The notes under the pieces were generated by a model that ran no database searches, was not told the DNA's origin, and saw only the letters and a program-made list of their open reading frames with translations. Shown piece after piece: positions 1-64,000 of a stretch of DNA of 64,000 bases. Every line of letters begins with the position of its first letter. Positions within the stretch are counted from its first letter, which is position 1. A program made the translations under genes and the position numbers. The stretch covers positions 1-64,000 of the forward strand of contig PUQB01000313.1 of assembly GCA_003024785.1 (NCBI GenBank), read 5' to 3'. The stretch comes from Selaginella tamariscina (lineage: Eukaryota; Streptophyta; Lycopodiopsida; Selaginellales; Selaginellaceae).

Positions 1-489
1 GTTCATGTAGATATACAATTAGGGGCAAATCTAATGAGAAGAAGAGAAATAGTGAGTATGTTGATGTTAATGAAAAGTTTGCAATTAGGTTTTTATAATA
101 GCAAAAATACTTATGAGACCATAGCAAATATTTGTCAACATTTTTTGCTAAGGTTGCATTTCCTTTTACTAAGCAAGTTTGGAAGATTGCTTATGATTTC
201 TAAAATGTGGCACATAGCCAATTATCACCATTGATTGCACACATGTGAAGCTTATTCAACCATAAACCTGAGAGAGTGTTAATTATTTGAATAGGAAACA
301 ATGATTTAATATAATTATTGAAGTTATTATTGATGCAAGGAAAGAGTTTCTAAATGAGAATGTTGGGTGGCCAAGCACTTTCTTATTTAAATTTTTATTT
401 TGTTTTCATGTAATGTGCATAATATGCATGTTTGAAAAAACTCTTTAATTTAACCAAAAAAATATGAATAGTGTTTATTTTCAAGGTCC
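1..489. other. AT-rich sequence, no gene recognised
   Basis: No reading frame here resembles a protein I recognise. Because decayed Harbinger-like sequence follows directly, this stretch may be the eroded upstream part of the same transposase, but I see no motif to prove it. Confidence 0.4.
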
Positions 490-800
490 TTTAAAGCTGG
501 CATACAGTAAGTTTTTAATGAGTGACAAAGGATATTAGTTATAAGTTTAACGATCTTCTAATAATTTTTATATGTAATTTAATAATTTATTTGCAAATGC
601 TCAATTAACACTTAGTGAAGAGACTTTCAACAAAGAACACAATCGTGCACGGTACAATTGTGAAGCGAGCATTTGCCCTGTTGAAACAAAAGATTTTGGT
701 ATCATTTTAACAAGTTGAACATGTTGTATGCACTATATTGTACAACATTTTTATAAATTTAGGAAGCTAATTTTGAGTTATTTTATAATCTAAATAATAA
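490..800 (+). pseudogene. PIF/Harbinger-like DDE transposase remnant
   Basis: Two short blocks in shifting plus-strand frames resemble the end of a PIF/Harbinger nuclease domain. The first reads SDKGY near 520-535, like the DxGY block around a catalytic Asp. The second, about 640-770, reads VKRAFALLKQKILVS followed by VEHVVCTILYNIF, which matches the family pattern VERAFG-LK-R followed by a conserved I/V-x-HN helix. Stops and frameshifts are abundant, so this is a dead fragment. No terminal inverted repeats or TTA/TAA target duplications were identified. The call rests on motif spacing only; the third catalytic acidic residue is not confirmed. Confidence 0.45.
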
Positions 801-1119
801 AGATTACAGAAGTTTTATGTTGTATGAAGATTCACCAAAAGATTCAAGCGATTAGGAGAAGCTACAATTGACTTACACAGTGTTAAAAGATGCATTAAAA
901 GTGGTTTGGTTTATGACTTCCAAGTAGGGGATAATTTAAAATTTAAGTATTTATGTATCTCAAACATTTTTTAAATAATTCAAATTGAGTTAAAAATCAG
1001 TGAGAATTGTTAAACCCTTTGTTAACTATTTTTTTCAGTGGTTAATGAAAACTGAATTCATTCTTTTAACTTAATTAAATTAAGATAACAGAAGAGTCGG
1101 ACCCTCAGAGGTAAAGACA

Positions 1120-1993
1120 GTCAGTCTCCCATCTTTGATTTGCCAGACGATTGTATGTGTAGAATAGTGGCACTGTCTACATTATCCGATGCAGAGCAGT
1201 ATGCAGATTATGGAATTCTGTCATCCAGCAGACACAGCAAAAAGGAGACGTGGGGTTGGATATTCAATCCGCAGGAAGAAGTGAAATCAATCGGTGCAAC
1301 TCCCACGCCTATTACATTTAGGTTTTAAGGAATGCCTGTTGAGCCATCACAACTTCCTTCCATGCATGGATTGGTATGTGATTTTACCACCTAGCAGATA
1401 TATTATGTGGGGAATCTGGGAAGCGGCTGCCATGTCCAAAGGTACGGGAGGATCATCTTAGATGAAAGTAGCACTCGGTAGAAAGTCTTCTTGTTTTCTA
1501 AATGGACTTCCAATTCCTACGATGTGTTCTCCTCGATGCTGGGCAAGTGAAGTCAAGGAAGAGAGGATTCGTGCTTCTTCATCCTGTTTCTAGAGCGATG
1601 GTCAATAGCAGCAACTTTGTCGCAGTATATGACACTGGCTCTCGCACTTACAGCAAAATAAAGGTCACCTTCCCGCTCCAACACTTCTCTTTTAGTTCCT
1701 GGTATACATGAGTATAAAGGGAAATGGTTTTCTTTATGTCAATTTGGTCTGAGTGCATGGGCCAGAGTCGATCAGCATAGACATACCGAAGAACTTGCCC
1801 AATGGCTTGCCACCGGACGTCCTTCTGTCATGGAAGAATCTCGAGTTGGGAATGGGTGTGTGGGAAGTTTAAACAGGACCGGTCCGAATGGCAACTCTTG
1901 TCTAAGATCCTGTTTAAGAAGATAATTGGAGAGGAGAATTATACTGCAGTTAATAAGACGGTCTTCAGGGAAGAGCCATCTTTTCCAAATTAA
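1120..1993 (+). pseudogene. F-box-like gene relic
   Basis: The first piece (about 1120-1328) reads DLPDDCMCRIVALSTLSDAE, the form of an F-box start: L/P-rich, DD, then alternating hydrophobics, with a later SSSRHSKKETWGW block. Two further frames (1502-1711 and 1802-1993) read HPVSRAMVNSSNFVAVYDT and LFKKIIGEENYTAVNKTVF, which could be the C-terminal substrate-binding part. The pieces lie in different frames and are separated by stops, so the gene is broken or carries undetected introns. F-box proteins are substrate adaptors of SCF ubiquitin ligases. F-box identity is inferred from a weak motif and the alternative is an unrelated plant protein. Confidence 0.4.
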
Positions 1994-3415
1994 CTACTGC
2001 GGCTGATGGAATAATGACATCCTGTATTGTCTTTTGACTTGCTTCCAACTCTAGTATATGATATAGACAAGAAGTCTTGCACAGTCTTCAAGCAAAAAGT
2101 GCGTATGCCTCGAACTTGTGTATTTATGCCAAGTTCATCTTTCCATCCATGAGGAATCATCTGAAAATAACAGTTCTAATAAGATGCATTGTGTTTTGTG
2201 ATTATATACATACAGTGTGTTAATTCATACTTCTCTATAGCTAAATATATTCAAACCTATAGAGAGATTACTCTGAACCGACGTGCCACCGAAGAGGAAT
2301 TATCTAGATTTAAGAAATCGTACACGAGAAGAGGAAAAACAACACCACCTAGGCAGGGTTTAATTAACATTCCTTAAAATGAAGTAATATACATAAAACA
2401 TCACATACATACATATATGTATGATACACAAACACACACACACACACACGCATGAGAACTTTATATTTTGACGTGGAATGATTGTGAAAAATGATAATAA
2501 TAATTCATATGTGCATTTAAATGCCTATATATGCAAATATATATGTTTGTTATTTCTATATATAATGTTCCTTGTAAATAGTAGTTATATTGTGTATAAT
2601 AGACATATTTTATTTTTACCTGTATATACAAACATGACAAATATGATTATTCGAATTGATATTCAAATCATTGAGTCAACGTCTACCGTGTATAATAATA
2701 TGTTACCCTTCCCATCACGCACACACACACACAACTTGATTATAACATAGTTAAACACGTTAATATAACAGTTGAACTTATATCTTCAGGAAGCACATTA
2801 ATCACATTTATAGAAAATTTATATGTCATATTAAATAAATTTTTGTTAAAATGAGATTTTAAAAGTTTTATTTATATGTATTTGCATTTTTATTGTATAT
2901 GTACGTATCTATATCTATCTATATAAACCTATTTGAAAATTCTTATGAATTATGTGTGTATATATATGTATTTGTGTAAGAATCACATACACATGTATAA
3001 ACACACATATGTTTTTAATCTTAATTTCACAAAAAGTCTTATTATATAGTGAAAAATATTATAATTATTATAATATATTTGATTAATTTAATTTTTTGAA
3101 AAAAAAATAATCATCTATACCTATTAATAATATTTTATATTTCTAATGAAGGGCTTAAACGGTATGAAGCTGAGGATATATTCTAATAATAGAAGTTAAA
3201 AACTTCTAGTAATACCTTTTTTTCTTTGTTTTAGATTAAAATTTTAGTATACATTATTATAATATATAATAATATGTTATATTTTTGGCAGGAGGATTTG
3301 ATTCTAATTTTATATATGTGTGTTATGGAGCTTTTAATAAACTCGTTTTTTCCAGCAACTTTTTAAATTTATTTAATAAAAACTACATAAATATTTATTA
3401 TAAATGTTTCGTGTT
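1994..3415. other. AT-rich intergenic sequence with a CA microsatellite
   Basis: No gene is recognisable. A short (CA)n run lies near 2431-2450 and another near 2717-2730. The rest is AT-rich with many short palindromic AT runs. Confidence 0.5.
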
Positions 3416-3645
3416 GTAACTCATGCATATTTATTGCATCTCTGCGTGTGGGAACATGTTGCATGGCGCGTGTTACTGGATGTGTATATAAACCCACTAG
3501 ATATTATGAAAATCACCTTGTAACTCATGCATATTTATTGGCCAGTTGAACTTGTATGCATCTCTGCGTGTGGGAACATGTTGCATCGGCGCGTGTTACT
3601 GGATGTGTATATAAACCCACTAGATATTATGAAAATTACCTTTAT
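3416..3645. repeat. Tandem duplication of a TATA-bearing segment
   Basis: About 105 bp at 3416-3520 is repeated with small indels at 3521-3645. Both copies start GTAACTCATGCATATTTATT, contain CATCTCTGCGTGTGGGAACA, and end with TGTATATAAACCC followed by CACTAGATATTATG. The second copy has an 18-bp insertion (GGCCAGTTGAACTTGTAT) after the first motif. Each copy carries one TATA-like TATATAAA, so this may be a duplicated core promoter for the CUE-domain relic that begins 100 bp downstream; that role is inferred from position only. Confidence 0.7.
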
Positions 3646-3749
3646 ACGTTAAAATAAAAGTTTAAGGGATATACTTGGATGTAAAGGATTAAATTACCTT
3701 TTACGAACTAGGATAAATTAGCAGACCTGGTTAGGGTAACACAAGCATA

Positions 3750-4173
3750 ATGGAGAGCGAGGTGGAGAATGTTTTACAGTACTATGCTAATGATATTGAT
3801 GGCGCTATTAAATGTTTAGAGAATTTAACTATATCTGAACATAAACCAAATTTTGCTGAAGCTCATGTGGAGCAAGCTCCAACGAAAGACTGGGCTGCAG
3901 ACTGGTTCGACATCTGGGAAACACTAGGGGCATAGAGGATGCACTGATTGTACGAATACAGCCTTGGAGTCGTACGGGGGCACTGAGAGAAAGAAACTGA
4001 TGAAAGAAGGGATTAAGCTCTTAGTGCATCATAATACTATCTTGAAGCGTGCGGTCGCTATACAGCACAAGGAGAATGTGAAGCTGAAACAAAGTGAGAG
4101 CCATCTCCAGCAAGAATTGAGGGACTTGGAATTGAAGAATTACATGCTTAATTGCACCTTCAGATGGCTCTAA
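3750..4173 (+). pseudogene. Plant CUE-domain ubiquitin-binding protein, frameshifted copy
   Basis: The ORF from the ATG at 3750 reads MESEVENVLQYYANDIDGAI then KCLENLTI, a CUE-like helix set. A second frame from 3964 reads NTILKRAVAIQHKEN and LRDLELKNYML. That coiled-coil segment is diagnostic of the plant CUE-protein family, in which an NTILKRAVAIQHERQ block is followed by a leucine-rich coiled coil. The two halves are split by a stop at 3933 and a frame change. No introns are visible over about 420 bp, which suggests a processed retrocopy, though I cannot exclude a fragmented gene. A possible polyadenylation region with AATAAA lies near 4303. CUE domains bind ubiquitin; this copy is unlikely to make a full protein. 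Confidence 0.65.
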
Positions 4174-4456
4174 ATAATGACTCAGTGCCAACTTCTTTCA
4201 GTCCTCCTCAAGTGTTCTAAGGTTTAATAATGTGATGTAACCATTTCACTATTAACAGTTCACACTTTCATGTTAAATCAATGTGTAGCGGCTGTTATAT
4301 AGAAATAAATCACTATGATATCTACAAACGTGCTCTCTCTCTCTCACACACGCACACGCACACGCAAGTTAAGCATGAAAGTCCATTGTATCAGAATTTT
4401 CTTAGTTTCATTATCAAAGAATCAATATAAATGACAAAAACAATCCCTATTAACTT
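4174..4456. other. Spacer with short CT/CA microsatellite
   Basis: This is probably 3' flank of the CUE relic on the plus strand and 3' flank of the SWIB relic on the minus strand. A (CT)n(CA)n run lies near 4333-4365. No gene was seen. Confidence 0.4.
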
Positions 4457-5065
4457 TAATTATGCTCCTCTTCACTAAGCTTATTAGCTTCTTCCTCGGT
4501 AACAAATGGCGAGCAATACATTTGGCCACTTTAGTATTTGGCTCTTTTCCCGAAATAGTTTCTCTAGCTTTTCTGTGATCCCCCAATCTCTGAACAAAAC
4601 ATTAGCTATGCACGAGAGAGTTAGAGAGAGAGATATATGCACTACATACCTGCAAGCCGTTGTCTAATATGTACTCCCAACTCTTTGGGTAACCTCAGCT
4701 CTAGACATGTTGGTTTGATGAGTATCAAAAAAGGACTGAAGAGCCTTTGAAATTGGGTAGCCATTACGTCTTGTTACCTTTGTAGTTTTCTTCTTTATGT
4801 CTTCATATCCTGTAAAACAATCATATAAGTGCTTATATGTGTATATATACATGTGTCCATCAGATAGCATACACCATACCTCCTCTATAGGTAGGAAGTG
4901 TTCCTTGAGATGTTTGTTCATAGTGAATATGTTCATTTTGTCAACTTTAAACAGGTCATGAAGCTTACATATAAGCACCATTTTCACTCGGATCTTGAAG
5001 TCTATTCTCCCCAATATACTCCCACAAAGCCTTCACAGCCTGACTAAATTCAACACGTATACCCT
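4457..5065 (-). pseudogene. SWIB/MDM2-domain chromatin protein, frameshifted
   Basis: Read on the minus strand from about 5065, the first block gives ALWEYIGENRLQDP, then in another frame KLHDLFKVDKMNIFTMNKHL, the second half of a SWIB domain. Further down, TRRNGYPISKALQSFF and MSRAEVTQRV open a second SWIB domain. Its continuation (WEYILDNGLQ, then VAKCIARHLLP near 4480-4540) is split by frame changes. A donor-like GTATGT follows the LQ codons near 4650. Two SWIB domains in tandem match plant DEK_C-SWIB-SWIB proteins, which associate with chromatin complexes; no DEK_C part is visible upstream. At least three indels break the frame, so this is a pseudogene or a poorly sequenced gene. Confidence 0.7.
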
Positions 5066-5251
5066 GACTGATTATGTGTATGTGTCTGTCTATGTGCATG
5101 TGTTATATGTACTTAAATACCGAAATATGTATGAACATGTTTTAAAATATGTAACAAAGGTTGAACAAGTATGACTTTAATCAAGATATATAATTGTTTA
5201 TATTGTATGTACCTATATAGATACGTGTTATATAAACATTAATGTACATAA

Positions 5252-5253
<2 letters not shown>

Positions 5254-5286
<33 letters not shown>
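5254..5286. repeat. (TA)n microsatellite
   Basis: An uninterrupted run of TA dinucleotides of about 33 bp. Confidence 0.95.
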
Positions 5287-5288
<2 letters not shown>

Positions 5289-5807
5289 ACTTCATTACAA
5301 TGGTCTTAATTATAATGGAACGCATTTAACTCTATGGTACAATTAAAACAGTAGATAGTAAATAGTCATAATGGCGTCTTGATATTTCATTGTGTGCGTG
5401 TGTGTTGTAGCATTTCACTAGTAATAATCACATTATGAGTAATGCCCGTAATCTAGCATAAGAAGATTACAATACGATCGACTACGATAAAGTATATACT
5501 CAGCTATGAATAATATTATCAAATATATTTGAATATATTAGTTAAGATCATATACAAGTCTTCTAGCATAACTATTTCTATATCATTCATATTAATATAT
5601 GTATGTTATGAACTTACAATAAACTCCGATTTTAGACTTCTGCTGATTAAGCTGCTGCTGCTCCTGGAGCCTAGACTTCTTTTTGGTACACGCAATTATT
5701 TTTCTCCACTCTCTATCCCACTCTTCCATTCTTATTGCCCTTTTTGAAGAATCGATATTGTGCGAGTATCTGTGTATCTCATTAAGAAAGAACTGTATAC
5801 ATGCATA

Positions 5808-5836
5808 TGTGTGTGTACACACACACACACACACAC

Positions 5837-5874
<38 letters not shown>

Positions 5875-5884
5875 GTGTGTGTGA
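5808..5884. repeat. Compound (GT)(AC)(TA)(TG) microsatellite
   Basis: GT, then AC, then a (TA) run, then TG repeats. The GT/AC switch makes the ends self-complementary. This tract directly abuts the last exon of the PQ-loop relic, so its minus-strand frame runs into repeat-encoded residues. Confidence 0.95.
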
Positions 5885-7141
5885 AAAGGATACAAAGAAA
5901 TCGAGCAGAACGCAGACTGCTGCATCAACCAACCAAGGCAAGTTGTGTTTAAGTTTACTCCAATCAGTGCTTCGGACTAAAAATACTGTGGATATTAAAA
6001 ACTGAGATTATTATATATATTCTGTATAACCTGCAGAAGACGTCTTCCAGTTGTAGAAATAGAGGAACCTGGTAAGTGCTGCGAATTGAAACTGTATCCT
6101 CCAAACAATATCAACCAGTAGCAACCTAAGCACATACACATGTATATAATATATATCACACTCGAAAGGACATACATACACATATATACACAACACGTAA
6201 TGTATCATCTGTATAGCGTATATACGTGTACGTGTGAGCACGTCACCCTATAATGCAATGTGTGTACCTGTTTGCAGACATGACACATGTATATCAAACG
6301 GTGTGTGTGTGTGTGCTTACCGCTCGCACAATCACTGGCTCGGCTTTCATATGCCTAATGGAATTAGCAGTTTCAGGAGGAAGAAGATAATCTCCTGGGA
6401 AAGAGCGATGAGAAGCCAAGTAATCCCCTCGTTTCCTAGAACTTGATAAATAAGACCCTGCAGTCGGTGTAAGACTGCTTGCTAAGGACCTCGCAGACCT
6501 GAAATACACAACAATGTAGGTATCAGCTTGTGTACGTGTACAAACTACATGTATATATTACTGTACTCACGTGTAATAAAACTGTCGACGTGGACTTGGA
6601 CTAGGAACGCTTATAGAAGGAACTGGCTGGCTTGGCATTGGCACTTCAACTGGCTGTTTCTCAGGTGGCCTTGATGGTTTCTAAAAAACATCAATATGCA
6701 GTGAATAATTCCAATAACTATAAAAAAACTGATAATGTTAATACATTACTAATAAAATCATCTTATATATATAAACAATAATTAAGTACCTCAGGAAGCA
6801 AAGGTTCTTCAGTAGGAGATCTCGCTCGTTTTTTAATTCGAGTGTAATATATAGTTTGAGCCACCAGAACAAGAGTTGTCACAGTATAGAGCTATTATAA
6901 CACACACACATTGTAGAGAAACTATATACATTATTATATATAAAAAATTAAAATTCCATAATTAGCATACGTTATACTTAACATACCAGTGCCATGTAGA
7001 ATTGCGTTGGAAGCTGCCACAGAAACAAAGAGCATAAGTTGCAAAATTTGCTGCATTATAATTACACAAACGTATATATACACATAGATGTATTATACCG
7101 TTGCTGGCTCCAAAACACATCCTGCTAGATTGAAGAAGTCC
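5885..7141 (-). pseudogene. PQ-loop transporter, middle and C-terminal exons
   Basis: Minus-strand exons with GT..AG borders read: 7141-7099 DFFNLAGCVLEPAT; 7013-6987 LPTQFYMAL; 6891-6790 LYTVTTLVLVAQTIYYTRI (a membrane helix) then KKRARSPTEEPLLPE; 6680-6571, a Pro-rich linker ending RRQFYYT; 6498-6321 RSARSLASSLTPTAGSYLSS; and 5976-5885 RSTDWSKLKHNLPWLVDAAV followed by CVLLDFF. This is the plant PQ-loop family related to vacuolar/lysosomal cationic amino-acid exporters (YPQ/PQLC2 type), which cross the membrane seven times. The exon holding the second PQ motif is missing or reduced to a doubtful GRRLLQVIQNI piece near 6020-6060. The last exon runs into a microsatellite. The N-terminal exon lies on the opposite strand at 7540-7733, so the gene is broken by an inversion. 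Confidence 0.8.
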
Positions 7142-7539
7142 CTATAAAACACAGAACAAACGTCAGTAAATAATCAACATTGTAGTTTTTTATTCAGGCA
7201 ACCACTCATATCTACATAAGCCTCTGGGTGTTTTACACTAATTTAAACACCTGTCAATATTCTTAATAGACATAGTCTTTTTCAATCTAATTCTAACATA
7301 TGTACCTGTTGGTGAACACATCATGACCTACCATTTGTATATACATATGTATATAGTGCATTGCCAAAGATAAGAAGAAAGGTCAGAAACTGCAGATTCA
7401 TGAAAATCACGTAGAAATACTTTAGTTTATCTATAAACAAGCCACTACACACTAATCCCGGTTGTTAGTTTGCATGTGCTCACAAACGATATGCAACTGC
7501 ATTTATAATGTCGCTCTTGGTAAAGAGGGAGTGCCCGGT

Positions 7540-7733
7540 TCACGACGGGCTCCGAATGGATATTCAAGTATCTCAATGATCGCATGTGCAACGCCAGAGA
7601 TGGTTTCTCGTTTGCACTCGGAATAATCAGTGTTTTCAGTTGGGAATTGCAGAGGTCCCTCAAATTATCACTAATTATAAAGAGAAAACCACTGAAGGCG
7701 TTCCCTCCTATTTCTTATGACTTGGGTTGTTGG
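7540..7733 (+). pseudogene. PQ-loop transporter, N-terminal exon in inverted orientation
   Basis: Plus-strand reading gives SEWIFKYLNDRMCNARDGFS and FALGIISVFSW, then after a one-base shift GIAEVPQIITNYKEKTTEGV. This contains the PQ motif of the first PQ-loop repeat, and the line continues to a TWVVG block ending at a GT donor at 7734. The phase left at this donor fits exactly the phase of the minus-strand acceptor at 7141: GG plus G gives Gly, followed by DFFNLAGC. The two parts were therefore once one gene and now point at each other's backs across about 400 bp. Small indels also disturb the frame. Transport activity is not possible from this arrangement. Confidence 0.8.
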
Positions 7734-8874
7734 GTATGTCTCAATTTTCATATGTATATAGCTATACACATACACATGCGTGCCTGTTATATGGGTACAT
7801 GTTAAGGTCTCGATTGCTACTTGAATTTGTAGTTTTATATTCGTTAGTTACGATTGTCGGTCAGTTTTTCTTTTTTGTTGTTTTTATCATTTAATGCCTG
7901 TGTATATTATTTTATGTGTATTCTCTTATGTAGTTTTTATATTTATATATATTCTGTACAATGGCAAATATAAGGTATATTGCATTAATATATGCACTTT
8001 TATTTTTTTCAATAAAGTCTAAACGTCTGCGCAGTGGATTTGATACTGATAACTACAAATTTTATATGGTCTCCACTGCTGGCAGACCATGTTACTAGTG
8101 ATTGACATATATAAAAATGTGGATAATCTCAGGACCATTCCAATAATTATTAGCTTTGTCTTATTAGTTTAACTTTTGCATTTCTGAAGATCCATACCAT
8201 ATATATATATATGCTGTGTTCATTTACAGTGCAAATAGGTACAATAGCATATTGCACAATGCATCTAGACATACTAGTTTGTTGTAATGTATGTATTTAG
8301 ACGTACTAGTGAGTTACATAGGAACAAACAACTCCACTATGTAGTCTTATTTGTATACACCAGCATTTGCGTGCATTTTTGAAGGGACATGTACGAGACC
8401 TATCTTATCTGATGAACATATATCCAGACGTACGCGCATGCATACGAGTCCAAAGGATTGTGTTTATGAATTACAATAAAATATGTCTCTGTAATTTAAT
8501 TATAAGAAATTTAGATAATCATAACCAATTTAAAACCCACAGTCAACTTGCTGGAAAAAACAAGTCTGTCATATTATACATTGTTTTTCATGTGTTATAT
8601 TCGTTGTATACATTAAAATATATGCATATATATAAAGACCATTATAAATGTTTACAATACCAAAATAATAACATAATAATATACTATAATATAAATACTA
8701 AAATCTTAATTCTCAATCCTAAACAAATTAAAAAAAGGATATTATTTAAGTATATTGGATTATAAATTTGATAATATTTAAATTTATGAAAAATAAAATA
8801 TTATTAATATATATGATCATCATTTCTTAAAAACTAAACTATAATAAAATCTAAACAATCCAAATTTCATGTAC
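7734..8874. other. AT-rich sequence, no gene recognised
   Basis: A 132-codon plus-strand frame at 8367-8765 is Asn/Ile/Lys-rich and lacks any recognisable motif. It looks like chance in AT-rich DNA. A short palindromic-style repeat of GACATACTAGTTTG / GACGTACTAGTGAG lies at about 8268-8315. Confidence 0.45.
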
Positions 8875-8875
8875 A

Positions 8876-8926
<51 letters not shown>

Positions 8927-8928
8927 GT
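8875..8928. repeat. (TC)n(AC)n microsatellite
   Basis: About 27 bp of TC followed by about 25 bp of AC. Confidence 0.95.
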
Positions 8929-9627
8929 GTTACCTAGGACAGCTGAGAAAGGGTGCTGCATTTTACAAGAGAAGAAACCCGTTGTTTTTCGGCTTGTTTT
9001 TCTGCATGGACCACAAGAGTTTGAGCTCACCAAACTGCAGATATGTGAATGGCCTGTGTATTGTTTTGCAGAGTTTCCACACGTGGAATATGAAAGCTTG
9101 AAGAGAACAAGCCTGTCCAATTCCATGTGATGTTCTGGTGAGAACACATCCTACAATTTTATGTAAACATCTGGACGTGTTGTTTGTGTGCAGGTGTGTG
9201 AGTGTGTATACTTGGTTGAAGTATTTATGTTGTTTCATTATGTCTTACATATTCTTTAAATGACTTGATGCATAAAGGAGAATCCAACGTACGTACCCTT
9301 GGAGATTGTATTGACAGGGATTTGATCATTGACTGTGTTAGGTACATGTATAATATATGTACATATGCAATTGAACACAAACACTGCTGGTAGTAGTTCT
9401 GTTAATATTTAGAAAATGTACCATATGTCATGTACAAAGACTTAAACTAAGTGTATATCTAAACACAAACACCTCTAGTAATACCTGAATATGTGAGTAA
9501 TCCCTTGTTGGTGTTGGGCTGACGCAGTCTACACAAGCACCAACTCCGGAACGCTAAAGTTCTACCAATCGTTGCAAAGTTCACTCTCTGGTCTCAAAAA
9601 CAGAAACAGGAACTGTCGAAACAATGT
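8929..9627. other. No gene recognised
   Basis: A 67-codon plus-strand frame at 8927-9130 (LHGPQEFELTKLQICEWPVY) has a protein-like composition but I do not recognise it. The rest shows no coding pattern. Confidence 0.3.
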
Positions 9628-9643
9628 ATGTGCGTGCGTGCGA

Positions 9644-9675
<32 letters not shown>

Positions 9676-9676
9676 A
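9628..9676. repeat. (TG)n(AG)n microsatellite
   Basis: TGCG/TG repeats lead into an AG run, followed at 9681-9690 by a G homopolymer. Confidence 0.9.
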
Positions 9677-10015
9677 CGGTGGGGGGGGGAGGTGCGGACA
9701 AGCCCGACAATTTCAAGGACTACAATGTTTATGGGTTATGCATGAACGTTATAATATGGAACGTTCATTTATAAATACCCTCAGCCAGCAATAAGAAAAA
9801 CAATTTACAAAATTAAATATGCAAAATACATATGTTTAATAATTATTGTTTCAATATAATTAACCTTCAGTTTGTTTTGAGTTACACATATACCCATATA
9901 CATATAAACATACAATTGTCCTGTCTTACTCAAAGGAGAACTTTCCACTATATATGTATAATACACAATACATTACACACACAATATACATGTATACATG
10001 AGAATGTACATATAT

Positions 10016-10017
<2 letters not shown>

Positions 10018-10066
<49 letters not shown>

Positions 10067-10067
10067 T
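10018..10067. repeat. (TG)n(AG)n microsatellite
   Basis: About 28 bp of TG followed by about 20 bp of AG. It has the same composite structure as the tract at 9628 and mirrors the one at 8875. Confidence 0.95.
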
Positions 10068-10375
10068 AATGCTAAGAGCTAAACGTAATAAAACACGGAG
10101 TAAACTAAATATTTATAACAATGCATGTAAATATAGTCTCTTCACTTACATCTATTGATGCAGCAAAGAGAACGGGATGGAGCATAATACTTTCAACTAA
10201 TTTCCTTCAAATGCACCACTGCTCGAGGTTTGGCCCTTTCCGCCCTTCTGCCTTTTTTCCCTTTTCTAAACTTATTTGTATACAGGGTTTCGTGGAGAGG
10301 AGATTAATTCAGGAGTTACAGTCATTGGGATATATTGATTCTGCAAATGCTCCTTACCTGTCAACGTTTTAACTT

Positions 10376-10478
10376 TAGATATTATGCAAAAGAGTGTTTG
10401 ACCAAATCTTCGAGCTATGCCTCCTTCTGCACTGTCTACCCCTCCACCAATGAGTGTTGACAAGCTAGGCATCTTATC
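10376..10478 (-). CDS. Possible exon of an unrecognised gene
   Basis: A minus-strand stretch beginning after a TTTGTAG acceptor reads DKMPSLSTLIGGGVDSAEGG then IARRFGQTLF. Its composition is unlike the AT-rich surroundings, and a GT lies near the end. Another minus-strand block with a TTTGCAG acceptor lies near 10575-10640. I do not recognise the protein and cannot join the blocks into one frame. It may be a fragment of a multi-exon gene or relic. Confidence 0.25.
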
Positions 10479-10639
10479 CTACAAATTATATGGAAAAATA
10501 AACCTACATTATGAACAAAAGAATGTAATTAAATTTTAATTAAACGTAATTAGAATTGAACTTGTAAATATGGTGTATGGAGGCATAGAGGTGGCCTAAT
10601 CTCGCGGAATTGCATCCCACCCATATGTAGGAGCTGCAA

Positions 10640-12340
10640 AACAATTTGTAGAATAAATTTCTTAAATTAGGGTTGCTAAGAAAAGTGAGAATAAAGAAAC
10701 GAGCATTATTCATAATCTTTTAACTTTAAGGTATTCATAATCCTTTAATTTAGTGGCAAATGCTTTGTTGTGTGTGAGGAGGCCCGTAATAGTTAAGGAG
10801 TTTCAAATTTAATATATAATGCATTAACACTAATAATTAGTGAGTTAACTAATTAAGTTAATGTGCTCAAATACATATAAGAGTTTAAAAAATAATTAGG
10901 GTTGTTAAGGGAAATAAGAATCTATTCACAATGTTATTTCTAATCCTTAATTTTAAGATTTGAATATTTTATTTTTTAATTTTAAAACTTAAATATTCCT
11001 AATTCCGTAATTTAACATTATTTTTAATTCAAGACTTGAATATTTTTAATCCTTTTAATCACATTATTTTTAAGGCAAACTCACATTATTTTAAGGATAA
11101 GACTCCAACTTAAAACCTTATAAGACTTAATTTAAGACCTCATTGCCATAAAGATATTTATTGAGACTTTACCATCATAAAGATACTTATTTATATCTTA
11201 TTAACCATTTAAGAAAAAGGATAATTACTTGTTATATGTAATTATTTTAGTTTTGACATTTGAAATTCATAATGCACAACAATGCCTCATTTAAAATTAA
11301 ATTTTAATTTATAAAATTCATAATGCACAACAATGCTTCATCTAAAATTAAATTTTAATTTATAAGAACTAGTTGGAGGCAACCCATTCTTACACAGCCC
11401 ATTTCTCCATTCTCGTTCCTTTAATGCATCATTTTGATTTATGAATGGAATTCTCTATTACAAAGACCATGTTTATTTTCTTTAAATGAAGTTAATTATA
11501 AAGTCTTGTATTTTCACTATGACTCTTGGAGGTTAGTCACTTTAAAATAAAGTTAGTTAAAAATATTAAAGTAGAGTTAATTAAGTAAGTATTGTATTTT
11601 CACCATGACTCTCAGAGGCTTGTCACTTTAAGGGGAGATACATACAAATTGATCAAAATGAAGCTTTATTAAAATAATATCAAGGTAGATATATCATAAA
11701 GTATTGCAAGATTTATAACAAGTGCTAATAAATGAAAGTGTCAAGAAAACAGGCAAGTGGACTTTTAAAACCATTGTTTATTTTAAATGTACAGTGGGAT
11801 AACATTTATATGGACTTGTCACTCATTTTAGGACATAGAGGCAAAATGAGAAGTGTTAATCATTATGAATATATTGATAAAATTTGTTTAAGTTAATTCC
11901 TTTTAAGAAACAAAAGCTGGTTATAATATACTTACAACATGTACTTTCTATTTATGAATTTTCAAATGATATTATAAGTTATCAAAACTCTAAATTTACT
12001 TTTAATTTTTAAAAACTTTGTCAAAGTGTATAAAAATGTTCTATAATGTAGATTTTCTTGACATGTGAACAAATTAAGAGGGTGAATCAAATTTTAAAAG
12101 ATATATTAAAAGAAAGACAATAAATTAAGTACATTCCATTACTTAAATTTGTTATAACAATAGCTAATACAGACCCCCCCTAAGGGTCACAACTGTCTGG
12201 TCCTAATTTTTTAATACTAAAGTTTTAAGAATGAAACTTGACCCCAAGACCTCAATAATGAGACTCAACCCAAACCTCAATAATGAGACTTAAACCCGAG
12301 ACCTTGTGATCATAAGGATCCTTAAAAAAAGGTGTGATAA
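10640..12340. other. AT-rich spacer with local duplications
   Basis: No gene was seen. A block of about 55 bp (AAATTCATAATGCACAACAA, followed by an AT-rich tail) occurs twice in a row at 11265-11365. A second pair sharing TATTTTCACYATGACTCTYR lies at about 11505-11630. These look like decayed transposon-derived repeats related to R1, which begins just downstream. Confidence 0.45.
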
Positions 12341-12344
12341 TATT

Positions 12345-14105
12345 ATTTTTGACATTTAAAACCCATGGTGCACAATATTCACTATGGCTTTTGCTCAAGT
12401 CATGCCCTCGTGAACAAAACTAACTATGCTTTTGGTGGTCGTAGTTATGTCACCTCAAGTGATTATCAAGGTCACCTCATGCCTATCAGTCTCAATAGGA
12501 AGTTGAAAGAGTGGATCATGCTATACACTTAGCCTCTCAAGCTAAGCCATCACATACTTAGCTTAAGCTTAGATTTAACTCTATACCAACTTGATGGTTG
12601 TATCTATGTCACCTAAGTGATTATCGCTTTTTGAGCTCTTACATACTTAGTCTAAGTTAGGATCTAGTTTTAATATCAACTTGATGATTATAGCTATGTC
12701 ACCTCAAATGACAATCAAGGTTGCCTCATGCGACTAGCTAATCCTTGTTAACCTTAATAAAAAATTGAAATCGTGGATCATGCCATGCACTTGGCCTCAG
12801 AATCACTCATTGGGCTCTCACATACTTATCTTGAGTTAAGATCTAGCTCTGATATCGATTTAATGGTTGTAGGTATGTCACCTCAAGTGATTATTAAGGT
12901 CGCCTCATGCAACTAACTAACCCATGTTAACCTTAATAGGAAGATGAAAACGTGGACCATACCCTTGGGCTCTCACATACTTAGCATGAGTTAAGATCTA
13001 GCTTTGATACCAACTTGGTGGTCATAGCTATGTCACCTTAAGTGACTCTTAACTAAGCCATTAGGATCTACCTTATGAAAGCACCATTTTTTAATTCCTT
13101 AACCTTAAAGTTTCAAGGATAAAACTCAAACCTAAGACCTCACAGCCATAAAGATCCTTATTTTTATTATATTAATTATAAGAAAAAAGGGACAATTATT
13201 TGTTAGGACCTTCATTCCATGTGTAACTATTTACCCATGGTGCACACCCACTTTCTAACATTGTTGCACAACCTCTTTAACCTAGCGTTAAGGAGTTTAA
13301 GGTTGGTTTAATAATTTAATCTTCCAATTCCTAAACACAGTGAGTAAAATGATATTATGTTACATTCGAATGGCATCCAACATAATTTTTAAGTTGGATT
13401 TAGTGGAGTAAGAAGGTTCAAAAAATAAATGAGAAAAATTAAGGATATAGAGAGTGAATTTGATTGTGCAAGTAAAAACTTATTAATAGCTCAAAGTAAA
13501 GTTATTATGTTTGTTAACGATTATAGAAAGTTTCAGTTTTAAGTGGGAGATCTTATATCTTTGAGTAATATTTGTCATACATTATAAAAAAGATACATTT
13601 GTGACCTTACAAAAGGATATAATGATAAATTATTTCCTAAATACTCAAGGTTTTAAAGCAGATAGGAAGGTGGCATATAGATTATGGTTATCAAGACTGA
13701 AAGTGTACTCAATGTTTCATATCAACAAGTAAAAAGAATACTCTACGAAATGAATCCATGTAAATTCTTTGTGATGTACAAAGACTTTAATGTTTTGCTT
13801 GAGAACAAAGACTTATTGGTTAAGGTTTTGATTAATAAATATAATTAATATATTTTATAAAAAATTCAAAAAAAAAAAGATAATCCTTTAAAAATAAGAA
13901 ACTAATAAGGTTAACATGTCATTATAAATAGAAAAAAAAATAACTTTAGGTAACTAAGGTTTTAGGGGAGTATGGAGGAAAAGTCTTTGGAGCATATTTA
14001 TAGTGTGGTGGAGCTAAAGAGAACTCAAGAGTGATAAGGTAGTTTTAGGTGATTTTAAAAAGTTTGTACTTGATGCTTAACATTTCTATATTAGGAGTTT
14101 GATTT
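12345..14105. repeat. Repeat R1, copy A (decayed gypsy-derived)
   Basis: The left part (12400-13060) is a run of about five diverged units at irregular 80-190 bp spacing, built on TAGCTATGTCACCTCAAGTG and CCTCATGC blocks. The middle holds a TGGTGCACACCCACTTTCTA block. The right part contains the tail of a gypsy pol frame and ends GGAGTTTGATTTTATG. Further copies lie at 20571-22332 (plus 30524 onward) and 41527-43400. The sequence GCTTTGATACCAACTTGGTG near 13000 resembles the complement of an initiator-Met primer site, consistent with an LTR-element origin. Confidence 0.75.
13640..13760 (+). pseudogene. Gypsy pol C-terminus remnant (R1 copy A)
   Basis: Reads KVAYRLWLSRLKVYSMFHIN, corresponding to the conserved end of gypsy integrase frames (KVAYRL-LP then [10 protein letters not shown]). 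The same relic occurs in the other R1 copies near 21880-21985 and 42925-43020. It is far too short and mutated to function. Confidence 0.65.
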
Positions 14106-15645
14106 TATGAACTACTGTTATCATCATATATACAGTTAGCCAAAATAACTTGGTCCCCATAGTCTTCTCCAAAAGGAAGATATTACTAGGAGTCAGCGGA
14201 CAACCTCTATGATAGACGGCCAATAGGAACCACCTAAACCTACACATCTACTTGGTCGAAGCTCCGACCAAGCACCCCAAAACAAAGAAGTTAACCGCAA
14301 CATGATTCCCCAAAGGAAGAATGATAGAGGTGGGGTGGCACAAGCCAAAGGAAGGAGTGCCCAACAGGGAAGCCACCATCCTAGAAGCATGTGTGGCTAG
14401 CTCATAGTCACATGGTCCACAAAGGTGGACTATACATGTAAGGCATACTACGAAGGTAATGATGGTCGGGCAATGCCATCATTACGAAATCAAGGTGAAA
14501 GGATAAATGCGCTAGTCACCTCATATGACATTATTAGGGCCGCCATGTTGGCAATGCCCTTAAAATGGATGATAAGAAATAGTCCGACACTCTTATGTCA
14601 CCATGATGACGGAATGAATTGAACCAACAATCATTTGGAAGATTCAGGTATCCTATGGAGGCCATGAGAGGATAATAGAGCTCATCGCACCCATGTACTC
14701 CAGATTCAAGGATTTGATCGAGTTTAAGAGTCGGAGGCACAATTGGCACATACCTAGGAGCAACATGTATGGAACACAACTAAGCTATAGGGGGCTATCA
14801 AACTACAAATGCAACAATTGCCACCCTAAAACTGAAGTTGGCCACAATAAAAAACAAAGTCGCCACCTACTGCAAGCACTATGGTATAGACTAGGGAGAA
14901 AGAATGCATGGCTCGAGGACATGCCAACAAGTAAGTTTGGACATCAGGTCGACAGTGGTTTGACCACCGTTGGATGACCAACAAACGAAATGAGCAGCAG
15001 TCTAGAGGGAGGCCAAACAAGGGAGAGCACAACGTATAGTGAGTAGTAGACTGATAGTGATAGCTATTAGGCGGCACTGATAGCAGGTTAGATCCGATCA
15101 TCTAGACCAACTACTAAGGTACTAAAGACGGCACGCGTGAGGGAGGTGCATTAAGTCAGTAGGATAAGACCATGGCATAGAGTGGTGGTCAAGTGGGGAG
15201 TGCCACCTGTCCTACGTCCTAGTACCACCCACCACTATATAAGCAAGGAGGTAAACAATGGGTCGAGGTCCTTTTAGTCCATCTTCTTATGTGTGTCTTG
15301 TTTTGGCCATCTCTAGGAAAGGGACTGCCTTGTACTTCTAAGAGGCAATATACACATATCTCTTTTGTCTACCATTGCCCACTTCTTTGAATCTCCTTCC
15401 TCCTCTCCTCTTCCAGCTCCCTCCTTAAAGGAAGCCTACACACCACCAAAAGGAAAACTCCAATCCGCTGGTACACAGACCCTTGCAACATCTAGGTAGA
15501 GTGCCAATACAACACTTCATGTACATCTTGAAGTAATGGCCAGACCACCGGCTTGGAACCCCAGGATTGGGCATTGGCAACAGTGTTCTAGCAACCACCA
15601 AAACCACCTAAGTCACCTCACATCTGACCTGTAGAGTCCTCGATG
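14106..15645. repeat. Degenerate G-type gypsy LTR region, copy A
   Basis: From about 15045 to 15645 this aligns by eye with the 5' LTR at 60240-60825. Shared landmarks in order are GATCCGATC, GACCAACTAC, the CACGCGTG area, GCCACCTGT, CCACTATATAAGC (TATA at about 15237), GGGTCG, and the end CTGACCTG..GAGTCC..GATGACCA. The upstream part (14180-15040) has no clear coding frame and may be eroded internal sequence of the same family. The homologous region in copy B is 30540-32035. Confidence 0.65.
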
Positions 15646-16801
15646 ACCACATGGGTTCATAACTGAGCTTGTTATTCTTATATCGGTGCAAGCTCTAGCC
15701 TCTAACTTGTGTCATCAAACAATCTTTGTTGTGCCGCTTCAACTTTTAAACAATAAGGGTACGTCCCACATTTGGGATAGCCTACCCTTAACGTTGGTAA
15801 ATCCATGCTTATGAGGTCTTATCGGATAGCACATTCTAAAGATCAAAGGTTGAGGTATGTCTCTAGCCTCCTCCTCAATGTCAAGTTTGACAACTAAGCA
15901 AGACACATCCATGTCCTTGTCCAATTGTGGATGTGGGATCTTAATTGACATATTTTTCTTTACCAAGTTCCTAAGGGTTGCAAAGGGGTTCTAGAGTTGG
16001 CATCGAGAGCCACGTTCATGGCACATGGAATAACTTTTAAATCAAAGGGCTATGGCATGATAACCTAGATCTTGGGAAATAGTGTCACATGGAACTAGGC
16101 TAGATGACACATAGTACAACGCCCGAGGCATGCCCTTTGGGGTTATTTCATGGGCTCAACGTCGAGGGGTTAGATACTCTAGCAAGCAGGCATGCTTGTG
16201 CTCAAATTAGAGTGTTGCATTCACTCAAGAGAGGTTAGGTCTCTTAATTGGATGTGTTTTTGTCACACTCGGTTAAGGGGGTCTTTTCCTTGGGATTTAA
16301 GGTTGAACGAACTAAACTCATTAGCAAGAGCCCGTACTTAGGGTTATCCAAACCTAACCTTAAGGAGTTTACTTAGCAATGTCCACTTACGACGCACACT
16401 CAAGTACAAACCTAGGTCTAGGTATGACTTGATCACCCAAACCCTTAGGGGTTAGTCGTGGTTTAGGGTAACTCTTGTTGCCCAAAAAGGAGTTGTACTC
16501 CTGGACGAGGGTGATTTCTTAAAGGATAAGTGACAATGTTTTTGCTCTATCACAAAGGTATGTGTGAGACACATTTCCTTGGTAGGGTTTGGGCATGAGC
16601 TTATTTATGTCTCTTGGGGTAGGATCTTAAAGTCTAGCCATTCTAGGTATGAGAGTGAGGGTAAGACCCTAAGTCTCATTTTGAACATTTGAATTAGACT
16701 TTGAAGGTTGTCTTGGTAGATTTAATGTTGCTCACACATGGTGTGAATGTCAAATGGCCACATGCAACCGCATGTTGGCCTTTAAGGTTAAAACTCCGAC
16801 A
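15646..16801. repeat. S-type LTR, 3' two-thirds, copy A
   Basis: This matches the solo LTR at 48415-50158 from its GGGTTCATGAATGAG point to its end TTAAAACTCYGACA. Landmarks are CCCTTAACGTTGG, GGCGTGGGATCTTG, AGTGTCACATGG, CCCTTTGGGGTTA and CCTTAGGGGTTAGTCGTGGT. The 5' third of the S-type LTR is missing and a G-type LTR end is joined instead, so the junction is chimeric. Copy B has the same junction at 32035, so the fusion predates the duplication. Confidence 0.75.
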
Positions 16802-18903
16802 ATTGTGAACGACAACGAATGGATATGCATGTTCACTCCTACAAACAAAGTTTATGATGTACCTTCAAGTTAAGAGAGTGTGAATTAAAAAGGATTAGAA
16901 GTTACATTATATTGAGTTCAAAAGATGGTAACTTTGGATATGTTTCATAATGATAAAGATAACAACATTATCATATTTAGAAATCATTATCTAACTATTT
17001 CTTAATTGCAGAAAACAACACACACTTGTACAACCATTATTTACCAAAACATACTATGATAATTACGATTTCATAATGACTGCTTCACAGTGGAACTCAA
17101 TGAGGATCCATTGTAGAACAAGAACATGTCAACATGGTATGACCATATGCATTACATGGTGATCTGTACGAGTTTTTAGCAACATGTGTATGTCTACCCA
17201 AAGGATGTGTAATGGATCTTCTACGTGGATCTAGTTCAACTATACCTGGAGTGGTGGCAAGACCAGGTAGACATTACATAGGACTAGATAGGACTAAAGG
17301 ACTTGTAGCCATAGTACATGAATACAGGATAAGGGTTTAGTTGATCTGTACAAGTTTTTGGCAACATATCTATGTCTACTCAAAGGATGTGTACTGGATC
17401 TTCTATGTACTGTGGCTACAAGTCCTTTAGTCCTATCTAGTACTATGTAATGTCTACTTGGTCTTGCGACTCCAGGTATAGTTGAACTAGATTCACATAA
17501 ATACATGATAAGGGTTTAGTAGGAAGAATCGGCAATAGGAAAAGGTTCTAAGTTTATTGACTCGTATAAGACCATTATGGTTCATTCCTGCCTCAATCAC
17601 AATAACTATGTAAATATAATCTATAAATAAATTCCATAAGTACTACGATACAAGAAAAGTAAAGGTTTTAAGTTTATTGACTCGTATAAGACTGGTTCAT
17701 TCCTGCCTCAATCACAATAACTATGTAAATATAATCTATAAATAAATTCCATACTCTAATACTTAAAAGTAAAGATGCACATGAGTAAAAAACAAACATA
17801 TTTATATACCGACTGGTGTAAGATCGATTAACATAAATATTTGCGTCGTAAGTTCATAAAATATTGAATATGTAACCCTTTTTCTTAAATCACACACAAT
17901 ATATATAAATAATATATTCATATTGTTTTTTTTTCCAACAACAGTTTCTTCGTTCCTTTCTTTGTTACATGGTAAGTAATTATCAATTAAGTATATGAAT
18001 TTTTAGTCGTGACATGTTCTGAAGAAATTCTATTGAGGCGCACACAGGCGTGCTATCTTCTAGGGTTTGAAGAAATCGGCTTTGGCCTCAATCCTCTCAT
18101 CTGAAGGTTCATGGTCCAACCGGAGGCGCCGATGCCCTGGTTCTTGGTCCGATTTGATCTCTCCATTACAAATCCTTCACTCCGAGCTATGAAGGTTGTG
18201 AGTTTATGAGTAAGCTAAGTGATGATCATAAGATATGGCCACAGTTAAAAACTGTGCATTGTACATACATACACACGATCAGAGGCGACAAGTAATTTTA
18301 GCGTTCGTAATCTGAATTTCATGTATGCTAGTATCATCTCTATATATAATTATGTGTACATATGTATTTTGTGGGCTATATAAATGAGTTCCTCCTTAGT
18401 GCATGTTGTAAACAACATATATGATAACAGGCTTTCTCGACTTTATGGAGTTTCGGAGTCCTGGAGACGTGCTGCGTTTTTTGAATACAAGTTGATTAAC
18501 CTGTTTTTAAGATCGCTAAACATGCTTACTACCAGACTGCAGGTATCCAACACATAATCATGATTATATGTTATTGCTGTTATTATGAATTTTATATTCA
18601 TTTGTTGATAATGTTGTGTTAGCTATCTAACGCAAAATAGGACAATGGATAAACATGTTAACTTAAAAGATATAGCATACATTCTACCGTGCGTGTGTGT
18701 GAGAGACAGAGAGGTTGGACATTTCTCTCTACTAATAATCCCACAGTTACAACAACATATGCACTTTATTACATAGTAACATCTGTCCGTCATAAACAGT
18801 ATGTTTGTGCATCATTTAAGAATTCAAGCTCAAACAAAGAGAGTCTTGAACCATACGGATCTGAACAGTAGAACATTGCTATTTGTCTGAGAAGAATACG
18901 TAC
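16802..18903. other. Spacer between LTR region and dirigent gene, copy A
   Basis: No intact gene was seen. It includes the inverted repeat, an AT-rich stretch and, at 18202-18225, the unoccupied target (GTAAGCTAAGTGATGATC) that in copy B is filled by the 4.8-kb gypsy element. The plus strand near 18670-18720 has a short TG/AG tract. Confidence 0.5.
17222..17500. repeat. Inverted repeat of about 90 bp, present in copy A only
   Basis: The left arm at about 17222-17319 includes CTAGTTCAACTATACCTGGA and GACTAAAGGACTTGTAGCC. The right arm at about 17405-17500 is its reverse complement with few mismatches. An 85-bp spacer that largely repeats the left flank (GTACAAGTTTTTGGCAACAT) separates them. 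Copy B (33630-33740) carries only one arm. Confidence 0.85.
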
Positions 18904-19347
18904 TTATCTGTGTGAATCCCTGAGCACACCTGAAATCGCCTGTCCCTCCGACAATGGCGAGCTCTCTTTTGGGCTGTGGAAGGATTCTGTCCGAGCATGC
19001 TTATGGCCCTCATACCCTTGGAGCTCCACAGTTATACTCTGGAGAAAGCTCTGTGTGGATATGGAGTCGAATGCGAGTAGCCCTTTAACTCGTCCGGCAT
19101 ACTTTGAGTTTATCGAAGGCTTCTCTGTGAGCTTGTCATCGATGATAGCCAGCGTCCCGAATTGGCTTTGGCTTGTGTTGTTTGTTCCTGGCGGAGGGAT
19201 GATGATCGTCGTTGCATTGGGGCCGGAGAAGAGATCATGCATGTACAGAGTAAGCTTTGTGATTCTCTTTTCATCTTCTGATGCAAGACAACATGTTGCA
19301 GTGAAAATAATTAAAAACATCCATTTCAAGGGAGCCATGGACAACAT
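18904..19347 (-). pseudogene. Dirigent-like protein, copy 1 (frameshifted C-terminus)
   Basis: Start chosen at the ATG at 19347 (MLSMAPLKW). A hydrophobic signal peptide of about 20-23 residues ends CCLAS. The body reads LTLYMHDLFSGPNATTI, FGTLAIIDDKLTEKP, SKYAGRVKGLLAFDS and FLQSITVELQGYEG. This is the dirigent pattern: MHD-xxxGPNAT, FG-xxVxDDxLTExP, and GRxQGxxA. Dirigent proteins are secreted and guide stereoselective phenoxy-radical coupling in lignan/lignin metabolism. After GYEGH the frame departs from copy 2, which keeps the family-typical VGGTGDFRCAQGF block; copy 1 lacks bases near 18997 relative to copy 2. The product would lose the last strands of the barrel, so it is probably non-functional. 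Confidence 0.8.
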
Positions 19348-20570
19348 GTAAGAGCTAAAATTATAATTCACCGTCTTATATGCAATTGTCAAATATTGTA
19401 ATGTGTATTTCTTTTGACTTTTGTAATATTTGACTGAAGGATGGACAAGGAAGAATGTTCTTTTCTAAAGTGGATGTACTTGGAAATTTTAAATTTACAT
19501 ACCTTTTAACATATATATTAAAATATTAAACTTCATACATAATTTAAAACACTGAAACACAAAAGTTTTAAATTGAAATTTTTAGTATATATTTGCTGTT
19601 CCTCACAGCTTCACGACTATATGAAAATATTAAACTCATTCTCTTTCGTTCCAAGTCTAATTAATTAATATAGTAAAGTTTTAAATTGGTATATTCGTAA
19701 ATTTAAGATTTGAAGAGGGTAATATGTAAATTTTGAACTTCTATATATGCTCAAATATGTTCTTTCTTTTAGTGTTTCATTTTTTTATATAAAATAAACT
19801 ATTTTATGTATTTAAAGGTGATATATACCATGTTTGTATCTTCTCTATTATCAAAAGTCTTAAATTATTATAACTTATTATATATATTTTTTTAAAAATG
19901 CATGCATTTAAAAATATATCTATTTTAGAATTGATTATCTTAAATCCTGTAAGTTTGTTTTATAGATATTTAACAGTATACTTAAAAGTATACTTCCAAG
20001 CTATATATAATACTTGTAGTTTTAAAATATAAATATCTAAACACATAATATTTTAATTTAGGTATATTCAAAATTATGATTAAGTGTAATTGATATATAA
20101 CTATATTTAGCCATATAAGTTGTCAATCTATTTACTAAGTGATTAGAAGACTTAAAATTTAAGTTAACTTAGAATAAATTTTCATTAAATTAGTTACAGT
20201 GCTACTTGATTAAATATTTATTTACTTAAAAGTTTTGAATTTCTTTAACAGCCAGATTAAAAACTTATATTAAATCTTGATCTTACAAAATTTGTAATGG
20301 TTGAATTGAGTATTAATACTTGACCAGATTCTTAATTAAGCATAATTATTTTCTTGATATATAGGACGTAAAACAACTATACAATACACATATTATGAAC
20401 GTCAATAAGTTAATTTATAAATAAATCATGTTCTATCTTGTTAACTTTATAATAATTAAGGATGATACTTATAGAATCTGTTAAGTAATTAAGTAAAAGC
20501 TTTAGTCTTATTGTACATTTCTTAAATGTCAGCGTGCTCAACCTAATATTTATTTTATATTTCCTGCTTG
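19348..20570. other. AT-rich flank of dirigent copy 1
   Basis: No gene was seen. It is homologous to 40352-41526 downstream of copy 2, with many AT-homopolymer length differences. Probably promoter-side and intergenic sequence of the minus-strand dirigent gene. Confidence 0.5.
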
Positions 20571-21879
20571 GACATTTAAAACCCCATGGTACACAATATT
20601 CATTATGCTTTTGCTTAAGTCCACGCCTTCATGAACAATTAACTCATGTTTTTGGTGGTGTAGTTATGTCAATCAAGGTCACCTCATGCCCTATCAGTCT
20701 AAGTAAGAAGCTAAAAGAGTGGATCATGCTATACACTTGGCTTTGGGATTAAGCTTTCAACTAAGCCATCACATACTTAAACTTAAGCTAATATTTAATT
20801 CTTTATCAATTTGGTAGTTGTATTTATCACTTAAGTGATTATTAAAGTGGCCTCATGCAACTATCTAACCCCTATCAACCTTAGTAAGAAGTTGAAATCA
20901 TGGATCCTGCCATACACTTGGCCTCTAGATCGCTTTCACATACTTAGTCCTAAGTTAAGATTTTAGTTCTAATATCAACTTGATAATTATAGCTATGTCA
21001 CTTCAAATGACGATCAAGGTTGCCTCATGCTACTAGTTAACCCTTATTAACCTCAACAGAAAGTTGAAACCATGGATCATTCCATGCACTTGGCCTCACA
21101 TTAAGCTCTCACATACTTATCTTGAGTTAAGATCTAGTTCTGATATCGACTTAACGGTTGTAAGTATGTCATCTCAAGTGATTATTAAGGTCACCTCATG
21201 CAACTAACTAACCCATGTTAACCTCAATAGGAAGATGAAAGCATGGATCATACCCCTGGGCTCTAACGTACTTAGCATGAGTTAAGATCTTAGGATCTAC
21301 CAACTTATGACCCTCTAACCGGAAGCACCATTTTTATTAATTCCTTAACCTTAAAGATTCAAGGATAAAACTCAAGCCTAAGAGTTCACGGCCATAAAAA
21401 TCCTTATTTGTATTATATTAATTATAAGAGAAAAGGGACAATTATTTGTCTGGACCTTTATTCCATGTGTAACTATTTACCCATGGTGCACACCCACTTT
21501 CTAACACTGTTGCACAACCTCTTTAACCTAGCATTAAGGAACTTAAGGTTGATCTGATAACCTTTAATAATTTAATCTTCTAATTCCTAACATAGTGAGT
21601 AAAACGATATTATGTTACCAACATAGTTTTAAGTTGGATTTAGGTTCAAAAAATAAATCAGGAAATTACAGTGAATTTGAGAGGATTCAAAACTTGTGAA
21701 GTAAAACTTATTAATAGCTCAAAGTAGAGTTATTATGTTTGTTAACGATTATAGAAAGTTTCAGTTTTAAGTGGGAAATCTTATATCTTTGAGTAATATT
21801 ATCACACATTTATAAAAAAAAATACATTTGTGACCTTACAAAAGGGATATAATGATAAATTATTTCCTAAATACTCTAG

Positions 21880-21990
21880 GGTTCTAAAGCGTATAGGAAG
21901 GTGGCATATAGATTATGGTTATCAAGACTGAAAGTGTATTCAGTGTTTCATATCAACAAGTTAAAAAAATATTCGTACGAAATGAAATCC
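21880..21990 (+). pseudogene. Gypsy pol C-terminus remnant (R1 copy B)
   Basis: Same relic as in copy A: an RLWLSRLKVYSVFHINK-like reading with one-base differences, including a longer run of A after the Lys codons. Not functional. Confidence 0.6.
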
Positions 21991-22971
21991 ATGTAAATTC
22001 TTTGTGATGTACAAAGACTTTAATGTTATGCTTGAGAACAAAAACTTATTGGTTAAGGTTTGATTAATAAATATAATTAATATATTTAAAGACTTTCAAA
22101 AAAAGAAAAAAAATAATCCTTTAAAAATAAGAAATAAAAAATAAGCATGTCTTTATAAATAGAAAAAGAAAATAACTTTAGGTAACTAAGGTTTTAGGGG
22201 AGTATGGAGGAAAAATCTGTGGAGCATATTTATAAAGTGTGGTGGAGCTAAAGACAACTCAAGAGTGATAAGGTAGTTTTAGGTGATTTTAAAAAGTTTG
22301 TACTTTATGCTTAACATTCTATATTAAGAGTTTGTCATAATTTTTACTATGACTCCTATTTACTTTGGACGTTTGACTGTTGTTACCTACTGTACTATGT
22401 TGACAAGGTCTAGATGTAGTGAGAAACATCCCTGCTTAGTGCACTTAGGTATTTAAGGGTAGTCCAATCGGCTGTCCTTAGATATCACGAGAAACTCTAA
22501 GCGAAGGTAGCAATTACCTTTTAGAAAACTCTTACTCTCATTTTTCGCATCCTGGTCGGGTTAATGGTTAGTTCGATGAGTTCGGCATGTCGGATATGTT
22601 TAGAAATATCCCTAGGTTTGACATGTTAGGGTTTAAGGATCGATGGATAACTCACCAAGTATATTCCCTCTGGAAATGAGATTTTGTGCTAGCCCACTTA
22701 TGTAAACAAGAAAAGGGGGGGAGGGGGGGGGCTTTGTCACATAAATAAGGTAGAGTATGTAGTAGGAGAGCTCTTGGGTTCATGACTGAGTTCGTTGCTC
22801 TTCTGCCGGTGCAAGCTTTAACTTGTATTGTTAAAGTATAACTCTCTATTATGCCGCCCTAACTTTCAGATGACAGAGGTATGTCTCACTTTCAGGGTAG
22901 CTTACCCTTAACGTTGGCAAATCCATGCCTAGGAGGTCTTGTTGGGATGCACATTTCAAGAGGCAAAGGTT

Positions 22972-23695
22972 TGTCACAACCCGATACATGATGCAGGATT
23001 CCGGATATAGGATATAGAATGCAGGATACGGGTTACAAGATATGCCTAGAGGATATACCTACAAGATATTCCTACAGGATATACCTATAGGATATTCTTA
23101 CAGAATATGCCTAGAGGATATGCTACAGGATATGCCTAGAGGATAAGGGTCACTATTTTTAGCTTATGACTAGATTAGACTCATGACCAGATTAGCTTGG
23201 AGTTGTGAGCATAAAAGCTCCGACCTAATTGTTGTACAATTAGTTACTATCAACACCAGTCTTACTATGGTCAATCTTGTTTTGTTTTGTTCTTGTCTTG
23301 CTTCTTGTTCTCTCTTTGTCTCGCTCTTGATCCTGTCCTGTTCTTGTCTCGCTCCTGGATCCTGTCCTGCTCCTGTCTTTTCCGGATCCTGTCCTGCTCT
23401 TGTCTTGTTCCCGGATCCTGTCTATTCCTGTCTTGTTCCTGGATCCTATCCTGCGCCTTCTGTCTTGCTTCTGGATCTTCCTGTTCCTGTCTTGCTCCTG
23501 ATCCTGTCCTGCGCCTGTCTTTTGCTCCTGGTCCTGTTCCTGTCTTGCTCCTGATCCTGTCCTGATCCTGTCTTGTCTTGCTCTCCGTCCTGCTCCTGAG
23601 TTCCTAGTTCCTGTTGCTCTCTGTCCTGTTCCTGAGTCAAGCCTTCTGTTCTTGGAATCCTGCTCTCTTCCTGGTTCCTGGATCGTGGCTTGACA
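22972..23695 (+). repeat. 5' LTR of the chromovirus
   Basis: Begins TGTCACAACCCGATAC and ends ATCGTGGCTTGACA. The left part has short repeats of GGATATACCTA; the right part is a run of TCCTG-rich units (CTGGATCCTGTCCTGCTCC style). I did not find a convincing tRNA primer site just after it. Confidence 0.92.
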
Positions 23696-23788
23696 GTTTG
23701 ATAGTAACTGCTTTCATAGCTTTCGTTTCCAGCTACTTTTTTTTCTTGATTCTTTTCCTTCGTTTTCCTCCTTTTTCTTTCATAGATC

Positions 23789-24700
23789 ATGGCTGATTTT
23801 GAGCACTTTCAACGCGAGCACCAAATGTTGCTTCATGAGCTGGCCACTTTGCGCCAAGTGGTCACCGATCTGCAAGGTTCCACCAATGCGGCACATGCAG
23901 CTGCTGATGCATCCTCCAAGGCTGCTGCGCAGGCTCTCTCTCAGGCATCGGTGGTTCCCTCTTCATCGAACTTTTTTCGGAGCCGAAGATCAGCATGCCA
24001 GAAAGTTCAGTGGCAATCGTGCCGATTTCCAAGGTTTCCTGAATCAGATCCGGCTCTTGATCCGCATGCAACCACGCCGCTACTCGACTGATGCACAAAA
24101 GGTTGGCCTTTTGGCATCCTTACTAAGTGGATCTCCACGGGCTTGGGTTGCCCCTTGCTGGAGCGTGACGACCCATTGATGGAAGACTTTGAAGGTTTCG
24201 TGGCTGCCTTTGAAGCCTGCTTTGGAGATCCTGATAAGTACCGTTCTGCATGCACGAAGTTACGGAAGCTCACTCAAGGATCCCGACCAGCTTCCGTCTA
24301 TGCATCCGAATTTCAGCAACTTTGCACGAACATTCCATGGGACGAGACTGCATTGATCGAACACTTCCGTTTTGGGTTGAGGGATGACGTGAAGGACCTT
24401 CTCCTTACGTTACCGGATGCCCAAACATTAGCGGAGATCATGCAACAAGCTGTTCGTTGCGACAACCGTTTGTTCGAGCGTCGTCAGGAAAGATCCCGTC
24501 AGCAGTTCCTGCAAACCAATCCTGCAGCTGTGGTACATGTTCCTGCACCACCTTCTGGAGTAGTTCCTATGGAGGTTGAGAAATCCAAGCGTGGCTCTCT
24601 TTGCTGCTGAGAAGCAACGCCGAGTGAGAACCTATGCTTGTATTGTGGTGAAGCAGGACACAAGGTGGCAGAATGTCCTATTAAAGCCAGGAAGTTCAAG
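23789..24700 (+). pseudogene. Gag of the chromovirus, frameshifted
   Basis: The ATG at 23789 opens MADFEHFQREHQMLLHELAT. The capsid-like part continues in another frame from about 24143 (MEDFEGFVAAFEACFGDPDK; EFQQLCTNIPWDETALIEHF). A CCHC zinc knuckle, CLYCGEAGHKVAEC, lies at about 24632-24673 in a third frame. Gag packages element RNA in a cytoplasmic particle. At least two indels separate the pieces. Confidence 0.8.
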
Positions 24701-24835
24701 ACGCGTGAAGTTGAAGCTGAAGTTCAGTCGGAAAACTTCAATGTCCACTTCGTCTAGGAGCCGCGAAGTTGGACGTAGGTGCAGGCTCCATTGGTGCTGC
24801 TCATACCATTCCATCACTCAAGTTTCCTGTACACA

Positions 24836-25200
24836 TTCATTTAATAATCGAGAGCTCAAGGAGTTTGCCCTGTTAGACACTGGTGCAAATGCATGCTTCA
24901 TGGATGACACTTTTGCAACTCAACATGGCATTTCGGTGGTGAAGTTGAAGCGTGCAGTTCCTGTAGAGGTGGCCGATGGCGTCTGATTGCTTCTGGCGCA
25001 GTTACCCATGCTACCGAACCTCTCTCTGCAGTGGCACATTCAACTGTTCAATTTCCTTCAACTTGATCAAGACTCGGTCGACTCCCATCATTTTGGGCAT
25101 GCCATGGTTCGTTGTTGCAAATCCGCAGATCGACTGGAGGTCTAGGACGCTCACGTTTTCCTCTCCGCAGCAGGATCAATCCTGTACCTTCCTGCGTGCA
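24836..25200 (+). pseudogene. Protease region of the chromovirus
   Basis: Reads KEFALLDTGANACFMDDTFA, with the DTGA active site of retroviral-type aspartic proteases, then ISVVKLKRAVPVEVADG. A later frame reads IILGMPWFVVANPQIDW, the usual LGMPWL flap-distal motif. The region from 25200 to 25790 is low complexity, with TACAGGAT / CCTGTAC repeats and little recognisable protein. Confidence 0.75.
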
Positions 25201-25799
25201 GGATACATCCTTAGTATCTGAGGCAGTACAAGCTACAGGATTGACCGTGCCTGTTCCTGTACCAGTGTTGAAGACTCCTCCTCGACAGGATTCACCTCAT
25301 GTCAGTTCCTCAGCACATCCGCAGGCTCTCTCCACTCCTGTAAGTTTGCGGTTCCTGTACAGGGTTCTTCCAATCCTGTATCAGTGTCGAAGGTTCCTCC
25401 TCAACAGGATCCACCTCCTGTTGGTTCGTCAGCACACTCACAGGCTTTCCTCACTCCTGTGCAACCACGGACTCTGTACAGGATTCTTCCAATCCTGTAC
25501 ACTCGTCAACATCCACACAGGTTTTTCCAATCCTGCCTCTTTTGTTACTCTGCTTCTGTTCCCCCAAGATCCTTCCTCTTTTTCAGTCACAGCTCCCTCC
25601 TTCTCCTCTCCGAGTTCTTACCACTACCATGCATGAACTTGCCACTGATCCTGCTCCTTTCCACCTTTTTGCCTTTCAAGTAACTCCTACGTCCTCTTCT
25701 ACCTTTCCTGTATCTGACTCTCCTGTTTTTCAATCTCTCCTTCTCCTTCTCCTTTCCTCCTTCTTCCCTACCATCCAAGTATCACCTTTAAGGACGTTT

Positions 25800-27160
25800 T
25801 TGACAAGCACAAGGCTGCAGTTCTTCCTGTTCACAGGTCCTACGACTGTCCTATTGATCTTGCAGAAGGAAAGACTCCATTCGGACCGATTTATGCATTG
25901 TCACCCACAGAGTTGGAGGTTCTTCGTCAGTACATCGAGGACAACTTGGCATCCGGCTTCATTCGTCACTCAAAGTCCCCTGCAGGAGCGCCTATCTTCT
26001 TTGTCAAGAAGAAGGATGGGAGTTTACGTTTGGTTGTGGACTACAGGGGTTTGAATCAAGTCACCATTCGGAATCGGTACCCGTTGCCATTGATCCCGGA
26101 ACTTCTCGATCGGCTGCGAGGAGCAAAGGTGTTCACGAAGATCGACTTACGAGGGGCCTACAACCTTGTACGGATTCGTCCAGGCGATGAGTGGAAGACT
26201 GCCTTTCGTACAAGGTATGGACACTTCGAGTACACGGTGATGCCTTTCGGCCTTACCAATGCCCCAGCCGTGTTCCAACACATGGTGAACGACATCTTTC
26301 GTGACTTCTTGGACCAGTTTGTGGTGATCTACCTCGACGACATTTTGATTTTCTCCAAGGACCAGGCGGCACATGACAAGCATGTACGATTAGTTCTACA
26401 GCGGCTTCGCGAGCATGGCCTGTATGCGAAGTTGGAGAAGTGTTTTTTCGATAGGGATTCTGTGGAGTTCTTGGGCTACATCGTCTCTCCTGCTGGCGTT
26501 TCCATGGACATGCACAAGGTGAAGACCATCGTGGAGTGGGAGAGGCCCAAGTCTGTACGAGATGTACAATGTTTCCTTGGCTTTGCAAACTTCTACAGGC
26601 TTCATACAGGACTTCTCCAAGCGTGTACTTCCACTCACGGAACTCACCAAGCGCACAGGGTTTTCTCTTGGTCCGACAAGGCGGAACATGCATTCACAAC
26701 ACTCAAGGACGCCTTCACGACAGCTCCGATTTTAGCACATCCTGACCCTTCTCGTCCTTTCTTCGTTGAAGCAGATGCCTCGGATTTTGCAGTAGGATCC
26801 GTCCTATCACAAGTTGGAGAAGACAAGTTGCTTCATCCTGTAGCTTTTCACTCTCGTAAGTTCCTTTCGGCGGAGATCAATTACGAGATTCATGACAAGG
26901 AACTCAAGGCCATTGTGGATTCGTTCGAGGAGTGGCGGCATTTCCTGGAAGGTGCTGCACATCCTGTACAAGTTCTTACGGATCACAAGAACCTGGAGTA
27001 TTTTCAAACGGCTCGAGTTCTCAGTCGGCGACAGGCTAGGTGGGCGGAGTTCCTATCACGTTTTGATTTCGTCATCGTCTACAGGCCCGGTTTTCGGAAT
27101 GGCAAGGCGGACGCATTGTCTAGGCGCTCTTACCTTGCACCAACCCGGGCGATCCTGCAT
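25800..27160 (+). pseudogene. Reverse transcriptase-RNase H of the chromovirus
   Basis: The frame is open from upstream of 25898, where DLAEGKTPFGPIYALSPTEL leads into RT. Key blocks are [40 protein letters not shown], the catalytic YLDDILIFS, FLGYIVS and, after one small deletion near 26600, FSWSDKAEHAF. RNase H follows: [48 protein letters not shown], and the end GKADALSRR. These give a full RT-RNase H order with catalytic acidic residues present. Confidence 0.88.
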
Positions 27161-27432
27161 GACTGTCAAAGGCAAGTGTTGTTGGGTCCTGATCGATTCC
27201 GGCTTGCGGCACTACAGGTTCATCAGGCTCCAGCAAATTCAACACTCCTACAGGACATCCGTTCGCAGTTGGCTACAGACGACTTGGCAAAGAATGTGTT
27301 CTCACACATTCATCCTGACGCAAGTTCCTCTTCCTCCAGTTCCCGTCAGACTACAACCTGTTCACCATACAGGATGGACTCCTGTACCGGGAAGGTCTCC
27401 TGTACGTTCCTGTTGGTATTTCCAGGACTCGT

Positions 27433-28296
27433 GTGGTACAGGATTGTCATGATACCCCGGCTACAGGACATTTTGGTGTGGCCAAGACAGTGGAGTTGGT
27501 GACTCGCAACTATTGGTGGCCTGGGTTGCGAGGTTTTGTGGAAAGGTTTGTACGGAGTTGTGACACTTGTAACAGGTCGAAGATGCCTCATCATGCACCC
27601 TCTGGTCTTCTTCGTCCTCTTCCTGTTCCTTCTGCTCCTTGGAGATCCATTTCTATGGATTTCCTCACAGATCTTCCTCCTTCTCGTGGATTCGATGCAG
27701 TTCTTGTGGTGGTTGACCGTTTCACCAAGCAGGCTCATTTCCTACCCTGCAACAAGACAGCTACAGGTCAGACAACTGCTGAGTTGGTGATCCGTGAAGT
27801 GTTCCGACATCATGGTCTTCCTGAGAGCATTGTTTCCGATCGAGGTCCACAATTCATGTCCAAGTTTTGGCGAGAGCTTCTTCGGAGTCTACAGGTTAAA
27901 GCGGATCTTTCTTCAGGATATCACCCGCAAACTGATGGGCAGTCCGAACGCACAATTCAGACCTTGGAACAGTATCTTCGTTGCTTCATCAGTTACCAGC
28001 AGGACAACTGGTTGGACCTTCTTCCAATGGCGGAGTTTGCCTACAACAACTCCGTTCACGCATCTACAGGACAGACACCTTTCTTTGCTCTTACAGGCCA
28101 CCATCCACGTTTTGACTTTGCTCCTCCCGCTTCTCCTTCTTCCGCTCCTGCAGTACAGGATCTCCAGCATCTTCGTCAGGTACAGGATGATCTCCAGGTT
28201 CATCTTCAGCAGGCACAGGAACGATACAAGCATCATGCTGATGCTCACCGTCAGCCGGCACCTGCATACAAGATTGGTGATCTCGTTGGAACATAG
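27433..28296 (+). CDS. Integrase of the chromovirus
   Basis: HDTPATGHFGVAKTVELV followed by CDTCNRSK gives the HHCC zinc-binding end. The catalytic core has ISMDFLTDLPPSRGFDAVLV, VSDRGPQFMSKFWRELLRSL and YHPQTDGQSERTIQTLEQYL, so the DDE residues are all visible. The C-terminal part runs to YKIGDLVGT, where the frame breaks. Integrase inserts the element DNA into chromosomes. Confidence 0.88.
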   Translation: MVQDCHDTPATGHFGVAKTVELVTRNYWWPGLRGFVERFVRSCDTCNRSKMPHHAPSGLLRPLPVPSAPWRSISMDFLTDLPPSRGFDAVLVVVDRFTKQAHFLPCNKTATGQTTAELVIREVFRHHGLPESIVSDRGPQFMSKFWRELLRSLQVKADLSSGYHPQTDGQSERTIQTLEQYLRCFISYQQDNWLDLLPMAEFAYNNSVHASTGQTPFFALTGHHPRFDFAPPASPSSAPAVQDLQHLRQVQDDLQVHLQQAQERYKHHADAHRQPAPAYKIGDLVGT

Positions 28297-28392
28297 ACTC
28301 TAGACCCAGCCAAGGCGAGTAAGAACCCATCTCGGACAGCCACTCAAGAAGAACACGAGGCATAATTTTGCACTAACAGGCCTTCTTCTAAT

Positions 28393-28751
28393 TTGGATTT
28401 TCAACGATTAGGCCCTTACAGGATTGCGGCCGAGGTCAATCCTGTAGCTTTCCGACTCGAGTTACCATCTATGGGTGAAACTTTATCCTGTGTTTCACAC
28501 TTCTTTGTTGGAGCCGTATCATCCTTCTTCTCTTCCTGGTCGTGTTTCTTCTCCTCCCCCTCATGTGGTCATTGACCGGTGAACTTGAGTACGAAGTTGT
28601 AGCCATTCTTGATTCTCGTCTTCATCGCCACCAACTTCAATACTTGGTGGATTGGAAAGGTTATTTGTTATCGATCTCACTTGAGAACCTGCATCCAACT
28701 TACTCCATGCTTCTTCCAAAGTTGCTACTTTCATCGGCGTTATCTTGCTAA
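28393..28751 (+). pseudogene. Chromodomain end of the chromovirus polyprotein
   Basis: [20 protein letters not shown] gives the GPY/F-type module, and after frame changes EYEVVAILDSRLHRHQLQYL then VDWKGY gives a chromodomain: E-x-E-x-I-L-DSR, then YLV-x-WKGY. Chromodomains of integrases steer insertion toward particular chromatin marks. Confidence 0.8.
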
Positions 28752-28796
28752 ACTCGGTCCCAAGACTCGTGGTACTCGTCCTTAGGGAGGAGGTGC

Positions 28797-29452
28797 TGTC
28801 ACAACCCGATACAGGATGCAGGATTCCGGATACAGGATATAGGATGCAAGATACGGGTTACAAGATATGCCTATAGGATATACCTATAGGATATACCTAT
28901 AGAATATTCTTACAGGATATGCCTAGGGATCTGCTACAGGATATGCCTAGAGGATAAGGGTCACTATTTTAGTTCATGACTAGATTAGACTCATGACTAG
29001 ATTAGACTTATGACCAGATTAGCTTGGAGTTGTGAGTATAAAAGCTCTGACCTAATTATTGTACATCAGTTATTATCAACACCAGTCTTACTATGATCAA
29101 TCTTGTCTTGTCTTGTTCTTGTCTTGCTTCTTGTTCTCTCCTGGATCCTGTCCTGCTCCTGTCTCGCTCCTGGATTCTGTCCTGCTCCTGTCTCGCTCCT
29201 GGATCCTGTCCTGCTCCTGTCTTGTTCCCGGATCCTGTCCTGTTCATGTCTTGTTCTTGGATCCTGCCCTGCGCCTTCCTATCTTGCTCCCGAATCCTAT
29301 CATGTTCCTGTTTTGCTCCTGGATCCTGTCCTGCGCATGGTCTTGCTCCTGAGTTCCTAAGTTCCTGTCTTGCTCTCTGTCCTGCTCCTAAGTCAAGCCT
29401 TCTTGTTCTTGGAATCCTGCTCTCTTCTTGGTTCCTGGATCGTGGCTTGACA
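28797..29452 (+). repeat. 3' LTR of the chromovirus
   Basis: Starts TGTCACAACCCGATACAGGA and ends CGTGGCTTGACA. It is about 70 bp shorter than the 5' LTR because of different numbers of TCCTG-type units, and otherwise close to it by eye. Confidence 0.92.
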
Positions 29453-30528
29453 AGGTTGAGGCTTTGTCTCCAACCTCCTCCTCCACGTCAAACTAGGGGT
29501 AGCACTCATGGCCAAGCAAGGCACATTCGTGTCCTTATCCAACTATGGGCGTGGGATCTTGTTTGACAAGATTTACATTACTCAATTCCTAAGAGTTCGC
29601 CAAGGGGTTCTAGAGTTGACATTTAAGAGCCACATTTGTGACACTTGGTGCAACTTTTAAATCTAAGGGTTATGGCATGATAACTTACATTGTGGAAGGC
29701 AGTGTCACATGGAGATGTGACACTAAGCTAGACTTCACATGATACAACGCCTGAGGCACGCCCTTTGGGGTTGTGTCATGGGTTTGTCGCCAAGGGATTG
29801 GATACTCTAGCAAACATGTAGGCTTGTGCTCGTACTAGGGTGTTAAGTCTTGGGCATTTACTCAAAGGAAATTAGGTCTTGTAACTGGGTGTGTTTTGTC
29901 ACACTTGGCGAGGGGAGTGTTTTCTTTAATATCCAAGGGTTGAACAACATAAGCTTGTTAGCATGAGCCCTTTTGTGAGGCACTCGTAAGATCATGTACT
30001 GAAGGTTATCCAAACCTAGCCTTAGGGAGTTTACTTAGCAGAACATTTGTGTCCGCCTACGGCACACCCTCATGTCCTCACTAAGTACTAGCCCTAGGTC
30101 TAGGGTATGACTTGGCCACTCAAACCCTTAGGGGTTAGTCGTGGTTCAAGGTACCCCTTGACACCCTAAAGGTGTACTCCTGAATGAGGGTGATTCCTTA
30201 AGGGGTAAGTGATGATGCCTTACCTCTCATGGGGGCATGTGTGAGACACATCTCCTTTGTAGGGTTAAGGCATGAGCATGTCTAGGTCTGCTAAGATAAG
30301 ATCCTGAAGTCTACTTGGGATATTCTCTAGGGTTGGGGGGATGGTCATTCTAGGGGACTTAAGGTAGGACTCTAAGTCTTTTGTTTAACTAGGCATCTGG
30401 GTCAACTCTTGGGGTCATCTTGAAAGACTAAGCGTTGCTCACATAGGGAATTGATGCTGGAAGGAAGGCCATTTGGTAGCCACGTGTTGCCACATGTTAA
30501 CGCTCTAGGTTAAAACTCTGACAGAGTT

Positions 30529-32034
30529 TGTTTTTATGGACTACTGTTATCTTATATATACGGTCAGCTAAAATCTCTTAATGAACTTGAAAGAGACCAT
30601 GTGGAGGTCCCCAAAGTCTTCCCCAACAGGAAGATATTGCTAGGAGTCAGTGGACAACCACTATGAAAGATGACCAAGAACCACTTGAAGTTGCACATCT
30701 ACCTGGTTGAAGCTCCGACCAAGGCACCCAAAACAAAGGACTAGCCACAATAGGATGCCCCTAAGAAAGAATGATAAAGGTGGGGGCAGCACAAGCCAAA
30801 GTATGGAGCGCCCAACAAAGAAGCCAACCGTCCCTAGCCGCATGTGTGGCCAATGGTCCACAAGGGTGGACTGTACGTGTAAGGCACATACTACGAAGGT
30901 AATGATATGCCATCGTTACGAAATTAAGGCGCAAGGATAAATATGCCAGTCACCTTAGATGACATTATTAGGACACCACGTTGGCAATGCCCTTAAAATG
31001 GATGATAAGAAACAATCCGACACTCTTATGTCACCATGATGATGAAATGGATTGAACGCATCAGGCCAACAATCATTCAAAAGATTCAGGTATCCTACGG
31101 AGGCCAGGAGAGAACAATAGAGCTTATCGCACCCAGGTACTCTAGATTCAAGGATTTGATTGAGTTGGAGGCATAGCTAAACCCAGGAGCAACATGCATG
31201 GAACACAACTAAGCTACAGGGGGCTATCAAACTGCAGAATGCAATAATTGCCTCCATGACACCTACTGCAAGCACTATGGTATAGACTAGGGAGAAAGGA
31301 TGCATGGCCCAAGGATGTGCCAAAAAGGAAGTTCGAACATCTGGTTGATGGTGGTTTGACCACCATCGAACGACCAACAAACACAAATGAGTGGCGGTCT
31401 AGAGGTAGGCCGAATGAGGTAGAGTGCAACGTATAGTGAGTACGAAATGATAGTGATGGCTATCAGACGGCACTGATAGCAGGTTAGATTCGATCGTCTA
31501 GACCAATTACTAAGGTACTAAGAACAGAACACGTGAGGGATGTGCATTAAGTTAATAGGATAAGACCACAACATAGGGTGGTGGTCCAAGTGGGAGAGTG
31601 CCACCTGTCCTACATCCTAGTACCACCCAACCCACTATATAAATAGGACGTAAAACAATGGGTCGAGGTCCTTCTAGTCCATCTTCTTGTGTGTCTTGTT
31701 GCCTTGTACTTTTAAGAGGCAATATACACATATCTCTTTTGTCTACCATTGCCCACTTCTTTAAATCTCCCTTCCTCCTCTTCTCTTCCAGCTCCTCCTT
31801 AGAGGGAGCCCACACACCACCAAAAGGGAAACTCTAGTCCACTAGTACCAGACCCTTGCGGCATCCATGTAAAGGCCACTACGACACTTCATGTACATCT
31901 TGAAGTAATGACCAGACCACCGACTCGAAACCCCAAGATTGGGCATTGGCAATAGTGTTCTAGCAACCACCAAAAACCACCTAAGTCACCTCACATTTGG
32001 CCTGTAGAGTCCCCAATGACCACTTGGGTTCATG
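30529..32034. repeat. G-type gypsy LTR region, copy B
   Basis: Homologous to 14106-15645. It carries CCCACTATATAAATA (TATA at about 31637) and the end CTGTAGAGTCCCCAATGACCA. No intact frame was seen. Confidence 0.6.
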
Positions 32035-33214
32035 ATTGAGCTTGTTATTCTTCCACTAGTGCAAGCTCTAGCCTATAGCTTATGTCATCAAGGCACAACC
32101 CTTTTTGTTCAACTTTCAACAATAGAGGTACGTCCCACCTTCAGGATAGCCTACCTTTAACGTTGGCAAATACATGCCTAGGAGGTTTTATCAAACGCAC
32201 ATTTTAAGGATCAAAGGTTGAGGCATGTCTCCAACCTCCTCCTTTATGTCAAACTTGAAGTAGCACTCACAACTAAGCAAGGCACATTCATGTCCTTATC
32301 CAACTGTGGGCGTGGGATCTTGGTTGACATGTTTTCTTTACCAAGTTCTTGAGGATTTGCAAAGGTGTTTCTAGAGTTGGCATCCAAGAGCCACATTCAT
32401 GGCACATGGAATAACTTTTGAATCTAAGGAGCTATGGGATGATAGCCTAGATCTTAGGAAATAGTGTCACATGGTATTAGGTGGATGACACATGGTACAA
32501 TGCTTGAGGCATGCTCTTTGGGGTTCTCTCATGAGCTTAACATTGAGAGGTTGAATGCTCTAGTAAGCAAGCATGCTTATGTTCAATTAATGTGCTAAGC
32601 TTTGGGCATTCATTCAAGAGAGGTTAGGTTCCATAATTGGATGTGTTATTAACACACTAGTTAAGGGGGCTCTTCTCTTTGGGATCTAAGGGTTGAACGA
32701 ACTAAGCTCATTAGCAAGAACCCATTTGTGAGGCACTCGCAAGGTCATGTACTTAGGGTTATCCAAACCTAAGCTTAAGGAGTTTACTTAGCAGTGTCCA
32801 CTTACGGTGCACACTCAAGTACAAACCCTAGGTCTAAGGTATGACTTAACCACCCAAACCCTTAAGGGTTAGTCGTGGTTTAGGGTACCTCCGGTTATCT
32901 CCTGGACAATGTTGATTCCTTAAGGGATAAGTGACAATGCTTTAGCTTTATCATAGGGATATGTATGAGACACATCTTCTTGGTGAGGTTTGGGCATGAA
33001 GCTTGTTTAAGTCTAGGATTTTAAAATCTACTCGTATTTCCTACAAGGTTCGGAGGGTAGTCATTAGGTAGGACCCTAAGTCTCATACTTATTTTGAACA
33101 TTTGAATTAAACTTTTAAGGTTGTATTGGTATACTTAGTGTTGCTCACACATGGTGTGGACATTGAATGGCTACTTGGCAATCACATGTGACCTGTCAGG
33201 TTAAAACTCCGACA
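32035..33214. repeat. S-type LTR, 3' two-thirds, copy B
   Basis: Begins GGGTTCATGATTGAG and ends TTAAAACTCCGACA, parallel to 15646-16801. It has the same chimeric joint to a G-type LTR on its left. Confidence 0.75.
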
Positions 33215-34403
33215 ATTGTGAATGGATATACATGTTCAACTCTTACAAACAAGGTTCATGATGTACCTTCAAGCTAAGAGAGTGGTGGATTGAAAAGGAT
33301 TAGAAGTTACATAATTGTATTGAGAAAGATAATAACTTTGGATATGTTTCAGAATGATAAAGATAACAACATTATTATATTTAGAAATCATTATCTAACT
33401 ATTTCTTAATCGCAGAAAACAACACACACTTGTACAATAGAATCAATTCCATTATTTAGAACATACTACAATAATTATGATCTCAACAATGACTGCTTAC
33501 AATGGAACTCAATGAGGATCCATTGTAAAACAAGAACATGTCAACATGGTATGGCTATATGCATTACATGGTGATTTGTACAAGTTTTTGGCAACATGTC
33601 TATGTCCCCAAAGGATCTGTAGTGTATTTTCTATGTGAATCTAGTTCAACTATACCCGGGGTTGCAAGACTAAGTAGACATTACATAGGCCTAGATAGGA
33701 CTAAAGGACTTGTAGCCATAGTACATGAATACAGATAAGGGTTTAGTTCCAATGCAGGAAGAAGGTCGTAAGTTTATTGACTCGTATAAGACCATTGTGG
33801 TTCATTCCCGCCTTAATCACAATAACTATGTTAATATAATCTATAAATAAATTCCATAAGTACTAAGTAACTCTAACACTTAAAAAGTAAAGATGCACAT
33901 GAGTAAAAAATAAGCATATTTATGTAGCAACTGATGTAAGATCAAATTAACATAAATATTTGCGTCGTAAGTTCATAAAATATTGAATATGCAACCCTTT
34001 TTCATTGTGTCTTCTTAAATCACACACGATATAATATAAAGAATATATTCATATTGGTTTTTTTTCCACGACAGTTTCTTCATTCCTTTCCTTGTTACAT
34101 GGTAAGTAATTATCAATTAAGTACATACATATTTAGTCGTGACATGAAATTCTATTGAGGCGCACACAGGCGTGCTCACGGAGCGATCTTCTAGGGTTTG
34201 AAGAAATCGGCTTTAGGGAATCTCACTTCGAGATCCGTCTCAATCTTCTCATCTGAAGGTCCATGGTCCAACCGGAGGCGCCGATGCCCTGGTTTTTTGG
34301 TCTGATTTGATCTCTCCATTACAAATCCTTCACTCCGAGCTACTCGTCCAGAAGGTTGTGAGTGTGCTTGATTTGAGTAAGCGCAAAAACACTGCATAGC
34401 TTA
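33215..34403. other. Spacer, copy B
   Basis: Homologous to 16802-18205 but with a single arm of the copy A inverted repeat (33630-33740). No gene was seen. Confidence 0.5.
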
Positions 34404-34615
34404 TGTTAGGCACCTCTACGTACAATCTAGAGACCCTCACAATACCACCCGACCTCCCCCGAGCTGTCTCTAGTCTCCACACGCTGCTCTCCAAGAAAGG
34501 CTTCCAATAATAGTGTGCCCTTAATTCTCTCTTAGATCTAGGTATAGCTCCTTAGGAATATTCTAGCTTATACCTTTCTGGGAATATTCTTTGATTCGTT
34601 ATATGGGTCATAACA
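34404..34615 (-). repeat. 3' LTR of the short-LTR gypsy element
   Basis: 212 bp. Contains GGAATATTCTAGC and GGGAATATTCTTTG, paired GAA/TTC blocks like those at the ends of the MULE element at 46888-57027. Confidence 0.92.
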
Positions 34616-34643
34616 ATCCTCCCCCATTAGCAAGTCCTTGTCC

Positions 34644-37600
34644 TCAAGGGCAGTATAACTTACTCAATTGGTCTGTATCATTAGCCTCGTACATCCACAA
34701 AGAATCTACCCGGGACTCGTTCCTTGTGAGTACTCTCTTTAACTGGCTAACGTGAAACACTGGGTGCACCCTCACTCCTTCTGGCAGCCGTAGTCGATAT
34801 GCCACCTTACCGATACGCTCCAGAATCTCATAAGGACCTGAGTACCTGGGAGACAACTTATCATTGCGTCCCTTCCGTAAGGCCACAACTGTGTTCCGCC
34901 TTACATGTGTGGCAAATACCACTCGGAGATATACATAATCCCCACCTGGAACTCTCGGAAGCTTCTGTGCTCATTAGCAAACTTGATAGCTCGGCTCTGA
35001 GCTGCTTGTAAGTTCTTCTTGCACAAACTCTGAATGTTTTCAAGTTCAACACTCAGATCTTTAGCTTCCTCATCCATGTTGCCTTGAGCCTTCTTACTTG
35101 CTAAACCGAGCTCAAAAGCTGTCTTGGGATGTCGTCCAAACATAGCATAGTATGGACTCATTCCAATGCCACTGTGCTGGCTGTTATTATAAGCAAACTC
35201 GAGTAATGGAATATACTTATCCCACTGACCTTCCTTCTGGTTAATAGTGCACCTTAGCATATCTTCCAGAACTTGGTTCACCCTCTCTGTTTGCCCATCT
35301 GTTTCGGGATGATCTCCGCTACACAGCTTAAGCTTCACTTCTATGCACTTAGAAAAGCCTCTCCAAAAGCTAGAAGTGAACTTGGAGTCCCTATCACTTA
35401 CAATATCATCTGGAAATCCGTGGATAGGAAATACATGTTGTAAATACATCGTAGCCAGCTCGGATGCATTCACATTCTTCCCCAAGGGAACTAACTTGAC
35501 AAACTTTGTCAACCTGTCCACAATGACCCACACCTGTTCATTCTGCCTCTGTGTCCTTGGCAAATGGGTGACAAAGTCCATAGAGATACTGCCCCATCGC
35601 CTGTCTGGAATAGGCAATGGTACTAATAGCCCACCTGGTTTCTCCCTGGGCACCTTTACTTGCTGACACTTGTCACAAGTCCTGCAGTACTCTATGATAT
35701 CAGCTTTCATATTCCTCCAGTAGAACCTCCTCTTGATCAACTCATACGTTTTCCTCCCCCCAAAATGACCAGCCTCCGGGCGATCATGATGAAAATATAG
35801 TACCTGGTTGATCAAATGGTCCACACGAGGAAGGTACACACGGCCATTGTAGTACAAAACCCCATCCTGAAATGAGAATGGTGGCTCTAGCTGTCCTCTG
35901 AGCTCCTGCACCTCGGCGTCTTGTGCTTGAGCATGTTGAACTACTTGGCTAAACTCACTGACCGTCCTTGTTAATGCATTACATAAGCGTGTTTGGAATT
36001 CTCCCACTACTGTGGCTCTCCTAACGCGTGACAAAGCATCTGCCACCACGTTAGTCTTTCCTGCGCGATGCTCAATAGGAAATTCGCCAAACTCCATGAG
36101 CTTAACCATCCAGCGAGCTTGCCGAGAGTTTAACTCTTTCTGTGTGAACAGATACACCAAAGGCTTGTGATCTGTAAACACCTTGAAACTTGCACCATAA
36201 AGATAGTGCCTCCAAACTCGTAATGCATTAACAATAGCCAGTAGTTCTTGCTCATACGTTGAGTACCGTTGCTCTGCAGGATTCAAAGTACGACTCTCAT
36301 AAGCAATAGGCCTTCCCTCTTGCATAAGTACAGCTCCAATGGCCACTCCACTTGCATCACACGATACCTCATAAGGCTTAGAGGGATCTGCAATACATAA
36401 AACTGGTGCACGTACCAAAGCTTGTTTCAAAGCTTGGAAACTGCTCTCCTCTGAAGCACTCCATGCAAAGGGAACGTCCTTCCTTAGCAACCTAGTTAAC
36501 GGAGAAGCTTTCTTGGCATAATCCTTGACATACCGCCGGTAATAACCAGCCATGCCCAAGAAACTCCGTAACTCTTGTGCATTGCTAGGAACTGGCCATT
36601 GCTCCACCACTGCCACCTTCTGTGGATCAGTCTTCACTCCACTTGGCGTCACAATGTGACCCAAATACTCCACTTCGCACTGAGCAAATGCACATTTGCT
36701 CTTCTTTGCATAGAGCTTGTTCTCCCTCAGCAATTGAAGAACTCTCCGCAAATGCTCCACATGCTCCTTCATATTCTTACTGTAAATAAGAATATCGTCG
36801 AGGAAGATCTCCACAAAGTCATGCAAGTAGTCACCAAACACCTCAGTCATCAACCGAGTGAATGTGGCTGGGGCATTTGTTAAGCCAAACGGCATAACAG
36901 TGAACTCAAAATGCCCGAAGCTAGTGTTGAAAGCAGTTTTGTAGATATCTGCCTCCTTCACAGCAATCTGATGATACCCGCTACGCAAGTCTATCTTGGT
37001 GAACACTCTGGCTCCACCGAGATGATCCATGATAGTATCCACACGTGGCATGGGCATCCTGTCCTTCACTGTTTGCTTGTTGAGAGCTCTGTAGTCTATG
37101 CACATCCTCATGGTGCCATCCTTCTTCCTGACAAGCAATACTGGTGCACCAAATGGAGACTTGCTCGGTTGTATGAAGCCATATTCCAATAGCTCCATCA
37201 CTTGTCTCTTAACCTCTTGCTCCTCAGCATGGCTCAGTCGGAACGGCTTACGGTAAATGGCTTTCGTACCCTGTTCCAACACAATCTCATGCTCCACACC
37301 TCTTGCAGGTGGTAAGCCATGAGGTAGCTCAGGAGGGAAGACATCAGCAAATTCCTCAAGGACAACTTGCACAGCAGCCTCGCCCAATGTGACATTAGAA
37401 GAATCTAACTCACGTATATACATCAGAAAGACTTGATCTTCTTTATTACGGAGATATTTCTTCAAAGACATAGTAGAAAGATACTTGTTTGGAGACTCAA
37501 GCCTTGTTCCAAACCAAGTGTCTTTCACTCCACTGTACTCAAGCTTCACTCGCTTGATGCTCCACTTGATCTCAGGATCCACACGCTCCAGCCAGCTCAT

Positions 37601-37924
37601 CCCAAGGATGAGGTCCACACGCGCTAGCTCCGCAAGGAAGAAAGTCTCCACCAGCTGAGTTTTGCCAACCGTCAGCTGTAACTCCTCCACACAAGCATTC
37701 CAGCTCTGTGTGACAGTAGCTGAGCCCTCAATCTCGTATTGAGGCACAGTCTTCATGGGCAAGCTGCACTCCTGCACTAACTTTGCTGATACAAAGTTAT
37801 CGCTACTTCCGCTATCCAAGAGGATTCGCACTGGACGTTCACCAAGTTGTCCCTCCACCACAATAGCACGTGTGTGTGGCTCCTCCCGTGCCATGCAGTT
37901 TACCTGTCGAGCAAGAACAGACAA
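34644..37924 (-). CDS. Pol polyprotein (protease-RT-RNase H-integrase)
   Basis: An open frame of 1,007 codons runs from 37924 to 34901, then a one-base deletion (a shortened G run) moves the rest into the frame 34922-34644. Protease: [18 protein letters not shown] and [71 protein letters not shown], and FLDDILIYS in place of the usual YLDD. RNase [17 protein letters not shown] to VVADALSR. Integrase: [12 protein letters not shown] with [33 protein letters not shown], and [16 protein letters not shown]. The end, [20 protein letters not shown], lacks a following chromodomain. Confidence 0.9.
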
Positions 37925-37928
37925 AAAT

Positions 37929-38989
37929 TTACCTCGTGGTTAGAACTATCTCCCTTGTGTTCCTCTCCACGCTCCATCTCCTGAAGCTTCTTAGGTGTCT
38001 CCTTGTCCTTGTCACCATTGAACCCCTTGCCCTTGGGCTTGTTCCTCCTGGACAATTGGCCTTCCAGTGTCCCACCTCTCCACACAGGTGGCAACGTTCA
38101 CTATCAAACACCTTGACAATCTTCTTAGGCCGATTGTCGGTGCGATAAGAACTAGAAGCTACCAGCTTGGACTTCGGCCTAGCACGATGGCTATTCCCTC
38201 TATACTCCTGGTGCTCACGAGGACTTGGAGAGGTGCTCCTACCACGCTTCTTGCCATGTCGCTCATTCTCCTTAAACACCTTATCCTCCTCATTTAGCAA
38301 GCGAGCATATTCGAACAGCTCCTCTAAAGTCTTGGACTGAATCACCGAGTTAAGATGTCTACGCAAGTTAGCACTTCGCAGCCCATCTACAAAATAATCC
38401 TTCTGCTGGTTGACAGACACGTCAGGTACACGGCAAAGTAATTGACTCAATTTCTCAATGTAATCGTCCAAGGTCATCTTCCCTTGCTCTAAATGTCGCA
38501 ATTCACGCCTTGCATGAGACACATCGAACCGAGGAGCATACTCCTTCTTAAATAGCTCAGAGAACTCCTCCCAAGTTGCAATCATCTCCTGGTGAGCTAA
38601 CTGGCGCTGATTTCGAATGCGTGTCCACCACCTCGCAGCTTTATCCTTCAAGGCTACTGATACAGCTATCATAGCCTGCTCGGTAGTCACTCCCTGTGCA
38701 GTGAGCAAGTTCGCTGCTATCTCAAGCCAACTCATAGCCTCATCCGCGATTCTTTACCGGTAAAAGGTGGAACGCGAAGACGATCTAGCACCCTGCTCTT
38801 ACCAGTCACGGTTCCTTGAGCAAGTTGATCTTCAATAGTATCCAACCGCTCACGAATCACCTCCAAGGAACCAGTCACGTACTCTTGAAATTGCTTGGAA
38901 TCCTTCGCCATAGCGTATAATTCGAGCACGATTTCCTGGTTCGTCCACTCCTCATTGGTGTTGTCTTCTCCTTCCCACCGGTCACTCAT
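37929..38989 (-). CDS. Gag of the short-LTR gypsy element (one frameshift)
   Basis: Starts [20 protein letters not shown] at 38989. The frame changes near 38735 within a [17 protein letters not shown] block that is normally continuous. It then has the capsid motif [18 protein letters not shown] and [15 protein letters not shown], and a CCHC knuckle, [14 protein letters not shown], at about 38100. Gag forms the particle; pol starts in a different frame a few bases after the gag stop. Confidence 0.88.
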
Positions 38990-39014
38990 CTCGAACCTCC
39001 CTCCGATACCAAAT

Positions 39015-39223
39015 TGTTAGGCACCTCTACGTACAATCTAGAGACCCTCACAATACCACCCGACCTCCCCGAGCTGTCTCTAGTCTCCACACGCTGCTCT
39101 CCAAGAAAGGCTTCCAATAATAGTGTGCCCTTAATTCTCTCTTAATCTAGGTATAGCTCCTTAAATATTCTAGCTTATACCTTTCTGGGGAATATTCTTT
39201 GATTTGTTATATCGGTCGTAACA
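39015..39223 (-). repeat. 5' LTR of the short-LTR gypsy element
   Basis: 209 bp; differs from the other LTR by a few bases and small indels. The primer-binding site lies immediately beside it at 39014-39002 on the minus strand. Confidence 0.92.
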
Positions 39224-39818
39224 GCTTATAAGTGATGATCATAAGATATGGCCCTAATCGTCTCTATATGCACAGTTAAAAACTGTGCATTGTACATACA
39301 TACACACGATCAGAGGCGACAAGTAATTTATTTCATGTATGCTAGTATCATCTCTATATATAATTATGTGTACATATGTATCTTTGTGGGCTATATAAAT
39401 GAGTTCCTCCTTACTTAGTGCATGTTGTAAACAACATATATGATAACAGGCTTTCTCGACTTTATGGAGTTTCGGAGTCCTGGAGACGTGCTGCGTTTTT
39501 TGAAGACAAGTTGATTAACCTGGTTTTTAAGATCGCTAAACATGCTTACTACCAGACTGCAGGCATAATCATGTTACTGCTGTTATTATGAATTTTATAT
39601 TATTTGTTGATAATGTCGTGTTAGCTATCTAACGCAAAATAGGACAATGGATAAACATGTTAACTTAAAAGATATAGCATACATTCTACCGTGCGTGTGT
39701 GTGAGAGACAGAGAGGTTGGACATTTCTCTCTACTAATAATCCCACAGTTACAACAACATATGCACTTTATTACATAGTAACATCTGTCCGTCATAAACA
39801 GTATGTTTTGTGCATCAT

Positions 39819-40351
39819 TTAAGAATTCAAGCTCAAACAAAGAGAGTCTTGAACCATACGGATCTGAAACAGTAGAACATTGCTATTTGTCTGAGAAGAA
39901 TACGTACTTATCTGTGTGAATCCCTGAGCACACCTGAAATCGCCTGTCCCTCCGACAATGGAGAGCTCTCTTTTGGGCTGTGTGTAAGGATTCTGTCCGA
40001 GTATGCTTATGTGGCCCTCATACCCTTGGAGCTCCACAGTTATACTCTCGAGAAAGCTCTGTGTGGATATGGAGTTGAATGCGAGTAGCCCTTTAACTCG
40101 TCCGGCATACTTTGAGTTTATCGAAGGCTTCTCTGTGAGCTTGTCATCGATGATAGCCAGTGTCCCGAATTGGCTTTGGCTTGTGTTGTTTGTTCCTGCG
40201 GAGGGATGGTGATCGTCGTTGCATTGGGGCCGGAGAAGAGATCATGCATGTACAGAGTAAGCTTTGTGATTCTCTTTTCATCTGATGCAAGACAACATGT
40301 TGCAGTGAAAATAATTAAAAACATCCATTTCAAGGGAGCCATGGACAACAT
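39819..40351 (-). pseudogene. Dirigent-like protein, copy 2 (frameshifted middle)
   Basis: Start ATG at 40351, with the same MLSMAPLKW signal peptide as copy 1. The frame breaks after the GPNATTITIPP block, where bases are missing relative to copy 1 (near 40198), and resumes at LQGYEGHISILGQNPYTQ with the family-typical VGGTGDFRCAQGF. Copy 1 has the opposite pattern: good middle, broken end. Both copies together outline a full dirigent barrel, but neither reads through as sequenced. The encoded protein class is secreted and directs radical coupling in phenylpropanoid metabolism. Confidence 0.8.
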
Positions 40352-41526
40352 GTAAGGGCTAAAATTCATAATTCACCGTCTTTATTGTCCCAATATGCAA
40401 TTGTCAAATATTGTAATTGTATTTCTTTTGGACTTTTGTAATATTTGACTGAAGGATGGACAAGGAAAGAATGTTCTTTTCTAAAGTGGATGTACTTAGA
40501 AATTTTAAATTTACATATATACTTATGACACTTCATGCCTTTTAACATATATATTAAATATTAAACTTCAGTATATAATTTAAAACGCTGAAATACAATA
40601 AAGTTTTAAATTGAAATTTTTGAGTATATACTTTCTGTTCCTTCATAGATATATACTCGCTCAATTTGAACATCACAACATATATGAAAATATAAACTTC
40701 ATTCTTTTTTAGTTCCAAGTCTAGTTAATTAATATAGTAAAATTTTAAATTAGTATATTCATAAATTTAAGACTTTGAAGAGGGTCTATATGTAAAATTC
40801 TGAACTTTCAAAATGCTCTTTCTTTTCAGTGTTTCTTTTTTTTTTTAATAAAATAAACTATTTTATGTATTTAGAGGTGATATATCCATGTTTGTATCTT
40901 CTCTATTCTCAAAAGTTTTAAAGTTATTATAACTTTTATATATTTAAAAAAATAATGCATGCATTTAAAAATTATATCTGTTTTAGAATTGATTACCTAA
41001 AATCTTGTAAGTTTGTTTGATAGATATTTAACAGTATATTTAAAAGTATACTTCCAAGCTATATATAACACTTGTAGTTTTAAAATATAAATATCTAAAT
41101 ACATAATATTTTAATTTAGGTATATTCAAAATTAATTGATATAATAACTTTATATAATACTTAAAATTTAAGTTAACTTAGAACAAATTTTCATTAAACT
41201 AATTATAGTGCTATTTGATTAACTAGGTATTTATTAAATTTTTTATTACTTAAAAGTTTTGAATTTCTTTAACAGCCAAATTAAAAACTTATATTAAATC
41301 CTGATCTTACAAAATTTGTAACAGTTGAATTGAAAATACTCAACCAGATTCTCAATTAAGCATAATTAATTTATAAATAAACCATGTTCCATTTGATTAT
41401 ACTTTATAATAATTAAAGATGATACTTATATAATCTGTTAAATAATTAAGTAAAAGCTTTAGTCTTACTGTACATTTCTTAAATGTCATGTGCCTAAGCT
41501 AATATTTATTTTATATTTCCTGTTTG
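40352..41526. other. AT-rich flank of dirigent copy 2
   Basis: Homologous to 19348-20570. No gene was seen. Confidence 0.5.
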
Positions 41527-43400
41527 GACATTTAAAACTCATGATGCACAATATTCACTATGCTTTTGCTCAAGTTCACACCATTATGAACAACTAACTT
41601 ATGCTTTTGGTGGTTGTAGTTATGTCAATTAACACCTCATGCCCTATCAATCTCAGTAGAAAGTTGAAAGAGTGGATTATGTTATACACTAGGCCTCACG
41701 ATTAAACTCTCTAACTAAGCCATCACATACTTAACTTAAGCTTAGATTTAATTCTATACCAATTTGGTGGTTGTATCTATGTCACCTAAGTGATTATCAT
41801 GCAACTAGCTAACCTTTATCAACCCTAGTAGGAAGTTGAAAGTGTGGACCCTATCATACACTTGGCCTTGGATCCCTCTTTGAACTTTCACCTAAGTTAG
41901 GATTTAGTTTTAATATCAACTTGATGATTATAGTTATGTTATCTCAAATGACGATCAAGGTTGCCTCCTACGATTAGCTAGCCCTTATTAACCTCAATAA
42001 AAAGTTGAAAGCGTAGATCATGCCATGCACTTGGCCTCATAATCACTCATTGGGCTCTCATGTATTTATCTCGAGTTAAGATTTAGCTCTAATATTGACT
42101 TAATGGTTATAGATATATCACCTCAAGTGATTATTAAGGTCGTCTCATGCAACTAACTAACCCATGTTAATCTCAATAGGAAGATGAAAGCATTCCTTGG
42201 GCTCGCACGTACTTAACCTGAGTTTAAGATCTAGCTTTGATACCAACTTGGTGGTCATAGCTATGTCACCTCAAGTGACTCTCAACTAAGCCATTAGGTA
42301 CTTAGCCTTAGTTAGGATCTACCAACTTATGACCCTCTAACCAGAAGCACCATTTTTAATTCTTTAATCTTAAAGTTTCAAGAATAAAACTCAAACCTAA
42401 GACCTCATAGTCATAAAGATCCTTATTTTTATTATATTAATTATAAGAGAAAAGGGGATAATTATTATTAGGACTTCATTCCCATGTGTAACTATTTACT
42501 CATGGTGCACACCCACTTTTTAACATTGTTGCACAACCTCTTTAACCTAGCATTAAGGAGTTTAAGGTTGGTCCGCTAACCTTTAATAATGTAATCTTCT
42601 GATTCCTAACATAGTGAGTAAAATGATATTATGTTATGTTCGAATGGCATCTAACATATTTTTAAAGCTAGATTTAGTGATTAAAAAGATTCAAAAAATA
42701 AATGAGAAAATTAAGAATATAAACAGTGAATTTGAGAGCTTGTGCAAGTAAAACTTATTAACAGCTCAAAGTAAAGTTATTATGTTTGTTAACGATTATA
42801 GAAAGTTTCAGTTTTAAGTGGGAAATCTTATATCTTTGAGTAATATTTGTCACACATTTATAAAAATAATACATTTGTGACTTTACAAAAGGTATATAAT
42901 GATAAATTATTTCCTATCTAAGCGTATAGGAAAGTGGCATATAGATTATAGTTATCAAGAATGAAAGTGTACTCAATATTTCATATTAACAAGTTAAAAA
43001 GAATCCTCAATGTTTTATATCAACAAGTTAAAAAGAAACTTTGTACCAAATGAAATCCATGTAAATGCTTTGATGTACAAAGACTTTAATGTTATACTTG
43101 AGAACAAAGACTTATTGGTTAAGGTTTTGATTAATAAATATAATTAATATATTTATAAGACTTTCAAAAAAAGAAAAAAGATAATCCTTTAAAAATAAGA
43201 ATATTAAAAATAAAAAAACTAATAAGGTTAACATGTCTTTATAAATAGAAAAAGAAAATAACTTTAGGTAACTAAGGTTTAGGGGAGTATGGAGGAAAAG
43301 TCTGTGGAGCATATTTATAAAGTGTGGTGGAGCAACTCAAGTGATCAAGTAGTTTTAGGTGATCTTTAACATTTCTATATTAGGAGTTTGTTTTTATGGA
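41527..43400. repeat. Repeat R1, copy C
   Basis: Third R1 copy, complete from the TTTGGACATTTAAAACTCATG start to GGAGTTTGTTTTTATGGACT. It bounds the tandem duplication on the right and keeps the unoccupied S-type LTR target site at about 43380. A gypsy pol tail remnant (RKVAYRL-like, then YSIFHINKLK-like reading) lies at 42925-43020. Confidence 0.8.
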
Positions 43401-45733
43401 CTACTGTTATCATCGTATATACAGTTAGCCACAATCTCTTAATGAACTTGAAATAGTTCTACAAGTTATATGTGGAGTATGCATATAACTTGTAAAACTA
43501 TTTTATTCGTACTTATGTATTTGACATATACTCGAGTTATAGCTTCTAACACTGTTCCACACCCCGTGTGCTTGACATGCAACATATGACTTAAATATTT
43601 CATACTCTACGTAAGCTTCAGATATAATATAACAAGTTTTTATTCAACGATGTTGTGCAAATGCCTCCAATTATGAATATATTGTATTATTCTTCTGAAG
43701 ACTATGGATTTGATTAACATGCTTCATATATTGTTATAACATGATGACATTGTGGGGAAGGTGTAATAAGATGATGGATATTTGTGGTCAAGAAACTATA
43801 TATGTTAGTAATTTTGTAAGGCTTGTGGTTGTCATCTAAATTTTCATCAACCTCTTAAAGGACTTATGAAGAGAAAAGGTTCTCTAGAAAATACTTCTTA
43901 TTTTCAAGGTTTTTACATCCCAACGGTCATAATTCTTCAAATAAAAATGATATTAATAACACTAGTGTTGATTCACAACAAAAGGTTATTTGGAAGAGAA
44001 TTCATTTGAAAAGTGCAACTCTAATGAGCAGAATTAATTAAGATTGTCTTGGTGTACAGAAAGTAAGACCAATAGCAAAATGGTGCCTATTTATCGGTTC
44101 ATATGTACTCTCAAAGGGTTACAAGGGTAAAGGTGAGGATTAATGATTACATGTGACCCTTGAAATAATGCCACATCAGCTTAAGGATTATTTAATTAAT
44201 TAATAGGGTCATATGCTAATTTAGAGTTAGGAGAGGAACATCTTTCTCGATGATTTGTAGTAATCAAAGAAAATAAGGAGGAGCAATTATATTTTTATAT
44301 GTAAATTACAAAGTTTATCTAATGGGTGAACAATTAAAACAAGAAAAGTACCTCACATATCTCGTTAACATCTATACGTAGTGTGTATGTGCCTTTCTCG
44401 TTACATCTATAATATGTAGTGTATGTATGAGTACATGTTCCTGTGTGTCAGTATATACATATAAACATGAAGTCAATCTATATTAATATATGTGTAATAT
44501 AGTGCGTATATACATTTGAATCTTTAATATAAAGAACATGCTTACAAGAATAACTTCATAATAAGTTTATGTTATGTTATACACAAAGAATATAATAAAA
44601 TGAATCACATTCAAGAGCATAATACCATTTCAACTAAATGCACTTCCATGGAAAAACTTACTGTAAAGTGATTTCACCTATGTATGTTTATGTAATCTCT
44701 TTCACAAAGCACAAAATATAAAGGTATACCATAAAGAAGCAATATATATAAGACATATCACAGAGATGCATACAAAAAGAAGAGTATACTTACATATTAG
44801 CTATATTGTGAAGATGCAAAATAATCATCAAATTGATAAAAAAAATAATAATTATTAAGTTAACCAAGCCCTAACCTAAATTAAATTAAATAATAAAAAT
44901 TAAAAATAAAATTAAAATTTTGAAACGTTAAGTATGGGTATGTGTCGCTTTGAATATGGAAGCCAATTTTGAAGATGTGATTCTTCCAAAAAGAAAATCA
45001 AGTAGGCTAAGAAAAAAATAGCAAGGTAACACATCAATTTGTGGAAATGTAAATAGAAATTTTTTAAATAAAAAATTAAAAATTAAAAAAAAAATTTTTA
45101 GTGTTACCATTTGCTGACATGAAAAAGATCTTCTTTTACTAGTATTTTTATAAAGAGGTACTTAATTTTAAGGAGATAAAAAATCAAAAGTTTGAGAAAG
45201 AAAAGATATACTTTAATTTTAAAGAGATAGAAAATCAAAGATTTGAGAAAAAAAGATATATAATACGTGTTTACCAAGAAGCCTGAGTTTGAAAAAAGAG
45301 TTTATTTATTTTACAACTCTTTTACGTTAATCAATTTAACGTTTACATTGAAAAATAAAGTTGACAGTATAAATTAAATACAAAGTAAGCAAACATATTT
45401 TTATTTAATTTCATAATTTTATAAAACTCAAATTAAATTAATCCATAATTATTTTTTTTAGTTTGACCAGTTTGATGACACTTTATTAATTTTGAAGATC
45501 TGAAGAGGCCAGATAGTATAAAGCTTTACCTTCATTGTATTTACAAAAGAAGAGTACCCTTATGTATAAATAACAAAGATAGATTTATGAGGATCCTTTT
45601 AGCAGAATAGTACAACGCTTGACACATTACTGCTGTGAGTTTATTGTTAAAAATTAATTCAATTCTTTGAAAATAAGATTTCAATATTGCATTAATTAGT
45701 TAGAAGTAAAAAAAAAAATCATCAGGCACTAGT
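43401..45733. other. AT-rich spacer, no gene recognised
   Basis: The first 50 bp continue the R1-adjacent sequence (GTTATCATCGTATATACAGT), after which similarity to copies A and B stops. The rest is AT-rich with poly-A/T runs. Short frames on either strand have no motif. Confidence 0.5.
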
Positions 45734-46887
45734 TTATGCCACAGGATGGACGGGCACGGCACATCTTGGAACAAATGTTGTAAGAGGATCCATGTGTCGA
45801 GAGAGCACAATGGCATTTGCGGTCAACCTGTAAAAGTTCTGTGTGTAATGAATACCGTCCCAGCTTATGTACTTGTCAGGGCTGCTGCAGGGTGTCGCAG
45901 TTGGATCACATCCACACAAGTACTTGTCCTCCCCCACAGTTATATGGGCCGCCACCCTGGCCGCAGCATTGGTTGATCAAAGTGGTCAAAACCAAAGAAG
46001 TTTGCATGCTTCAAGATGTCACGTTAGCAGCGTACCAATCAAAGTACATCAAGTTTGCATCCGTGTACGTCTTCCTCATATCATCCATCATCTCCTTGAG
46101 CTTAGCGGATGCACCCATACTCGTCCCTGTGGACAGTGGTGACATTCTCACACTTCTTCAGGTACAGAGGGGAGCAGCCAGCCATGGGCATGTTCAACAA
46201 GAGGAAGTTCCTGGCACCATTCTGATACAGCATCGAGATACCGTCGATCGTACCTTGGATGGCTTGAGGGACAGCCTGTGGACCCAACGGTAGTATCTCG
46301 TAGTTTAGGTCGTCACCGCCTATCTCGATGAAGTAGAGTGCATTGGAGTACCATGCATCGGTAAGACACTTTGGGGTATGCCTCCTCCACTTGCTTCTTG
46401 CGAGAAAGGAAGTCCTGGATTTGGTTGGGAAATATGTGAGGGGTGGCAAACACACCTTGTTGGGGCAACACCGTCGCACCTAGGAACATACCAAATAAAT
46501 ATTTAATTAAGAATGTGTGTTACTAAATAAAGAGAGAGAACATACCTGCGTATCCAAAGTTGAGGCCTCGGAATGTGGAATCGTTGTAAAGAAGGCTTGG
46601 ACCCACAAGTTCAGAGATGTGCAACTACTCAGCAAAGCCAATCAACAATGATTTTCCCATCACCATACCTAAAATATGTATAGTTTTAGTTTAAACACGT
46701 AACACCTTGTTATACATGCATTAATGTACCTGGAGTTGCACATTGAGCAAGGGAGATTCCATAAGGACGCTCAGAAGCAACACAACCAGGACGGCAAAGC
46801 AGAGATTCCCAAAATCTGTGAGCGAATCTGCGAAGCTGAAGATTGCAGTTGGACAGAGTGTAAAAGTGTTAAATGCTTGAATTAAGC
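45734..46887 (-). pseudogene. GDSL esterase/lipase, main part, split by a transposon
   Basis: Minus-strand exons: 46887-46730 (continuing from 57028), 46668-46546 and 46479-45734, with GT..AG borders. Exon 1 reads PTAIFSFADSLTDFGN, with the catalytic Ser block FxDSLTDxGN. Exon 2 reads YGDGKIIVDWL and later STFRGLNFGYAG. Exon 3 reads ALYFIEIGGDDLNYEIL (block with GGND-like GGDD), GARNFLLLNMPMAGCSPLYL, and ends SWDGIHYTQNFYRLTANAIV with the catalytic Asp and His of the DxxH block. These are secreted plant hydrolases acting on lipids and esters. Internal frameshifts near 45950 and 46110 add to the damage. The first 14-16 codons lie 10 kb away at 57075-57028. Confidence 0.85.
46879..46887. repeat. 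Left target-site duplication of the MULE element
   Basis: GAATTAAGC, matching GATTAAGC at 57028-57035 apart from one A. Joining the GDSL exon through one copy restores an open frame. Confidence 0.8.
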
Positions 46888-46916
46888 GGGTCTCAGCGAA
46901 AAGGAGGCTCCGGCTC
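46888..46916 (+). repeat. Left terminal inverted repeat
   Basis: Starts GGGTCTCAGCG and includes GGAGGCTCCGGCTC. It pairs imperfectly with the right end. Confidence 0.75.
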
Positions 46917-46972
46917 AGGAGGCTTCATATTATTTAGTATATTCGCAGATATTCTAGGGTTATTCTAGCATA

Positions 46973-47047
46973 TTCTAGAATATTCTCAAGAATATTCTAG
47001 AATATATAAGTTTTTTTAATATGCCGACTGGCTTAATATATGCCGAC
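46973..47047. promoter_or_regulatory. Left subterminal GAA/TTC array and GCCGAC pair
   Basis: 46973-47002 reads TTCTAGAATATTC, a 4-base gap, then GAATATTCTAGAA. These are two perfect three-unit heat-shock-element patterns (inverted GAA units at 2-base spacing). Two GCCGACTGGCTTAATA repeats follow at 47023 and 47042. GCCGAC is the CRT/DRE core bound by CBF/DREB factors and also the core of the internal array. Function is inferred from motif only. Confidence 0.6.
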
Positions 47048-47082
47048 TGGCTTAATAAACATTATCCTAAACCCTAAACCAT

Positions 47083-50000
47083 TTATCCTTGTAGCACCGG
47101 TGGGTCATGAACTCTGTTGCAATTCACCAGCAAACGGTGGACCTCCATCTCACTGAGCGATCGCCTTTGTAGAAAATATGTGACGTCCGGGTTCAAGCCA
47201 AGCACACGGCTATAGACGAAGTACATGTGTACACATGGGCTCCAACTTTTGCTCTTCTGAAATGTAGAACAACTGCATGAAGGATAAGTATTAATAGTCA
47301 CCTTTGCAGAGTCATTTCCTGCCGACACAACGAAAGCCTCCTTCCGTCCTCTAGCTGTCACTTCAACATTTCGCACACAACCTAAAAACGTCTTGGCCTT
47401 GCGGAAATTCTTCTCTTGTTCCTTAGACATTTTTGTTGGAGTCCGGACCATACGTCCTTCGAAAGGTGGAATTGTTGTAGATCCAGCTCCACGTGGTGGC
47501 GATGGTGTTTTGTCCTTCTGACCCTCATCTACTCTTCCTGCCATCCCCTGTAAACCTTCCAGAACAAAGCCTGCATCCTGTAGTTCTCTGACCTCCTCAC
47601 TTGTCAGCTTCGTTTCCTTGAGCACAGGCCAAACCGTTGGTGGTGTTGGAATTCGTGACCGAAGAATTTTGCCGTTTGGCCGCGTGAAACACCCTGAATC
47701 TTTTGGGCAGAACCACATCATCTGTTGTACATACTCCTCATTCCCCAAGGCATCAATGTACATTCGTTTTCCATAGAATCCTGGTGCTGGCACTCTGCTT
47801 GGATAACCGATTGGTTTTCCACACAGAGCAGTTCCTTCCTGATTCATCCCCAAACACTTAACCTTACTGGATGCTCCGATTCGTCTGATGGCCCACTCTG
47901 TTTGAGCAATCTCTCTCTCCGAAACCTCTTCGAACCTTAACCTCTTTCTCCTGTTGTTTTGGACCACCCGCTCTGTGTACTCTACATCATGTCTGTGTGA
48001 ACGTCGAGCATCAGACTGTTCTGTTCCTGTGACTGTTCTCCTAACAGTTTGCACTCGAACGTTAGTGGTACTCGTGAACTCCGGGCTGGTCAAGTGTTCC
48101 TGCCTTCCACCAGATTGATAATTGTTGATGGAGATACACTTTTCCCCTCAGAGAGTTTGCGTTGCACTCGTTTCAACAGAGTTTCCTTCGAAGGTCCTGA
48201 CCCTGTATACCTCCCTTCTATTGCCGCTTTCACCTTCGCACTCTGCATAACTGCATCGGTGAGGTCTAACATTGTCGCCTTAGCAGTGGTACTCTTTTGG
48301 CCAATCTTGCTCTTCTTGCTTGCGTGAATCACTTCAGCATTGTTTGTAGTTGGAACGCTCGCGAGTCCTTCTTCTGTCATGTCTCCCAGTTCCGCCATGG
48401 AGATGTGTCCTCATTGTCATAGTTTTTACTATGACTCAACCCTTTACTTTGGACGTTGACTGTTGTTACTACTGTACTATGTTGATGGACCCTAGATGTA
48501 GTAGGAAACAGGCCCGCTTAGTGCACTTGGGTATCTGGTGATGGTCCGGCCGGGTGTCATTAGGTATTTGCAGGAAACTCTAAGCGAAGCTAGAACTTAC
48601 CTTTTAAAGACCCACCCCCAATTTTGACGTCCCGAATAGGTTGTTTGGTCTTTGCAAATGAGTTCGGCGTGTTAAGTAGGGTTAGGAACACCTAGGGTTG
48701 ACCTAACCCTAGGGTTGCCCTAACCACGCCCTAAAAACCCCCACCCCTTGGGTAGGGTTTAGGGGTAGGAGTAAGGGTGAGTTATAGGCTCATATTGCTA
48801 ATTTATCTAAGGGGCTAGAATTCAGTGCCACCACTAATACAAACAGGAAAAGAGGGGGGGGCTCCATCACATAAATAAGGTAGAGTATACGTAGGAGAGC
48901 TCCTGGGTTCATGAATGAGTTCGTTGCTCTTCTGCCGGTGCAAGCTTCAGCTTGTGTCGTTAAGGTACAACCCTCTGTTGTGCCGCCCTAACTTCCAGAT
49001 GCCAGGGATACGTCCACCTTCGGGTAGCTTACCCTTAACGTTGGCGAATCCATGCCTGGGAGGTTTTGTCGGGATGCACGTTCCAAGAGGCAGAGGTTGA
49101 GGCTTATCTCCAACCTCCTCCTCCACGTCAAGCTAGGTGTAGCACTCATGGCCAAGCAAGGCACATCTGTGTCCTTGTCCAACTGTGGGCGTGGGATCTT
49201 GTTTGACAGGTTCACGTTACTTGGTTCCTGAGGGTTCATTGAGGGGTTCTAGAATTGACATTTAGGAACCACGTTTGTGGTACTTGGTGCAACTCTTGAA
49301 TCTAAGGGCTATGCATGATAGCCCACATCTTGGAAGGCAGTGTCACATGGGGATGTGACACTGGGCTAACGTCACATGGTACAACGCCCGAGGCACGCCC
49401 TTTGGGGTTATGTCATGGGCTTGTCGCTAAGGGGTTGGATACTCTAGCAAACAGGCATGCTTGTGCTTGCACTAGGTGCTAAGCCTTGGGCATCCGCTCG
49501 AGGAGGTTAGGTCTTGTAACTAGGTGTGCTTTGGCACACTTGGCTAGGGGAGTGTTCTCCTTGGAATCCAGGGGTTGAACAACCTAAGCTCATTAGCAGA
49601 AGCCCTTTCGTAAGGCACTCGCAAGGTCATGTGCTTAGGGTTATCCCAAACCTAGAGTTTGCTTAGCAGAACACTCGTGTTCGCCTACGGCGCACACTCG
49701 TGTCCTCACTAAGTACTAGCCCTAGGTCTAGGGTGTAACTTGGCCACTCAAACCCTTAGGGGTTAGTCGTGGTTCAGGGTACCCCTTGTCGCCCTAAAGG
49801 GTTGTACCCGGATGAGGGTGATTCCTCAAGGGTAAGTGACAATGCCTTAGCTCTATCACGGGGGTATGTGTGGAACACACGTCTCCTTGATGGGGTTAGG
49901 GCATGAGCCTGTCTAGATCTTCTAGGGCAGACCCTAAGTCAACTAGGGTTATCCCTCAAGGGTTCTGGGGGCAGACATTCTAGGGAGACTTAGGCTAAAC

Positions 50001-51986
50001 CCTAAGTCTCTTGTCCACTTGGGCATTAGAGTCTAACCCTAGGGGTCGTTGGGTTGTTCTGGGGAACTTAGCGTTGCTCACACAAGGTGATGATGCCGAA
50101 TGGCCACCTGGCAGCCACGTGTTGCCATGTGTTGGCCCTTTGGGTTAAAACTCTGACACTCATGCCTGATCCACCAAGACAGCCATGTCTTCAAAGCTCG
50201 AATGTTTGACGCTCGTCCTTCCCAAAAGACTCGAGAATTGCCAGTTGTTCTTTCTTAGATTGTTCATTCAGTGCTGCAGGCCAGGCACGAGCAAGCTTCA
50301 TGTGTTCTTCGCGATGTTCTTCTGCGATCCATTTCTTTGTCACCTGACGCACGGATTGCATAAAGTGAAACAGACAGCTTCTTTCCCTCCCTTTCATCTT
50401 TGCTCCGTTGTTGAATACTTGGCGCAAGGCTATCCATATCGCTCCAGCCTCATCCGACATGAAACCAGCAAAGTTGACATTCTCCAAACCCTGCTTCTTA
50501 CAAACCTCTAGCATTGTGTTCAAGAACTTCAGCACTGCAACATTATCTTCGCGGCACATATCTGCGTAAGCTATAGTCACCATGGATCTGACACTGCAAG
50601 AGAGCGTTAGATAACGAAGATTAGAAAGTGTTATGAAGAGTTTTACAACTTACAATGGGTCATAAAGGTGTATTCCAATTGTCGCCCAGTCTGGTATGCG
50701 GTGCGTGTGGTCCAGAACAACCCATTGATCATGAAGGTCTCCTCCACTTTGACACCTTCTGATGTACTCAACTCCTGAACCCGGTCCCTCAACTGTCATT
50801 TTGAAGATCAGAGGCTGCTCCTCAGCACCATGCAGTTCCATCCCTGGAACATGTATGACGTGAATGAAAGGTATTGGCAGCTTTGTCTTCAGCTCCAGAA
50901 GACCCTCGTAACCCTCTCTAAAGTGTGTCTCCTTCTGTCTTGATTGTGTAATCCAGTCCCGAGTCCTAAAGAAAAGGTCACGTCAGTGTGTAGAGATCTA
51001 AAAAAAATACCTTCGATGGTTTGTTAGAGGTTCAAGTTTTGAGAGTAAACCAGTGTACGAGACTTCTCCTTCTTCCTTGAAAAGTTCTTCAAAGATGAGC
51101 TCACGCGCGGCTTGAAACTCAATCACTCGTTGATTGGTTCGCGGACTGCTCTTTACCACGTTGCTGACACTAGATCTGGCTCGCTGAACGTTTGAAGCTG
51201 ACACTGAGGGGCTGACTGGATGCTGATGAACACCTCTGTGAATGAACAACCTTGTAAAAGAAATGTCGTCTGGCAGAATGTAGTACACATAAGCCGGACA
51301 AGTGTGCACCAGCAATGGCTCCTCTCCACAATGCTTACATTTTATGCCTATTACTTTGCCTGTCTCAGTTGTCTTTGCCTTCTCCACAGCACCCTTGAAG
51401 TGACATTCATTTGCTTTCTTCTCAAAAGCCAAGTAGGGGTAGGATTGATGCATTGGAGATGTCCGACACATGAACTTCGACTGACTCGCGCCGGAACATG
51501 CCAGTGTGTTGTGCTCGGGTGTGTCCAATGGTAGCAGCCATCCTTGCGATTCATCCCCGAGTACTTCTCTGTGCTTTCTGTCTTAGGGGGAAGTTCGAAA
51601 ATGACATTTCCATTGTATATCTGCGGTAGTTCAGAGACTCGTTTAACTTCAGACGAACCAATGAGATCCTTCCCTATCCTACATTTGTCTGCTCTTAGAA
51701 GACACACCAGCATGGATTCCTCACGCTCCTCTGTCCGCAACCTGAACAACGGGCCCTTTGCCGGGCACAATGTGTAAAAGACAAACTGGTTTGATGCATT
51801 GCCTTCTGGTAACAACTCCACATCTTCTCCAGAACTCGCAGAAACTGACATCAATTGAACCACATGTATACTGAACCAACAAGGAATGTTGAAAGCAATG
51901 TGAAGATCATGTTCAAACACAAAAGCATTTCCATCTTCATCGACTGGGAAATCTTTGTCAATGCCTTCATAGGTAACTCTGGCCAT
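47083..51986 (-). pseudogene. MULE-type transposase with SWIM zinc finger, split by a solo LTR
   Basis: ATG at 51986 (MARVTYEGIDKDFPVDEDG). The gene is read leftward with introns 51010-50966 and 50653-50594. The N-terminal part has a zinc-binding block, CKHCGEEPLLVHTCPAYVYY with a later HRGVHQHP, resembling DNA-binding N-ends of MULE/FAR1-type proteins. The catalytic core shows WVVLDHTHRIPDWATIGIHL (first Asp), GFMSDEAGAIWIAL (second Asp) and, across the LTR insertion, LASVPTTNNAEVIHASKK, the usual TTNN-VE block. A C-terminal SWIM finger reads CSCSTFQKSKSWSPCVH (CxCxnCxH), followed by a short tail to the stop at 47083. Frameshifts lie near 51450, 48400 and 48090, and the solo LTR at 48415-50158 cuts the core, so this copy cannot supply transposase. 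Confidence 0.85.
48415..50158. mobile_element. S-type solo LTR inside the MULE transposase gene
   Basis: 1,744 bp, starts TGTCATAGTTTTTACTATGA and ends TTAAAACTCTGACA. The target duplication CTCAT flanks it at 48410-48414 and 50159-50163. The first bases form a perfect hairpin, GTCATAG with CTATGAC. A tract of G and A near 48850 precedes a GGTAGAGTATA region. Same family as 22333-30523, 15646-16801 and 32035-33214. Confidence 0.92.
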
Positions 51987-52039
51987 GACAACGCAAGGAG
52001 AAAGCTCGGTGGTTTAGGAAAGCAAAGCAAAAGATTAAA

Positions 52040-52480
52040 CACACTTTCTTACCAAAAAAAAATTACAATCGTTAAAATAAACGTGAATACACGTTTGTAT
52101 ATAATTAATTCTATGCTGCCCAGTTCACAGTGTTCTTAATGATGTCCTCTCTAGTATCACCGATTTAATTTAATTTCTACCTTTTATGATTTGAAATATC
52201 TTCACATTTACCAATTATTCACATATTTTAAAATAAACCCTAAATATTAATGTCACATTTATTCCGTAGGGTTCACTGTTTTCATTGCGGCTAGGGTTTT
52301 TTGGTAGATAGGGTTTACTGTTTCCATTGCGGCTAGGGTTCTTTCAATCTCAGATCTGTTTCCACTGCGGTAGATCCAGAGGGTTTCTTTAATCTCAGAT
52401 CTCAGAGTTACGGTTTCCACTGCGGCGCCATCCATTTCGACTCGATTCGTGCAGCGCCCAAGTATAACAATGGAGATTTC
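52040..52480. promoter_or_regulatory. Divergent promoter region with GCGG-type repeats
   Basis: This lies between the two outward-reading transposon genes. 52265-52425 holds about four diverged units built on GTTTCCATTGCGGCTAGGGT and ATCTCAGATCT. TAGGGTTT motifs resemble the plant telo-box. It probably contains the start of the rightward transcript, because spliced-looking cassettes begin at 52481. Confidence 0.5.
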
Positions 52481-53580
52481 TGTGCCGATTTAGATTCTCG
52501 GCACCATCCTGCTCAGCCGGCGGCCACAAGGTATGTGTAATTTCTGTATTTTATGATTTGCTGCTCAAGTATTTCTTTTTCCAGAGATATAGGGTCTTCT
52601 TATTTGTGCCGACTGAGAGCAACGGCACCATCCTGGTTCAGTCGGCAAACACAAGGTATCGTCGATTTATTTATTTTTTTCCTTGCGGCTCAAGTATACG
52701 TGTCACAATGTTTTTTTTCAGAGTTAATGGGTCTTTCCATTTGTGCCGACTGAGAGTGACGGCACCATCCTGGTTCAGTCGGCAAAAACAAGGTATTTTC
52801 GATTTGTTTTTTTTTGCTTTCTGGCTCAAGTATTCGTATCACAAGGTTTTTTTTTCAGAGTTAATGGGTCTTCCCATTTGTGCCGACTGAGAGTGACGGC
52901 ACCATCCTGGTTCAGTCGGCAGCCACAAGGTATTTCGATGTTTATTTTTTGCTTTCTGGATCAGTATTCGTATCACATTTTTTTTTCAGAGTTAATGTGT
53001 CTTCCATTTGTGCCGACTGAGAGTGACGGCACCATCCTTTCAGTCGGCAGCCACAAGGTATTTTGATATGTTTTTTTTTGCTTTCTGGATCAAGTATCGT
53101 ATCACATTGTTTTTTTTCAGAGTTAATGTGTCTTCCATTTGTGCCGACTGAGAGTGACGGCACCATCCTTCTTCAGTCGGCAGCCACAAGGTATTTTGAA
53201 TTTGTTTATATTTTGCTTGCGGCTCAAGTATCCGTATAACAATGTTTTTTTTCAGAGTTATAGTGTCTTCCCATTTGTGCCGACTGAGAGTGACGGCACC
53301 ATCCTTCTTCAGTCGGCAGCCACAAGGTATTTTGAATTAGTTTTTTTTTTCTTTGCGTCTCAAGTATTTCTTTTAAAACAGTTAATGGGTCTTCCCATTT
53401 GTGCCGTCTGAGAGGGACGGCACCATCCTATCTCAGTCGGCACCATTATCTCTTCTGTGCCGTCTGACAGAGTCGGCACAAACTATCTCAGTCGGCAGGT
53501 TTTTTCTTCTACATCTCTCTGCCGACTGAGAGGGTCGGCAGCATCTAGCTTGAGTCGGCAGCCACAAGGTTAGTCATCTT
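52481..53580 (+). repeat. Tandem array of micro-exon/intron cassettes with GCCGACTGA palindromes
   Basis: Eight or so units follow one another at 124-137 bp. Each typical unit starts after a T-rich TTTTTTTCAG acceptor, runs AGTTAATGGGTCTTCCCATT, then GTGCCGACTGA, ACGGCACCATCC, TCAGTCGGC, and ends CCACAAG before a GTAT donor. Exon-like segments are 52585-52655, 52722-52792, 52859-52929, 52990-53057, 53121-53190 and 53256-53326 (68-71 nt), with 60-66 nt introns between. Unit 0 (52481-52530) and the last compound unit (53382-53568) are variants. Each exon holds two overlapping inverted repeats, GTGCCG/CGGCAC and GCCGACTGA/TCAGTCGGC, that cannot both form. The array ends just before the coding exon of the ParB-methyltransferase gene, so it is probably its 5' leader. 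Confidence 0.85.
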
Positions 53581-53635
53581 TGTTTGTTTTTTTATTTTGA
53601 CTCCTCATCAATTGACTTGTGTGTTTACTTTCCAG

Positions 53636-56600
53636 AGTTCCCAAAATGGTGAGAGCTTCAAAACGTCTACTAGAGACTGCGCCTGATGAAGAGCCACGAG
53701 AAGAGGATATCGAAGCAGAAGCGAGGCAAGAGAGGAGAACCATCTAATGTACCAAAGGAGGATCCTCCAGTGACTCAGTCTGGAGTAGTAGCAGTTGAGC
53801 AAGAACAGCCTCCACCAACAATCACAGATTTCCCGGAGAGCTCGTCGCAGTTGCCTCCTTCATCCGCTGAGGTTGCAGTCCTGAACGAGCAAGTGCAGAT
53901 GACAGAGGCGCTGAAGCTAGCGAGGACGACTTGGAGGAGGCAGTCAGCAAAAAGAGAGGCCGCGGGAAAGCTGATTCAAAAGGCAAGAAGGCGAAGAGCG
54001 ATAAGGAGCCGAAGGAGTTATACAGCATACCGGCGAGCCTGCATTTGGAGAGCTCAGCAAACCTGCTCGACAAAATTACTATCAAGGGACTTGGTGATCC
54101 TCCTGATGTGCCCATCTGCAGAATACATTCCAACGAGGTGGTTCGACGAGTGAACCCAGGGGACTTGGACAGGCTGGTGTCATCGTTGAAGAAGGCTGGT
54201 TATCTACGCAACACGGCCTGTTCATTCTGTCCATCGGAGATCGACTCACTGCTGAGGAGCTATCGGAGCTGTCGAAGGACACGATTCAGTACGAGCAGCA
54301 CCGGTCTTTCGAGCAAGCTCTTACTCAGCCGGAGTACAAAGTGGGCTTCAAGGCTCTCAAACAGGAAGTTTAGCTGTTGGGACGGGAACCATAGGCTACA
54401 GGCTTTGCAGAAGCTGTACCGAGAGGATGCAGAGGACAACCAGCGATGGGCTATTCGCGTTCGATCGAGTTTCATCTCCACGGAGAACCTCGACATTCTT
54501 CAATTGGTTTCGATGTTCCAATCGATTAACATGTGAGTATTTTCTTTTCTTTTTGTTAAGAGTTTAGACTTACAGTTTCGTTGAACAGATCTTCAGCAAC
54601 ATCTGTGGAAACAACGCTACCACATATTCTCCTCGCTGTAAAGGCGGTCTGCACTAGTACAGAAGGAACTCAGAAAATCCTCGAGTCACTCACGTTGATC
54701 GTCTTGAGGTGCGGAAGTGGAAGGAGAGTTCAGGGAAAGACGGCTTGGCATCCTCTTCCGAACCTGATCTGCGCAAAGATACTTTTCAAGGTAACCTCCG
54801 ATTTAATTTATAGGAAAGAAATTTTTAACTTGTTCTATGTGCAGAACGAGATCGACGATGATCTCGACAGAGCAGTCACCAGTGCTAAGGGCAATCCACA
54901 GGTTGAGGTGAACCTGAAGCAGCTAGCAAGAAGCATGACAAGCGTATGCACAAGTTCCTCTCCATCATAGACCCAGACTTGGGGGAGGAGTGGTTCCAGA
55001 AGGTGACAAACATCTCTCATAAGCAGTGTCGCTGGATGGGCATTGAGAAGCTGTATGCGATGTCAAGGGCGAAGATTCCAAACATGCTGCGACTCCGATA
55101 CCTCAACAAGCTCACCCGTCTCGAATCCAAGGCAGAACAACAGACACTTGGGCTACCGGGCATGCAGGACAAAGAGTGGATCAAGTGGTTCACCTTGGAC
55201 TTATATTGGAAGGCTGTGCGCGAGGAAGCCATTCAGATCCTTAAGGGGTTGCGAGAGGATGGTGAAGAAGTTGGAACGGATGTCGACTTCATGAGCTGGT
55301 TTGACGAGATGAGAATTCGGAGCAAGTGCCTGGTCTTTCAGCCCTTCCATGACTGCATACGGTTCACTTATTCGATGGAGCCGAATGAGTTTCTGGAGCG
55401 TGAGGAATCTGCGCGTCGGATGATATGGAGGTAAGCTTTCAATCCAGCATTGCTACTGTCTGACTTTGTGTTGCAGGTTCATACTGGCGAAGCAAATGAC
55501 ACCGTCCCATACGATGAAGCTGTGGACAGATCATACAAGCGAGCCTCACATGTGGTCGAAGAGCAGAGGAGCTCTAACACCGTTCGAACGGGAGCATGTT
55601 CCATTCTGGCTCGACTGTCCGTCGCAACAGCCACCAGCTTGGGAGAGCACACTATTCGACATGCACGCCAATGATCTACCAGCGATTCTTTGGGAGCCAG
55701 AAGAAGTAGAGGCTATCAAGAAGAGCAAGATGAAGAAGACGGTGCGGAAGACAACTACACCTGCAAAGGGATCGGGAGCGGGACCAAGCTCTTCTACAGC
55801 ACCTCCGCCGGCATTCGACTTTACAATCAATGAGGTACAGCCACTTGTAGCTAGTTTGGACATCAAGGACGACCTGATGACCTTCATCCCGACCCTGGCT
55901 GCATCCCGTGGATCCTACGACCTAGCTGTGTGCGACATGGAGGAGATGAGCAGGTCTTTCTTCGAGCCAGGTGCTTCCCAGACAGAGGTGTACACCAAGC
56001 TCCGAGAACAGGTTGACAGACTACATACGGTTGAGTCACAAACGTTGTTCCAGGAAGTGGTAGGTGAATACGGCTTCAACCTCATCATCCTCGACTTGCC
56101 CAATGAGCTTGTATATGGAGGTGCTAGCATCAACAAGGACATTGTGCAGCTAGATCCGGTGAAGTTTGAGGAGGCCTTGCAGTTCAGTGGAATGCACTTG
56201 GCAGCGAGTGGTTTCATGGTCGTCTTCGCGAGTTCTCCTTCTGTTTCGGCGGTGATTCAGGCGGCTGCAGTAATCAACTTGGAGGTTGCAGGGACTTACA
56301 GCGTCTACCGTGCACGAGGCTGGGGATACCGTGACAAAATTAAGGTAAGCTAGCTATTCAAGTTCAAGTTTAACTTGGTCTATGTGGCAGGATAACTTGT
56401 TAGTTCTCTTGGTGCTGCAAAGCTCTGAGAAGAAGTCGAAGAGGCCAAACCCTCTGGCGTTGACGAACACGATCCTCGTCGACACTGCCGACCGTTATCA
56501 GGAGGCTTGGTAAGGAAGTGCTTTGCTATGTTTATCCTAATGGAAGTTGTGCAGGATTATGATTCAACCGAAGAGTGTTCGACTCATGCAGCTTTTGATC

Positions 56601-56852
56601 GAGCGTCTCAGTAGACCTGGCGACCTAGTCTGGGATATTGGTTCCGGAACCGGGTCATCATTGTTAGCTGCCGTCGAGCTCGGAAGGAATATTATAGGAA
56701 CCGAGAAGAGTTTCGAACTCTCTAGGTTGGCAACAAACAAGCTTGCAGAGAACATTAGACCAGAAGAGTTACCTACTCAAACACCTCCACGTCCAAGCGT
56801 AACTGGTGGTTCGAGAACTGCAGCTTTACTTAAGATGAAGAAGAAACTTTAG
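53636..56852 (+). CDS. ParB/sulfiredoxin-like and N4/N6-type DNA methyltransferase-like fusion protein
   Basis: Exons: 53636-54532, 54589-54790, 54845-55430, 55477-56344, 56391-56519 and 56565-56852, with introns of 45-56 bp, all GT..AG. ATG at 53646 (MVRASKRLLETAPDEEPREE). The N-end is basic and Pro/Gln-rich. The ParB/Srx-like domain reads VVRRVNPGDLDRLVSSLKKA to CWDGNHRLQALQKLY; GNHR..A is the family nucleotide-binding block. A long helical middle part reads ALYF-unrelated FQKVTNISHKQCRWMGIEKL and IKWFTLDLYWKAVREEAIQI and is unrecognised. The C-end has permuted methyltransferase order: NLIILDLPNE where the DPPY catalytic motif belongs, then PKSVRLMQLLIERL, LVWDIGSGTGSSLLAA (AdoMet-binding motif) and GRNIIGTEKS. 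Stop at 56852. Frameshifts near 53740, 53930, 54210 and 54370 interrupt exon 1; later exons read cleanly. ParB-methylase fusions are known in phages and bacterial mobile elements; possible role here is binding or marking element DNA. Confidence 0.8.
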
Positions 56853-56930
56853 CTAATGTATATTGAGTAATAAATTAAGCTAATATAAAAAAAAAATAGA
56901 AATACAACAGTTTTAATAGAATTCTTTTTT

Positions 56931-56998
56931 GCCGACTGAGGCCAATACTGCCGACCAGAAAGAATATTCAAAATATTCTAGAATATTCTTGAATATTC
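56931..56998. promoter_or_regulatory. Right subterminal GCCGAC pair and GAA/TTC array
   Basis: GCCGACTGAG at 56931 and GCCGACCAG at 56950 are followed by GAATATTC and then five alternating TTC/GAA units at 2-base spacing (56974-56998). It mirrors the left subterminal region in content. Confidence 0.6.
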
Positions 56999-57027
56999 GA
57001 GCCCAGGCCTCCAAAATGGCGACACTC
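56999..57027 (-). repeat. Right terminal inverted repeat
   Basis: Read inward on the minus strand it begins GAGTGTCGCCA and includes GGAGGCCTGGGCTC, matching the left end imperfectly. Confidence 0.75.
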
Positions 57028-57075
57028 GATTAAGCTAAGCATGGCTAACATAGCAATGCACACGTTCATCACCAT
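57028..57075 (-). pseudogene. GDSL esterase/lipase, first codons (signal peptide)
   Basis: The ATG at 57075 opens MVMNVCIAMLAMLSLI, a hydrophobic signal-peptide start. It then runs into the target duplication and the transposon. Joined to 46887 through one copy of the duplication, the frame continues without a stop into the GDSL active-site block, which shows that this is the missing 5' end of the gene at 45734-46887. Confidence 0.85.
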
Positions 57076-58424
57076 TTTGATTAACTAGTGTATAGAACAT
57101 GTTAAACAGGCGGTACTTATATCAAAGTAATGCCATCAGGATTAACTTTAGATGTAAAAATTCTGTCTTCTAAAGTCAAATTTAGAACTGATTTAAGGCT
57201 TCTAAGACACTAATTTAAATCATTTTTCAATTAGATACATGCTTGTCAAAAGTGAACCGCGACCTCTTCTCCCTGAGGTTCCTCATCATCGAACTCGTAT
57301 AAGAAAATCTAATTATCAAAAATCTGGTGAGGACATTAAAGGTTAAATTGTGCATTTGAATTTTAAATTATACCTGGAACATAAAAGTATACTTTATAAA
57401 TTATAATAAGTATATTTGTCTAGAACAAACAATAAAAATATACTTTATTTTTACTTTAGCTTTATACATATATATCCAACTTTAGTTTTACATATTAAGT
57501 ACATCTTTATTTAGATTTATATGTAGATCTTAATTATTAAGAATTACTTTAAATTTTTATATAAAATTTTATTAAACCTTTAACTTTATTTTATTCTACT
57601 CATATAATATGAATAAAAATTAACACCTTATAAAAATTTATGTTAGATTCTCTAAATTAGATTTTTTTGATTTGTTTGAGTTTCATATTATGGTTTAGGA
57701 CTTGAGTAATAATTATAATAATGAATGATTTTAATTTTTGCAACATAAAATATGTTAACGGGTTGATGTACCTCTCAACTATAGTCTGTGTGTTTAACCT
57801 ATGTTAGAGACAAAGTCAAATAAAATATATAATTTTAATATACTTTTTATATAATGCTAGAATATTTTAAAAGTTCTATCAGATTTATGTATATATATGA
57901 TAGTGTTTAGTTATATACATAGTGTTTAATGCATGTTGCTTAAATATACAAAACCCTTTTTCTTTCTTTTTCTCATTCCCTTTAAATTGCCCTGAATTCG
58001 TCTATAAATAAAAAACTTGCTGTATTAAAGATAATAAATAGGTTAAGGGGATAAGATAATAATTAGATTAAACTTAATATTCAACTTAAGAATAAACTCA
58101 TTAAATTAAGAATAATAATTGGGTTGAAAGGTTATTAAATAGTTAATTCTAGTCCTGGGTAACTTAAAAATAAATTTATTATGTTAAGGATAATAAGTGG
58201 AACCAGGTTAAGAACAATAAGTTTATATTGTATGTGTTTGTGTGTAGTATATGCCCCATCCAACCATACACTTGTTATAGACCCTTGACCATTATTCTAA
58301 GAATAATAACTAAATTAAGTGTTTAATTTAAGAATTAAATAGTTAAAGCTTAAACATTTTTAAATTCTATTTAATGGTTATTTTTAATTCTAAATGTGTG
58401 TCATTAGCTGTCATTAGGAAAACT
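57076..58424. other. AT-rich spacer, no gene recognised
   Basis: The first few hundred bases are the former promoter side of the GDSL gene. A block of related TTAAGAATAATAA phrases repeats loosely between 58080 and 58330. No coding pattern was seen. Confidence 0.5.
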
Positions 58425-59690
58425 TGGCATTCGGCTTCATTCGTCACTCAAAGTCCTCTGTAAGAGCACTTATCTTCTTTGTTAAGAAGAAATATGGGAG
58501 TTTAAGTTTGGTTGTGGACTACAGAGGTTTGAATCAAGTCACCATTTGGAACCGATACCTGTTGCCATAGATCCCAAAACTTCTTAATCGGTTGCAAGGA
58601 GCAAAGGTGTTCATGAAGATCGACTTACGAGGGGCTTATAATCTTGTACGGATTCGTCCAGGCGATGAGTGGAAGACTGCCTTTTATACAAGGTATGGAC
58701 ACTTCAAGTACACGGTGATGCCTTTCGGACTTACCAATGCCCCAGCCGTGTTCCAACACATGGTGAACGACATCTTTTGTGACTTCTTGGACTAGTTTGT
58801 GGTAATTTACCTCGATGACATTTTGATTTTCTTCAAAGACCAGGCGGTTCATTGCAAGCATGTACGACTAGTCCTACAGAGGCTTCGCAAGCATGGCCTG
58901 TATGCAAAGTTGGAGAAGTGTTTCTTTGACAGGGATACTGTGGAGTTCTTGGGCTACATCGTCTCTCCTATTGACGTTTCCATGAACATGCACAAGGTGA
59001 AGACTATCGTAGAGTGGTCTGTACGAGACGTACAATGTTTCCTTGGTTTTGCAAACTTCTACAGGCGTTTCATACAGGACTTCTCCAAGCGTGTACTTCC
59101 ACTCACGGAACTCACCAAGCACACAGGAGTGTTCTCTTGGTCCGACAAGGCGGAACATGCATTCACAACACTCAAGGACGCATTCACGACAGCTCCGATT
59201 TTAGCACATCCTGATCCTTCTCGTCCCTTCTTTGTTGAAGCAGATGCCTCGGATTATGCAGTAGGATCTGTTCTATCACAAGTTAGAGAAGACAAGTTGC
59301 TTCATCCTGTAGCTTTTCACTCTCATAAGTTCCTTCGACGGAGATCAATTACGAGATTCATGACAAGGAACTCAAGGCCATTGTGGATTCGTTCGAGGAG
59401 TGGCGGCATTTCCTAGAAGGTGCTGTGCATCCTGTACAAGTTCTTACGGACCACAAGAACTTGGAGTATTTTAAAACGGCTCGAGTTCTCAGTCGGCGAT
59501 ACGGAGTTCCTATCACGTTTTGATTTTGTCATCATCTACAGGCCTGGTTTTTAAAATGGCAAGGCGGATGCATTGTTTAGGCACTCTTACCTTGCACCAA
59601 CCCCAGGTGATCCTGTATATGACTGTCAAAAGCAAGTGTTGTTGAGTCCTAATCGACTTTGGCTTGCAGCACTACAATCTTGTAAGGTCC
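58425..59690 (+). pseudogene. Decayed chromovirus RT-RNase H fragment
   Basis: Same family as the element at 22972-29452. It starts at [14 protein letters not shown] sequence ([21 protein letters not shown] reading) and runs through [32 protein letters not shown], a stop, YLDDILIFFKD, FLGFANFYRRFIQDFS, FFVEADASDYAVGSVLSQ and the RNase H end near 59575. It lacks gag, protease, integrase and both LTRs. Several stops and deletions are present (for example a 12-base loss near 59020). It retains the FYRRFIQDFS block that is damaged in the complete copy. Confidence 0.85.
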
Positions 59691-60150
59691 AAGACGTTGA
59701 AAATCCAATTTGGAGGAAGGCCTATTGGTTTGAATGTGCTTTAGAAGGAGCCAAATCTAATCTTTAACCTCATATACATGAGAAGGTTGTTGATGAGACT
59801 TTTAGCAATTTTGTGTCTTTTAAAGGTGAAGTCAGTGATCATTATATGTTGAATATGCTAGAGCCTATCCTGAGCTATTGGTACTTAATGAGATGTTGAA
59901 GCGGAGAAATTAAACTATGGTTGTTGACTTGTGAGTGCAAAGAAGAAGGTTGCCATGTGGAAGAGTGCTTGGAGTTGTTATAGGCAAACTTTGCAAAAAG
60001 AAGAAAGTCCACCCAATCATCATGTTGATAATTGATGAAGCGTCACAAATATTCTAAGGTCTATATGGTTTGTTCGGTTTGTTCATCTATATGAAGGTGG
60101 TGTGCAGAAGAAAGGTTAGCCTTAATCTTCATCATGCTAAGGAGTTCTGG
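59691..60150. other. Unassigned sequence between two gypsy elements
   Basis: Similarity to the chromovirus stops near 59690. Following frames (for example RKAYWFECALEGAKSNL) look protein-like but are short and unrecognised. It may be the remains of another transposon. Confidence 0.3.
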
Positions 60151-60830
60151 TTGACGGTGGCCCGTCATCGCGGCCAGCTGGCAAGACGCCCACCGGCACA
60201 GACGAGCGACGAGATGAAGCGTTGGATAGGGGGGTACTTCAGGTACGGACTGATGGCGATCGGTGTCAGGCGGCGGCGTAACCGGCGAAGATCCGATCGT
60301 TCGGACCAACTACCCAGGGTACAAAGGACAGCACGCGTGGGGAGGCGCATAAATGTGACAGGCAGGACCCTGCCAGGCGGCAGACCAGTGGGAGAGCGCC
60401 ACCTGTAGCTAGTGACTAGCAATAGGTACCCACTATATAAGCCGGAAGGTTGGTAGTGGGTCGGGATCTTTTAGGAGTCAAGTCTGCGTCTTATTCTTGC
60501 TCCCCTGTCGGAGATAGTTTGTACTCAAACAGGCAATATATATCCATTTTCCTTCTATTCACCCCACAAGCGGGCATTCCCCGCTTGCCCGACTCCTGGG
60601 CCCGTAACACTCCCTACCCAGTCATCTCAGTAGAACTCCCCCCCTTATCTATACACGGACCCTCGCGGCGTCCGGGTAGAGGCTATCCAATACCTTCCAT
60701 TACTCCTGAGGTAAGGCCTGACTTGCTGGCCGAACCCCCGGGGTTGGACGCCCTCAACAACGTCCTGGCGACCACTGCAACTTCCTGAGAAGCACCACAT
60801 CTGACCTGCGGAGTCCCCGACGACCATTTG
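60150..60830 (+). repeat. 5' LTR of a G-type gypsy element (approximate borders)
   Basis: GC-rich, with CCCACTATATAAGCC (TATA at 60431) and a downstream GGGTCGGGATC start-like region. It ends near GACGACCATT. The following TGGCTACCACAATGGGA loosely recalls the TGGCGCCGTCTGTGGGA primer sites of some plant gypsy elements. Relatives without the internal region lie at about 15045-15645 and 31430-32030. The left border was not fixed. Confidence 0.6.
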
Positions 60831-60863
60831 TGGCTACCACAATGGGATAGATAGTACACACAT

Positions 60864-63776
60864 ATGGAATTCACTGTAGCAAGTAGAGTGGCGGCCCAAC
60901 GAAGAGCCGGGATTAACTCATTCGAGCAAATAGAAATTGATGAGCAACAGCTGACTAGGAGAATGCGGCGGGCTAGCTGGAGATTGATGGACGTGGTGAG
61001 GCACCTCAATTGCTGCAATCGGCCCCTGCCTCACCTACCCGAGGGAACGACGATAACACCACATGGCCGAATCTCCAACCAGCGGTAAAAAGGCACACCA
61101 GCGGCAGAGGCAGCCACACCGCTGACGGTGAAGAAGGATATGAAGAAACCGTAGCACGTCCGGACGACAATCCAGGCACGGCAATGCGGGTATGAACAGC
61201 ACCCGGACGGGTACTTCGCCGATAGTAACCTACGACGCAGAGTGGGACGGATGGCAAGACGATGAAAGCCCTTCACCTCTCGACGTAGGTGAAAGTGACG
61301 GCCACGAAGAGCCCCCATACCAACAAGCAGAACCAGTGTTTGACGAGTACCCCCGAAGGAGGAAACCTCGGCCAGGACAACCCCAGGAGAAGGCATGCCT
61401 GCAACAGAGGCAAGAATCTTGAAGGGGCAAAGCAACACAAATAGTGATGGAGGACGTGAGCCAGAAGCCCAGCGTGACCAATGCCACGATGGAGGTAAGA
61501 TAGGAAACTCAGGGCCATCGTCACCCATCAGGGTGACGCGGGGGCCCGTGTCTGCCCGGAAAGAGGGGAGGAAGAGCCTCATCGAGAAGCTCCAGTAAGG
61601 AGGGCATCGATTGCCAACAAGGCAACCTCTGCACCAGGAGTTCAGCCGATGACGACGCATGTCAAGGTGGTTACCAGGATGAGAACCCAAGGCTTCGGAA
61701 GGCCGGGGTACACATGGGGCAATCGCCTACGCGGAGGCGACTGGACGTCGACGAGCTGACGGACTAGGAGGAGGCACTAAAGAGGGGCTGCACAGCTACC
61801 TTAGAGAAGGGACGAGAGGAATTTGTCATGGGCAGGAGAGATTCGCCGAGCGACTAGTATTGCACTGGCCCCGCGAGGGAAATCCGCTGGGCACACGGCA
61901 GAGCCGCAACCATCACCAGACGGGGGATACCGTCTTGGGGCGAGGAGGAATCGCCCATCAATCACGACCGTCTAGACGTCATGGGGGGATTCCGTGCACG
62001 GTCATACAAAACTACTGCTGGAGGAGGGAAAACCGTCCAGCCAAGGTAAGCCGCACCACCAGCTGTCAGGTTGGTCCCGCGGTGGGGGCCCCCAAGAGAC
62101 AGTCGGGAGGAGCCCATCCTTGTCACCCACCCACAAAGAGGCAGGGTGCGAGGAAGGAAAATGGTGCCCGTAGAATACCAGATGTGGACTACACCACGTC
62201 CGAAGCGGAGGGTCTGGATCGTAACAACTCTCATGTACAATGGACGCCATGGGAACCGACCGGTCACCTTATTAGCTCAAGCACTCAATCGGATGCAGAG
62301 AGCACTGTAACAGTGCCCTTACCCGCATTCCGTGGAGCGAAGGGGGAAAGAGACAGACCAACACGTACACAAGTTTGAACAAGTGTGCGAACTTCGGAGT
62401 GTGAGCGACAATCACAAGAAGTTGAGTGCCTTTGCATGCACTCTAGACAAGAAGGCACACGCCTAGTGGATGCGATTCCATGAGGCGAACAAAAAGCCGC
62501 TGGGAAACCGCACGAAGGGCGTTTCAGGATACCTTCTGGGAAAAAAGAGTGAAGAGGAGGTGATCTACAAGCTAACGAGCTTGAAACAGAAAGCAGGAGA
62601 GTCGGTCGACGAATACACGGTCCGCATGTTGGGTATATCGCCTGGCTGAGAGACACCCCAGTTGACCTTACCAAGAAAATGTGGTACCGAAAGAGACTGC
62701 GGTCGGAAATCTGCAAGTGGATCGCTTGGACGACAACTGGACATTCGACAAGTTGCTCTGGTACGCCAGGAAGGCCGAAAAGCGGAAGCTGAAAGATGCC
62801 AAGAAAGGAAGGCGCAGGACAAACCGAACGCAGAAAGGACCAACGACACCACCATAGACGAGGACAACCTCTCGGACGTCCCCAATCCGACCTGAAGGGA
62901 GAGACATGAGGGGACTAGGGAGCACGAGCAATCCCAACAAAGGAGACTTACAAAGCGGTCACAAAGCAGGAAGACCTGGCGGCGACCCTTGCTCAGTTAG
63001 GATACACAGCGTGCAAGGACAGGTATTGCAAAGTGTGTAATGGCCATGGATCCCACAACATAGACAACTGTTACCAGCTAACCAAGCTCCTAAGTAGCAC
63101 GCCACCCCAGGCCGGCGCCTAGGCCGTTGAGCGACAAGAGGCGGATCACCAGGGGGACCGACGGTATGAGAGCCGCAGCGGGGGCCAATTCGCCGCAGAT
63201 CACGGTCAGGAGACCACAACCAGAGGTCGCGTTCCTGGGAGCGACAACAAAACCGACCCAGGTACAACGGCAGAAATCGACGGTCGGAACGTCAAGAGTT
63301 GATATGCACGCTGTGTAGCGAACACCATCCACTGTATCGATGCCCTTGGATCGCGATGCTCAAACCATGCTGGAAGCACATGTACCAAAAGCCACAGGGT
63401 GGCCAAGGGACCAGCCCCGGCCACAGCAGCACTAGGTTCCACACCACAAGCCCACCATGTAGGAACATCAACCTTCGAGCTGCAATGCAGGGCAATCACG
63501 AGGTCCCAAGCCCAACAGACCAAACAACCAGTCAACTTGGAGGAGGAAGACAACGGGGAGTCCAGTGAAGAGGAAGTGGCAGCCAAACCTGGGAAACCAG
63601 GCCAGTGGGAGCAAAAACGTGTTGAAGTGGAGGCGGCTGCAGAGCAAGTAAGACTGGTACAAGGTGCAGAGGCCAGGGGCACAACGGGGATGCACAAGGC
63701 CCTCGCTGGGAAGATGCGAGAAACCCACATGTCGGTGACCTTAGGGGAACTGCTAGTTATCCCCAGGGCTGTATGA
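60864..63776 (+). pseudogene. Gag region of the G-type gypsy element, broken
   Basis: The ATG at 60864 starts MEFTVASRVAAQRRAGINSF. Most of 61000-62280 is Arg/Gly/Pro-rich with no continuous frame. A capsid-like part at 62340-62660 reads HKFEQVCELRSVSDNHKKLS, FACTLDKKAHA and LTSLKQKAGESVDEYTVRML. Two zinc-knuckle-like blocks follow: CKVCNGHGSHNIDNC (about 63020-63070) and CTLCSEHHPLYRC (about 63305-63345). Several stops and frameshifts are present. Confidence 0.6.
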
Positions 63777-63859
63777 AGTCCTCACCAGAGAACTACATGG
63801 GGCCCAGTCACGACCCCAGAGTTGCAACAATAGCGGTAGACTTTGTGGACGATGTACGG

Positions 63860-64000
63860 CCATACCGTTCAGATGGCAGGACGTACAGTCCACAACGTAA
63901 TCATAGATGGGGGATCAGGCGTGAACATCATGTCCACAGAACTCCATCAACAACTAGGAATGCCACCTTCGGAGCCTCACCCTTCCTCATACGCATGGCG
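63860..64000 (+). pseudogene. Protease start of the G-type gypsy element (runs off window)
   Basis: Reads TVHNVIIDGGSGVNIMSTEL, with DGGS in place of the DTGS/DSGS active site, then HQQLGMPPSEPHP. The rest of pol must lie beyond the window. Confidence 0.6.

Follow-up and report, generated by a model that had tools for sequence, protein, structure and literature searches.

A two-gene, Mutator-like transposon of Selaginella tamariscina with a conserved ParB- and methyltransferase-like accessory gene and shared motif arrays

The genome of Selaginella tamariscina contains two transposon families in which a Mutator-like transposase gene travels together with a second gene, here called the cargo, whose product combines ParB-like boxes with an N6/N4-methyltransferase-like domain and has been under long-term purifying selection. 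A short motif, TGCCGACTG, is common to the two families and lies both in central arrays and close to the termini. The explanation that we favour, with modest confidence, is a large family of Mutator-like, cut-and-paste elements with two genes and recent activity, in which the cargo would serve as an element-specific, DNA-binding accessory protein with an anti-silencing role. The copy from which the analysis proceeds lies within the first 64,000 nucleotides of contig PUQB01000313.1, referred to below as the window.

Results

The window copy spans positions 46888-57027 (10140 bp) and forms one element. Its borders, as given in the initial annotation, are correct to the base when judged by the terminal sequences common to genome copies, GGGTCTC[GA]GC[GA]AAAAGGAGGCT ... 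CCTCCAAAATGGCG[AG]CACTC, which were matched with up to three differences tolerated and delimit this copy as well as others in the genome. The terminal inverted repeats are short and imperfect, about 30 bp long and constant across copies; the left one, GGGTCTCAGCGAAAAGGAGGCTCCGGCTC, occupies 46888-46916 (plus strand) and recurs at the end of other copies, and the right one, at 56999-57027 (minus strand), is matched in other copies. Relative to the window, all 20 fetched copies carry about 16 extra bases inside the right terminus. Elements of both families measure about 8-8.5 kb.

A target duplication of 8-9 bp, noted from the window alone, was also recovered. In the window, it is 9 bp long with one base missing, reading GAATTAAGC on the left (46879-46887) and GATTAAGC, one base shorter, on the right (57028-57035), and 9-bp duplications are found in other copies. 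Fifteen family-1 copies, window copy included, retain both ends; among them, the duplication is exact over 8-9 bp in seven (L009, L011, L013, L015, L016, L019, L023), a near match with one or two differences or of low complexity in six (L017, L018, L020, L021, L025 and the window copy), and absent at L010 and L028. For family 2, two of the four copies with both ends (L033 and L035) show an exact 9-bp duplication, and none was found at the other two (L032 and L037).

As initially described, the element harbours two divergent genes, both with introns, the transposase on the minus and the cargo on the plus strand, and a central spacer (51987-53646) separates their start codons. The transposase gene (47083-51986, minus strand) contains a 45-nt intron at 50966-51010 and a 60-nt intron at 50594-50653. 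By eye, the sequences VVLDHT, FMSDE and CLFH, which we take to be the D/D and CxxH motifs of the transposase, are conserved in both families, and they have counterparts in P0001, the only distant relative of the transposase found (30% identity over 53%). The Mutator-type assignment made initially draws support from these motifs, the termini and the duplications, whose 9 bp fall within the 8-11 bp characteristic of the superfamily, but the Pfam MULE profile PF10551 matched neither the family-1 (899 aa) nor the family-2 (1018 aa) transposase, and the C-terminal SWIM-like finger scored 16.6, 17.9 and 14.5 bits, below the cut-off of 19.6. Given the lack of a PF10551 match, we refer to the element as Mutator-like and do not place it as a member of the Mutator superfamily (MULE).

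The window copy is damaged, with a solo LTR (TG..CA; 48415-50158) splitting the transposase gene and frameshifts in both genes. The LTR is flanked by the target duplication CTCAT (48410-48414 and 50159-50163), and in 14 of the 20 fetched copies the alignment breaks off at 48414 and continues from 50159; it is a later insertion outside the two-gene system. The window cargo differs from the consensus of copies by eight deletion events and no insertions, yet from copy L018 by a single substitution, a pattern suggestive of errors in the assembly rather than of decay.

The cargo gene (53647-56852, plus strand), frameshifted in the window and open in some other copies, encodes a low-complexity N-terminus, the ParB-like boxes, a conserved middle domain and the methyltransferase-like C-terminus. 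It is interrupted by five introns, at 54533-54588 (56 nt), 54791-54844 (54 nt), 55431-55476 (46 nt), 56345-56390 (46 nt) and 56510-56554 (45 nt), followed by the last exon (56555-56852). Each has a family-2 intron at the matching junction, with GT-AG gaps of 51-60 nt at all five in L032, L035 and L037, a positional agreement that is partly built in, as family-2 introns were sought at the family-1 junctions. The exceptions are L033, which is frameshifted and gave other intron choices, and L036, which lacks the start.

The last cargo exon has at least 150 matches in the genome, many more than expected by chance, 117 of which (window included) are 100% identical among the matches listed. Three of the 20 fetched family-1 copies retain an open cargo frame, of 991-995 aa. 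The spliced cargo proteins compared measure 992 and 1011 aa, the candidate ParB/Srx region lying at about residues 150-300. The initial annotation had considered that the pairing of the two genes might be accidental; other copies with both genes between the same termini are, however, clearly present, with at least part of both genes found in 17 of the 20. The same gene pair recurs on opposite strands in the second family, whose transposase and cargo are 65% and 56% identical to those of family 1, respectively. There, the cargo lies beside the transposase in the expected placement for at least 114 of 133 transposase matches (from 150, the other 17 being family-1 matches at 80% identity), when compared with two further match lists (150/150 and 132/150 matches). 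For family 1, the partner was at the expected place for at least 34 of 51 transposase matches (from 60, leaving out seven of family 2 and two of C725), when compared with all 150 listed last-exon matches, and for 0/51 in either control placement. These counts lead us to reject chance pairing.

Two candidate additional families were rejected: C516 is a rearranged family-1 copy (L038), and C725 (L034) belongs to family 1. C565, C1016 and C586 represent three further candidate sites. Outside this genome, no relatives of the cargo protein were found at E<=1e-3, nor at E<=10 in a second search (5.8-billion protein set; both searches scored the 8000 candidates with most words in common). Searches of viral contigs and genome contigs with the cargo, and of plasmids with its ParB-like region, gave no useful match, and among phages the ParB-like region gave one chance match. 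The host plant itself possesses a LEAFY gene, as judged by a LEAFY domain match, and a dirigent gene, both indicative of a land plant.

For the ParB/Srx-like domain proposed in the initial annotation, two sequence boxes speak. Both families conserve a helix box (SI...G) followed, in the order expected of such a domain, by a GxxR box, but Pfam, PDB and unfiltered profile comparisons left this assignment unconfirmed. Pfam gave no ParB_N match on the cargo, ParB_N was not found in the genome at E<=10, and neither PDB nor unfiltered-profile comparisons supported a ParB/Srx identity at significance. An unfiltered home-made profile of 14 ParB sequences placed the family-1 region first of 762 reported from 1006 entries (E 0.059) and the family-2 region 17th, with an hhalign probability of 3%.

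The methyltransferase-like domain, also proposed at the outset, is supported: the N6_N4_Mtase profile PF01555 matches the cargo with 39.2, 35.8 and 36.5 bits (cut-off 26.7), although the match covers only the C-terminal, SAM-binding part of the domain (profile positions 165-219 of 221, in the last exon), and the catalytic tetrapeptide is missing. SAM motif I (DIGSGTG) is retained in both families, whereas motif IV, [DNS]PP[YFW], is absent from the entire cargo protein of either. DPPY of CcrM aligns to DLPN of the cargo in an alignment that is insignificant, and DPPY of three phage enzymes was aligned elsewhere, making the place of motif IV in the cargo uncertain; DLPN is identical in both families and in every one of the 19 family-1 sequences aligned, that of the window among them. 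These features bear on the first alternative, which we regard as unlikely: that the cargo is a working, ParB-guided N6-adenine/N4-cytosine methyltransferase that modifies element DNA, either to separate it from host DNA or to keep it open. The profile score and the conserved SAM motif speak for such an enzyme, as does the description of similar algal proteins as possibly binding and modifying their own transposon (PMC12477816); the lack of the tetrapeptide anywhere in either protein and the invariance of DLPN weigh against it. Because the tetrapeptide is missing from both proteins, it appears more likely, from the sequence, that the domain is a binding or recruiting module, probably holding SAM and DNA, than a writer of 6mA or 4mC. 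If the cargo had an unusual active site, this step of the argument would be wrong.

In both families, the central spacer is filled with the motif TGCCGACTG, which is found again close to the ends. In the window, a 137-bp tandem repeat (6.5 copies; 52576-53442) contains TGCCGACTGA ... TCAGTCGGCA as inverted pairs with a distance of about 31 bp, and in family 2 the motif takes the form of a 20-bp palindrome in an array of mostly 39-40 bp. On the plus strand, two copies of TGCCGACTGG, 19 bp apart, lie at 47022-47050 on the left, and TGCCGACTGA and TGCCGACC, likewise 19 bp apart, at 56930-56956 on the right. The neighbouring arrays of AGAATATTCT-type units (46961-47005 and 56960-57001) have counterparts near the family-2 ends; their nGAAn/nTTCn modules, noted in the left array, resemble heat-shock elements. 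The 9-mer CAGTCGGCA was counted 17 and 19 times in non-coding sequence, with one copy taken per family. In 200 shuffles, no shared 9-mer exceeded two occurrences, but this procedure ignores tandem duplication, by which both counts are inflated; away from the arrays, the 9-mer is shared only two and one times. The motif pairs may lie in the transcribed leader, leaving room for a role of RNA.

Since the motif is also found near the ends, the transposase could bind it instead of the cargo. Next in plausibility, and doubtful in our view, is accordingly the possibility that the transposase, or a transposase-cargo complex, binds TGCCGACTG and that excision or integration requires the cargo, which would then play no epigenetic part. 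It agrees with the cohesion of the two genes and with the subterminal sites: of the 15 family-1 copies that retain both termini, 14 have the motif close to each, the exception being L025, in which the left site is missing, and the family-2 copy L032 has an exact site near one end and a site with a mismatch near the other. However, most sites are situated in the central spacer, at a distance from the termini at which a transposase that binds ends has no need of them, and repeat number varies freely, differing between copies in both families.

The cargo has diverged between the families to the point of synonymous saturation (pS 0.84), yet dN is only 0.37, indicating that the protein is selected. 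Identity between the families is 0.59 in the ParB-like block, 0.62 in the middle and 0.56 in the methyltransferase-like part. Within family 1, non-synonymous changes fell below the spectrum-matched neutral mean in all 11 copies tested, with a clear deficit (<=2 of 400 simulations) in nine and no significant selection seen in L023 and L027. Mutator-like elements often capture host genes, but a passenger picked up by chance, in the manner of a Pack-MULE, is a very improbable origin of the cargo, which we reject in view of this purifying selection and because two families saturated at synonymous sites agree in the gene itself, its orientation, its neighbour and its intron junctions.

Discussion

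In the explanation that we favour, the transposase would move the element, while the cargo protein would gather on the candidate TGCCGACTG sites, keep the shared promoter region active and thereby counter silencing of its own kind. Its methyltransferase-like domain would hold SAM and DNA as a binding or recruiting module, and the effect would parallel that of VANC proteins on Arabidopsis VANDAL elements, achieved by other means. The initial annotation had suggested that the cargo could bind or mark element DNA, for instance to oppose silencing, and the motif arrays common to the two families lend support to this putative role. It is tempting, albeit distinctly more tentative, to go further and envisage a bacterial-type ParB-DNA-methyltransferase that has lost catalysis and now binds SAM and reads the TGCCGACTG arrays of its own element. 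Its self-recognition and anti-silencing function would be independent of VANC and older than a family split that lies beyond synonymous saturation, and the nGAAn arrays at both ends might link it to heat stress.

These results connect one such protein with a candidate target, a motif common to two families that have reached saturation at neutral sites. The function of ParB-methyltransferase proteins thereby becomes directly testable, with one protein, one 20-bp palindrome and many near-identical copies. As the catalytic tetrapeptide is missing from both families, a role in binding is predicted, and 6mA or 4mC marking should not be assumed.

Several features have parallels in known systems. In the survey of Mutator superfamily groups (PMC6446971), 9-bp duplications and one or two ORFs are likewise found, as is a SWIM finger, to which the SWIM-like finger scored here below the cut-off may correspond, and second ORFs occur; the table rows covered list FAR1, PMD, DUF, SET, ovarian-tumour and unknown ORFs, and the main text does not mention ParB, methylase, methyltransferase or 'bryophyt'. 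Phage ParB-methyltransferase fusions, such as those of Streptococcus phages Javan117 and Javan25, join, as the cargo may do, a ParB-type N-terminus and an N6/N4 methyltransferase C-terminus in one protein, but the three examined are only 388-418 aa long, have, by eye, no middle domain and contain a canonical DPPY.

The VANDAL/VANC system resembles the present one through an accessory gene and motif arrays in non-coding repeats. VANC proteins recognise YAGTATTAY or AGTTGT[CA]C, and the repeat number of their target motifs varies between copies, as it does here (PMC5735166). By contrast, the motif in Selaginella is TGCCGACTG, and a methyltransferase-like domain forms part of the accessory protein. 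VANC has been demonstrated to counter the silencing of VANDAL elements (PMC5735166), whereas for the cargo we infer such an effect.

The closest counterpart by description is an accessory protein of Sola1-1_Ec32, a DNA transposon of the brown alga Ectocarpus, which is about 1000-1100 aa long, is encoded on the strand opposite the transposase and contains ParB-like and N4/N6 methyltransferase-like regions; green and red algal cases are cited in that report (PMC12477816). The initial remark that no described plant MULE with such a cargo was known must be narrowed, as accessory proteins of this kind are in print for algal transposons. Sola1-1_Ec32 is a 21.5-kb Sola1 element (PMC12477816), whereas the present families are Mutator-like plant elements of smaller size with 9-bp duplications. 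They are further characterised by shared motif arrays and the lack of a catalytic tetrapeptide, the comparison with the Ectocarpus protein being one of published descriptions. What is new here is thus a Mutator-like variant in a plant that resembles VANDAL/VANC, together with central and subterminal TGCCGACTG arrays common to both families, so that a class of transposon accessory proteins with few descriptions so far, all from algae, now includes a plant that has a LEAFY gene.

A linked gene pair in two transposon families

The initial annotation had placed the two-gene Mutator-like element at 46888-57027, and the termini found in other copies set exactly these ends; the flanking target duplication is 9 bp long, with one base different between the sides. 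The transposase gene lies on the left (51986 to 47083, minus strand, two short introns), and the gene for the ParB-like and N6/N4-methyltransferase-like protein, hereafter the cargo, on the right (53647 to 56852, plus strand, five introns of 45-56 nt). This copy is damaged: both genes contain frameshifts, and a solo LTR (48415-50158, 1744 bp, duplication CTCAT) breaks the transposase. In the aligned coding sequence, its cargo differs from that of L018, another copy of its family (family 1), by one substitution; yet eight deletion events, and not a single insertion, separate it from the consensus of copies, so that part of the breaks may be assembly errors. Across the family-1 cargo alignment (the window copy plus 18 others), 200 deletion events face 14 insertions relative to the consensus, mostly of 1 bp, which suggests residual assembly error in the genome or deletion-biased decay. 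Elsewhere in the window, stretches related to the solo LTR occur at about 15.7, 22.3-22.7, 29.5 and 32.0 kb (72-84% identity for the longer ones), and two Ty3/gypsy bodies (25718-28296 and 34901-38753) match RT, RNase H and integrase, the latter also gag and protease. The window also contains a dirigent gene, and its genome a LEAFY domain match; given where such genes occur, both point to a land plant.

Further copies with the same gene pair were sought in the genome (300.7 Mb, 1391 contigs) and found. The last cargo exon gave at least 150 scored matches (the best of 1315 candidates), at least 117 of which, including the window, are 100% identical to it and precede the first match at 99%. Among 20 copies fetched from these matches, 17 retain at least part of both genes, while three (L022, L024 and L026) contain cargo parts alone, with no transposase. 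The entire transposase gene and the cargo are spanned in 11 of the 20, the transposase start being missing, for instance, in L009, L010 and L011; 14 align without the LTR (to 48414 and again from 50159). Scripted cargo splicing worked for 16 of the 20, and the cargo frame is open in three (L015, L018 and L027; 991-995 aa). None of the 11 readable family-1 copies has a full-length transposase frame, the longest reaching 919 aa (L013). One additional locus, L038, belongs to family 1 but is rearranged, so that parts of its transposase and of its cargo share a strand. CpG changes relative to L018 number 45, 35 and 21 in the diverged copies L025, L026 and L028 and 0-3 in the other copies tested, the pattern that methylation and decay of old copies would be expected to leave.

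A second family with the same organisation (family 2) surfaced in a genome search with P0001, a 766-aa protein from a 3-kb contig and the sole distant transposase relative among 7444 candidates scored from 5.77 billion proteins. Its copy L032 has both an open transposase (1018 aa) and an open cargo (1011 aa). Identity between the families is 658/1016 for the transposase and 547/978 for the cargo, and the L032 cargo introns (60, 52, 57, 52 and 52 nt), which were looked for at the family-1 junctions, occupy all five of them. Four family-2 copies have both ends: L033 and L035 are flanked by exact 9-bp duplications (GTTCAGCTT and TCTTACAAA, respectively), and no target duplication was found in the other two. 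An opposite-strand cargo exon lies at the expected distance from at least 114 of 133 family-2 transposase matches; in family 1, at least 34 of 51 have a cargo partner, compared with 0 of 51, among the matches listed, in two control placements.

Selection on the cargo

In all 11 family-1 copies with enough changes, which are not independent of one another, non-synonymous changes in the cargo fall below the mutation-spectrum-matched neutral mean. The deficit is clear in nine (at most 2 of 400 simulations) and not significant in L023 (124 of 400) and L027 (23 of 400). For the transposase of the same copies the signal is weaker, because changes are few; of 11 rows, only L019 (16 of 400) and L025 (6 of 400) have low values. 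Between the families, cargo pS is saturated (0.84) and dN is 0.37; identity is 59% in the ParB-like, 62% in the middle and 56% in the methyltransferase-like block, and lower in the N-terminus (39%) and linker (37%). Together with the selection within family 1, these values show the cargo to be an old, functional component of the element.

Site arrays in the non-coding parts

With at most one mismatch, TGCCGACTGA occurs 27 times in the window (2.3 expected), 21 times inside the element. Family-1 copies have it as inverted pairs, spaced by about 31 bp, in a 137-bp tandem repeat located between the start codons of the two genes, with 0-7 exact pairs in each copy. Both ends are present in 15 of these copies, and in 14 of them the motif also lies close to each end. 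Family 2 instead carries it as a 20-bp palindrome, CCAGTCGGCATGCCGACTGG, in the central spacer, mostly every 39-40 bp; five copies hold 8, 5, 7, 1 and 9 of these palindromes, and L032 also has a single site close to either end. In its non-coding sequence, L018 contains the 9-mer CAGTCGGCA 17 times and L032 contains it 19 times; 2 and 1 of these sites, respectively, lie outside the central spacers. Across 200 shuffles, which do not model tandem duplication, no shared 9-mer occurs more than twice. A single exact site lies in the flanks of the family-1 copies; it belongs to L017, and part of a second copy is present in the same flank. Because the motif has been kept despite synonymous saturation, and because its arrangement differs between the families (spaced pairs in family 1, a palindrome in family 2), it is best read as a putative binding site of an element-encoded protein. 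We propose that the cargo would bind these arrays and keep the promoter region of the element open. A rival reading, in which the cargo is a transposition co-factor, would draw on the linkage of the two genes and on the sites near the ends, and has the central position of most sites against it.

Other repeats accompany the motif. By eye, the 137-bp units (window 52576-53640) have a T-rich CAG ahead of the motif pair and AAG|GTAT behind it, and may thus be tandem 5'-leader exons with mini-introns. Arrays of AGAATATTCT type lie near both ends (window 46961-47005 and 56960-57001; L032 617 and 8456). Their units are alternating nGAAn/nTTCn modules, which we take to resemble the heat-shock element consensus; the 64-kb window has five three-module matches, every one of them inside these end arrays. 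AGAATATTC ranks second among the 9-mers shared by the two families.

Identity of the cargo protein

The methyltransferase-like assignment of the initial annotation holds in part. Pfam N6_N4_Mtase matches the C-terminus above its cut-off of 26.7 bits in both families (39.2, 35.8 and 36.5 bits). PHROG DNA methyltransferases match it too, and the PDB beta-class enzymes MboIIA (2.6e-4) and CcrM (8.7e-4) do so weakly; however, these matches are confined to the motif I half, and neither family's protein contains the catalytic tetrapeptide [DNS]PP[YFW] anywhere along its length. DLPN, common to both families, stands opposite the DPPY of CcrM in an insignificant alignment, while a multiple alignment puts the DPPY of three phage enzymes elsewhere, leaving the place of the motif in the cargo uncertain. 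The alternative that the cargo is an active 6mA/4mC writer would draw on the Pfam match and has the missing tetrapeptide against it.

Two conserved boxes in ParB order (RRVNP.DL..L..S.KKA.GY, then CWDGNHRL..LQKLY) favour the proposed ParB-like domain, but no library profile finds it. In an unfiltered search with a home-made profile built from 14 ParB sequences, which reported 762 of 1006 entries, the family-1 region came first (E 0.059) and that of family 2 17th; profile-profile comparison gave a probability of 3%. We regard ParB as a candidate identity and a reasonable lead, to which the ParB-methyltransferase architecture published for algae, that of the accessory protein of Sola1-1_Ec32 from Ectocarpus, adds weight.

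Comparison with known systems

Among the titles and abstract openings listed by full-text searches of the open literature, we found no ParB-methyltransferase transposon protein from a land plant or Mutator-like element, and the main text of a Mutator survey (PMC6446971) lacks the words ParB, methylase and methyltransferase. Given the algal case, such proteins are already known as a kind; the cis-site component is new and testable. In anatomy the element matches the VANDAL elements, whose anti-silencing protein VANC, according to PMC5735166, binds YAGTATTAY sites located in non-coding tandem repeats and brings about a loss of methylation.
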